From a virus, in the IMG/VR virus record IMGVR_UViG_3300045741_000242, positions 1-36,577 of that record: a stretch of DNA of 36,577 nucleotides; one strand, written 5' to 3'. Below the pieces are notes generated by a model. The model did no database searches. It saw only the letters and a program-made list of their open reading frames with translations, and was not told the DNA's origin. Every line of letters starts with the position of its first letter. Positions within the stretch are counted from its first letter, which is position 1. Below, piece by piece: positions 1 to 36,577 of the stretch. The position numbers were made by a program, and so were the translations under genes.

Positions 1-127
1 GTATGCGAAGCGAGCGCGGAGGAAACCATGACCACCGACTACACGGCGCTGCTGGTGCTTGTCATTGTCGCAATCTATTTTGTGAAGAAGCCGTGAGCAG
101 GCTTGTCTGGCACATCAGAATCGGTCG
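1..127. repeat. Terminal overlap, copy 1 (circle junction)
   Basis: These 127 bases are identical to 36451-36577, so the window closes into a circle of 36,450 unique bases. A length of 127 is a common largest k-mer in short-read assembly, so this is most simply assembly overlap and not a physical terminal repeat. The overlap ends at base 127, exactly where a 42-bp internal repeat (86-127 = 525-566) also ends. Confidence 0.95.
28..96 (+). CDS. 22-aa single-helix membrane peptide
   Basis: The ORF starts with ATG at 28 and overlaps the stop of the preceding small gene by ATGA (complete copy at 36478-36546). The product begins MTTDYTAL, continues with a hydrophobic core LLVLVIVAIYF, and ends in a basic VKKP tail. 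It is therefore predicted to be a one-helix inner-membrane peptide with its positive end in the cytoplasm. Its stop overlaps the next gene's GTG (GTGA). Its first eight residues and last two are shared with the 91-aa gene at 260, although the interiors differ entirely. The function is unknown. The coupled overlaps on both sides and the clean hydrophobic segment argue that it is really translated. Confidence 0.6.
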   Translation: MTTDYTALLVLVIVAIYFVKKP

Positions 128-263
128 GTTCGCCAGAGCCTTCGTACTGCTCCCGCCGCTATGGCGTCGCCCATACTTCTGGCTACGTGGCTGGCGGCAT
201 ACCCACTGGACATGGATGAGTAAACCGAGTCGCAACCAACGAACGCTGGAGATGAAGTCATGA
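93..263 (+). CDS. Small basic aromatic-rich protein, 56 aa
   Basis: The GTG start at 93 overlaps the preceding stop (GTGA) and the stop overlaps the next start (ATGA), so it sits in a translationally coupled chain. The product is rich in Trp, Arg and Phe (for example PPLWRRPYFWLRGWRHTHWTW) and ends in LEMKS. No known family is recognised. Its first 12 codons recur at 532-567, and its last codons (ATG AAG TCA TGA) recur at 567-578, so the locus just downstream looks like an internally deleted copy of this gene. It could be a small phage protein acting on host targets, but nothing in the sequence shows that. Confidence 0.5.
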   Translation: MSRLVWHIRIGRFARAFVLLPPLWRRPYFWLRGWRHTHWTWMSKPSRNQRTLEMKS

Positions 264-535
264 CCACCACCGACTACACGGCGCTGATAGAGCGGCTGGA
301 ATCGAATGCCCGTGACTGCAACGAGCCGGGCAGTGATGCCGAAGCCGCCACCGCCCTGCGCGAGTTACAGGCCAAGCTTGGCGCAGCCGAGCGGCTGCTG
401 GCCGAGGCGGAGCTGGTATGGACGAGGCTAGCCGACTGCGAGCGATCCTTAGACCAGTACGACCTTGGCGGCGATAGCGAATACTGGCTGCGGTATCCAG
501 AGCCAGCAGCCCTAAGCACGGGGGAGAAGCCGTGA
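260..535 (+). CDS. Early protein with coiled-coil character, 91 aa
   Basis: The ATG at 260 overlaps the previous stop by ATGA. The product begins MTTTDYTALIERLES, followed by an Ala/Glu/Leu-rich helical stretch (about residues 25-60, ALRELQAKLGAAERLLAEAE) likely to form a coiled coil. The N-terminal style resembles the Ead/Ea22-like accessory proteins of lambdoid phages, which usually lie in non-essential early regions. That link rests on sequence style only. Its 5' end repeats that of the 22-aa peptide gene at 28 (21 bp identical after an extra ACC codon), and both proteins end in KP, so the two are chimeric relatives. The stop is followed by a remnant of the 56-aa gene. Confidence 0.65.
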   Translation: MTTTDYTALIERLESNARDCNEPGSDAEAATALRELQAKLGAAERLLAEAELVWTRLADCERSLDQYDLGGDSEYWLRYPEPAALSTGEKP

Positions 536-566
536 GCAGGCTTGTCTGGCACATCAGAATCGGTCG
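525..566. repeat. 42-bp direct repeat, second copy (first copy 86-127)
   Basis: The 42 bases at 86-127 recur exactly at 525-566. They span the end of one gene (lysine-proline-stop) and the first 12 codons of the 56-aa gene. A 15-bp repeat (251-265 = 566-580) follows directly. Together they indicate a tandem duplication followed by an internal deletion. Recombination between the copies would remove 439 bp. Confidence 0.9.
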
Positions 567-570
567 ATGA
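532..570 (+). pseudogene. Truncated copy of the 56-aa gene (12 codons)
   Basis: GTG at 532 overlaps the stop of the 91-aa gene (GTGA). The first 12 codons are identical to those of the gene at 93 (product starts SRLVWHIRIGR after the initiator) and then reach TGA at 568-570. The lost interior corresponds to bases 128-250 of the first copy, while the distal bases GATGAAGTCATGACC are retained. This is a decayed duplicate. It may still help carry ribosomes to the next start. Confidence 0.6.
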
Positions 571-599
571 AGTCATGACCTACAGTCGCGACTTCATCG
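565..599. other. 10-bp perfect inverted repeat at the convergence of the two operons
   Basis: CGATGAAGTC (565-574) and GACTTCATCG (590-599) are perfect inverted arms separated by 15 bases. The loop begins with the ATG of the gene at 575. It lies between the rightward early operon and the leftward lysis operon, whose last stop is at 626. There is no T tract on either strand, so a factor-independent terminator is not proven. The hairpin could also hide the ATG in the transcript. Confidence 0.45.
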
Positions 600-946
600 T
601 ATCCGACGAGGATTTCCACGACTGGCTAAAGCTGCGCTCGGATCTCGGCGCTCAGGGCGGCGAGCCGGGCGGCGTCCCGCTGGCATCCGGCGTCGTAGGC
701 GGCAAGAGCCGCATCAGGGCCTGCCGGAGCGGTGGCGACTCCGGGGCCAGCAGTAACTGTGGGCTCACCTGGAGCCGCGGGCACGGGGCAGGTACGGGCA
801 CGGTATGCGCGCAGCCGCCCAGCCAGATCAGCCCCATTGGCAGCAGATTCCGCCAATACCTTTTGCAGCGCATTGATCCGCTCCTCGTTGGCCTTTTGCT
901 GGGCGTGTTCCTTGGCCTCGTCCTGGGCCGCCACCTGGGCCACTAG
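575..946 (+). CDS. Probable 3'-truncated early gene running into antisense of the spanins
   Basis: The ATG at 575 starts a protein beginning MTYSRDFIVSDEDFHDWLKL, which looks like ordinary acidic coding sequence for about 20 codons. From about base 626 the frame reads antisense through the spanin genes and becomes Gly/Ser/Arg-rich, with no stop until 944-946. The natural C-terminus was probably lost when the early and late blocks were joined. The formal ORF is 123 aa, but only the first part looks authentic. No family is recognised, and it may be a pseudogene. Confidence 0.35.
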   Translation: MTYSRDFIVSDEDFHDWLKLRSDLGAQGGEPGGVPLASGVVGGKSRIRACRSGGDSGASSNCGLTWSRGHGAGTGTVCAQPPSQISPIGSRFRQYLLQRIDPLLVGLLLGVFLGLVLGRHLGH

Positions 947-1075
947 CTGCGCCTGAGCCACCGTGGCCGCGTCCCAGCGGCCCTGCGTCCACCGGGTGCC
1001 AACGTACAGGCCCATAGCGAACAGCACCCCAGCGGCCAGCAGCTTGAGCCACGGCACCGGGCCCAGCAGGTTCAT
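626..1075 (-). CDS. i-spanin (Rz-like), 149 aa
   Basis: This is the inner-membrane spanin subunit, which with the nested o-spanin fuses inner and outer membranes at the last step of lysis of a Gram-negative host. ATG at 1075 is chosen because it gives an N-terminal helix (about residues 8-26, PWLKLLAAGVLFAMGLYVG). A long Gln/Glu/Ala-rich periplasmic coiled coil follows (about 35-90), then a Pro/Ala-rich C-terminus with cysteines. Its start overlaps the stop of the upstream gene (ATGA). It is the last gene of the leftward late operon. The size and the embedded lipoprotein gene match the Rz/Rz1 arrangement of lambda and T7 relatives. Confidence 0.85.
   Translation of the reverse strand: MNLLGPVPWLKLLAAGVLFAMGLYVGTRWTQGRWDAATVAQAQLVAQVAAQDEAKEHAQQKANEERINALQKVLAESAANGADLAGRLRAYRARTCPVPAAPGEPTVTAGPGVATAPAGPDAALAAYDAGCQRDAARLAALSAEIRAQL
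652..873 (-). CDS. o-spanin lipoprotein (Rz1-like), nested in the i-spanin gene
   Basis: The ORF lies wholly inside the i-spanin gene in another frame. It begins with a basic N-terminus, then a hydrophobic segment ending in the lipobox LGGC (cysteine 21), followed by a short proline-rich mature chain (PVPAPCP, LLPPTTPDASGTPPGSPP). That is the hallmark of Rz1-type outer-membrane spanin lipoproteins, which bind the i-spanin C-terminus across the periplasm. The start could be codon 1 (873) or the internal ATG at codon 13, and both keep the lipobox. The full ORF is 73 aa. Confidence 0.85.
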   Translation of the reverse strand: MRCKRYWRNLLPMGLIWLGGCAHTVPVPAPCPRLQVSPQLLLAPESPPLRQALMRLLPPTTPDASGTPPGSPP

Positions 1076-1275
1076 CGGCCGTGCCAGGCGTCCATGAACG
1101 CTCTGGCATCCGCATGAAACACGGCCACCAGCATCCGCTTGAAGGTGTCGAGCTTGCTGTGAGCGTGCTCGAGGGCCTGGTCGTGGTTGTCGTGGCGCAC
1201 GTGCAAGCTGGCGTGACCCTCGCGGATCTCGCGGTGGATCTCCTCGAGCTTCTTGCTGGCGGGATCTTCGTTCAC
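1072..1275 (-). CDS. Small charged helical protein in the lysis cassette, 67 aa
   Basis: The start is GTG at 1275 and overlaps the upstream stop, and the stop overlaps the i-spanin ATG, so translation is coupled on both sides. The product is highly charged and His-rich (SKKLEEIHREIREGHASLH), predicted helical, with no membrane segment or signal peptide. No family is recognised. Its position between membrane proteins and spanins suggests a lysis-related role, but this rests only on context. Confidence 0.6.
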   Translation of the reverse strand: MNEDPASKKLEEIHREIREGHASLHVRHDNHDQALEHAHSKLDTFKRMLVAVFHADARAFMDAWHGR

Positions 1276-1589
1276 AGGTGCAGGGCCTTAAACAGCGCCG
1301 TGACCATCGCCACGAAGATGATGCCCGCGGCCCACAAGAGCAGCGTGACCCGATCCTGGAGCCGTTCGAGCCGCCCGGCCAGCTTGGTCTGCTCGATCTG
1401 CGTCCTGGCCGACAGGTTCGCCAGGCTGTCGGTGATGCGCTCGAGCACGACCGCGAGGTTCGGCAGCTCCCCGGTGTCGCGCGCGTGCTTGAGGTCCTTG
1501 GCGAGTTTGAGGATGTTCGGATGCGTGTCCCCGAACGGGTCGCGCGGCTCGCCCTGGGAATCGCGCCAGCTTCGCGCCTTGTACCCCAC
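1272..1589 (-). CDS. C-tail-anchored membrane protein of the lysis cassette, 105 aa
   Basis: The start is GTG at 1589, directly after the TGA of the upstream gene. The N-terminal 60 residues are hydrophilic. A helical stretch (LERLQDRV) leads into one transmembrane segment near the end (about residues 85-102, TLLLWAAGIIFVAMVTALF). Such tail-anchored proteins occur next to holins in phage lysis cassettes. No specific family is identified. An alternative ORF from the ATG at 1593 in another frame is Arg/Ala/Gly-rich and looks like a shadow. Confidence 0.6.
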   Translation of the reverse strand: MGYKARSWRDSQGEPRDPFGDTHPNILKLAKDLKHARDTGELPNLAVVLERITDSLANLSARTQIEQTKLAGRLERLQDRVTLLLWAAGIIFVAMVTALFKALHL

Positions 1590-1808
1590 TCATGCGCCAC
1601 CCTCGGGCAGCTTCCTGTAGGTGCCACTGCTCGAGGCCACGGTGCTCTGGATCTGCGCCCGGTTCTCATCGCTGTGCGCCTTGAGGTCGCGCGTCTGCCG
1701 GCGCGTCACATACCAGTTGACCAGGATCAGCAGCACCGGGGTCGCCGCGGTGATGATCGGGCCCAGCTCGCGCAGCACCGCCACCAGGTCAGCCACGGCC
1801 TTGTTCAT
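1590..1808 (-). CDS. Single-helix membrane protein, holin candidate, 72 aa
   Basis: ATG at 1808 overlaps the stop of the upstream small membrane gene. The protein has one clear transmembrane segment (about residues 16-35, LGPIITAATPVLLILVNWYV), then a basic stretch (TRRQTRDLKAH) and a polar C-terminus. Small size, one helix and position between endolysin and spanins make it a candidate holin or holin partner. With three neighbouring one-helix proteins (47, 72 and 105 aa), sequence alone cannot say which forms the lethal hole. Confidence 0.6.
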   Translation of the reverse strand: MNKAVADLVAVLRELGPIITAATPVLLILVNWYVTRRQTRDLKAHSDENRAQIQSTVASSSGTYRKLPEGGA

Positions 1809-1948
1809 GGGCGCTTGGCCTTCGCGGCGATCTCGGCGAGCTCGTCGGCCGCCTTATTCGCATCGAGCCGATCGTGGCGCACCAGGTACAGGATGGCTCC
1901 GGCCCCGACGATGGCCCCGGCGACGAAAGCGGCGATCAGATGCAGCAT
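1805..1948 (-). CDS. 47-aa membrane peptide, holin candidate
   Basis: ATG at 1948 has a good ribosome binding site (AAGGAGAG, about 5 bases upstream). The product starts MLHLIAAFVAGAIVGAGAILYLV, a Gly/Ala-rich transmembrane helix with GxxxG-type spacing that favours helix packing, then a charged tail ending in KAKRP. It lies directly downstream of the endolysin gene. Small one-helix proteins at this position are commonly holins or pinholins. The assignment rests on topology and context. Confidence 0.6.
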   Translation of the reverse strand: MLHLIAAFVAGAIVGAGAILYLVRHDRLDANKAADELAEIAAKAKRP

Positions 1949-1959
1949 GGCGCTCTCCT

Positions 1960-2406
1960 TCAGGCGTTCACGTAGGACCAGTGGCCGGGCGTGCCCGAGG
2001 CCAGCAGCGCCTCGGCGCGCACGGGCTCGCCCGCCTCGGCGATCGACAGGTGTATCCAGGCCTGGCATTCGAGGATGACCTGATCGAAAGGGATCGAGCT
2101 GGCGCGCAGGCGGGCGAAGGCCTCGAGCAGGCTCATGCCGATGGGCACCACGTCCGCGGCGCGCCCCTCCATGTGGGCAGAGGTGAGCGCGCCCCCGACC
2201 AGTTTGTTGAGGATTGCGGAGCGGTACCCGGAATCCACATGGAGAGGCACACCGAGGAGCGTGCGGGCCGGCTCGAGCACCGTGACGCACAGGCGCCGCA
2301 GGTTCTCGATGTCGGGAACGGAGGGGACGTTGGCGATCCCGCTGCGCGAGGCCGTCTGGCTGAAGGTCAGCTCCTCGAGGGCGAAGTGGGGGGAGAGCTG
2401 GGTCAT
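1960..2406 (-). CDS. Endolysin: M15-type zinc peptidase, 148 aa
   Basis: The protein is predicted to cut peptide crosslinks of peptidoglycan at the end of infection. It shows the M15 (D-Ala-D-Ala carboxypeptidase/VanY-like) pattern: a conserved Ser-Gly-Tyr-Arg (residues 59-62), the zinc-site motif SAHMEGRAAD with His78 and Asp85, and a later Glu113 with Trp-Ile-His (His119) as catalytic base and third zinc ligand. There is no signal peptide, so it should need a holin to reach the wall. The ATG at 2406 overlaps the stop of the tail-fibre gene (ATGA). The length is normal for single-domain phage M15 endolysins. Confidence 0.85.
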   Translation of the reverse strand: MTQLSPHFALEELTFSQTASRSGIANVPSVPDIENLRRLCVTVLEPARTLLGVPLHVDSGYRSAILNKLVGGALTSAHMEGRAADVVPIGMSLLEAFARLRASSIPFDQVILECQAWIHLSIAEAGEPVRAEALLASGTPGHWSYVNA

Positions 2407-4541
2407 GAGTGATACCAAAGACTTGTGCCGTCGTTCCACACGAAGCGCTTGTGGGTGTTTGCCGCTATGACACACGCTACGCCATCTGCCACGTTGCTGG
2501 TTCCAGCAGCCGCCATCGTGATGCTGTTTGAGCCATTGGTGTTGATAATTACGCACTCTTGCGCTGGAGCAATGCCGGCTGTAAGGATATTGCCGGTCGA
2601 AGCAGCCCCGACCGTGCATTTCACGAAGCCGAAAGCAGTGGGGATGGTTGAGTTGTTCGATACCGCCGTCGCGGCGTTGCCAGAACCTGCGAGCGTGGCG
2701 TTGCTCGTATTGGTCGTGGTGGTGCTGCTTTCGAGGTACGGGACCGTCGAGTTGGTGGGGTTGCTGTTGACGTTGAGGTTGGTGATCGTGCTGGAAATGA
2801 TGTTGACATGTGGGCAACTGGTGGTCGTGTAAATGCCTTGGTTCCCCACAACGGTCAAAGCGTCTGCGGTCAATGCGTTGGTACGAATGCCGCCACGGTT
2901 GAAGTTGCCAGCTTGCAGCGTGTTACCAGTGATCGAAAGCCGGTTGCAGGTTCCGGTGGCATAGATGCCGGTCGCCTGGGGCGTGGCGGCCGTACCGCAT
3001 CCGGTAATCGCATTGCCGCTGATGTTGGTGTCGTCGGCGTGCGAGACCACGATGCAGGCCGCACCTAAACCGCCGCCCACAAGACCCGCGACATTCCAGA
3101 ACCCGCGAATCAGGTTGCCTGTGATCGTCGCACCGAGTACGCGGTGGGTCGCGTCAAAGCCCTCAATGATGATCCCGCCCATTTGCGCGGGGACAGTCGC
3201 CCACGTATCGGTGGTCGCGCCTTCGATGTAGTTGTTGGCAATCGTGATGTTCTGCACGAAGTTCGTGCTGACCAGGTGCCCGATATCCACGCCCTGGCGG
3301 ACGTTGCGAATGTCGTTGCCGATCACGCGCAGGCCGTCAATGTCGTGTGTGCCGATGCCGTCCCAAGACGGGATGCCCCTGATTCGGTTGAAACTGATCG
3401 AGTTGTACGCGCTGGTGAACCCGCCGGCCTGATCGCCCGTGCACTGCACGCCGTAGGCGACGACGCCCCCGGCCTGCGTGCAGTTGGTGATGTCGTTATC
3501 TTCAATGGCGAAGCTGGTCGAACGAGCGGCAAGAATACCGTTGGTCAAAAACGTATCGCACTTGTTCCGATTTACCCACAGTCGGGTGCATTGCATGACA
3601 CTCAGGCAGTTGTAGAAGGTCGAGAACCCGCAATCGGTAATGCGAACATCCGTCGCGATGGCGACTGTCACAAGGCCAGTATTGGCAGCGGCGTAACCGC
3701 CATAGCCGACGCCAGGAACCGTGGACGCACTCGCACCCACGAAGTTGACCCCCGTGATCGTGCAGCCCGTGAGGTTTGCTCCTGCAAAAACAGGCACTCC
3801 CGCCGTGGTCTGAGTGATAGTCGGTCTGTCGTAGCCAATAATCATCGCCCCCGATGGGAGCGTGATAACCGCACTGATTGATTCGCTGACAGACAGAACG
3901 GCTTGATGGGTTGCTGAAACCGCAATGCAGTCAGAGAGACTGGCGTAGCGCGCACGGACTCCCGGCGCATACCAATACGCCACCGGCGTCACGCCCGCTG
4001 CGATCTCGGCGGCGGTGCGCGGATAGAGGAAGGCGCCGATGCTGGCTTGAGAGAGCGTACCCGAGGGGAGCGAGGCGGCCAGGGAGAGATTGCCGGAGCT
4101 GTCGAAGGTGATGTACGTGTTGGCGCGCGCCGCGGCGGCCGGAAGTGTCGTTGCGGCGCTGGGCTCCCAGGCTGGAACCCTGATCGACCTTTGCAATTGC
4201 ACCAGCTCGTCTTGAGCTAGGAGAATGGCTCGATCAAAGTCCGGATTGACCACGGCCGTCAGGAAGTCCCCAAGCTGCTGGTAGTCTGTCAGGCGCTCCT
4301 GGCGCATAGCGCGGACCAGGGAGACCTGTAGCCCGTTGCCAGGAGCGACGACGAAGGTCACGTTGCCCCCGCCCACGGCCCCCACGTTGGAGACGGAATA
4401 GTCGGCGGTCAGGGTCTTGAGCGAGCCATCGACGTACACGGTCAGGTCGGAGGCCGACAGCAGCAGGAACTGGTAGGGGAAGACGGTCGTCGCCCCGTTC
4501 CCGGTCGAGACGTTGTAGGGGGTCTGGAGGGTGACGGACAT
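2403..4541 (-). CDS. Tail fibre / tailspike with T7-type adaptor and beta-helix, 712 aa
   Basis: The N-terminus (about residues 1-150, beginning MSVTLQTPYNVSTGNG) matches the T7 gp17-type tail-attachment domain, with FPYQFLLLSASDLTVYVDG and LTDYQQLGDF motifs. The middle (about 180-560) is a parallel beta-helix with repeated Asn-rich rungs such as ITGNLIRG, ISGNAITG and ITGNTLQAG, as in pectate-lyase-like tailspikes. The last roughly 80 residues form a separate beta-rich region, probably a trimer tip. The role is host recognition, possibly with polysaccharide depolymerase activity; no catalytic residues can be assigned by eye. The start has a GCGAGG ribosome site. The gene lies downstream of the large terminase, not upstream as in T7. 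Confidence 0.85.
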   Translation of the reverse strand: MSVTLQTPYNVSTGNGATTVFPYQFLLLSASDLTVYVDGSLKTLTADYSVSNVGAVGGGNVTFVVAPGNGLQVSLVRAMRQERLTDYQQLGDFLTAVVNPDFDRAILLAQDELVQLQRSIRVPAWEPSAATTLPAAAARANTYITFDSSGNLSLAASLPSGTLSQASIGAFLYPRTAAEIAAGVTPVAYWYAPGVRARYASLSDCIAVSATHQAVLSVSESISAVITLPSGAMIIGYDRPTITQTTAGVPVFAGANLTGCTITGVNFVGASASTVPGVGYGGYAAANTGLVTVAIATDVRITDCGFSTFYNCLSVMQCTRLWVNRNKCDTFLTNGILAARSTSFAIEDNDITNCTQAGGVVAYGVQCTGDQAGGFTSAYNSISFNRIRGIPSWDGIGTHDIDGLRVIGNDIRNVRQGVDIGHLVSTNFVQNITIANNYIEGATTDTWATVPAQMGGIIIEGFDATHRVLGATITGNLIRGFWNVAGLVGGGLGAACIVVSHADDTNISGNAITGCGTAATPQATGIYATGTCNRLSITGNTLQAGNFNRGGIRTNALTADALTVVGNQGIYTTTSCPHVNIISSTITNLNVNSNPTNSTVPYLESSTTTTNTSNATLAGSGNAATAVSNNSTIPTAFGFVKCTVGAASTGNILTAGIAPAQECVIINTNGSNSITMAAAGTSNVADGVACVIAANTHKRFVWNDGTSLWYHS

Positions 4542-4579
4542 CGAGCACCTCGCGCATTCGCGGGCGCCCGTCCCGCCCG

Positions 4580-6229
4580 CTAGGGTTCCAGCGTGACCTC
4601 AAAGGAGCCCGCTGTCGGGCGCCAATCCTGACGCGCCGGGGCATTCCGGTTCCGGACCGATTGGCGGACGGGCTTGCCGATGCGCACGGGGGTCGAGCTG
4701 ATCGCCCCGGCCCCGGCGTCCAGGAAGTCGTCGGGCTGGCTGGTGGCCGCAGGATTGAAGTCGCGCATCTGCGCCGGGAGCGGCCCGCGCCACACATCGA
4801 TATGGCACCACAGGAACCGCGAGGAGAGCGGGGGCTCGATCGCATCCAGGATGCGCTTGTTCTTGTTGACCGTGCTCCACACGTCCACCACACCGCACCC
4901 GGTCCCCTGGAGCGCGCGCCGGAGGATCGGGGGCACAAAGCCGCCGGGCCCGTTGGTCTCGACCTGCACCACGGGAATCTGGTACTTCACCACAAAGCCC
5001 CGGATCTGCTCGCACTGGCCCGAGACGATCCGCCCCTTCTCATCGAAGTCGGCCAGCTCCCCCACCAGCGCCTCGTTGAGGTGCCAATACAGATTGCCGC
5101 GCGCGTCGGTGAGCAGCAGCACAAAGGCCGAGGCGTCGGACTTCACCTTGCCCAGGCTGCAATCCCAGTAGGCCACGGCGCCGACGATCTGGCTGGAGCC
5201 GAGGAACATGGCGACCGTGTTGTTGGCCTCCCGGACCACGGGCTCCTCGGCGTAGACCCGCAGGCGCGCTGGATCGAGCCGCACCGCATCGATGGGCTTG
5301 GCCTCCAGGTGATACTGGCTGTCCCAGGCGTTGAGCGTGCGGGTGCCGCGGCGCCGTTGCTCGATGTCCTTGCGGGTGAAGCGCTCGGGCCAGGCGTTCC
5401 CGGTGCACACGTCAAACCCCACCCTGGGCGCCTCGGCAAACACCAGCTCGTCGCCCTCGATCCGATAGTCGGGCCCTGCATGGAGGAGCCGGGCGAAGCG
5501 GCCGATCCCAGCGAGCACGTAGTAGCCGTCCTCGTGGGGGCCGAAGTCGAGCTTGAAGCGCGTGGCGGTGAGCGAGGGATCGATGCGCTGGATGCGTGCG
5601 AAGAGCGGGATCTTGAGCGCCTGGGCCCCGGCCTCGATCTGCTCGGTGTACACCGAGTCATGGGTGTGCGGGGTGCCGATGTAGGTGGTCTGCGATCCGG
5701 GCACGGCGATGTGCGTGCTCTCCTCGACCTTGATGCGAAGGTTGGCCCGAGCCTCGGCCGTCTTGATGTTCTTCGGGACCTCGATGTCATCGAAGTCGAG
5801 CGCGTCGGCACGGGACCCGGTGGCGTTCGATGAGACCCCGACCGCCTCCATGCTCGGATTCCTCGCATCCTGGGCGCCCGTGACCCAAAAGGACTGCGCC
5901 CCTGGCTTGCTGCCGAGCATCCCGCCGCAGAGCGGGTGACGGCGCAGGACCGAGAGCGTGTCGCGCGTGAGCTTGGTGGCGAGCTTGTCGTCGGCCGCCC
6001 AAATGAGCGAGCGGCCGGAGGGGTCGCAGTAGAGGCACCAGGCCTTGTACACCGCATAAATCGTGGACTTGGCCGCGCCTCGAAACACCAGCAGCACGCG
6101 CACGGGGGCGCGGCACTGCTCGAGCCACTCGCAAATCCTCATATGCAGCTCGGGCACATGCCAGCGCTGGAGCTGCGCCCACAGGCAGAAGAAGGCCGGG
6201 AAGGAAACGCGCTTAGTGCTTGGGTTCAT
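4580..6229 (-). CDS. Terminase large subunit (T7 gp19-like), 549 aa
   Basis: This is the ATP-driven DNA packaging motor and nuclease that docks on the portal. A Walker A variant (FRGAAKST, residues 49-56) follows an LLVF strand, and Walker B with the catalytic acid is ADALDFDDIE (141-150). The C-terminal half holds RNase H-like nuclease features: an Asp strand in AVAYWDCSLG, and later VVQVETNGPGG. The length suits podoviral terminases (T7 gp19 is about 586 aa). The start overlaps the small-subunit candidate by 17 bases. The C-terminal codons SVRNRNAP contain one copy of a 17-bp motif repeated elsewhere (4641-4657). Confidence 0.93.
   Translation of the reverse strand: MNPSTKRVSFPAFFCLWAQLQRWHVPELHMRICEWLEQCRAPVRVLLVFRGAAKSTIYAVYKAWCLYCDPSGRSLIWAADDKLATKLTRDTLSVLRRHPLCGGMLGSKPGAQSFWVTGAQDARNPSMEAVGVSSNATGSRADALDFDDIEVPKNIKTAEARANLRIKVEESTHIAVPGSQTTYIGTPHTHDSVYTEQIEAGAQALKIPLFARIQRIDPSLTATRFKLDFGPHEDGYYVLAGIGRFARLLHAGPDYRIEGDELVFAEAPRVGFDVCTGNAWPERFTRKDIEQRRRGTRTLNAWDSQYHLEAKPIDAVRLDPARLRVYAEEPVVREANNTVAMFLGSSQIVGAVAYWDCSLGKVKSDASAFVLLLTDARGNLYWHLNEALVGELADFDEKGRIVSGQCEQIRGFVVKYQIPVVQVETNGPGGFVPPILRRALQGTGCGVVDVWSTVNKNKRILDAIEPPLSSRFLWCHIDVWRGPLPAQMRDFNPAATSQPDDFLDAGAGAISSTPVRIGKPVRQSVRNRNAPARQDWRPTAGSFEVTLEP
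4641..4657 (-). promoter_or_regulatory. 17-bp repeated motif GTCCGGAACCGGAATGC (copy 1 of 4)
   Basis: On the minus strand the motif lies about 100 bases upstream of the tail-fibre ATG, inside the last codons of the terminase gene. It is nearly identical to copies at 20853-20869 and 27963-27979 and related to one at 22478-22494. All four are in the same orientation and upstream of minus-strand structural genes. A regulatory role is inferred only. Confidence 0.4.
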
Positions 6230-6581
6230 TGGCGCGGCTGTGCGCGCGTTTCAGTATCTGCGCCGCCTGGCGCTCGGCGGCCTTGATCTTGGCATCCAGC
6301 TCGTCGGCCACCGTCTCCCCGGCCTCGTTGATCTCGGGCTGCTCGGTGCTGCCCTTCTGCGCGCGCTCGATCATGCCGGCGAGGGACTGCATCTTGATGA
6401 CGAGCGTCAGGGTCTGGTTGGCGTTCTTCTTGGCCCAGTAGCGATCGCCCCGCTGGTTCTTGGACAGCTCGGCGAGCGTGAGCCCGGCGCCCGACCAGTT
6501 GGCCGGCTCCAGCTCGGCGAGCGCCACCTCGATCAGCTCCTCGCCCAGGCGCTTGAATTTCAGGTATTGATCGTCGCGCAT
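6213..6581 (-). CDS. Probable small terminase subunit, 122 aa
   Basis: ATG at 6581 is preferred because upstream codons of the open frame are Arg/Pro-rich shadow sequence, and because this ATG overlaps the TGA of the upstream gene (TGATG). The protein is helical: MRDDQYLKFKRLGEELIEVALAELEP, a segment with WSGAGLTLAELSKNQRGDRYWAKK, and a C-terminal coiled coil rich in Ala, Glu and Lys. Its position directly before the large terminase, with a 17-base overlap, and its size fit a DNA-recognition small subunit. No family motif is certain. Confidence 0.6.
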   Translation of the reverse strand: MRDDQYLKFKRLGEELIEVALAELEPANWSGAGLTLAELSKNQRGDRYWAKKNANQTLTLVIKMQSLAGMIERAQKGSTEQPEINEAGETVADELDAKIKAAERQAAQILKRAHSRANEPKH

Positions 6582-6733
6582 CAGCGGGTCCGGGGCGGCA
6601 GGGAGTAGACGCGGCCGCGGTTGGAGGGCCGGGTCTTGGCGAGCGCTGGGGCGTGCACGCGCTCCTTGGAGCGATCGCAGGAGCGATTGCCGCAGGGCAT
6701 CGCCTTTCCGCACAACACGCACTTGATCGCCAT
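6581..6733 (-). CDS. Small zinc-ribbon-like protein, 50 aa
   Basis: ATG at 6733 follows one base after the TAG of the upstream 845-aa gene. The N-terminus holds four cysteines in a compact pattern (C-x2-C-x4-C-x4-C: KCVLCGKAMPCGNRSCDRS), enough to hold one zinc ion, followed by a basic tail ending in LPPRTR. No family is recognised. It sits between internal virion genes and the terminase pair and might contact DNA during packaging, which is speculation. Confidence 0.55.
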   Translation of the reverse strand: MAIKCVLCGKAMPCGNRSCDRSKERVHAPALAKTRPSNRGRVYSLPPRTR

Positions 6734-6734
6734 G

Positions 6735-9272
6735 CTATTGCCCCACTGCTGCGCCCAGGTCCGGCGCCCGATCCGGCATTGCCTGGCCAGGCTGCCAATA
6801 ATACTGCTGGCCGTAGTCGCGCTGCGCCTTCGCGCGCAGGTTGGCAAGATAACCGGGGGAGAAGTATTCCTGCAACTGGTGGAAGATCAGATGATCGAGC
6901 GCGCCCTTGGCATACCAGAGCGAGGCGCCCGGTGTGACGCCCCTCACGAAATGCACCAATCCGGCCCCTTCCTTGACGTCCTTGCCCTGGGCCTTGCGGA
7001 TCAGATTGCCCTGGGTGAGGTTGAGCAGCTCCTCGGCTTCTCCAGCCAGGGGCCCGGCGATCGTGGCGAAGGGTGAGCCGCCGTGCTGGCTCGCATCGCT
7101 GAATAGGAAATCCCCGTAGATCCCCAGGCTGCCGCCCTTCATGAGCGCGGCGATCCAGTTTTTGACCCCGCCCTTCTCGAAGGCATCGAGGTTCCTGGGG
7201 TCCTTGCCCTGGAGCACCTGATCGACCTGGAGCGATGCGGCCCCGAGGACCGTGGTCGCGGCCATGAGGGAGGCGAGGTAGGCGGCCTTGCCCCCGTGAG
7301 AGGGGACGTTCATGCCGCGGGAGATATGGCGCTCGATCATGGCCATCGGGAAGGACTTGAAGAGGAAAAACGAGCGCATGATCTCGCCCTTCCACGTGCC
7401 GCGCTTGGCGCCCACCGCGGCCATCTGCGCGCGCTCGTTCACCCCAGGCTCGATGACGGCGACGTCGGTCTCCTCGAGGATCGCCCCCAGGAGGCGCGTG
7501 GCCGCGTCGGCCTTGAGCTGCTGGGGGTTCCCGAGCCCCTCGAGCTGCGCATCCGGGATGCGATAGATCGACTCGGGCGTGAGCATCGTGTCGTTGCCGT
7601 TGCCCCAGTTCTCCAGCTCGGCGCGCTTCCAGACCGCAAAGTCGGTCTCGCTGATGCCCTTGGACAGGAGCATCCGATGGTCGGCCGCGTCGATGTCGGA
7701 GAGGGTCGGGTGATCCTTAACGACCCCGCCGATCGAGCCCATCATCGTGACCCCGAAGGCGCGCTTTCGCGCCTCGGTCCAGGCGTTGAGGAAGGACACG
7801 CGCATGACGGTATTGGCCAGGCGAGAGGAGAAGCCCGCCCCCAGCTCGCCCTGGCCGAAGCGGTTGAGCGAGGCAATGAGCGTGTTGAGCGACAGGCCGG
7901 CGCGCTGCGCCATGCGCTCCTCCATCCGGTTCGAGGGATCGAGCGTGGCCATCTGGTTCGCCAGCAGGCGCATTTCCGACAGGCCGTTGATCTTGGAGGT
8001 GAGGTGCAGCGTGGCCTCATCCGAGAAGCTGGTGATGACCGAGGACCCCAGGCGCGAGGCGATCAGCCAGGAGCGCAGCGTGTCGAAGGATCGGGCGAGC
8101 AGCTCGGAGGCCACAGGATCAGTCTTGCCGGCCACGATGTTGTAGCGATCGGCCAGGCTCCCCGAGCCGGTGCCGGGGTTGTAGCGCTCGCGCAGTTTCC
8201 CGAGCTGGGTGGGGTCGGCGGTGACGAGCTGCTGGAAGGCGGTGTCGGCCAGGTAGCGGAAGGTCTGGTCCGGGTTCGGGCCCATCGTCTCGACCAGGGC
8301 GACGTCCTTGCTCACGCCCTCGATGTGCCCGAGGATGACCTGGTAGAGCGATCGGTCGCCGTAGCGGTTCTGGTAATCGATGTAGCTGGCGGCGTCCTTG
8401 AAGTGGATCTGGCGACTCTCGTTGCCCCGATTCGCCCTCATCGATCCGCCCTTGAACTGGCCGGGGTCTACCTTCAGGGCGCCCCCGGTGGCGATTGTCT
8501 CCCAGGCGTGGCGGAGGAAGTCGTTGAGCTGGATGTCATCCATCCGGCTCCCGTCCTCGTTGACGTACATCGAGCGGTCCATCTTCGGGAGCGTGTCGGT
8601 GAGCCACTGCTCGACGCCCGCCTTGGCGACCTTCGCCTGGCTGTGGTGCTGGGGGATGGCCCAGCTTTCGAGCTGGCCCACGTCCCCGCCCGCCCGATTG
8701 AAGCGCTGGCGCAGTTGCTCGGCGACCTTGTGAAACTCGGCGGCCCCGGCCTTGGCATCCGCATTGCCGGTGTGCTCGCCGTAGAGTTCTCGGATCAGCT
8801 CCTTGACGCCCTGCTCGTTCTCGAACAGGCCGAAAAACTTGGGGTTGGTGGACTCCATCGTCGTGAGCATCTGGCGGAGCGCATCGTTCCTGATCGCTCG
8901 CGTGCGGCTCTCGATCGAGAGGAAGTTGCTCTTGCCGTCGGCCATGAAGGCCGTGACCCGCTTGAGCGCGTCCAGGCCGTCGATCCCTCGGGGCGCGCTC
9001 TCCTGCATGTACTGGATCAGCTTGGCCTGCGCCAGGATGCCCAGGCTCTGGCGGTACTGCTTGAGGTGGGCCTCGGCCACCAGGTCGGCCGCGGCGCGCT
9101 CCCCGCCGCGCGCCAGGCGATCGGCCGATGAGAGCGCCATCCACTCCTCGGGGTTCTCGCGGGCGAGCGATCGCATGGACTTGGCGATCCGATCCTCGAT
9201 GTTCTTGGCTTCGGCGGCCGTGACGGCGCGCCCGAGGGCGGCGACCACGGCCTGGAGGCAATCTGCTCTCAT
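6735..9272 (-). CDS. Large internal virion protein with polyvalent-protein style C-terminus, 845 aa
   Basis: ATG at 9272 overlaps the stop of the 1361-aa gene (ATGA). The protein is long and largely helical, with Ala/Arg/Glu-rich segments and conserved-looking aromatic stretches (ESWAIPQHHSQAKV, LFLFKSFPMAMIERH). Near the C-terminus are hydrophobic Gly-rich segments (GGSLGIYGDFLFSDASQHGG, TIAGPLAGEAEELL) of the type I associate with the ends of large phage polyvalent and ejected proteins. No lytic transglycosylase motif was seen. By position (last large gene before terminase, after two other internal proteins) it corresponds to the T7 gp15/gp16 slot and is probably ejected with DNA. Homology to T7 proteins is not evident by eye. 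Confidence 0.7.
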   Translation of the reverse strand: MRADCLQAVVAALGRAVTAAEAKNIEDRIAKSMRSLARENPEEWMALSSADRLARGGERAAADLVAEAHLKQYRQSLGILAQAKLIQYMQESAPRGIDGLDALKRVTAFMADGKSNFLSIESRTRAIRNDALRQMLTTMESTNPKFFGLFENEQGVKELIRELYGEHTGNADAKAGAAEFHKVAEQLRQRFNRAGGDVGQLESWAIPQHHSQAKVAKAGVEQWLTDTLPKMDRSMYVNEDGSRMDDIQLNDFLRHAWETIATGGALKVDPGQFKGGSMRANRGNESRQIHFKDAASYIDYQNRYGDRSLYQVILGHIEGVSKDVALVETMGPNPDQTFRYLADTAFQQLVTADPTQLGKLRERYNPGTGSGSLADRYNIVAGKTDPVASELLARSFDTLRSWLIASRLGSSVITSFSDEATLHLTSKINGLSEMRLLANQMATLDPSNRMEERMAQRAGLSLNTLIASLNRFGQGELGAGFSSRLANTVMRVSFLNAWTEARKRAFGVTMMGSIGGVVKDHPTLSDIDAADHRMLLSKGISETDFAVWKRAELENWGNGNDTMLTPESIYRIPDAQLEGLGNPQQLKADAATRLLGAILEETDVAVIEPGVNERAQMAAVGAKRGTWKGEIMRSFFLFKSFPMAMIERHISRGMNVPSHGGKAAYLASLMAATTVLGAASLQVDQVLQGKDPRNLDAFEKGGVKNWIAALMKGGSLGIYGDFLFSDASQHGGSPFATIAGPLAGEAEELLNLTQGNLIRKAQGKDVKEGAGLVHFVRGVTPGASLWYAKGALDHLIFHQLQEYFSPGYLANLRAKAQRDYGQQYYWQPGQAMPDRAPDLGAAVGQ

Positions 9273-12200
9273 TGGAGACCTCGCTGTGCGGCGCAGTTTA
9301 CCGCGGCATCGAAGGCCTTGGCGTTCGCCTCGGCCTGGGCGATCTCCTGCTGGGCGCGCTGCATGGCTTCCTGGGCGCTGATGGTCTCGGCCGACCCGTC
9401 GGGGTTTACCTCGCCCGTGGCGACCCGCAGGTTGGGCGTGCTCTGCGCGAGCTGCGCGGCCGACTCGACGGCGGGTTCGACCTTCTCGCCCCCGCCCTGG
9501 GGCGTGCGCAGGCCGAACATGTCGCCCGTCCGCGGGGGCGCAGCGGCGGCGCGCAGGATGTCGGTCGGGGTCATCGGCCCGGTCGAAAACACGTTGAGCT
9601 GGCTCGAGCGCTCGTGCATCGCCTGGGTGGCGTACTTGACCAACTCGGCGCCGGCCTTCTCCCGGCTCAAGAGCTTGGTCCCCTCGGCGTTGTAGAAGGC
9701 CTTGGACAGGAGCGAGGTGGGCGAGAACATGTCCTGGGTGGCCAGGTGCTCGGCCAGGCTCGAGCCCTGGCGCTTGAGCTTGATGACATCCTCGACCGCC
9801 TGGAGCACGGCCGGGGCGATGTCGTACTCGGGCCCCAGTTTCCCATCGGCGATCATCGAGCGGAGCTTGGCAAAGGCAGGCGCCGCATCCTGGAGGGCGC
9901 CCAGGGGCGAGCGGATCTCCTCGCTGGTGCTCTCCAGGAGCCGCCCCAGGGTCACGTTCGACTCGGGGGTGCCACCGTAAGCCTTGGCCAGGATCGCGGC
10001 CTGGAGCCGGCGCTCGCCTTCCTGGGACAGCACCCCGCGGTTATCGACGAGCTGGTTGCGCTCCCCGACGGGCAGCTCGCCCAGGACGGCCTTGACGAAG
10101 CCGGCGTTCTTGGCCGTGGTCAAATCCTCGCCGTGGAGCTGGCCCATCACGGCGGCATCGAGGAGGCGCGCGTCGGACTGGGCGCGCTCGACCGGGCTCA
10201 TGGCCGCCACACTCGCCTGGTTCGCCTCGGTGGCGAAGGCCTGGCGCTCGGCGTCGCTCATCGCCTGGGTGCGCTCGCGCACCAGGACGGGCTCCTTGAA
10301 GCCGCTGATGTCGTGGCCCTGGGCGGTGAGGAAGTCGCGGTAGGCCTGCGCCTTCTCGGGCAGGTTGGCGTACACGTGCCGCAGCGCCATGACGCGCCCG
10401 TTGCCGCTCTCGACGACCCCACCAGGGCCGGTGATCGGCGCCCCGGTGTCGGCGAGCTGGCTCTCGCCCAGCAGCTCGGGCTGGAGCTTGGTGGCGATGG
10501 TCTGGACCTGGGCCGCGAGCGCTGCGCGATCGGCGCGCTGGCGCGGCTGGAGGGCCTGGGGGAAGGCGGGATTGTCGGAGGTGACGAGGCTCGAGGCCTC
10601 GACGATCTTGGGGGCGACCTGGACCTGGCGGCCGGCCGAGGTGAAGACGGTGGAGGTGGGCGCCGCGGCCGGCTTCTCGCCGAGCTGGCGCACCTGGTCC
10701 TTGCCGAAGGCGACCCAGGCCCAGTTGAGCGGATCTCCCTCGTTGTTACGCTCGCGGTAGCGGATCGAATCGTAGCCCTGGCGGCGGATCTCGGCGATCA
10801 GCTCCTTGCCGCCCGCGTGCGCGAGCAGCGTGTCGAAGTCGATCCTGTCGCCCGGCGAAAGGCCTTTCAGGAAGCGGGCAGGGTCCTCGATGCCCAGGCG
10901 CGAGAGTGTGGCCTTCCAGGAATCGGGGCGGGCGTCGCTGGTGGTGATTTCCAGCGGCCGCGTCGTGCGCAGGACGTAGGAGGCGGTGTGCCCGGCGGCC
11001 CCTGCGTACACTCCCGCGTAGGCCTTGTCCTCGGTCAGGTAGATCAGATTATCGAGGCCGCCGGACAGGGAGCTTCCAGCCGCCTTGGGGGAGCCCCGGT
11101 AAAGGACCTGCGGCACTCCGGTGGCATCAGTGGCCCGCGTGCCGGCGGCGAAGGCGCGGTCGGCCGGCGTCAGTTGAGCCGAGCCGGCGGCGGCCTCGGC
11201 GATCGCGGCCTTGGCCGCCTCGAGCGTGGGGTATTCCTGGCCGCCCACGTCCTTGCCATTGATCTTGGCAAAGTACAGCGTGGCGCCGTTGTAGCCGATG
11301 GGGAGGGCTTCGATCTGGCCGACATGGCCGCCTGGGAGATCGCTCGAGTAGATCGAGCTGCCGGGCTGCTCGCCTGGGCTCTCGCGCCAGGCGCCTAGCT
11401 GGTCAGCGTTCCCGCCGACACGTTGCGCTTGAGATTCGCCAGCAGCTCCTGGCCCGCCTTCTCCGCGAAGGCCTCCGCTTCCTGCTTGGTCTGGAAGGCG
11501 TTGCTGTACCTCGGGGAGGTGGCCTGCAAAGCCCCGGTAGATGGCGGCGGAAATGCGCCCTGCATCGTACTCGGCTCGGAGCGTTTTGAGTGCTTGCTCA
11601 CGAGTTGAATCATACGCGCTTTGCGGCAGTTTGGGTAGCTCGCCGAGGGAGACAAGTGCCTGATTTCCGTGACCCCTGGAGTTGTCAATAAACCGAAATT
11701 GCACGCGCGGATCGTTGGCGTAGTGCTCGACAATCTGCTCGATGGCGCTGCGGGAGCCGAAGTGGGTCTTCAGGTGTGACTCGATCGGAACGGTGCGCCC
11801 GCTCTTGTACTTGCGCTCCTGCTTGGCCGCGCGCACCAGGGCGCCGACCCGCAGGGCCTCAACCGGATCGGCGAACACCATTGCCACCAGGGCGTCCTTG
11901 CCGGCGGCCAGGGCCATGTCGATCTTGGCGATCGCCTTGGGCGCGTTGTCGAAATTGGTGTCGTAGACGATCTGGGACTTCTGCTCGATGTCCCCGAGCA
12001 CGCCCTTGATGGCGGTGGACTTGCCCGCCCCGGTCCCGCCCGCAGTGAAGAGCACCAGCGGGAGCTGACCAGGCTTGGGCGCCTCGGCCAGGCGGCGCGG
12101 GTACATCCACTTGATGAGGCCGCTCGCCGGCTCGTGCACGGCCTCCGATTGCGTGCGATCGGCCAGGTAGTGCGCCGAGAGTTCGCGCGCGGTGTCGGTG

Positions 12201-13354
12201 TTGAGGACCTTGCCGCCCTTGGCGTCCTCGAGCTTGGCGTAGGCCGCTTCGGCGGCCAGGGGGTCGGCCATGATCTGCTTGCCCAGGGCCTCCTCGATCG
12301 CCTGGCCCTCCGGGAGCAGGTCGGGGTTGGGCGTGTAGCCGTACTCGGGCAGGCGCGGGGCGCGCTCGGCATCGAGCTGCTGCAGCGCGAGCGGCAAGTC
12401 CTGGGGCTCCATCGTCGGGGGCTTGGGTGCGAAGTTCGCCTCGGCCAGGTCGGCCGGCGGCACCACGGGCTCATCGCGCAGGAGCTGGCCCATCGCCTGC
12501 TCGATGGTGGCCTGGTGGATCGCGGTGGTCTGGACGTCCTCGGGGAAGCCTGGGGCCGTGTCGATCGCGGCGTGACGAGCGTTGGCCAGCGCCAGGGCCG
12601 CATCGCGCGTGTCGGCCGTGATGGCCATGCCCCCGGCGCCGTAGTGGTGCACGGCCCCGAAGAGGCCGCCGACCAGGAAGTCGATCGCCCGATCGGTGCC
12701 GTTGAGGGGCTGGTAGGCGGCGGCCAGGTTCGAGTATCCGGTGGCCAGCAGGAGCTGGCGCTGGGCCTCCGTGGCTGCGGCATTGGTCACGGCGAAGCCG
12801 GTGGCGCCCGTGGCGACGCGCATCGGCAGGGTCTTACCCAGGAAGGGGACCTTGAAGCCGGCCGCCGCTCCGGCCGCCTCAAGCGTTCCACCGAGGGCTG
12901 CCACATCAGGGCTCACCCCCTGATCGGTCAGGTCCATCGCCCCGCCGAGGCCCGTGCTCGCCAGGAGAAGCGTGGGGTTGCCCGCGCCCGCGGCCAGGAG
13001 CGCGGCCGACTGGGTGAATCCCCCGAGCACGCGGGCGGCGGTGCCCGTCTCGTTCGGGCTCGGGGTCACGGCATCGTTGAAGCCCTTGACGTAGGGATCG
13101 ATGGTCTCGAAATACTTTTGCGGCACGTCGGTCTGCGGGGCGAGCAGTGCGCCGACGATGCCAGTGGGGACCGCGCCGGCCAGCTCGAGGCCCTTGGCGA
13201 CTCCGCCTGCGGCCTGGAGGCCAGCCAGGCCGACGCTCTTGGGGATGCCGGCGAAGAAGCCGGGCCGGATCTGGTCGGGGAAGATCGGGTTGAGCGCCGC
13301 CTCCTCCCGCAGCGCCTGGTTGCCGACGGCATCAAGCTCGAAGGCGCCGCTCAT
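9269..13354 (-). CDS. Polyvalent internal virion protein: zeta-kinase + ART-like + ddrB-ParB-like, 1361 aa
   Basis: Regions in order: residues 1-250 are Gly/Ala-rich with hydrophobic segments, possibly forming a translocation channel. About 365-610 is a zeta-toxin-like kinase, with GGKVLNTDTARELS and HEPASGLIKWMYPRRL leading to a Walker A GGTGAGKST near residue 440. About 735-895 is an ADP-ribosyltransferase-like region with VLYRGSP, IYLTEDKAYAG and GYDSIRYRERN. About 905-1270 is a ddrB/ParB-type region with GPGGVVESGNGRVMAL and GFKEPVLVRER. These are components of polyvalent proteins that phages deliver with their DNA. Start and stop both overlap neighbours by ATGA. Residues 616-652 look out of frame (see 11395-11509). 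The functions are family-based inference. Confidence 0.8.
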   Translation of the reverse strand: MSGAFELDAVGNQALREEAALNPIFPDQIRPGFFAGIPKSVGLAGLQAAGGVAKGLELAGAVPTGIVGALLAPQTDVPQKYFETIDPYVKGFNDAVTPSPNETGTAARVLGGFTQSAALLAAGAGNPTLLLASTGLGGAMDLTDQGVSPDVAALGGTLEAAGAAAGFKVPFLGKTLPMRVATGATGFAVTNAAATEAQRQLLLATGYSNLAAAYQPLNGTDRAIDFLVGGLFGAVHHYGAGGMAITADTRDAALALANARHAAIDTAPGFPEDVQTTAIHQATIEQAMGQLLRDEPVVPPADLAEANFAPKPPTMEPQDLPLALQQLDAERAPRLPEYGYTPNPDLLPEGQAIEEALGKQIMADPLAAEAAYAKLEDAKGGKVLNTDTARELSAHYLADRTQSEAVHEPASGLIKWMYPRRLAEAPKPGQLPLVLFTAGGTGAGKSTAIKGVLGDIEQKSQIVYDTNFDNAPKAIAKIDMALAAGKDALVAMVFADPVEALRVGALVRAAKQERKYKSGRTVPIESHLKTHFGSRSAIEQIVEHYANDPRVQFRFIDNSRGHGNQALVSLGELPKLPQSAYDSTREQALKTLRAEYDAGRISAAIYRGFAGHLPEVQQRLPDQAGSGGLRGEGGPGAAGESQAQRVGGNADQLGAWRESPGEQPGSSIYSSDLPGGHVGQIEALPIGYNGATLYFAKINGKDVGGQEYPTLEAAKAAIAEAAAGSAQLTPADRAFAAGTRATDATGVPQVLYRGSPKAAGSSLSGGLDNLIYLTEDKAYAGVYAGAAGHTASYVLRTTRPLEITTSDARPDSWKATLSRLGIEDPARFLKGLSPGDRIDFDTLLAHAGGKELIAEIRRQGYDSIRYRERNNEGDPLNWAWVAFGKDQVRQLGEKPAAAPTSTVFTSAGRQVQVAPKIVEASSLVTSDNPAFPQALQPRQRADRAALAAQVQTIATKLQPELLGESQLADTGAPITGPGGVVESGNGRVMALRHVYANLPEKAQAYRDFLTAQGHDISGFKEPVLVRERTQAMSDAERQAFATEANQASVAAMSPVERAQSDARLLDAAVMGQLHGEDLTTAKNAGFVKAVLGELPVGERNQLVDNRGVLSQEGERRLQAAILAKAYGGTPESNVTLGRLLESTSEEIRSPLGALQDAAPAFAKLRSMIADGKLGPEYDIAPAVLQAVEDVIKLKRQGSSLAEHLATQDMFSPTSLLSKAFYNAEGTKLLSREKAGAELVKYATQAMHERSSQLNVFSTGPMTPTDILRAAAAPPRTGDMFGLRTPQGGGEKVEPAVESAAQLAQSTPNLRVATGEVNPDGSAETISAQEAMQRAQQEIAQAEANAKAFDAAVNCAAQRGLQ
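11395..11509 (-). other. Reading-frame anomaly inside the 1361-aa gene
   Basis: In the long ORF's frame these 37 codons (residues 616-652) have only 16 G/C third positions and encode an odd Gly/Gln/Arg-rich string. In the +1 frame the same bases have 34 of 37 G/C third positions, encode a normal-looking helical peptide (YSNAFQTKQEAEAFAEKAGQ...), and stop at TAG 11397-11395. Past the TAG the original frame again shows typical codon use. Possible explanations are compensating indels, a +1 frameshift that ends a shorter zeta-kinase product, or an overlapping ORF (ATG at 11565). Confidence 0.6.
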
Positions 13355-15477
13355 TGGCTGACGGTCGCGCTGGCGCCCGAGCGCGGATCTCGGAAGGTCA
13401 CGCCAGGGGCGACGTAGTTCACAACGGCCGGATCGTTCACGTCGATGACGACGGTCTGCGGCGGTTGGCCCTTGCCGGTGTGAATGGCCAGGTACTGCCC
13501 GCCCGAGGGGATCAGGTACTGGCCCTCCCGGTCCCCATTGGTGAGGCCGATCTGCGAGAGCTGCGCGCCGCTCATGCCCTTGATCTCGGGGTACTTGGCC
13601 TGGAGCACGGCCCAGGCGTTATCGACGCGCTTGAGGAAGGTGGACTTGTCCATGCCCCAGGGGGCCTGCACCTCGCCCTGGCCGTTGTAGTTGACGACGG
13701 TGCCGGTCACTTTGTCGATCGACTCCTGGAGGAGCTTGTCATCGGGTACGGTGGACTGCCCCAGCAGTGTCCCATCGTGCACGGCCCGGCCGGTGTAGTA
13801 GGCCTTGACGGCCTGGAAGTCGGTCTCGGCCGCCCCCTGGTGCCCTCGGTACGAGCTGCCCACGGCCGCGATGAAGGCTTGCTGGAAGGCCTTGTCATCG
13901 GGGACGTAGAGCTTGAGGTCGGGCTTGCCATCGGCCGCCTTGGCCGCCTTGCTCGGGTTGAGCAGCGCCTCGCCCTGCACCATGTACGTTGCGACCTGGG
14001 GGTCCTGGAGCGCGCGTCGGCCGGCCAGGGCCAGGACGGGATGATCGGGGGCGATCTGCGCCATGATGCCCATGTACACATCCGGGCTCCCCGAGACGCG
14101 TTGGATGGCGGCGAAGGTGGCGGCGGCCTGATCGGGCGAGGCCGAGGCGATGGCGGCGCCCAGTTGCCCGGCCTCCTGGGGGAGGAGCGGGCGCATCTGC
14201 ACGCCGGGGCCCTGTTGCTTTCGGATCGTGGCGATGTCGAGCGCGCGCTGGGAGAGCTGGCCCTGGATCAGGCTGGCGCCGTTGGGGGCCAGGAGCTGCG
14301 AGAAGTCGAGTGGAGGCACATCGAGCCCGAGGCGATTCTTGCCCCAGGTGAGCGGGTCGTTTTGCATCTGCGTGATGTTGCGCACGACCGCGTTGGCCTT
14401 GCGGGCGAGGTTCTGCTGCTCGCGTACCGTGGCGCCCTGCTGATCCTGCCGGGCCTGCTCGTCCTGGATGGCGCTGAGTTGCTGGGCGGGCGGGAGTCTG
14501 AGCAGGTCTTGGGTTTCCTGGCTCTGCTTGAGGGCGTCGGCAAAGTCGGCGGCCGAGCTGGTCCCTTCGGTGCGCTGCGCCCAGTTGGCCAGTTGCTCGG
14601 GGGGAGCGGGGACCCCGGTGGCGTCCTGGCGCTCCATCTCGTTGATCGCGCGCAACCCATCGGCATCGCGCTTGTCGGCCTCGTGCATCAGGCGCATCTG
14701 GATCGTGTCGATCCGGTTGGCGACCTGCGCCATGACCGCGTTGCGCTTGTTGGTGTCGAGCAGCGGCTCCTTGCCCTGCGCATAGAAGCCGCTGGTCAGG
14801 TCCTTCTGGAGCTGCTGGAGGCCGGCCATGTTGTCGTGGTTGACGATCGCGCGCTGCTGGGCGTCATCGAACCAGAGCTGATCCACCGCGCCCTGCACGC
14901 GCTGGTCAACCTGGTCCTGCGGTACGCCCGACTGGCGCAGCACGGGCCCAAAGCTCCTGATCTGATCGGCGATGGCGCTCTTCTGGTCCGAGCTGACGCT
15001 GGGATTGCCGGCGAGCTTGAGCGAGGTGTCAATGCCCTGGCTGGCCTGGTCTATGGCGCGATGCTTGCGGGCCACGTCCGCCAGGGCATCGATCTTGAAA
15101 GCACCCTCGGCCTGTACGCGCTGCGCGCCGCGCGAGTAGGCAGCGGCCGCTTCGGGCGTCAGGTGATCGACCTGCGGTATGACGTTGCGGGCGGCGAGCT
15201 TGTCGTAGGTGGGCCTCGCGTCCTCGGGCTGAATCTCCCCACTCGCCAGCTTGTCCTGGATGGTCTGGACGTCCTGCTGGTTCTGGAGCTGATGATCGAG
15301 CAGGTTGTTCGAGGCGGTGGCGGCCTGCTGCTGGAAGCGCTGCTCGGCCTTCTGTCGGCCGATTTCTCCGATCGTGGCGCCCAGTCCCTGCACGGCCTGA
15401 CCGACAACCTCGGTGTGCGGCTGGGGCGCCACCTCGATCGTGCTCGTGCCAAAGTTTCCCAGGTCGATCTTGGCCAT
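13351..15477 (-). CDS. Internal virion protein B-like, 708 aa
   Basis: The product is a long helical, Gln/Ala-rich protein beginning MAKIDLGNFGTSTIEVAP, with repeated coiled-coil stretches (EIGRQKAEQRFQQQAATASN, QLQNQQDVQTIQDKL) and no signal peptide. In T7-like phages a protein of similar length (T7 gp15, about 747 aa) forms part of the internal core and is ejected into the periplasm as a DNA conduit. The assignment rests on length, composition and order: after the gp14-like gene and before the giant internal protein. Its stop overlaps the next start by ATGA, and its ATG lies two bases after the upstream stop. Confidence 0.7.
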   Translation of the reverse strand: MAKIDLGNFGTSTIEVAPQPHTEVVGQAVQGLGATIGEIGRQKAEQRFQQQAATASNNLLDHQLQNQQDVQTIQDKLASGEIQPEDARPTYDKLAARNVIPQVDHLTPEAAAAYSRGAQRVQAEGAFKIDALADVARKHRAIDQASQGIDTSLKLAGNPSVSSDQKSAIADQIRSFGPVLRQSGVPQDQVDQRVQGAVDQLWFDDAQQRAIVNHDNMAGLQQLQKDLTSGFYAQGKEPLLDTNKRNAVMAQVANRIDTIQMRLMHEADKRDADGLRAINEMERQDATGVPAPPEQLANWAQRTEGTSSAADFADALKQSQETQDLLRLPPAQQLSAIQDEQARQDQQGATVREQQNLARKANAVVRNITQMQNDPLTWGKNRLGLDVPPLDFSQLLAPNGASLIQGQLSQRALDIATIRKQQGPGVQMRPLLPQEAGQLGAAIASASPDQAAATFAAIQRVSGSPDVYMGIMAQIAPDHPVLALAGRRALQDPQVATYMVQGEALLNPSKAAKAADGKPDLKLYVPDDKAFQQAFIAAVGSSYRGHQGAAETDFQAVKAYYTGRAVHDGTLLGQSTVPDDKLLQESIDKVTGTVVNYNGQGEVQAPWGMDKSTFLKRVDNAWAVLQAKYPEIKGMSGAQLSQIGLTNGDREGQYLIPSGGQYLAIHTGKGQPPQTVVIDVNDPAVVNYVAPGVTFRDPRSGASATVSQ

Positions 15478-15479
15478 TG

Positions 15480-15968
15480 TCAGCCCCCGAAGGGCTTGCC
15501 GATGCCCTTGCCAAGGTCTCCGCCTACACCGGCAACGACTTTGCCACCGCCGCCCGCCGTAACACCTCCATAATCAGAAGCCGAGGCAAAGGCGCCCAGC
15601 AGGGAACCAGCGGCATCTAGGTAGCCTGCGCTCTGTTGCGCCTTGCCACTGCGGCGGATGGACCTGGCCGTCGCTTCACCAGAGGCTATGGCGTTGAGCG
15701 CATCCACTTCAGAATTGAAATTGATGGTATCTGAGGCGACGAGGGGGGAGCCTGAATTCACGTCCACTCCGGAAGCAGCATAGTCAGCTCTAGCGGCTCC
15801 GAGTGTCTGCTTGGCCATGTAGCGGATGCTGCGCGCGCGCTGACGAGCCTGAAGTGTGACCTGATCGGCCTGTGCTTGGGCGGCATCATTGGCCGCGTTG
15901 CCAGACATGATTGAGCCAGCGCCTTTGGCGACAGCCGCGGTGGCGATGAGGGTGACTGGATCACACAT
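15480..15968 (-). CDS. Internal virion protein A-like (T7 gp14 position), 162 aa
   Basis: ATG at 15968 is chosen because the protein then begins MCDPVTLIATAAVAKGAGSI, the hydrophobic opening typical of gp14-type internal virion proteins. It is followed by an Ala/Gln-rich coiled segment (NDAAQAQADQVTLQARQRAR) and a Gly/Ala-rich tail ending in KPFGG. Upstream codons of the same open frame are shadow sequence of the acetyltransferase gene. It overlaps that gene's stop by 8 bases. In T7 this protein helps form a pore in the outer membrane during ejection. Confidence 0.75.
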   Translation of the reverse strand: MCDPVTLIATAAVAKGAGSIMSGNAANDAAQAQADQVTLQARQRARSIRYMAKQTLGAARADYAASGVDVNSGSPLVASDTINFNSEVDALNAIASGEATARSIRRSGKAQQSAGYLDAAGSLLGAFASASDYGGVTAGGGGKVVAGVGGDLGKGIGKPFGG

Positions 15969-16413
15969 ACACAAACTCCAGTCCGATCGAGGCGCGCGTG
16001 AAGCCGCAGCGCTCGTAGAGCCGGGCGCACATTTCGGGCATGACCGCGCTCGAGGTGCCGGCCATGCACTTGTGGGCGCCGCGCAGGCGCCCCCATTCCC
16101 GAAACTCGCCCACGAGCTGCCCCGCGTAGACCTGGCCGCGGGAGCCTGGCTGCACGAACAGCACAATCTCGGTGGCCACCAGGGCGCGCGCGGCCCAGTG
16201 CTCGCAGATCATCCCCATCATCCCGCCCAGGAGTCCCCCGCCCTTGTCGATCACGCGGACATACCCATCGCGCGAGCCGATCAGGTTCTCGGCCAGCGCG
16301 CGGATTTTCTCGGGCGCATAGACCAGGGGCGCGTAAGCGGGGGACTCGGTGAAGAAGGCCTCGCCGAGCGCGACGATCGCGGGGATGTCCTTCGGGGTGG
16401 CGAGGCGGATCAT
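15961..16413 (-). CDS. GNAT-family N-acetyltransferase, 150 aa
   Basis: The N-terminus MIRLATPKDIPAIVALGEAFF is the usual beta1-alpha1 of GNAT enzymes. The acetyl-CoA loop region is EIVLFVQPGSRGQVYAGQLV (beta4 plus a Q-x-x-G-x-G/A type loop), and a C-terminal YERCGFTRA matches the conserved Tyr-x-x-x-GF motif. The length is typical. The substrate is unknown. GNAT genes do occur between tail tube and internal virion genes in podoviruses, where protein modification or host takeover has been suggested. It is part of the continuous late operon, one base after the tail tubular protein B stop. Confidence 0.85.
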   Translation of the reverse strand: MIRLATPKDIPAIVALGEAFFTESPAYAPLVYAPEKIRALAENLIGSRDGYVRVIDKGGGLLGGMMGMICEHWAARALVATEIVLFVQPGSRGQVYAGQLVGEFREWGRLRGAHKCMAGTSSAVMPEMCARLYERCGFTRASIGLEFVYV

Positions 16414-16414
16414 G

Positions 16415-18649
16415 TCAGTCGTTGACGGTGAATTTGCGGATGACCGAGAGGATATGAAACGGGAAGGGCCGAGTGCGCGTGAGGGTCAGGTCGGAGCTGC
16501 CCCGATCCCAGCCCAGCAGCTCGAGGCGCTTGACCCCAGTAAAGGCCGGCGTGGGATCATCGAGCAGGTTGGCCCCGAAGGCCTTGGGGGTGATCTGATC
16601 CTTGCCGTTGGCGATGAGCGAGGCGGTGGATTTCATGCGCACGCTGATCTCGCTGGTGCGCATCGCATTGCCCGCGGCCGTGCCCGTGCCGGTCTGGATC
16701 TCGGGGGTCAGCTCCTTGACGGTCGAGGTGGAGGGGAGCCCGATCTTGACGATGTTGACCGCGTGCGAGAGCGTGATCTGTCCGCCCGTGACGGTGAAAT
16801 CGCCAAAGTCGGTGCCGCTGCCGTCGCTCGAGAGCACGTAGGCGCTCACGGTCTTGCCCTCGAGGTAGCCGAGGCCCGTCCAGGTGGTGAGCGCGGTGGG
16901 GAAGTTGGAGAGCGAGACCGTACAGTCGGTGCACACCGAGGAGTCGAAATACTCGATGTGCTGTGTGACCACCGCGTTGATGGTCCGCCGCACCAGAATC
17001 CACACCTGATCCTTGCCGGCCACCGGGATCGATGCGACCGAGAGCACGACGCCCCCGCTGATAACCTGGCGGCACCAGGCCTGGACCTGGGCCTGGGCGG
17101 AGTAGGTCAGGGTGGCGAGCACGCCATCGGCGCGCTTGCAGTAGAGCGTGGATTCGGGCTCCTGGGCGAAGGCCAGCTCCGTGAGGCCGTAGGCCGAGCC
17201 GTCGCCCTTGTTGCTGATGTGCTCGGAGTAGTAGGTCAGGTCCGGGGCGTCGTAGGTCCCGAAATTCAAATCATAGGCCAGGGCCCGCAGTTTCAGGCCC
17301 GAGCGCTGCACGTAGGCGATCTCCTTGCCCACCCGCACCGGGCGCACCGCGGCGGCGCCGTAGTTGGTCTGGTTATCGACCTGGACGTTAGTGGGGGTGA
17401 TGGGCTTCTCGACCCCGCCCTTGACCGTGAACTCTCCGCCGTAGGTGAAGGCGACCAGGATCGAGCTGGCCGAGAGGGCCAGGATCGGGTTGATCTGATC
17501 GGAGGCGAGGGTGTAGGCGAAGGCGTCGTTGTCGTAGGGGCCGATGGTGAAGTCGAAGTAGGCGCCGGTCGAGCTGCCCCACACGGTTTGGGGCTGCGCG
17601 GTGGTGGCGGCCAGGATGAGGCGCTGCTGGTAGAAACAGCACACCGCCGGATACCCGTTGGCCGTGGACCAGGGGGTTGCCATCAGCACCCAGGACTTGG
17701 CCGGCTGGAGCACGGTCTGGCTGGTGAGCTTCTCGATGATGCGGGCGCTGACGACAAGCGCGCTGGTGAAGACGGTGATCTTGACCAGGCCCCCGGCAAT
17801 GGAGACGTATTTGCCCACGTCCGAGGAGCGCCAGGTGTTGAGCGCGGCGGCGGTGAGGGTGATGGTGGTGCCGATCGGATCGAGCGCCGGGGGCGCAGGG
17901 CCCGAGGGGGTGATGCCCTCCTGCGGGGTGCCGCCCAGGGTCCACACCGAGGCCGGGAGCGTCACGCTCTGGAAGGCGGTGACAATGGTGACGGTGACAA
18001 TCGTGCTGCTGGTGAAGCCCGTGATGGTCGCGTAGCCGCCCTGGTAGGTGATGAAGCGGCCCACATCGGAGTTTTGCCAGGTCGCCGCGGCGGCGGTGGC
18101 CGTGCGCCCGGCGCCCACGGTGGCGAGGGACAGGGTGACGACCGTGGCGAAGCTGTCGCCGATCTCGGCGAAGGGCTGCGGGTCGATCGGGATGGCATCG
18201 AACACCCAAAGCGTATCCGAGAAGCGGCGCAGGCGCTGGGGCGGGAGCGTCGGATGCGTGAAGATCATCGTGTCCGACCCCTGGCAGTAGTTCAGGGCGA
18301 ACACGGTGCTCGAAGCGTAGGGGGTGACGACCTCGACGGGGGTGCCTGGCGGGCTCTCGATGCGGGCGCCGGCCTTGTAGAAGCGCATGTACAGGTCGCC
18401 CAGCTCGAGGATGAAGGCGTTGCCCGAGTCGGAGACGAAGGGGATCAGGCGCGTCGAGTTGGTCCCACTCTTGGCGTTGGCGACGTAGAGCGTGCCATCG
18501 CGCGATCGCACCCCGCCCTGAAGAGTGACGATGACATTCTCGAGCGTGTCGGCCGCGTTGGGGTAGGCGGGGATGTCCGTGCGCCCGAACATGCGCGGGG
18601 ACAACTCGCCGAAGGCGAAGTTGGTCTGGCTGATGGTGACGCGCGGCAC
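16415..18649 (-). CDS. Tail tubular protein B (T7 gp12-like nozzle), 744 aa
   Basis: The N-terminus MPRVTISQTNFAFGELSPRM, then GRTDIPAYPNAADTLENVIV and GGVRSRDGTLYVANAK, is the characteristic opening of podoviral tail-nozzle proteins. Later landmarks are YCQGSDTMIFTHPTLPPQRL, WGSSTGAYFDFTIGP and a C-terminal FHILSVIRKF. The protein forms the distal part of the short tail and contacts fibres and cell surface. The length is close to T7 gp12 (794 aa). The gene follows tail tubular protein A with a 6-base gap, the same order as in T7. Confidence 0.88.
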   Translation of the reverse strand: MPRVTISQTNFAFGELSPRMFGRTDIPAYPNAADTLENVIVTLQGGVRSRDGTLYVANAKSGTNSTRLIPFVSDSGNAFILELGDLYMRFYKAGARIESPPGTPVEVVTPYASSTVFALNYCQGSDTMIFTHPTLPPQRLRRFSDTLWVFDAIPIDPQPFAEIGDSFATVVTLSLATVGAGRTATAAAATWQNSDVGRFITYQGGYATITGFTSSTIVTVTIVTAFQSVTLPASVWTLGGTPQEGITPSGPAPPALDPIGTTITLTAAALNTWRSSDVGKYVSIAGGLVKITVFTSALVVSARIIEKLTSQTVLQPAKSWVLMATPWSTANGYPAVCCFYQQRLILAATTAQPQTVWGSSTGAYFDFTIGPYDNDAFAYTLASDQINPILALSASSILVAFTYGGEFTVKGGVEKPITPTNVQVDNQTNYGAAAVRPVRVGKEIAYVQRSGLKLRALAYDLNFGTYDAPDLTYYSEHISNKGDGSAYGLTELAFAQEPESTLYCKRADGVLATLTYSAQAQVQAWCRQVISGGVVLSVASIPVAGKDQVWILVRRTINAVVTQHIEYFDSSVCTDCTVSLSNFPTALTTWTGLGYLEGKTVSAYVLSSDGSGTDFGDFTVTGGQITLSHAVNIVKIGLPSTSTVKELTPEIQTGTGTAAGNAMRTSEISVRMKSTASLIANGKDQITPKAFGANLLDDPTPAFTGVKRLELLGWDRGSSDLTLTRTRPFPFHILSVIRKFTVND

Positions 18650-18655
18650 GGGGGT

Positions 18656-19246
18656 CTAGGGGATGATGGCGACGCTCGAGGAGAAGCGCGAGTTGAGCAG
18701 CCGGAAGTCTCCCAGGGTCTCGGGTGGATCGTCCATCCCATCGATCGCGCGGGCTCGGCGCACGAAGGCCTCGAACTCCGCGGCGTTCGCGGTGGCCAGG
18801 GCCGAGGACAGGGTAATCGCGTAGGTCATGATCGAGCGCATGGCGAGTGTCATCGCCTCGATCAGCAGGGAATCCCAGGTCGCCTCATTGTCGTTGCGGA
18901 AGATGTAGCGCAGCAGGAAGGGATTGTCGTTGGAGAGGAACTTTCTGCCCTCGGTCACGTAGTCGGAATTAAACCCCTTGTTGCCGACGCTTATCGTGCG
19001 CAGCCAGTCGCCCGGCTGTGAGAACTGGTAGGCCCAGTCAAAGGCCGGGACCGTGACATCCGGGGCGAGCGACACGCGGGCGATCGCGCAATTCCACGGA
19101 TGGGAGCGAAGCACTGCATCGCGGGCCGACGGGTAAAGGTTCGCGGCCAGCACGGCCCGATCCTCGACTTGCAGATAGATGTCATTGATGGACTTGGCGC
19201 CGAGCATGAGCACGGCGTTCGAGCAGATGCTGGTAGCGGTCGCCAT
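18656..19246 (-). CDS. Tail tubular protein A (T7 gp11-like adaptor), 196 aa
   Basis: The protein begins MATATSICSNAVLMLGAKSI and continues with VLAANLYPSARDAVLRSHPWNCAIARVSL, typical of the adaptor that joins portal to nozzle in podoviruses. Its length equals that of T7 gp11 (196 aa). The ribosome site GAAGGAGGC lies just upstream. It is the first gene after the strong terminator at 19261-19294, so its expression depends on readthrough or on a promoter not identified here. Confidence 0.85.
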   Translation of the reverse strand: MATATSICSNAVLMLGAKSINDIYLQVEDRAVLAANLYPSARDAVLRSHPWNCAIARVSLAPDVTVPAFDWAYQFSQPGDWLRTISVGNKGFNSDYVTEGRKFLSNDNPFLLRYIFRNDNEATWDSLLIEAMTLAMRSIMTYAITLSSALATANAAEFEAFVRRARAIDGMDDPPETLGDFRLLNSRFSSSVAIIP

Positions 19247-19260
19247 GTCGCGCCTCCTTC

Positions 19261-19294
19261 AACAAAAAGGGGGCGGGAAAACCTCCCGCCCCCC
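19261..19294 (-). terminator. Intrinsic terminator downstream of the capsid genes
   Basis: On the minus strand a 10-bp GC-rich perfect stem (arms 19269-19278 and 19284-19293, 5-base loop) is followed by five T residues and then GTT. It lies between the 157-aa virion gene and tail tubular protein A. T7 has its terminator T-phi at the same place, directly after capsid gene 10. Partial termination would raise capsid transcripts above tail transcripts. Confidence 0.88.
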
Positions 19295-19327
19295 GAGTAC
19301 CGATCAGGGCCTTGAGGGGTTGCCCTG

Positions 19328-19801
19328 TCAGTTGTTCGCCACGTAGAACAGGACCAACACGATGCGCTGGGTGGCCGGAGAGCCCGCGCCCGCCACCACC
19401 GACAGGATCGTTGCATCGTCAGTGGTCGCACCGAACGACGGAGCAGCCACTTCGTACCCGCCGCTGGCCGCGTTAATCATGTTCAGCGGGGGCTGAAGTG
19501 ATGCGCTGCCGGCGGCGTTGATGGCGGTGGCCGCCAGGTAACGAGTCGCCAGGACGGTATCGCCCAGGTTGATCGTGCACGCGGCGGTGCCCGCGGTGAA
19601 GTGCATGTACCCGCCGATGATGACCGCGCCCTTGGGCAGGATGCCCCAGGTGATCGTGTCGGCGATGGCGAGTGTGAGCGTGAGGCCGTCGTTGTAGACG
19701 GAGCGCATGCAGCGCAGCTCGCCGTCCTGCTGGTTGCCCTTGAGGTAGTTCTGCGGGGTCGCGGCGCGGCCGGCAGCGCAGGAAGCATTTTGGTTTGCCA
19801 T
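19328..19801 (-). CDS. Probable virion (decoration or head) protein, 157 aa
   Basis: The product has a beta-rich, Ala/Thr/Gly-rich sequence without signal peptide (LTLTLAIADTITWGILPKGAVIIGG, ACTINLGDTVLATRYLAA, QRIVLVLFYVANN). It lies directly downstream of the major capsid gene, with its own ribosome site (AGGAGAAA), and is the last gene before the terminator, so it should be made at capsid-like levels. Head-decoration or minor capsid protein is the likeliest role. No family is recognised with certainty. Confidence 0.65.
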   Translation of the reverse strand: MANQNASCAAGRAATPQNYLKGNQQDGELRCMRSVYNDGLTLTLAIADTITWGILPKGAVIIGGYMHFTAGTAACTINLGDTVLATRYLAATAINAAGSASLQPPLNMINAASGGYEVAAPSFGATTDDATILSVVAGAGSPATQRIVLVLFYVANN

Positions 19802-19825
19802 GTGAGTTTCTCCTGGTTGCCTGGT

Positions 19826-20683
19826 TTACACGCAATCGACCTGGACGACTTTTTCCTCTTCGGTTCGCACCGCGCCAATGCTCATCTTGGCGTAGATGCG
19901 GACGTTGAAGGATTTGCCGGGGTCCTCGCCGACCCGCGTCATGATCTCCTCGGCGTACCCGAGGGTGATGCCGCTCTTACACCAGGCAAAGAGCGATCGG
20001 ATGGTGGCCGCGATGGGCAAGCGCTCGGAGGGAACCCACTGGAAGCCGGCCCACTTGTTGTTGATGTTGCCCTCCTGGAGGAGGCGCAGCAGCACGAAGT
20101 CCTGGTTGGTCAGCGTCGTATCCGTGAGGATGTCGTTGAGCTGCTTGCTGCCATAGGCGAAGTACAGCTCCTCGCCCACGAACTCGTCCGCCTCGTTGGC
20201 GCGGAAGATCTGCTTGGCCTGGATGATCTTGGCCTTGGTGAGGCCGACCGCACCGTTGGCGATCTTCTGGCCGGCCGTGAGGGCGACGTTGCCGCTGGTG
20301 GCGCGGGCGTTGCCGATCGCGGCGGCGATGATGACATCGTCCTTCGCGCGATTGAGGCCCTGGACCATTGCCGCCACGTAGTCGCTCTTGGGATCGACCA
20401 GCATGCGCACCTTGTCCTGGTCGTCCAGCATGTCGCCGTCCTCCCAGTCGAACAGGTCAATGAACCGGGTGGAGTGCGGCTGATCGTTCAGCGGGGTGTC
20501 GGAGTGTCGGACCAGGCGGCGCTGCGCGGTGCGCTGGCCGAGGCGGTTGACCGTCTTGCTGATGCCGACGATGTTCGGCTCGGAGCGCACAAGGGGCTGG
20601 AAGCGTGAGAGCTTCTGCTGCGCTACCTGGATGAAGTTATCCGCAAACTGCTGTGCGAATGCTTCAGTAATAAATTGTGACAT
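19826..20683 (-). CDS. Major capsid protein, 285 aa
   Basis: The protein begins MSQFITEAFAQQFADNFIQVAQQKLSRF, a long N-terminal helix typical of one class of HK97-fold capsid proteins in short-tailed phages. Later stretches (DDVIIAAAIGNARATSG, ELYFAYGSKQLNDILTD, FQWVPSERLP, RIYAKMSIGAVRTEEEKVVQVDC) fit the P- and A-domain strands of that fold. Context supports it: it follows a scaffold-like gene and precedes a terminator. The AGGAGAG ribosome site is good. A 186-base leader upstream contains one copy of the GTCCGGAACCGGAACGC motif and a small 6-bp hairpin (20729-20744). Confidence 0.88.
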   Translation of the reverse strand: MSQFITEAFAQQFADNFIQVAQQKLSRFQPLVRSEPNIVGISKTVNRLGQRTAQRRLVRHSDTPLNDQPHSTRFIDLFDWEDGDMLDDQDKVRMLVDPKSDYVAAMVQGLNRAKDDVIIAAAIGNARATSGNVALTAGQKIANGAVGLTKAKIIQAKQIFRANEADEFVGEELYFAYGSKQLNDILTDTTLTNQDFVLLRLLQEGNINNKWAGFQWVPSERLPIAATIRSLFAWCKSGITLGYAEEIMTRVGEDPGKSFNVRIYAKMSIGAVRTEEEKVVQVDCV

Positions 20684-20852
20684 GGAGGCTCTCCTGGTTT
20701 AACGACCGATGTCGCCTTGCAGGGTGTTCGGAGCGCGGGCTCCGGCCTGGATGTCGTCGGGTGTCGCCGGCTTAGAGCGGCACCTCACAACGGGCTTTTC
20801 GGGTATTCCGCGCGCCAGGCGGGCCGATGGGGCGAGAGGTTGCCACCCCGAA

Positions 20853-20869
20853 GCGTTCCGGTTCCGGAC
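20853..20869 (-). promoter_or_regulatory. 17-bp repeated motif GTCCGGAACCGGAACGC (copy 2 of 4)
   Basis: The motif begins at the stop codon of the 53-aa gene and lies about 170 bases upstream of the major capsid ATG, in the longest non-coding stretch of the late operon (20684-20869). The 17 bases are identical to copy 4 at 27963-27979. Position and spacing suggest a promoter or other regulatory site. No sigma70 -10 box was seen next to it. Confidence 0.5.
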
Positions 20870-21031
20870 TTATTTGCCGCCCTGTGCGAGCTTCGCCATT
20901 TTCTTCTCGCCGTACTTCTTGCGACCGATGTAGGCGGCGAGCGCGGCCGGGTCCTGCACGTTGCCGCGCTTCATAAGGGAGCCCTCGAGCTGCTTGAAGC
21001 GCGCGCCCGTGCCCAGGGGTGGTTTGCTCAT
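20870..21031 (-). CDS. Small conserved-type phage head-region protein, 53 aa
   Basis: ATG at 21031 overlaps the scaffold stop (ATGA). The sequence begins MSKPPLGTGARFKQLEGSL, contains PAALAAYIGRKKYGEKKM and ends in AQGGK. Short proteins with this SKPPLGxGxRF opening and AAYIGRKKYG motif are common near capsid genes of many phages. Their function is not established. It is basic, helical and cytoplasmic. Confidence 0.75.
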   Translation of the reverse strand: MSKPPLGTGARFKQLEGSLMKRGNVQDPAALAAYIGRKKYGEKKMAKLAQGGK

Positions 21032-21924
21032 GCGGCCCTCGTCGATTGCTGGTTGATGATCGGGGTGCGCCGCGCGTAGCGCTTCTCGTAATGGGCGGTG
21101 ATCTGATCGAGCTTGGCGCGGCGCGCCTTGACGTCGGTCTCGGCGATCGCATCGAGTTCGCCCTTGAGCTTCTTGTTGACCTCGTCCCACTCGTTGCTCG
21201 GGCTCGCGCCGGTTGGCGCCAGGGGAGCGGAGTCCTCGCCGATCTGGCGGGCGTAGCCCTCCATCAGGCGGATGAACATGGGATTGTTGCCCAGGCCGTA
21301 GGCCTCGATGTCATCGAAGCTCAAGCCGATCGACTTGGCGAGCGCCTCGGCGCCGCGCGTGGAGGCCTTGATCTTGGCGGTCATTTCCTCGGGCGTCTTC
21401 CACACGAGCTGGAGGTTGGCCACCGCCTTCTCGTTGGTCGCTTCCATCGCGGCCGCGGCGATCTCGGGGGCCACCTCGGCGAAGTCGTTGATGACCTGCT
21501 GGACCTGCTTGTTGGTCATGCCCAGGGCGTGGTAGCCCTTCAACTTGCTGGCGAATACCGGGTCCTTCTTCAGCTCGGTGAGGTCCATGCCGGTTGGGGC
21601 TGCGATCTCGTACTTCTCGGCATCCTCGGGCGGGAGGCCCACATCGACCATGCGCTTTTGCAGCTCGGTCAGCGCCTGGAAGCCCTTGCGGGCGGAGGCC
21701 ACGACGTCGATCGCCTTGCCGTCCTTGTCCATCGCCCGGTACTTCTCGGGAATCCACTCCTCGGGCTTCTCCTGGCCGGAGGCGAGGAGCGACTTGCCAT
21801 CCTTGCCCGCTCCGGCTGCATCCGCGGCGGCCTTCGCCGCTGCTGCGGCTGCTACCGCCGCTGCATCGCCGCCGCTCCCGCCCGCACCGCCGTCCTTCAC
21901 CTCATCCATCAGTCGCTTGAACAT
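21028..21924 (-). CDS. Capsid scaffolding protein, 298 aa
   Basis: The protein is acidic, Ala-rich and largely helical, starting MFKRLMDEVKDGG, with a low-complexity Ala/Gly stretch (residues 13-45), a WIPEKYRAMDKDGK motif like that of T7 gp9-type scaffolds, and a charged C-terminus rich in Lys and Arg that could bind capsid subunits. Its position just upstream of the major capsid gene (separated only by the 53-aa gene) is the standard scaffold position. The length matches T7 gp9 (about 307 aa). Confidence 0.8.
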   Translation of the reverse strand: MFKRLMDEVKDGGAGGSGGDAAAVAAAAAAKAAADAAGAGKDGKSLLASGQEKPEEWIPEKYRAMDKDGKAIDVVASARKGFQALTELQKRMVDVGLPPEDAEKYEIAAPTGMDLTELKKDPVFASKLKGYHALGMTNKQVQQVINDFAEVAPEIAAAAMEATNEKAVANLQLVWKTPEEMTAKIKASTRGAEALAKSIGLSFDDIEAYGLGNNPMFIRLMEGYARQIGEDSAPLAPTGASPSNEWDEVNKKLKGELDAIAETDVKARRAKLDQITAHYEKRYARRTPIINQQSTRAA

Positions 21925-21933
21925 ACCGCCCCC

Positions 21934-22197
21934 TTACGTGAACCAGACCAGGACCGAATCGCCCGCGTTCGCCATGTTGATCGCCAGGACGCCCGTGTTG
22001 GTGTCGAACTGGGTGTCCTCCCACCAGCGCTCGGTGCCTGGGGTGGAGGCGGCGGGGAGGGTCTCGAGCACGGTCGAGCCCGCCTTGATCTGCACGGCGC
22101 CGACCAGGTTGGCGGTGCCTGCGACGCGCACGCGCCGGAGCAGGGCCATAGCGACGAGCTGGTCGCCCGTGACGCCGGTAATCAGTTTGCACCTCAT
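21934..22197 (-). CDS. Small beta-rich virion protein candidate, 87 aa
   Basis: ATG at 22197 overlaps the stop of the Bbp19-like gene. The sequence (MRCKLITGVTGDQLVAMALL, ANLVGAVQIKAGSTVLETL, LAINMANAGDSVLVWFT) reads as a compact beta protein without membrane or signal segments. It lies between head genes, so a minor structural role is likely. No family is recognised. Confidence 0.6.
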   Translation of the reverse strand: MRCKLITGVTGDQLVAMALLRRVRVAGTANLVGAVQIKAGSTVLETLPAASTPGTERWWEDTQFDTNTGVLAINMANAGDSVLVWFT

Positions 22198-22454
22198 GGC
22201 TCGCTCTCCTGCTCGACGTCCGGGACGCCATTGTTGCGGTTGATCTGGTTGACGATGTGATCGATGACCGAGCGGGCTCCGGCGCGAAAGTCGGACTTCC
22301 TGATCCCGTCGATCCCGCCCTCGTAGAGGGGCGGACGGTTGAAGCGGCGGATCAGGTTATCGAACACGAGCCGGCCGCGCGGCGTGGACTCGAACAGGTT
22401 GGCGTAGTCGCTCGGCGTGGCGAGCTTGGCTTCCTTCGGTGCTGCCTTGGCCAT
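22194..22454 (-). CDS. Bbp19-like structural protein, 86 aa
   Basis: The pattern DYANLFESTPRGRLVFDNLIRRFNRPP, then a Gly-rich turn, DFRAGARSVIDHIVNQINRN and an acidic end resembles the small Bbp19-type structural domain named from Bordetella phage BPP-1, which is frequent near capsid genes of podoviruses. ATG at 22454 begins inside the preceding gene's frame, giving a 98-base overlap. One motif copy (22478-22494) lies about 24 bases upstream. Confidence 0.65.
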   Translation of the reverse strand: MAKAAPKEAKLATPSDYANLFESTPRGRLVFDNLIRRFNRPPLYEGGIDGIRKSDFRAGARSVIDHIVNQINRNNGVPDVEQESEP

Positions 22455-22851
22455 GTCGGCGCAGGGTAGCGCGCGGGTTATTCCACTTCCGGACCGCGCC
22501 GACCCGCCGGCTCACGGGCACGAGGCCCGAGTAGTCGCCCTTGTAGGGCAAGCGGATGCCCTCGTAGCTATCCACGTTTCGGTACCCGAGCTGGCGGCGG
22601 AACTGCGCCGAGAGCGCGCGCAGCTCGCGCTGCTCCTTGAGGTACTTGCGCTTGACCCGATCGCGCACCTCGACGAACTGGCGCAGCATTGCAAACTCCT
22701 CGGGCGTGATGGGCCTGCGCCGCTTGATGCGCATGTCCATGACGTAGAAGTTGGCGATGCTCGCATCGGCCAGGACGGCCGCGGCCACTGGGGGGGAGAC
22801 AGCCCCCAGTGCGCTCGCGCCATCCAGCAGCCGAAGCGGGACCAGCCACAC
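22357..22851 (-). CDS. Uncharacterised virion-region protein, 164 aa, long overlap with next gene
   Basis: GTG at 22851 follows the upstream stop by three bases, suggesting coupling. The N-terminal 130 residues look authentic: a hydrophobic opening, then a charged helical core (IKRRRPITPEEFAMLRQFVEV, VKRKYLKEQRELRALSAQF) and GYRNVDSYEGIRLPYKGDYS. The last 33 codons overlap the next gene in another frame and turn His/Arg/Gln-rich, so the C-terminal end is probably unconserved or the natural stop was lost. The function is unknown. Confidence 0.6.
   Translation of the reverse strand: MWLVPLRLLDGASALGAVSPPVAAAVLADASIANFYVMDMRIKRRRPITPEEFAMLRQFVEVRDRVKRKYLKEQRELRALSAQFRRQLGYRNVDSYEGIRLPYKGDYSGLVPVSRRVGAVRKWNNPRATLRRHGQGSTEGSQARHAERLRQPVRVHAARPARVR
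22478..22494 (-). promoter_or_regulatory. Diverged motif GTCCGGAAGTGGAATAA (copy 3 of 4)
   Basis: This copy keeps GTCCGGAA-N2-GGAA but differs from the others in the middle and at the end. It lies about 24 bases before the ATG at 22454 and inside the C-terminal codons of the upstream gene. It is the least certain of the four. Confidence 0.3.
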
Positions 22852-22854
22852 GGA

Positions 22855-23475
<621 letters not shown>

Positions 23476-23484
23476 CGAAGTCTC

Positions 23485-25638
23485 CTAGTTGATGGTGGTC
23501 AGGGAAATGTCGCGCCGGACGCTATCGGGGTCCTCCGGCCGGCCGTTCAAGCTGGCGAGCACGATGTTGTGGACGCGCGCCTCGATGACGAGCTGCTCGA
23601 GCAGCTCCTCGATGCGCTGGAGGACGCCCGCGGTCTCGGTGGGCGCGCCCGTGGGGAGTGCGGAGCTGGTGACCGTGATGCCGGCCGGCACGCTGACGGG
23701 CCAGGAGGCGGCGCCCGCGGCGCCCTGGTTGACGAAGAGCTGGCCGGTGGCATCGACCGAGAGGCTGTGCACCAGGGCGTCGGTGCCGGTGCCGCCGATG
23801 CGAACCGGGAAGCCGGTGGGCGCAACGCCATCGCCGTTCTGTCCCGTGGCGACTGCGGCCACGACGGCCGGCGCTCCCTGGCTCAGGACGACCGTGACCT
23901 GGAGGACGCCCGTGGTGAAGGCGCTGGCGCGCACGCGCATCAGCGGCCAGCCGGCGACATCGGCAACGTCGGCCTGGCTGGAGTTGGCGCTCAGGGCGAT
24001 CGCGCCGTTGGCTACGCCCTCGACGAAGCTCACGGGCGGCCGGATCGCGCGAGCGCCGAACCACACGGCCCCATCGGCCGACACCTCGAGGACCGCGGTG
24101 CATACGCCGTAGGTTCCCTGGAATACCACCAGCGCGCGGCTCGCGCCGTTGAGCGTGATGGGGCCGACCACCTGGGCAGCCGTGGTGCCGGTGATCTGCC
24201 CGATGATCGGGGGGACGACGGCCGGGGGTGGATTCGAGGCGGCGATCGAGGCCAGAAGCGATCGCTGCTGCTCTTGCTGGGAGCCGGTGGGCGGGTCGCT
24301 CTCGGGGTCGAGGGCGACGTACAGCGACTGGTTGTCGTTGTACTGGTCGAGGTTGTTCTCGATCTTCGAGGGTGAGGTACTCGCGGCGATCGACAGCGAC
24401 CCGGTGACGGGCACGGGCGAGGCGCGGAGCTGCGTGTCGGTGAGGCCGCCCGTGACGGTAACGGTGCCCGCGATCGAGACCGGGAGCGTGGCCTCATCGG
24501 AGGCGAGCACGACCGGGATGGAGTTGGCGCTGGTCTTCGCTCCCAGGCTGACCGCGGCGCCTGCGACCTGGGTGAGGTTCTGCGACCAGGGGGCGCCGCC
24601 CTGGTTGGCCGTGACCGTTCCCGAGACGGGCTGAGTGACCGTGCTGCCATCGACCAGGAGCTTGCCGGTGGCGGCCGTGACCTGGACGCGGCGCCAGACG
24701 CTGTTGGTGGCGTCCCATGCGAGCGTGGCCGAGCCGATCATCGGCGTAGTCGGGTTGGCGTTGGTGTCGGTCAGGGCGGCGGCGGCTGGCAGCTCGGTGT
24801 CGGCTGTGACTGTGCCGGCGACCGTGACGGTGCCGCTGATGCCCACGACCGAATCGCTGGAGACCGTGACGCGGGGGATGCCCGCGCCCCCGACGCCGGT
24901 GCCCGTGACGACATTGGTCCCGCCGAACTGGGCGACGTTGGTCGAGGCGTTGGCCGGTGGCGTTGTGGTGACGGTGCCCGAGACCGTGACCGTTCCCTGT
25001 TGCGCGACGGGCAGCGGGTTGGCGGTCGAGACGCCCACCAGGTTGCCGCCCGAGTTGTATCCGGTGTAGTCGGCCGAGGCGGGGACGGCAGCGCCCGTGG
25101 CGCCCGCGGCCGGGTTGCCGGCGCTCGGCGAGTTGGGGCTGATGGTGACGACGAGGGCCGGATCGGTGGCCAGGGGGGCGGTCGAGGCGGCCTTGACCGC
25201 AGCGACGTTGGTGCCATCGGTGTTCTTGACCGGCCAGGCGTTGGCGACGGTGTTGGCCGTGCCCTGGTTCGCAGTGGTGGTGCCCGAGATCGGTTGCGTG
25301 ACCGCCGAGCCGTCCACCTTCAGGGCCGTCATGGCCGCGATGCCCTGGACGGTAATCACATCGGCGGCGGCGGCTCCGGCGGTGCCCAGGGCGGGCTGCT
25401 TGGCGGAGGTGGCCGCGCCTGCCGGGAGCGGAAGAGCGGCGGCGGCGACGTTGAGGGTGATGCCGCACTCGGCCAGGTTGATCGGCAATCGCTTGGTGGG
25501 CGCGTCGGCCAGGATGTTGAACGTGTCGAGCGGGCCCCAGGCGAGCTTGATGAGCGGCCATTGGACGAATGCGCCGTCCTCATCGCCGGCAAAGGTGATG
25601 CCGCCGGCCCCTGGGTTGGTGATGTAGTTATCGCCCAC
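23485..25638 (-). CDS. Large repetitive virion protein (head fibre / adhesin-like), 717 aa
   Basis: Dominated by Thr/Val/Gly/Ala beta repeats such as TVSGTVT, VAGTVTAD and two related units (KVDGSAVTQPISGTTTANQG and LVDGSTVTQPVSGTVTANQG), plus LPLPAGAATSAKQ. These strings are common in phage surface and fibre-like proteins. The C-terminal 200 residues are less repetitive and end in a helix (ETAGVLQRIEELLEQLVIEA) that may trimerise. The ATG overlaps the portal stop. It lies between portal and scaffold, not with the tail-fibre gene, so a head-associated fibre is an attractive but unproven reading. Confidence 0.65.
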   Translation of the reverse strand: MGDNYITNPGAGGITFAGDEDGAFVQWPLIKLAWGPLDTFNILADAPTKRLPINLAECGITLNVAAAALPLPAGAATSAKQPALGTAGAAAADVITVQGIAAMTALKVDGSAVTQPISGTTTANQGTANTVANAWPVKNTDGTNVAAVKAASTAPLATDPALVVTISPNSPSAGNPAAGATGAAVPASADYTGYNSGGNLVGVSTANPLPVAQQGTVTVSGTVTTTPPANASTNVAQFGGTNVVTGTGVGGAGIPRVTVSSDSVVGISGTVTVAGTVTADTELPAAAALTDTNANPTTPMIGSATLAWDATNSVWRRVQVTAATGKLLVDGSTVTQPVSGTVTANQGGAPWSQNLTQVAGAAVSLGAKTSANSIPVVLASDEATLPVSIAGTVTVTGGLTDTQLRASPVPVTGSLSIAASTSPSKIENNLDQYNDNQSLYVALDPESDPPTGSQQEQQRSLLASIAASNPPPAVVPPIIGQITGTTAAQVVGPITLNGASRALVVFQGTYGVCTAVLEVSADGAVWFGARAIRPPVSFVEGVANGAIALSANSSQADVADVAGWPLMRVRASAFTTGVLQVTVVLSQGAPAVVAAVATGQNGDGVAPTGFPVRIGGTGTDALVHSLSVDATGQLFVNQGAAGAASWPVSVPAGITVTSSALPTGAPTETAGVLQRIEELLEQLVIEARVHNIVLASLNGRPEDPDSVRRDISLTTIN

Positions 25639-27254
25639 TATTGCACCAGGCGATTACCCAGCGCCTGACCGCCGGCTGTGGCCGCCGCGGTGGCGCCCTG
25701 GGCGAGGATGGCCTGCTGCTGCTGCTGCTGCTGGGCCTGCACCCGGCCCTGGCGAATCTGGTCGATGTCATCCTTGGAGCGCACGAGCTTGGCGGGGACG
25801 CCCAGCAACTTGCCCCGTTCGGTCGCGGCCGCGTCCCAGTCGTACACGTCGAGCACCTCGGGCTTCTCCTGCGCCTCGGCCAGGAGCGTGTTCTCGAACT
25901 GGTCCATTGCGGACACCTCCTCCTGGCGCTGCGCACGGGCGAGCGGGGAGATATAGCGCACCGAGTAGTCGCGGCCCGAGAGCGTGTCGGGCGCGGGCGG
26001 GAAGACCCCGGCGCGCGAGAGGATGCCAAAGCATCGCTCGATCATGGGCGCGAGGTACTCGGACTGGAGACGGCCGTAGACGGGGCCGAGGAGCTGGCGA
26101 ATCAAGCCGACGCGCACGTGCACCTCGGTCGCGGTCATCTGCGGGCCGTCCTGGGGCTGGAGCTGGTCGGCCATGAAGATTTTGCGGATCGCGGCCTGGA
26201 GGCGGGTCTCGAGCGTGAAGGACAGGTTGAAGTCGGCGCCGGTCTCGAGCGGGGCCATCGAGTTGATGTCGGCCATCGGCACGACCTTCCTGGCGCCGAT
26301 CTTGATGCTCGAGGGGTTGAGCACCCCGTCATCCACGGCCTTCCACATCCCGGACACGGCAATGTCGGCGTTCTGGAGCTGGAGGGTTTTCAGCTCGTTG
26401 AGCATCCGCGTATCCGGGAGCGCATCGAAGGCCGGGCCCACCGCGTAGGCGGAGGTGGGGAGCTTGTGCCAGCGCGCCACGACCACGGGCATTTCGGGAT
26501 ACCCGCCCTCTCGCACGATCTTCTTGGCCTTCACCTCGACATGGCAGGAGGCGATCGCCAGCCGAGTCTGCACCTGGGAGCCTGGGATGTAGCCGCCGGC
26601 CTTGGTGCGCGGGTAGATCGCGTGCACAAACTGCACCATCTCGTCGGGCTTCTCGCGCGAGAGTTTCTCGGTCGCCTCGCTGATGTTCTCCTCGCCATAT
26701 TCGGCCAGCGCCGCCTCGGCCGACAGCTCGAACTGGCGATAGACGGTATCAATGCGCCCGCCGCGCTTGCTGGCGGCGATGTACACCTCCGAGAGCGGCC
26801 ACTGCTCGAAGACCAGGGAGGTCGGATCTTCCTTGTCGCCCTCGATGTAGAGCGCGAACCAGCCGGCGGCGACCACATCCAACATGCACTCGAAGGCCGC
26901 CGAGTCGAAGTTGGCGCCGTGGATCGCCTCGAAGGTCATCTGGCCGGCCTGCTCGAGCCAGCGCCGATCGTCCTCGTTCTCGCCCTGGACCCCGAGCTGG
27001 AACCAGAGCGAGTTGGCGGGCGTCACGCCCGACATGATCCCGGAGGCGAGGATGCGCGCGGAGTCCGTGGCGGTGCCGTCCACGAGCTGCGCGCGCTTGT
27101 CCTGGCCCGACTGGGCGTTGAGCTGCTGGGACTGGAAGCCAGAGCCCCGGAGCGGAAAGGTGTAATTGAAGCAGTCGCGCCAGGTCGATTCATTCGGCGA
27201 GCGAAGACTCACCAGGGCGCCGAGGCGCTTGGTGATGGCGGCCGCGTCGGCCAT
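25638..27254 (-). CDS. Portal / head-to-tail connector (T7 gp8-like), 538 aa
   Basis: The dodecameric ring through which DNA enters and leaves the head. Typical connector landmarks are STWRDCFNYTFPLRG near residue 23, DGTATDSARILASGIMSGVTPANSLWF (about 59-85), WPLSEVYIAASKRGGRIDTVYR, and MTATEVHVRVGLIRQLLGPVYGRLQSEYLAPMIERCF (about 375-415, the channel helix region). The length matches T7 gp8 (536 aa). Near the C-terminus a run of seven CAG codons gives polyglutamine (around 25710-25730), probably a variable tail. Start and stop both overlap neighbouring genes. Confidence 0.93.
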   Translation of the reverse strand: MADAAAITKRLGALVSLRSPNESTWRDCFNYTFPLRGSGFQSQQLNAQSGQDKRAQLVDGTATDSARILASGIMSGVTPANSLWFQLGVQGENEDDRRWLEQAGQMTFEAIHGANFDSAAFECMLDVVAAGWFALYIEGDKEDPTSLVFEQWPLSEVYIAASKRGGRIDTVYRQFELSAEAALAEYGEENISEATEKLSREKPDEMVQFVHAIYPRTKAGGYIPGSQVQTRLAIASCHVEVKAKKIVREGGYPEMPVVVARWHKLPTSAYAVGPAFDALPDTRMLNELKTLQLQNADIAVSGMWKAVDDGVLNPSSIKIGARKVVPMADINSMAPLETGADFNLSFTLETRLQAAIRKIFMADQLQPQDGPQMTATEVHVRVGLIRQLLGPVYGRLQSEYLAPMIERCFGILSRAGVFPPAPDTLSGRDYSVRYISPLARAQRQEEVSAMDQFENTLLAEAQEKPEVLDVYDWDAAATERGKLLGVPAKLVRSKDDIDQIRQGRVQAQQQQQQQAILAQGATAAATAGGQALGNRLVQ

Positions 27255-27571
27255 CAGTAATTGGCGCCCATGATCGAGGCGCGGCCAGGCCCAGTGCCAG
27301 GGCGACCGCTGCCACCGCCGCCACCGCCAGGCCCGGAGGCTGCGCCACCGAGCACAGAGGGCGAGCCGATGACACCCTGGGAGGCTGCTTGTAGGGTGGA
27401 GCGAAGCCTGCGATTGCGCCAGGCCGCAGCCGCATCAGCGGCAGCGAGGGCTGCTTGTTGATCGATGGCGACCTGCGGGTCCACCGCAGGATCGCCGGCA
27501 GAGGGGCCGGTGTAGTGTCCGATCTTCGGCTTCAAGATCGTTCCGTGGAAGATGCCCGAGTTGCCGCACAT
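27254..27571 (-). CDS. Small virion-region protein with Gly-rich tail, 105 aa
   Basis: The protein begins MCGNSGIFHGTILKPKIGH, has an Ala-rich helical segment with AAAAWRNRRLRSTLQAASQG, and ends in a Gly/Pro-rich low-complexity tail finishing RASIMGANY. Proteins with an Ala-rich helix followed by WRNRRLRSTL often sit beside portal genes in short-tailed phages; their role is unclear. The stop overlaps the portal ATG. Confidence 0.65.
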   Translation of the reverse strand: MCGNSGIFHGTILKPKIGHYTGPSAGDPAVDPQVAIDQQAALAAADAAAAWRNRRLRSTLQAASQGVIGSPSVLGGAASGPGGGGGGSGRPGTGPGRASIMGANY

Positions 27572-27918
27572 CAGCGGCCACCGAAGCGGGCGCGCCGGTC
27601 GTTGGTCGGAAGCACCCAGCCCTGGCGGGTGAGGACGGGCTCGCCGATGGTGTCGGGATCGACGTCGAGCTGGTCGGGAAGGTTCGGGCCCTCGGGCTTG
27701 TAGCCGGCCTGCACGGCCGAGGCGCCGTTGAGGTGTGACCAGTCGAGGGCGGCCGGGGAGCCGACCAGGCCGGCGGTGGCCTCGAGCTGCTCGCGCAGGC
27801 TCGCCTCCTTGGCCGCTACCGATGCGGGCGTGTCGGGCGCGGGCTCACGAGCGAGGGGGGCGGGAGCACTGGCGGGGGATTCGCCAGGGGATTCGAGTGT
27901 GACGTCGCTGTCGGGCAT
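27571..27918 (-). CDS. Uncharacterised protein upstream of portal, 115 aa
   Basis: The N-terminal 40 residues are acidic and Pro/Ala/Ser-rich (probably disordered). They are followed by a helical region (EASLREQLEATAGLVG) and a C-terminal part with GEPVLTRQGWVLPTNDRRARF. There is no signal or membrane segment. ATG at 27918 lies about 45 bases downstream of a GTCCGGAACCGGAACGC motif, so it may open a structural transcription unit. The function is unknown. Confidence 0.6.
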   Translation of the reverse strand: MPDSDVTLESPGESPASAPAPLAREPAPDTPASVAAKEASLREQLEATAGLVGSPAALDWSHLNGASAVQAGYKPEGPNLPDQLDVDPDTIGEPVLTRQGWVLPTNDRRARFGGR

Positions 27919-27962
27919 GGCGCGCTCCTGGCGTGATGGCCGCAGGAGTCTCGCGCCGTGGT

Positions 27963-27979
27963 GCGTTCCGGTTCCGGAC
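27963..27979 (-). promoter_or_regulatory. 17-bp repeated motif GTCCGGAACCGGAACGC (copy 4 of 4)
   Basis: Identical to the copy upstream of the capsid gene. It begins at the TAG of the 82-aa HTH gene and lies 45 bases upstream of the ATG at 27918, at the start of the structural module. Each copy contains two tandem TTCCGG units when read on the plus strand. A regulatory role is inferred from repetition, orientation and position. Confidence 0.5.
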
Positions 27980-28227
27980 TACTTGCGCGCGTTCCCGTTC
28001 AAAAGCCGCGGCGCCACGGGCACCTGCTCACGAGTCGAGAGCGTGAGCGCACACCACAGCGCCACGAGTGTCTCGCCGTCGGGGTGCTTGGGACAGCCGC
28101 CATCGCGGAAGCGAATCAGGGTCGGCTGCGGGATGCCCGTGCAGGCCGAGAGCTGCGCGAAGGTGAATCCCTTGTGGCGCAATCCCTCGATGATCGCCGA
28201 CCAGTCGGTGACGTAGCGCGGGTCCAT
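27979..28227 (-). CDS. Small HTH DNA-binding protein, 82 aa
   Basis: The segment IIEGLRHKGFTFAQLSACTGIPQPTLIRFRDGGCPKHPDGETLVALW (quoted in part as AQLSACTG and QPTLIRF) fits an XRE/Cro-type helix-turn-helix: scaffold helix, recognition helix, then a dimer helix. It is the last gene of the replication/regulation region before the structural module and lies directly upstream of motif copy 4. It is therefore a candidate early-to-late switch protein. No effector domain is present. It is distinct from the 64-aa repressor at 31272. Confidence 0.7.
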   Translation of the reverse strand: MDPRYVTDWSAIIEGLRHKGFTFAQLSACTGIPQPTLIRFRDGGCPKHPDGETLVALWCALTLSTREQVPVAPRLLNGNARK

Positions 28228-28230
28228 TGC

Positions 28231-28500
28231 CTACGCGCGACCACCAGGGGGAACGATGATCCCGCTGCCGGCCTGGCGGAGCGCCTCGAGCTGGTTGCGG
28301 TAGCCGACCTCCAGGTGCTTGCTCCAGGCGGGCTCGGGGAGCTGGCCGGAGGCCTCGAGCATCTTGACCAGGGCCGTGAGCGCGGCCTGGCACATGCACG
28401 ACTGCATCCAGGCGATGCGCGCGACGTCCCCAGGCTCGGACTCCGAGGCGGCGCGGTGCGCCAGGCTGGCCAGCTCGTCGATTGCTTTCTGGACGCTCAT
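28231..28500 (-). CDS. Uncharacterised helical protein, 89 aa
   Basis: ATG at 28500 overlaps the RusA-like stop (ATGG with TGA just behind). The product is helical and Ala/Glu/Leu-rich (MSVQKAIDELASLAHRAASE, MCQAALTALVKMLEASGQL) and ends in GSGIIVPPGGRA. The same frame is open far upstream but reads shadow sequence there. It is coupled to the resolvase gene, so a DNA-metabolism or regulatory role is possible. No family is recognised. Confidence 0.6.
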   Translation of the reverse strand: MSVQKAIDELASLAHRAASESEPGDVARIAWMQSCMCQAALTALVKMLEASGQLPEPAWSKHLEVGYRNQLEALRQAGSGIIVPPGGRA

Positions 28501-28871
28501 GGTGTGCTGATCTCCTCGAGGGTGATTTGAAGCTCGCCGTCCTTGACGGGCAAGCCGCGGCGGATGCTGATGCGATCGATCAGGCTGTCGTCCTCGATGA
28601 CGCCGGCCTTCTTGAGCGCATCGAGGGGCATCTTGAGCAGGTTGTCCAGGTCGCGCTTTCGGGCGAGGGCCGGGGGCCGGGCCACGATGTCCACCTGGAG
28701 CAATCCGGACAGGCCCTTGTGCGCGACGGCGGCCTGGCGCTGCTGGAGCACGGCCACCCACACCTCCTGGGCGTAGGCCTTGCCGGCCCTCGAGAGGTAG
28801 CGGCCGCCGCCCTTGGCGCTCGGATAGGCGTTGTTGGCGGTCGGGGGCCAGGGGAGGAAGAGGTGGATCAT
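28497..28871 (-). CDS. rusA: RusA-type Holliday junction resolvase, 124 aa
   Basis: This endonuclease cuts four-way DNA junctions arising in replication and recombination. The family core is clear: an N-terminal PWPPTANNAY, the acidic motif RKRDLDNLLK (Asp74, Asp76, Lys80) and GVIEDDSLID (Asp95). The spacing of these residues equals that of E. coli RusA Asp70, Asp72, Lys76 and Asp91. The length is normal (120 aa in E. coli). It lies in the replication region of the leftward operon and could resolve branched DNA before packaging or products of the annealing protein encoded at 34670. Confidence 0.92.
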   Translation of the reverse strand: MIHLFLPWPPTANNAYPSAKGGGRYLSRAGKAYAQEVWVAVLQQRQAAVAHKGLSGLLQVDIVARPPALARKRDLDNLLKMPLDALKKAGVIEDDSLIDRISIRRGLPVKDGELQITLEEISTP

Positions 28872-29161
28872 GTGCGCGGCCGTCCATGCGTGACTGTCCA
28901 GGAGGGGAAGGGGATGCCGGCGGCCATTGCCGCGCGGACCCTGGCGTCGTGCTCGGCGTAGCTGATGCCGGGAGCCGCGTGCAGCACCTCGTACTGGGAG
29001 CGGCGCGGGCCGCGGCGCACGTAGGGCCTGCCGGTGGGGTATCCGGTGGGGAGCTTGACATCGAGCGTGATGCGCTCGCTGGGCGCATCGAGCGGCCGGC
29101 CAGACAGGGCGCGCAGCACGTTGGCGGCCTTCGAGAAGAAGCCAGGCGGGCGGGTGCTCAT
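28868..29161 (-). CDS. Uncharacterised basic protein, 97 aa
   Basis: The product begins MSTRPPGFFSKAANVLRALSG and has an Arg/Gly/Tyr-rich middle (GYPTGRPYVRRGPRRSQYEV) and a helical DARVRAAMAAG segment. Its stop overlaps the RusA-like start. Its upstream gap (29162-29201) holds a small cluster of GTAAC repeats, so its expression may be tied to whatever binds them. The family is unknown. Confidence 0.6.
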   Translation of the reverse strand: MSTRPPGFFSKAANVLRALSGRPLDAPSERITLDVKLPTGYPTGRPYVRRGPRRSQYEVLHAAPGISYAEHDARVRAAMAAGIPFPSWTVTHGRPRT

Positions 29162-29167
29162 GGGCCT

Positions 29168-29188
29168 GTTACCGTAACGCGCCGTAAC
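29168..29188. repeat. GTAAC repeat cluster A
   Basis: A palindromic GTTAC-C-GTAAC (29168-29178) is followed by another GTAAC starting 10 bases later (29184). It sits in the 40-base gap before the gene at 29161. The 10-bp phase is the same as in the larger array at 30843-30892, so one DNA-binding protein probably recognises both. Confidence 0.55.
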
Positions 29189-29201
29189 GCGCGCGCGGGG
29201 A

Positions 29202-29345
29202 TCATAACGACAACACCAGGCGCCGCACCAGCCACAGCGCGCCCAGGACGATCAGCCAGAAGCCCACAGGATTGCCCAGGGCCTCGACCAGCCAGCAGTC
29301 CGGGCCGCCCTCGAGCTGGACCTGCTTGCGCTCCTCGAGCCTCAC
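29202..29345 (-). CDS. 47-aa single-helix membrane protein
   Basis: GTG at 29345 overlaps the stop of the upstream membrane protein gene (GTGA). The first half is polar (MRLEERKQVQLEGGPDCW). The second half is one hydrophobic helix (NPVGFWLIVLGALWLVRRLV) ending LSL. It is encoded in tandem with a 61-aa two-helix protein, so the pair may act together. The function is unknown. It is a short ORF supported by coupling and clean hydrophobicity. Confidence 0.5.
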   Translation of the reverse strand: MRLEERKQVQLEGGPDCWLVEALGNPVGFWLIVLGALWLVRRLVLSL

Positions 29346-29527
29346 AGGAACAGGCCTTTGCCCACGAGGGCGAGCACCACCAGGTTAAGCACGAGCTTGA
29401 ACACGTCCTCTGCGCGGCTGATGGGGCGCGAGCGCGGGTAGGGAGACCAGGCCAGGATGACGAAGCCGCAGGCGCTGGCGACGAGCAGCACCCAAAACCA
29501 CACCAGGGCGGCGATGTGCGGGCTCAC
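29342..29527 (-). CDS. 61-aa membrane protein with two hydrophobic segments
   Basis: GTG at 29527 overlaps the stop of the upstream gene (GTGA). The product has one helix near the N-terminus (IAALVWFWVLLVASACGFVIL), a short polar basic loop (SPYPRSRPISRAED), and a second helix (FKLVLNLVVLALV) ending GKGLFL. Upstream codons in this frame are shadow sequence. Its location in the replication region is unusual for a membrane protein; anchoring or superinfection exclusion are possible, unproven roles. Confidence 0.55.
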   Translation of the reverse strand: MSPHIAALVWFWVLLVASACGFVILAWSPYPRSRPISRAEDVFKLVLNLVVLALVGKGLFL

Positions 29528-30024
29528 GCCGCCGCCTGCTTGAGGCGTTCCATGCGGCCCTCTGCGAAGCGCATCTGGTGCTCCCAGGCGGCCTTCTGCT
29601 CGGCGGCCTTGGGGGTGTCCAGGCGCATGTCCTCGACCCAGGCATTTTTCGCCTGGACCAGGATGTCGGTCTCTTCGACGTTGAAGGTGCGCTTCACCAT
29701 CGCGTGGCGGACGATGTAGGCGAAGAGGTGGCGGTTCCCGGCGGCGAGCCACTCATCGCCCTGCCAGGCTTTAGGAGGCGGCGCGGGTGGCGCGATCTTT
29801 GCGCGCAGCTCCCTAGCTAGGGGCCACATGTTGCGTGGTGTGGGGAGCTTCTCCGGGCCTCCCTCGGCCAGGCAGTGATCGACCAGGCGCGAGAGGGTGG
29901 GCAGTTCCATCTTGGCGAGGCCGCGCCAGTAGGCATCGAGCCGGTCGCCTGTGGCCGGGATGTTGTAGCCGGCGCACAGCACGGAGATCAGGGCGTCGAA
30001 GTCTTTGCGGTCACTCGTGAGCAT
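29524..30024 (-). CDS. Replication accessory protein, probable helicase-loader-like, 166 aa
   Basis: ATG at 30024 is chosen because the protein then begins MLTSDRKDFDALISVLCAGY. An earlier in-frame start would add a proline-rich string and a much longer overlap. It overlaps the O-like stop by 14 bases. Motifs such as LDAYWRGLAKMELPTLSRLVDHCL, LPTPRNMWPLARELR and a helical C-terminus resemble proteins encoded after O-like genes in many phages, the position of lambda P. Loading host DnaB helicase is the likely role by analogy. No Walker motif is present. Confidence 0.6.
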   Translation of the reverse strand: MLTSDRKDFDALISVLCAGYNIPATGDRLDAYWRGLAKMELPTLSRLVDHCLAEGGPEKLPTPRNMWPLARELRAKIAPPAPPPKAWQGDEWLAAGNRHLFAYIVRHAMVKRTFNVEETDILVQAKNAWVEDMRLDTPKAAEQKAAWEHQMRFAEGRMERLKQAAA

Positions 30025-30829
30025 GACGGGCCTCCAGCTCGGCGGTGGTGGGGGCGCGCGCTCCTGGGCGGCGCACACCGGGGATGCGATCGGCCTGGGT
30101 TCGGCACCAGGTTTGCCAGGTTCGATCCCAGTCGAGCTTGGTGCCCGCTTGCCCTGGCTTGGCGTTCCAGTAATCGCAGAAGGCGTCGAAGGTGCGCTCG
30201 GGGGCCAATCCCTCGCCGAGGGCGAAGGCTGCGCGCTTGGGGGTCAGGGCGAAGTCTGGGGGTATTCGGGTTCCACGTGGAACGCTCGAGGCCTTGGGGC
30301 CGGCCGGCGCCGCAGGCGCCTGTGACGGTAGGGTCTTGGAGAGACCTGTCTGGAGAGCCTCGGATGGTTCTGGTCCTGGTACTGGTACTGGTCCTGATAC
30401 TGATGGCGTGACGGGGGCGTTACTATTGGGCAAAAGTAACGGGTGCTTTGTGACGGTAACTGGTTTCTTGTGACGCTCACGGTAGAGCTGGGCCCGGTCC
30501 CGGTTGCCTTTGCGGATCTGCTCGGCCGTCGCCAGGTCGTTGTACTTGTGGGCATTGAGCACGACGTAGCCGCCGGGGACGCGCTCGATGCGCCGCCCCT
30601 CGTGCTCCTGGCTGGGGTCGGCCGGGTCCGGGGAGGTGAAGGCCTCGATGGAGGCGATGGCATCCTCGAGGCTGATGCGCGCCATGTGCGCCAGGTTGGC
30701 CGGGCAGGCCATATCGACGAAGCCGTCCTGGTCCATGACCGAGATCAGGGTGATCCAGGCAATGCGCTGGGCGTCGGGGGCGAGCCAGATGGAGCTGCGG
30801 ATGATTCGGCCATAAAGTTTGTTGTACAT
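30011..30829 (-). CDS. O-like replication initiation protein, 272 aa
   Basis: ATG at 30829 sits five bases after GAGGGG, while the adjacent GTG at 30832 is too close to it. The N-terminal domain (about residues 1-115: MYNKLYGRIIRSSIWLAPDA, MDQDGFVDMACPANLAHMA, GGYVVLNAHKYND) is the winged-helix replisome-organiser type. A linker follows (about 130-195), then a C-terminal DnaT/O-like module (GTRIPPDFALTPKRAAFA, FCDYWNAKPGQAGTKLDWDRTWQTWC). The linker is encoded by DNA carrying hexamer repeats and a parS-like palindrome, so the origin probably lies inside the gene, as in lambda O. A GTAAC array lies just upstream. Confidence 0.8.
   Translation of the reverse strand: MYNKLYGRIIRSSIWLAPDAQRIAWITLISVMDQDGFVDMACPANLAHMARISLEDAIASIEAFTSPDPADPSQEHEGRRIERVPGGYVVLNAHKYNDLATAEQIRKGNRDRAQLYRERHKKPVTVTKHPLLLPNSNAPVTPSVSGPVPVPGPEPSEALQTGLSKTLPSQAPAAPAGPKASSVPRGTRIPPDFALTPKRAAFALGEGLAPERTFDAFCDYWNAKPGQAGTKLDWDRTWQTWCRTQADRIPGVRRPGARAPTTAELEARHAHE
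30270..30283. promoter_or_regulatory. parS-like perfect palindrome GTTCCACGTGGAAC
   Basis: This 14-bp perfect palindrome equals the core of the bacterial chromosomal parS (TGTTCCACGTGGAACA) except for the outermost base on each side. It is encoded as Val-Pro-Arg-Gly-Thr using GTT, CCA, CGT and GGA, four consecutive codons ending in A or T in a gene set that otherwise prefers G/C endings. That suggests selection on the DNA itself. Host ParB binding is inferred. The only other CACGTG contexts seen do not extend to the palindrome. Confidence 0.6.
30365..30475. other. Candidate replication origin inside the O-like gene
   Basis: Seven tandem hexamers of form TGRTNN (30365-30406: TGGTTC, TGGTCC, TGGTAC, TGGTAC, TGGTCC, TGATAC, TGATGG) are followed by an AT-richer stretch (30419-30475) with GTAAC at 30436 and 30456, an inverted GTTAC at 30419, and TTGTGACG at 30448 and 30468, spaced 20 bp. 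On the coding strand 14 successive codons across the hexamers end in A. Iterons next to an AT-rich segment inside the initiator gene is the lambda ori layout. Confidence 0.6.
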
Positions 30830-30842
30830 CACATCCCCTCAA

Positions 30843-30892
30843 CGTAACGGTTTGTAACGGGCCGTAACAGTTTGTAACGCTGGACTTGTTAC
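30843..30892. repeat. GTAAC array B, 10-bp phased
   Basis: GTAAC occurs at 30844, 30854, 30864 and 30874, exactly 10 bp apart, with an inverted GTTAC at 30888. The array can also be read as two 18-bp repeats 20 bp apart (CGTAACGGTTTGTAACGG and CGTAACAGTTTGTAACGC). It fills the gap between the winged-helix gene and the O-like gene. Same-face spacing is typical of iterons or cooperative operators. Confidence 0.75.
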
Positions 30893-31275
30893 GGTACGCT
30901 GTCCTGGCCTTGGCCTATGGAAGGGACGGGGCCGGCTCCATGCGCTGCGGCACGATTGGGGCCGGCCCCGCGGGCGTTCCACAGGTCCAGGTTCTCCCCC
31001 CGGCGCACCAGGCGGTACTCGAACACCCCGCGCGCGGCCTCGCCGCGGCGCCGGCGCTCGACCGTGTGCCCCCCAAACTTCGCCTTGCGCAAATCCCGGA
31101 CCCGAGCCGAGACCGAGGCTGTATTGCGATCGTGGGTCAGCGCGCCGATCTCCTCGAGCGTCCACCACTCGGCCATCAGGAAAGCGGCGTAAACGCGCAG
31201 GAGCTGGCCGGTCAGGCGCTGGTGGTCAAAGGCACGCTCGTAGGTCGCCCCGTCGAAGTCGGCCCCAGGCCTCAT
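30889..31275 (-). CDS. Winged-helix DNA-binding protein, 128 aa
   Basis: ATG at 31275 overlaps the repressor stop (ATGA); the open frame further upstream is shadow sequence of the repressor gene. The sequence TGQLLRVYAAFLMAEWWTLEEIGALTHDRNTASVSARVRDLRKAKFG followed by GVFEYRLV (quoted in part as TLEEIGALTHD, SVSARVRDLRK, FEYRLV) is a winged-helix fold with the wing at the Arg-rich turn. The C-terminal 30 residues are Gly/Pro-rich. Such proteins occur between repressor and replication genes in many phages and may regulate transcription or help at the origin. Its 3' end runs into the GTAAC array, a possible target. Confidence 0.7.
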   Translation of the reverse strand: MRPGADFDGATYERAFDHQRLTGQLLRVYAAFLMAEWWTLEEIGALTHDRNTASVSARVRDLRKAKFGGHTVERRRRGEAARGVFEYRLVRRGENLDLWNARGAGPNRAAAHGAGPVPSIGQGQDSVP

Positions 31276-31466
31276 GGGCGCGGGGTCCCCAGGAGCTTCT
31301 CGATCGGGAGCCCCGTGACCTTCGAGAGCTTGACCAGGTTGTCGATGGAGGGGCGCGTGTCCCCACTGAGCCACCCCCACACGGAGGGCTGCGCGACGCC
31401 GATCGCCTTGGCGAGGGCGGCCTGGCTCATCTTGTTGCGCTTCAAATGCTGGGCGAGTGCTTGCAT
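31272..31466 (-). CDS. CI/Cro-type HTH repressor, 64 aa
   Basis: The whole protein is one XRE-family DNA-binding domain: MQALAQHLKRNKMSQAALAKAIGV, recognition helix QPSVWGWLSG, then DNLVKLSKVTGLPIEKLLG. There is no C-terminal cleavage domain, so induction by RecA self-cleavage is not expected. It is divergently transcribed from the early operon. No Shine-Dalgarno precedes the ATG, and a candidate -10 (TAGAGT) ends seven bases before it, so the transcript may be leaderless, as lambda cI is from PRM. The nearby ATAG-N7-CTAT palindromes are its likely operators. Confidence 0.85.
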   Translation of the reverse strand: MQALAQHLKRNKMSQAALAKAIGVAQPSVWGWLSGDTRPSIDNLVKLSKVTGLPIEKLLGTPRP

Positions 31467-31473
31467 GGCGGGG

Positions 31474-31502
31474 ACTCTAGCGCGTTCTTTTTCTCAACGC
31501 AA
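31474..31502 (-). promoter_or_regulatory. Candidate repressor promoter
   Basis: On the minus strand TTGCGT (31502-31497) and TAGAGT (31479-31474) are separated by 17 bases. Transcription would start at or just before the repressor ATG (31466), giving a leaderless message. The -35 lies inside operator O1, so repressor binding could control its own gene. The match to consensus is moderate. Confidence 0.45.
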
Positions 31503-31516
31503 TAGCCTAGCCCTAT
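31502..31516. promoter_or_regulatory. Operator O1, ATAG-N7-CTAT
   Basis: This is a perfect inverted repeat, extended to CAATAG-N7-CTATTG at 31500-31518. It sits between the divergent promoters, covering the -35 of the candidate repressor promoter and touching the -35 of the early promoter. It is the first of four sites with the same ATAG-N7-CTAT form. Confidence 0.7.
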
Positions 31517-31542
31517 TGACAACGATAGGCGGGGCCTATAAT
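31516..31542 (+). promoter_or_regulatory. Early promoter P1 with operator O2
   Basis: A consensus TTGACA (31516-31521) and a consensus TATAAT (31537-31542) are 15 bases apart, reading toward the early gene at 31572. A second ATAG-N7-CTAT operator (31525-31539) fills the spacer and overlaps the -10. The hexamers are perfect but the spacing is short, which may lower basal activity. Confidence 0.8.
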
Positions 31543-31571
31543 ATCAAGCCTCACTGGAAAGGAGGCGAGAC

Positions 31572-31913
31572 ATGGACGGAAGCGGAAACACTGTGAAACA
31601 AGGCCTTTGCGCTGGGGACATCCTCCACGCGCCCTGGGGATACAACATGACCCACCCGGATTTCTACCTGGTGCTCGAGGGCGCCGAGGTCGGCAGGTTT
31701 GCCCGGCTGACGCAGATCGAGCGGGATGAGACCAGCACGGGCTTCCTGTGTGGGACAGCGGTCCCGAAGGTGCCCCACGTCTACAAGGGCAAAGTCGAGC
31801 GCAAGAAGGTGCGGGCGTCTGACGCGAGCTGGAAGGCCGTCGTCAAGTTCGACAGCCACAAGTTCGGGTATCGGTGGGACGGGAAGCCCTGCCGGTTCAA
31901 CTACTGCGACTGA
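31572..31913 (+). CDS. First early gene, plasmid/phage-type hypothetical protein, 113 aa
   Basis: A strong ribosome site (AAAGGAGG) precedes the ATG, and promoter P1 lies directly upstream. The protein contains GDILHAPWGYNMTHPDFYLVL near residue 15 and ends KFGYRWDGKPCRFNYCD. A GDI-x3-WGY-x5-FY-V opening and a C-terminal WDGKP are features I associate with a family of uncharacterised proteins on plasmids and phages. The function is unknown. Being first under the repressor-controlled promoter, it should be among the earliest and most strongly expressed products. Confidence 0.7.
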   Translation: MDGSGNTVKQGLCAGDILHAPWGYNMTHPDFYLVLEGAEVGRFARLTQIERDETSTGFLCGTAVPKVPHVYKGKVERKKVRASDASWKAVVKFDSHKFGYRWDGKPCRFNYCD

Positions 31914-31922
31914 GGAGGCGCC

Positions 31923-32279
31923 ATGAAGATCATCACAAAGGAAATCGCGGCAAGGCTCCCGGCCTTGTACGCCAACGAGGGCAAGGCCGCGGCGGACGTC
32001 CCGGTCGTGCTCAAGCTGTTCAACCCCTGCGGAGCGGGGACCTGGTACATCACGGAGGGCGAGCTGGACGCGGCCGGGGATCACACCCAGTCCACCCTGT
32101 TCGGGCTGTGCTGCATCCACGAGGCCGAGCTGGGCTACGTCAACCTGGGCGAGCTGCTCGCGGTCAAGTTGCGCTTCGGCCTGAAGATCGAGCGCGACCT
32201 GCACTGGAGCGGCTCCCTGGCTGACGCCTACCGGCGCGAAGGCCTTGCGGTGCCTGACTTCACCAAGGAGGAAGCATGA
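31923..32279 (+). CDS. DUF2958-family protein, 118 aa
   Basis: The sequence MKIITKEIAARLPALYANEG, then VVLKLFNPCGAGTWYITEGELD, LFGLCCIHEAELGYVNLGEL and LKIERDLHW matches the DUF2958 pattern of short proteins common on plasmids, integrative elements and phages (TWY-x-TEG, ELGY-x-L-x-EL, IERDL). No biochemical function is established for the family. The ribosome site is GGAGGCGCC. The stop overlaps the next start by ATGA. Confidence 0.8.
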   Translation: MKIITKEIAARLPALYANEGKAAADVPVVLKLFNPCGAGTWYITEGELDAAGDHTQSTLFGLCCIHEAELGYVNLGELLAVKLRFGLKIERDLHWSGSLADAYRREGLAVPDFTKEEA

Positions 32280-32566
32280 ACGACACGAACATCGAGCGGC
32301 TCACATTCTCCCTGCGCAGGGTGATGCGAGCCAGCCAGGCGGCCGGCATGGAGCTGGCGAAATACCCACGGCTGCGCGATGAACCCTGGGCGCGTGAGCT
32401 GCTTCACGCCGCGCAGCACGCCAGAGACGCACTGCGGGCCAGCAGGGAGGCGCGCCACGGCGAGCCGCAGGTGTGCCAGGTGTGCGGCGAGGACTACTAC
32501 GGCGAGAGCTGCTGCGGGAGCGATGAGCTGCCCGAGCCGGGCGAGATCCGGGAGACAGGCAAGTGA
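32276..32566 (+). CDS. Small protein with C-terminal cysteine motif, 96 aa
   Basis: The N-terminal two-thirds are helical and Arg-rich (ERLTFSLRRVMRASQAAGMEL, LLHAAQHARDALRASREARHG). The C-terminal third holds a C-x2-C ... CC cluster (QVCQVCGEDYYGESCCG) that could bind one zinc. It is coupled at both ends (ATGA before, GTGA after). The function is unknown. Confidence 0.6.
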   Translation: MNDTNIERLTFSLRRVMRASQAAGMELAKYPRLRDEPWARELLHAAQHARDALRASREARHGEPQVCQVCGEDYYGESCCGSDELPEPGEIRETGK

Positions 32567-32799
32567 GCGGCCTGGCGATCGCCGGCCTCACGGTGGCTGA
32601 GTCCGATTTCCTGGGCCACGTGACCCGCTTCGGATCGGACGGCTACCCGGTCCACAAGTGCCGGAACGGGCGCTGGATATGGGCCGACTTTTGGGGCGTC
32701 AAGGGCGCCCCGACCACCTACCGCACCAAGCGCGATTGTGTCCAGGCGATCGAGCGCTACATCGATGTGCTCCTGGACAAGCACGCGGGGCGACTTTGA
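32563..32799 (+). CDS. Uncharacterised early protein, 78 aa
   Basis: GTG at 32563 overlaps the preceding stop. The sequence (FLGHVTRFGSDGYPVHKCRNGRWIWADFWG, in part) is aromatic-rich and compact, followed by a helical RDCVQAIERYIDVLLDKHAG. It is the last gene of the first early segment; its stop abuts operator O3 of the second promoter. The family is unknown. Confidence 0.6.
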   Translation: MSGLAIAGLTVAESDFLGHVTRFGSDGYPVHKCRNGRWIWADFWGVKGAPTTYRTKRDCVQAIERYIDVLLDKHAGRL

Positions 32800-32840
32800 T
32801 AGTCGAAACCTATTGACAGGGTATAGGCAGCGGCTATAAT
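32799..32840 (+). promoter_or_regulatory. Second early promoter P2 with operators O3 and O4
   Basis: TTGACA (32813-32818) and TATAAT (32835-32840) are separated by 16 bases. Two perfect ATAG-N7-CTAT operators flank them: O3 at 32799-32813, touching the -35, and O4 at 32823-32837, covering the -10. The layout copies P1 almost exactly (operator centres 24 bp apart here, 23 bp at P1). The promoter drives the gene at 32864 and those beyond. Confidence 0.82.
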
Positions 32841-32863
32841 GGCTGCGGACAGAAGGAGGAAAT

Positions 32864-33145
32864 ATGAGCTACAAATTCCATGAAGACCCCGGCCACGGTT
32901 GGCTGGAGGTGCCGATGGCGGAGCTGGTCGAGTTGGGGATCGCCCACCAGATCAGCGGCTACAGCTACAAGAGCCGCGACGGCCTCACCGCCTACCTGGA
33001 GGAAGACTCCGACATGTCGATCTTCCTGCGGGCCAAGGGCGTGCCGATCGGCGGCCTCGAGGCCTTCGGCGTGAAGTACAGCCACACCAACAGCGACTCG
33101 TTTGTGCGCTACCTGGCCCGGTTCCCGGCGAAGGAGGCCGCATGA
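32864..33145 (+). CDS. Conserved-type plasmid/phage protein, 93 aa
   Basis: The strong ribosome site GAAGGAGG and promoter P2 precede the ATG. The sequence MSYKFHEDPGHGWLEVPMAEL, then LGIAHQISGYSYKSRDGLTAYLEEDSD resembles a family of short proteins found on many phages and plasmids (DPGHGWL at the N-terminus, ISxYSY and YLEED in the middle). The function is not known. It is first in the second early segment. Confidence 0.7.
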   Translation: MSYKFHEDPGHGWLEVPMAELVELGIAHQISGYSYKSRDGLTAYLEEDSDMSIFLRAKGVPIGGLEAFGVKYSHTNSDSFVRYLARFPAKEAA

Positions 33146-33303
33146 AGCCCGGCGCCAAGTACCGCCAGCCCTGCGGCTGCCTCGCCCAGGGCTCCAGGTG
33201 GCTCGAGCTGTGCGCGCAGCACCAGGCCGAGGAGCGCGAGGTGCACGAGCGCTGGAAACAGGATCACGAACGGGCGGCCCAGCCGCCCAAGGAGATTGCA
33301 TGA
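33142..33303 (+). CDS. Small Cys/His protein, 53 aa
   Basis: ATG at 33142 overlaps the preceding stop. The motif QPCGCLAQGSRWLELCAQH (C-x-C, then C-x2-H about 11 residues on) could hold a zinc ion, followed by a highly charged helix (QAEEREVHERWKQDHERAA). It may be a DNA- or protein-binding mini-domain. The family is unknown. Confidence 0.55.
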   Translation: MKPGAKYRQPCGCLAQGSRWLELCAQHQAEEREVHERWKQDHERAAQPPKEIA

Positions 33304-33629
33304 ACAGGTACGACACATACACCGAACTGGCCGAGCTGCCGGCCTACCGCAGGCAGGGAGAGCACGAGGACTACGAAACCTTCAGCAAGTCGGCCGCCCT
33401 CAAGTGGAGCGGCGCAGGGCTCCCGCCGGCCATCGGCGAGACGGTCCTGGTGCGGATCAATCGGATCGGGCCCAGCAAGGTCCTCCGTTACTTCTACGAG
33501 CACGGGTGGCTCGGCGTTCTGGTCCTGCCGATCAACCCGCCCCAGTGGTACAGGAAGCAAAACGGGTTCGGCGGCGCCTGCCACGTGTTCGGTGCCGAGA
33601 TTGGCGAGCGCCAGCAGGAGGTCGCATGA
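33300..33629 (+). CDS. Uncharacterised early protein, 109 aa
   Basis: ATG at 33300 overlaps the preceding stop, with AAGGAGATT as ribosome site. The sequence begins MNRYDTYTELAELPAYRRQG. The centre PPAIGETVLVRINRIGPSKVLRYFYEHGWLGV (in part) suggests a small beta-barrel, and the C-terminus holds NGFGGACHVFGAEIG. No known family is recognised. Confidence 0.6.
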   Translation: MNRYDTYTELAELPAYRRQGEHEDYETFSKSAALKWSGAGLPPAIGETVLVRINRIGPSKVLRYFYEHGWLGVLVLPINPPQWYRKQNGFGGACHVFGAEIGERQQEVA

Positions 33630-33832
33630 TCGTGCGCACGCCGGAGCCGTTCACGGACCGCATCGAAACCGGAACAAAGGAGTTTTGGCATCGCAGGGCA
33701 CTACACTTGCGAGCCGAGCGCGATGTGCTGCTGGCGGCGCTGAAGCGCGCCGAGTACCTGGTGACTGGGCAGGACTACCTCGACGCGCTCGCCGTGATCC
33801 GCGCCGCAATGGCACTGGAGGCCACGTGGTAA
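33626..33832 (+). CDS. Small helical early protein, 68 aa
   Basis: ATG at 33626 overlaps the preceding stop, with a CAGGAGG ribosome site. The sequence contains ERDVLLAALKRAEYLVTGQD and a helical DALAVIRAAMALEATW end, resembling generic helical early proteins of phages. The function is unknown. Confidence 0.55.
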   Translation: MIVRTPEPFTDRIETGTKEFWHRRALHLRAERDVLLAALKRAEYLVTGQDYLDALAVIRAAMALEATW

Positions 33833-34017
33833 TCGACAACCCCGCCGACCCGATCGCCGAGGGACTGTTCACCTCCGAGCGCGCCGAGGCGCTCAAGCGC
33901 GCCGATGCCCTCAACGTGTTTCTGTACGGCCCCGGCTCTGGCGCCCAGCCGACCGCGGCCGGCGACCTGCTGCTGCTGGGCGCCCTCTCAACCCTCGACA
34001 AGGAGCCAACACCGTGA
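33826..34017 (+). CDS. Uncharacterised early protein, 63 aa
   Basis: GTG at 33826 overlaps the previous gene by 7 bases. The product is acidic and helical (DPIAEGLFTSERAEALKRADAL), followed by a Gly/Pro turn and a leucine-rich AGDLLLLGALSTL segment. Its stop overlaps the next GTG. The family is unknown. Confidence 0.5.
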   Translation: MVIDNPADPIAEGLFTSERAEALKRADALNVFLYGPGSGAQPTAAGDLLLLGALSTLDKEPTP

Positions 34018-34193
34018 GCACCCTCACCCGCCGCCACTGTCACGAGATCGCCCGCGAGCTGCTCATCAGCGCGCACCACGAGAACCGGCCCGAGGCCAAG
34101 CGCGCATTCCTGCGCCTCTCGCGCACCTGGGTCAACCTGGCGCTGGTCGCCCGAGCGCGCGGCCCCATCCACTTCAGGGGGCGCAGCGTATGA
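34014..34193 (+). CDS. Small basic helical protein, 59 aa
   Basis: GTG at 34014 overlaps the previous stop (GTGA) and the stop overlaps the next ATG. The product (TLTRRHCHEIARELLISAHH, RAFLRLSRTWVNLALVARAR) is very Arg/His-rich and helical, with a strong positive charge that could bind nucleic acid. The family is unknown. Confidence 0.5.
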   Translation: MSTLTRRHCHEIARELLISAHHENRPEAKRAFLRLSRTWVNLALVARARGPIHFRGRSV

Positions 34194-34459
34194 AAGTCGC
34201 CATGTACCGACTGTCCGATGGGTGCGAGCTGCTCCTTGAAGCCGACGACTACCGGGAGCGATCGGAAAATTACATCCGTACCACGGAAATTGCCGAGGTC
34301 ACTCTGGAGCCACTGGCGCCCGAGATCGTGGTGCCGGCCCTCATCGCGCAAATTGACAATGCCGAGGCCGAGCTGCGCAACCGATTTAACGAGAAGCTCT
34401 CCGAGCTGAATGCCGCGCGCGCTAACCTGCTGGCCCTCACGCATCAGGTGACGCCGTGA
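34190..34459 (+). CDS. Uncharacterised early protein with C-terminal coiled coil, 89 aa
   Basis: ATG at 34190 overlaps the previous stop. The N-terminal half is acidic (LSDGCELLLEADDYRERSE). The C-terminal half is a predicted coiled coil (LIAQIDNAEAELRNRFNEKL, SELNAARANLLAL). It may oligomerise. The function is unknown. Confidence 0.55.
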   Translation: MKVAMYRLSDGCELLLEADDYRERSENYIRTTEIAEVTLEPLAPEIVVPALIAQIDNAEAELRNRFNEKLSELNAARANLLALTHQVTP

Positions 34460-34650
34460 GCATGGCCCTATGTACCCGCTGCGACATGCTGGTCGATACC
34501 GACGAGGACTTGGATTGCTACGACAATCCCAAGCAGGTTTGCATCTGCGAGGCGTGCCGCGCCGAGATCGACGAGGACATCGAGCGCAGCCCGCCCGCGG
34601 AGCTGGACGCGCACCTCGAGAGCCTGGCCGAGCGCACCCGTGAGCGTTAG
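34456..34650 (+). CDS. Small acidic zinc-finger-like protein, 64 aa
   Basis: GTG at 34456 overlaps the previous stop. Cysteines in C-x2-C (CTRC) and, further on, C-x-C-x2-C (CICEAC) form a potential zinc site inside a strongly acidic chain (VDTDEDLDCYDN, AEIDEDIERSPP). It may mimic DNA or bind a host protein; this is speculation. It lies directly before the recombinase gene. Confidence 0.55.
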   Translation: MSMALCTRCDMLVDTDEDLDCYDNPKQVCICEACRAEIDEDIERSPPAELDAHLESLAERTRER

Positions 34651-34669
34651 AACACCCCAAGGAGATCAC

Positions 34670-35491
34670 ATGAGCGAGACCGCAACCAAGACCAGCCCCC
34701 CGCCCACCAGCGTCATCGTGCGCATGGCCGAGCGCTACGGGATCGAGGCGAACAAGTACCTGGCCGCCGTGCGCGCCACGGCCTTCAAGGCCGCCGGCAC
34801 CGAGGAGCAGCTCATGGCGCTCTTTGTGGTCGCCGAGCAGTATGGCCTCAATCCCTGGACCAAGGAAATCTTCGCTTTCCCGGACAAGTCCGGCGGGGTG
34901 GTGCCCGTGGTCGGGGTCGATGGCTGGGCCCGCATCATCAATTCGCACGCCATGTTCGATGGCCTGGAGTTCAACGAGCCCGAGACCGAGCGCGACGAGG
35001 CGGCCCCCGCCTGGATCGAGTGCGTGATCTACCGAAAGGATCGCACCCACCCGACCAAGGTGCGCGAGTATTTCAAGGAAGTGAACCGCGGCGGCGGCAC
35101 CACGAGCCCCTGGGTCACGCACCCGCGCCGGATGCTCCGCCACAAGGCGCTGATCCAGTGTGCGCGCCTCGCCTTCGGGTTCGCAGGGATCTACGACCAG
35201 GACGAGGCCGAGCGCATCATCGAAGCCCAGCCGCGCGACCTGGGCCCCAGGAGCAGCGAGCCGATTGACTACACGCTGCGCGACTCGTGGGTCAAGACGA
35301 TCGTCGATCTGTTCAACTCCGACAAGGACGAGTACGACATCGCCCAGCTCCTGCGCGATGCCGAGGTCGAGCTGAACAAGGCGCCCGAGATTTACACCGC
35401 GGTCCTCGACTACCTGGCGAGCAACGGCCACATAACGAAAAAGAAATGGCGCGAGTACCTGGACCTGCGCAGGCCCCTGGAGGGATCATGA
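34670..35491 (+). CDS. bet: Single-strand annealing protein (Redbeta/RecT family), 273 aa
   Basis: The protein anneals complementary single strands in phage recombination. ATG at 34670 follows AAGGAGATC. The family core is clear: NKYLAAVRATAFKA, LMALFVVAEQYGLNPWTKEIFAF, GGVVPVVGVDGWARIINSHA, then WIECVIYRKDRTHPTKVREYF and PRRMLRHKALIQCARLAFGFAGIYD. These correspond to the lambda Redbeta/RecT fold. The length is close to lambda Bet (261 aa). No partner exonuclease is encoded nearby, and no single-strand-binding protein was seen. Short exact repeats in adjacent small genes may be products of such annealing. Confidence 0.93.
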   Translation: MSETATKTSPPPTSVIVRMAERYGIEANKYLAAVRATAFKAAGTEEQLMALFVVAEQYGLNPWTKEIFAFPDKSGGVVPVVGVDGWARIINSHAMFDGLEFNEPETERDEAAPAWIECVIYRKDRTHPTKVREYFKEVNRGGGTTSPWVTHPRRMLRHKALIQCARLAFGFAGIYDQDEAERIIEAQPRDLGPRSSEPIDYTLRDSWVKTIVDLFNSDKDEYDIAQLLRDAEVELNKAPEIYTAVLDYLASNGHITKKKWREYLDLRRPLEGS

Positions 35492-35637
35492 GCTACTCGC
35501 TGCTGTTCCGCTGGCTCGAGCTGGTCTTCGCCCTGGCGATCCTGGCGGCTGGCGCTAACAAGGCCTGGGAGCTGTGGCGCGGTCGCAAGCGCAGGAGACG
35601 GATCTGGCTGGAAGAGTTTGAAAGGAGATACCCATGA
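35488..35637 (+). CDS. 49-aa single-helix membrane protein
   Basis: ATG at 35488 overlaps the bet stop (ATGA). One N-terminal hydrophobic helix (LELVFALAILAAGANKAW) is followed by a strongly basic segment (RGRKRRRRIWLEEFERR), giving a cytoplasmic positive tail. Its stop overlaps the ATG of the 11-aa remnant at 35634. The function is unknown. Confidence 0.55.
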   Translation: MSYSLLFRWLELVFALAILAAGANKAWELWRGRKRRRRIWLEEFERRYP

Positions 35638-35669
35638 CCACCAGCGACGGGAAAGTGAGGCGAACATGA
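35634..35669 (+). pseudogene. 11-aa leader or remnant peptide MTTSDGKVRRT
   Basis: It has a strong ribosome site (GAAAGGAGATACCC) and is coupled on both sides (ATGA overlaps). Its codons for TSDGKVRR are shared with the start of the gene at 35958 (23 identical bases at 35640-35662 and 35967-35989), after which it stops. It looks like a truncated copy that still delivers ribosomes to the gene at 35666. Confidence 0.5.
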
Positions 35670-35965
35670 CGAAGCCTGATGCGATGGTGGGGTGGCCCGA
35701 GAAGCCATCTGACCCGCTCTGGGGAGTGAGCGACGATGAGTATAAAGACTACTACCGTCATCTCGCCACCTTTTGGGAACAGCGCGCCCGGGCGTACCTT
35801 GAAAAGCTAAAACACTGCGTCGTTGAAATGGAAACCGCCACTAACTCGTGGGGCCGCACAAACTTCTTTCCGCTTACCAACGAATTGCGTGAGTTTATCT
35901 CTACGATTGGCCCATTACCGGAAGCCCGCAGGGCTGACGCCCTGCCGGAGCGCACAGATGACTGA
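35666..35965 (+). CDS. Uncharacterised early protein, 99 aa
   Basis: ATG at 35666 is preferred because it overlaps the stop of the leader peptide and codons further upstream are out-of-context. The sequence is MTKPDAMVGWPEKPSDPLWG, then YKDYYRHLATFWEQRARAYL and a C-terminal FPLTNELREFISTIGPLPEA. Base composition is lower in GC than in the late genes. The function is unknown. Confidence 0.6.
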   Translation: MTKPDAMVGWPEKPSDPLWGVSDDEYKDYYRHLATFWEQRARAYLEKLKHCVVEMETATNSWGRTNFFPLTNELREFISTIGPLPEARRADALPERTDD

Positions 35966-36257
35966 CACCAGCGACGGGAAAGTGAGGCGGTACAGTGTCG
36001 CGCTTGGACACATGAACAGCAATGAAATGCTAGGGCATCAGCGTGTCGTCCTCGCCTCCGACCACGACGCCCTGCTTGCCGAGCGCGACTCTCTCCGTGC
36101 CGACAATGCGCGGTTGAGGGACATCATAGACCGTGCCTGCAACGCGCTGACCGACTCAATCAATGTCAGCGGCAATGATCCTGATACAAACCTGTATTGG
36201 GTCAACAGGCTACGCGCCGCCCTCGCGCTGGGCGAGCGGCAACAGGAGGGGGAGTGA
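35958..36257 (+). CDS. Early coiled-coil protein, 99 aa
   Basis: ATG at 35958 overlaps the previous stop by 8 bases; the same frame upstream is shadow sequence. The product starts MTDTSDGKVRRYSVALGHMN and continues with ASDHDALLAERDSLRADNARLRDIIDRA, a coiled-coil type seen in many lambdoid accessory proteins. Its 5' end is repeated in the remnant at 35634. The function is unknown. Confidence 0.6.
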   Translation: MTDTSDGKVRRYSVALGHMNSNEMLGHQRVVLASDHDALLAERDSLRADNARLRDIIDRACNALTDSINVSGNDPDTNLYWVNRLRAALALGERQQEGE

Positions 36258-36481
36258 TGGGCGAGTTTAGGCGCTGCCGGTTTAACGGATGCTGGGGAAT
36301 GAGCGATGCGGATCATGGATGGTGCGGTATCCACGAACGGACGCAGTTATCGGTAACGAACGGCGATGCGGAGAGAGCCAAACTCGCTGCCGCCCAGAAG
36401 CGTGCTGCGCGCCGTGAAATGGACATGACGCAGAATCAACGCGATAGATTGTATGCGAAGCGAGCGCGGAGGAAACCATGA
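36257..36481 (+). CDS. Small zinc-finger-like basic protein, 74 aa
   Basis: ATG at 36257 overlaps the previous stop (TGATG) with GGAGGGGGA as ribosome site. The N-terminus has Cys/His ligands in a finger-like pattern (RRCRFNGCWGMSDADHGWCGIHE: C-x4-C, C-x2-H). A basic helical tail follows (AAAQKRAARREMDM, RLYAKRARRKP). It probably binds nucleic acid. The stop overlaps the 22-aa peptide start. The family is unknown. Confidence 0.6.
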   Translation: MGEFRRCRFNGCWGMSDADHGWCGIHERTQLSVTNGDAERAKLAAAQKRAARREMDMTQNQRDRLYAKRARRKP

Positions 36482-36577
36482 CCACCGACTACACGGCGCT
36501 GCTGGTGCTTGTCATTGTCGCAATCTATTTTGTGAAGAAGCCGTGAGCAGGCTTGTCTGGCACATCAGAATCGGTCG
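36451..36577. repeat. Terminal overlap, copy 2 (circle junction)
   Basis: Identical to 1-127. It contains the end of the 74-aa gene, a full copy of the 22-aa membrane peptide gene (36478-36546), and the first codons of the 56-aa gene (from 36543). It marks the same locus as the first 127 bases, not a second copy in the genome. Confidence 0.95.

What the first reader, a model, noticed from the sequence alone, without database searches (positions are those of the whole stretch)
9269..13354. Polyvalent virion protein combining kinase, ADP-ribosyltransferase and ParB-like regions
A T7-type internal protein slot holds a 1361-aa protein with a zeta-toxin-like P-loop kinase, an ART-like region and a ddrB-ParB-like region. 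Polyvalent proteins described by the Aravind group are thought to be delivered with DNA to counter host defence or protect incoming DNA. Zeta kinases phosphorylate UDP-N-acetylglucosamine, so this protein might alter wall synthesis or nucleotide pools at entry. Together with a parS-like site on the genome, the ParB-like region is especially intriguing.
Basis: partly seen in the sequence, partly recalled or inferred. Interest (0 to 1): 0.75.

Follow-up and report, generated by a model that had tools for sequence, protein, structure and literature searches.

The report
Phage ejection protein carrying enzyme cargo
A small podovirus encodes a large protein, probably injected with its DNA, whose two ends are the standard parts of a DNA-ejection protein while its middle holds three swappable enzyme-type modules (a cell-wall-toxin-like kinase, an ADP-ribosyltransferase-like module and a ParB-like module), so the slot looks like an exchangeable cargo bay.

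Summary
The 1361-aa ORF (9269-13354, minus strand) carries a zeta-type kinase (343-610), a divergent ART-PolyVal-like domain (about 730-890) and a ddrB-ParB domain with its DdrB extension (894-1237).

It sits in the gp16 slot of epsilon15/phiV10-type podoviruses, not in a T7-like genome. Its first ~310 aa and last ~70 aa are the conserved ejection-protein ends, found also in relatives with no cargo. Across 65 distinct slot proteins the middle varies: nothing recognised, lytic transglycosylase, ddrB-ParB, kinase, ART, PBECR1 or LPD3, in shuffled order. The ParB and gp17 trees conflict (AU p 2e-5 and 8e-6), so cargo moves between phage backbones.

The kinase belongs to the rewired zeta class of gonococcal ng_zeta1 (PDB 6EPH), a UDP-sugar 4'-kinase. 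Catalytic Asp, P-loop Lys and two Arg are invariant in 56 phage kinases, but two substrate-contact residues differ, so the substrate is open.

Polyvalent proteins, ddrB-ParB and zeta kinases in them are published. The constant-variable-constant architecture of this ejection-protein family and the ng_zeta1-class assignment appear new. The parS-partition idea is not supported. Virion presence and all activities remain inferred.

The parts
9269..13354 (-). Whole ORF, 1361 aa: epsilon15 gp16-slot ejection protein with polyvalent cargo
   Evidence: slot by synteny with gp15-like and gp17-like neighbours
12425..13354 (-). Residues 1-310: conserved N-terminal ejection-protein part (phrog_1145), shared with cargo-free relatives
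   Evidence: phrog_1145 E 1e-19; 36-48% identity to L016, L097, L017, L154; P170 invariant in 65 slot proteins
11525..12328 (-). Residues 343-610: P-loop kinase of the rewired zeta class (ng_zeta1-like)
   Evidence: Pfam Zeta_toxin; PDB profile hit 6EPH E 4e-12; AF2 pLDDT 95-98, Foldseek 6eph E 1.7e-12
12194..12196 (-). D387, proposed catalytic base (aligns with Asp56 of ng_zeta1), located before the P-loop
   Evidence: Alignment; 100% conserved in 56 kinases; role from PMC5923241
12020..12022 (-). K445, P-loop lysine (aligns with K115 of ng_zeta1)
   Evidence: 100% conserved; K115A abolishes toxicity of ng_zeta1 (PMC5923241)
11795..11833 (-). R508 to R520, arginine pair (proposed equivalents of R175 and R181 of ng_zeta1)
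   Evidence: Both 100% conserved; spacing of 6 in L018, 12 in the window
11168..11524 (-). Residues 611-729: low-confidence linker without family match
   Evidence: pLDDT below 50 over much of it
10688..11167 (-). Residues 730-889: divergent ART-PolyVal-like domain (R753-G-S in place of the H-G motif, Y772, E868/E872)
   Evidence: Pfam E 0.0027 below cut-off; hhalign probability 92%, E 6.7e-7 to the L032 ART; L154 homologue
9644..10675 (-). Residues 894-1237: ddrB-ParB domain (907-1028) plus conserved helical DdrB extension; LQPRxR and ESGNGR motifs
   Evidence: Pfam E 1.3e-29; phrog_5143 E 2e-59; P1 DdrB about 28% identical over 888-1282; AF2 model
9272..9490 (-). Residues 1289-1361: conserved C-terminal tail, beta hairpin plus long helix with invariant Cys1354
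   Evidence: HMM from 34 small relatives scores 56.5 bits here, always extreme C-terminus, 0 of 720 decoys; structure; Cys1354
6735..9272 (-). Downstream neighbour: gp17-like virion structural protein, 845 aa, anchor of the survey
   Evidence: phrog_684 E 3e-280; phiV10/epsilon15 homologues
13351..15477 (-). Upstream neighbour: gp15-like head protein, 708 aa
   Evidence: phrog_992 E 1e-38
15480..16166 (-). Internal virion protein, 228 aa
   Evidence: phrog_418 E 5e-15

Best explanation
The gene encodes the gp16-class ejection protein of an epsilon15/phiV10-type podovirus. The constant N-terminal ~310 aa and the constant C-terminal ~70 aa do the structural work: they place the protein in the virion with gp15 and gp17 and take it through the cell envelope at DNA entry. 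The middle ~980 aa are cargo that rides along and works in the cell in the first minutes. The kinase, of the ng_zeta1 class, would use ATP to phosphorylate a nucleotide-activated sugar (a UDP-sugar of peptidoglycan or LPS synthesis is the most likely substrate), slowing envelope synthesis or changing precursor pools; the ART-like domain would modify a host macromolecule with NAD+; the ddrB-ParB domain would bind or hydrolyse an NTP, and in P1 belongs to a head-packaged protein of the anti-restriction set. Shown here: ORF, slot, domain identity, conserved ends, conserved kinase catalytic residues, cargo exchange. Inferred: packaging, delivery, all activities and substrates.
For: Slot: gp17-like neighbour 48% identical to phiV10 and 30% to epsilon15 over full length, same gene order as epsilon15 gp15-gp16-gp17. 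Constant ends: N-terminus shared with the 422-424 aa relatives L097 and L016; a tail HMM trained only on proteins of up to 660 aa finds the window tail, the tails of 33 of 36 large slot proteins, and 17 of 19 kinase-bearing ORFs next to gp17. Variable middle: 13 of 65 distinct slot proteins with ddrB-ParB, 13 with SLT, 3 zeta, one each ART, LPD3, PBECR1. Nested combinations: L016 none, L017 kinase, L018 and L021 kinase+ParB, L154 kinase+ART+ParB, L157 ART-kinase-ParB, L192 ParB-kinase. Exchange: the ParB tree unites window, L154, L157, L203 (98/98), the gp17 tree unites window, L154, L018, L021 (100/99); AU tests reject each grouping on the other gene, p 1.9e-5 and 8.3e-6. Kinase: with PMC5923241. 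P1 DdrB in the virion head and the polyvalent concept: PMC5512222.
Against: No proteomics, no assay. The ng_zeta1 residues that contact the lactyl group of UDP-MurNAc (K59, N75) are R390 and S403 here, so the same substrate is not guaranteed; AvrRxo1, an NAD kinase by my background knowledge, is the second fold match. The ART lacks the H of its family and scores below Pfam's cut-off. The tree groups were named after the identity table had been seen. SLT cargo must act in the periplasm whereas kinase and ART need cytoplasmic cofactors, so the same slot would have to expose cargo on both sides of the membrane.
Confidence: 0.62

Rival explanations
1. The cargo is chiefly counter-defence: like the P1 Dar proteins, the ddrB-ParB region and its partners protect incoming DNA from restriction or neutralise NTP- or NAD-based defence, and the kinase acts on a defence nucleotide rather than on a wall precursor.
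For: The ddrB-ParB region aligns with P1 DdrB over 888-1282; PMC5512222 argues that DdrB-like ParB domains sense or degrade NTPs early in infection; cargo is exchanged between backbones as expected for an arms race.
Against: The kinase fold and catalytic residues match a UDP-sugar kinase first. No match in the PADLOC library, which in any case lists defence rather than counter-defence genes.
Confidence: 0.35
2. The kinase phosphorylates NAD or another nucleotide, as in the AvrRxo1 branch of the fold, and works together with the NAD-using ART-like domain.
For: AvrRxo1 is the second-best fold family (E 6.5e-5); the lactyl-contact residues of ng_zeta1 are replaced.
Against: ng_zeta1 is better by more than seven orders of magnitude in Foldseek and is the only significant sequence match in the PDB; most kinase-bearing relatives lack this ART.
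Confidence: 0.15
3. A DNA-partition or condensation role through the ParB-like domain and a parS site.
For: A palindrome GTTCCACGTGGAAC at 30269-30284 resembles parS; Foldseek lists ParB first for the model, though weakly (E 0.06).
Against: Three mismatches and chance 5 in 100; no ParA; no ParBc, HTH or TIGR00180 match; the ddrB-ParB module is absent from near relatives with the same backbone.
Confidence: 0.03
4. The middle is only bulk: enlarged ejection-tube material with degenerate enzymes.
For: ART motif residue changed; relatives exist without any recognised cargo.
Against: Catalytic residues of the kinase are 100% conserved over 56 phage copies that are 32-56% identical to the window's; domains occur separately and in other orders.
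Confidence: 0.08

Closest known systems
Polyvalent proteins of phages (Iyer et al. 2017, PMC5512222), including phage P1 DdrB
   Same: Several effector-type domains in one polypeptide next to head genes; ddrB-ParB and ART-PolyVal domains; zeta-like kinases are described there in MuF-fused and conjugative polyvalent proteins
   Different: Carried inside an epsilon15 gp16-type ejection protein with constant N- and C-terminal ends; no metallopeptidase found in the window protein; kinase of the rewired ng_zeta1 class; that paper's main text does not mention epsilon15 or ejection
epsilon15 / phiV10 gp16 (phrog_1145 type)
   Same: Same slot between gp15 and gp17, same N-terminal part and C-terminal tail
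   Different: epsilon15 gp16 is 634 aa with no Pfam domain; the window copy has about 980 aa between the ends, holding three recognisable modules
Gonococcal ng_zeta1 toxin (PDB 6EPG/6EPH/6EPI, PMC5923241)
   Same: Same rewired order with catalytic Asp before the P-loop; base, P-loop Lys and two phosphate-side Arg conserved
   Different: Stand-alone plasmid toxin with OB-fold C-domain and antitoxin; here a domain of a putative virion protein without a recognised antitoxin; lactyl-contacting K59 and N75 replaced by R390 and S403
Phage N4 virion RNA polymerase
   Same: Giant injected protein with helical N-terminal injection part, middle enzyme and C-terminal part needed for encapsidation (described in PMC5512222)
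   Different: Different protein family; one fixed main enzyme instead of exchangeable modules (sequence relation not tested here)

Membership tests
epsilon15 gp16-type ejection protein | Position between gp15-like and gp17-like genes | tested here: met
epsilon15 gp16-type ejection protein | Conserved N-terminal part and C-terminal tail | tested here: met
   phrog_1145 E 1e-19; tail HMM 56.5 bits
epsilon15 gp16-type ejection protein | Present in the virion and ejected | not testable with these tools
   No proteomics; the window is a virus record from IMG/VR
Polyvalent protein | Two or more effector-type domains in one chain, next to virion genes | tested here: met
Zeta-type kinase, ng_zeta1 class | P-loop kinase fold with catalytic Asp located before the P-loop, plus P-loop Lys and Arg pair | tested here: met
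   PMC5923241
Zeta-type kinase, ng_zeta1 class | UDP-MurNAc contact residues K59 and N75 | tested here: not met
   R390 and S403 at the aligned places; R390 96% and S403 92% conserved among phage kinases
Zeta-type kinase, ng_zeta1 class | UDP-sugar 4'-kinase activity | not testable with these tools
   Needs an enzyme assay
ART-PolyVal ADP-ribosyltransferase | Family profile above curated cut-off | tested here: not met
   18.9 bits against 31.2; 20.2 bits in L154
ART-PolyVal ADP-ribosyltransferase | Domain-wide profile similarity and catalytic motif | tested here: inconclusive
   hhalign probability 92%, E 6.7e-7 over 145 columns to the L032 ART; H of the family is R753; low-confidence model
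ddrB-ParB | Family profile above cut-off with the invariant Arg | tested here: met
   103 bits against 27.6; SGN-x-R with Arg invariant in 20 sequences
Canonical partition ParB | ParBc core, HTH DNA-binding domain and ParA partner | tested here: not met
   No ParBc or HTH family listed at E up to 10, no TIGR00180, no ParA-type ATPase

The most novel reading that the evidence does not exclude
The gp16 slot of epsilon15-type podoviruses is a general delivery chassis: the N-terminal ~310 aa and the ~70-aa tail with its invariant cysteine are sufficient to load a protein into the capsid and pass it into the cell, and phages swap effector modules between them much as polymorphic toxins swap toxin tips, but with constant parts on both sides of the cargo.
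Probability: 0.35. Interest if true: 0.8.

Novelty: new variant of a known kind. Interest (0 to 1): 0.6.

Why it matters
It ties the polyvalent-protein idea to a defined structural slot of a well-studied virion type and supplies what that idea lacks, a candidate loading and delivery element (the constant ends) that can be tested by truncation. It also suggests that phages may inject a cell-wall-toxin-type kinase without an antitoxin at entry, and gives a natural series (no cargo, kinase only, kinase+ParB, kinase+ART+ParB) for comparing what each module does.

Tried and rejected
Plus-strand reading of the coordinates: stops inside. Close relatives of the whole protein by exact peptide patterns in viral and genome contigs: none found; solved by anchoring on gp17. 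parS-based partition: rejected. Kinase as a common bacterial chromosomal gene: 2 of 399 genomes sampled from the order of one prophage carrier had it. ART homologues beyond L154 in viral contigs: none; ART against the PDB: nothing significant. Foldseek of the ParB model gave ParB first but not significantly, so that domain rests on Pfam. L151 and L152 were dropped from the survey as not being slot proteins. Upstream gene of stand-alone phage kinases as an antitoxin like ng_epsilon1: it is DUF5856, with no meaningful PDB match, left open.

Full report
Observation. The ORF at 9269-13354 lies on the minus strand, 1361 aa from an ATG. Pfam gives ddrB-ParB (907-1028, E 1.3e-29) and Zeta_toxin (456-545, E 8e-10) above cut-off and ART-PolyVal (743-890, E 0.0027) below it. 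PHROGs adds an N-terminal match to phrog_1145 (4-305, E 1e-19) and a long C-terminal match to phrog_5143 (894-1237, E 2e-59).

Context. The window is a 36,577-base virus record whose first and last 127 bases are identical, so it closes on itself at about 36,450 bp. The neighbours are an internal virion protein (phrog_418), a gp15-like head protein (phrog_992), a gp17-like structural protein (phrog_684), and tail, capsid, portal and terminase genes. gp17 relatives are epsilon15, phiV10, SPN1S, BcepC6B and Pseudomonas podoviruses, and the gene order equals epsilon15 gp15-gp16-gp17. The protein is thus the gp16-slot protein of an epsilon15-type phage. epsilon15 gp16 is treated in the literature as the positional counterpart of T7 gp16, with an internal core stack in the virion (PMC8954989). 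No tyrosine integrase was found.

Constant ends, variable middle. Using gp17 as anchor I collected 153 loci and 141 slot proteins, 72 clusters at 70% identity, 303-2553 aa long (two of the clusters, L151 and L152, are not slot proteins). An HMM of the last 70 residues of the 34 proteins of up to 660 aa recognises residues 1289-1359 of the window protein (56.5 bits) and the extreme C-terminus of 33 of 36 large slot proteins (window included), with no hit in 720 shuffled decoys. Over 65 distinct slot proteins P170 and C1354 are invariant. In the model the tail is a beta hairpin followed by a long helix. Between the ends the content varies: of 65 proteins, 13 have ddrB-ParB, 13 SLT transglycosylase, 3 zeta kinase and one each ART-PolyVal, LPD3 and PBECR1.

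Nested series. Phages whose gp17 is 56-63% identical to the window's carry no detected kinase, ART or ParB (L016, L023), kinase only (L017), kinase+ParB (L018, L021), SLT (L096) or the same kinase+ART+ParB set (L154). Order is not fixed: L192 has ParB before kinase, L157 an ART-like match before the kinase. Identities disagree between parts: L203 and L157 have gp17 at 35-38% and N-terminus at about 30% but ParB at 57-59% and kinase at 51-54%; L018 and L021 have gp17 at 58-59% but ParB at 36-38%. The trees conflict with support (98/98 against 100/99) and AU tests reject each grouping on the other gene (p 1.9e-5, 8.3e-6). The groups were named after seeing the identities, so the p-values are somewhat generous.

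Kinase. A profile of four phage kinases finds only gonococcal Zeta_1 toxin significantly in the PDB (E 4e-12). The model (pLDDT 95-98) matches 6eph first (E 1.7e-12), then AvrRxo1, then streptococcal zeta and PezT. In ng_zeta1 two sequence blocks are swapped relative to other zeta toxins, with the catalytic Asp56 before the P-loop Lys115, and the enzyme phosphorylates UDP-sugars at the 4'-OH (PMC5923241). The window has the same order: D387, then K445. D387, K445, R508 and R520 are invariant in 56 phage kinases. K59 and N75, which contact the lactyl group of UDP-MurNAc, correspond to R390 and S403. I conclude that an active kinase is likely, that a nucleotide sugar is the best guess, and that the exact substrate is open. 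Of the 56 kinase loci, 19 have the kinase in this slot directly before gp17; others are stand-alone genes or parts of other large proteins.

ART and ParB. The ART region is covered by one full homologue (L154) and by hhalign to the L032 ART-PolyVal domain (probability 92%, E 6.7e-7); the family's H is R753 and the model is poor, so fold membership is likely and activity unsure. The ddrB-ParB domain is certain by sequence and extends to about residue 1240, as in P1 DdrB. P1 DdrB is processed and packaged in the head, and DdrB-like ParB domains are argued to act on NTPs rather than in partition (PMC5512222). No canonical ParB features, no ParA and only a weak parS-like palindrome were found.

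Comparison and novelty. Polyvalent proteins, their ddrB-ParB and ART domains, and zeta-like kinases in MuF-type and conjugative polyvalent proteins are published (PMC5512222), so the kind is known. Not found in the papers I could search: that the epsilon15 gp16 ejection-protein family is a constant-variable-constant carrier of exchangeable modules, and that its kinase is of the ng_zeta1 class. Searches covered open-licence papers only, so priority is not certain.

What is shown and what is inferred. Shown: ORF, slot, domains, conserved ends, conserved kinase active site, exchange of cargo. Inferred: packaging, injection, activities, substrates and benefit to the phage.

Noticed in passing
window 1-127 and 36451-36577: Exact 127-nt terminal direct repeat: the contig closes on itself, giving a complete genome of about 36,450 bp; 127 could be an assembly k-mer overlap.
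   Followed up: partly
window 86-127 and 525-566; 31-58 and 266-293: Exact 42-nt repeat 439 bases apart, and a 28-nt repeat at 89% nearby.
   Followed up: no
window 23485-25638 (-): 717-aa Gly/Thr/Val-rich repetitive protein right after the portal gene, without Pfam or PHROG match.
   Followed up: partly
window 30269-30284: Palindrome GTTCCACGTGGAAC, parS-like with 3 mismatches, inside a replication-initiation-like ORF.
   Followed up: yes
window 9293-9295 (Cys1354) and all slot proteins in alignment A5: A cysteine in the C-terminal tail is invariant over 65 proteins; role unexplained.
   Followed up: partly
L002:975-8636: 2553-aa slot protein with two ART-PolyVal stretches, in a phage with gp17 44% identical.
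   Followed up: partly
L030:6702-10001 and L003:12-3155: Slot proteins with ddrB-ParB and a weak RelA/SpoT-like match (E about 0.005).
   Followed up: partly
L167, L169, L174 around 7.3-10.7 kb: Stand-alone 347-361 aa copies of the kinase, each preceded by an overlapping DUF5856 gene, with a terminase gene downstream in L169 and L174; a possible two-gene toxin-like pair.
   Followed up: partly
L156:7038-9830: Kinase followed by a stretch with a Nudix-box-like motif (GETPERAARRETQEEAGY) in one 931-aa protein.
   Followed up: no
L010:5709-8000 (BcepC6B gp16): Annotated as endolysin; it lies in the same slot as the window protein, which fits an SLT-type cargo in relatives.
   Followed up: no
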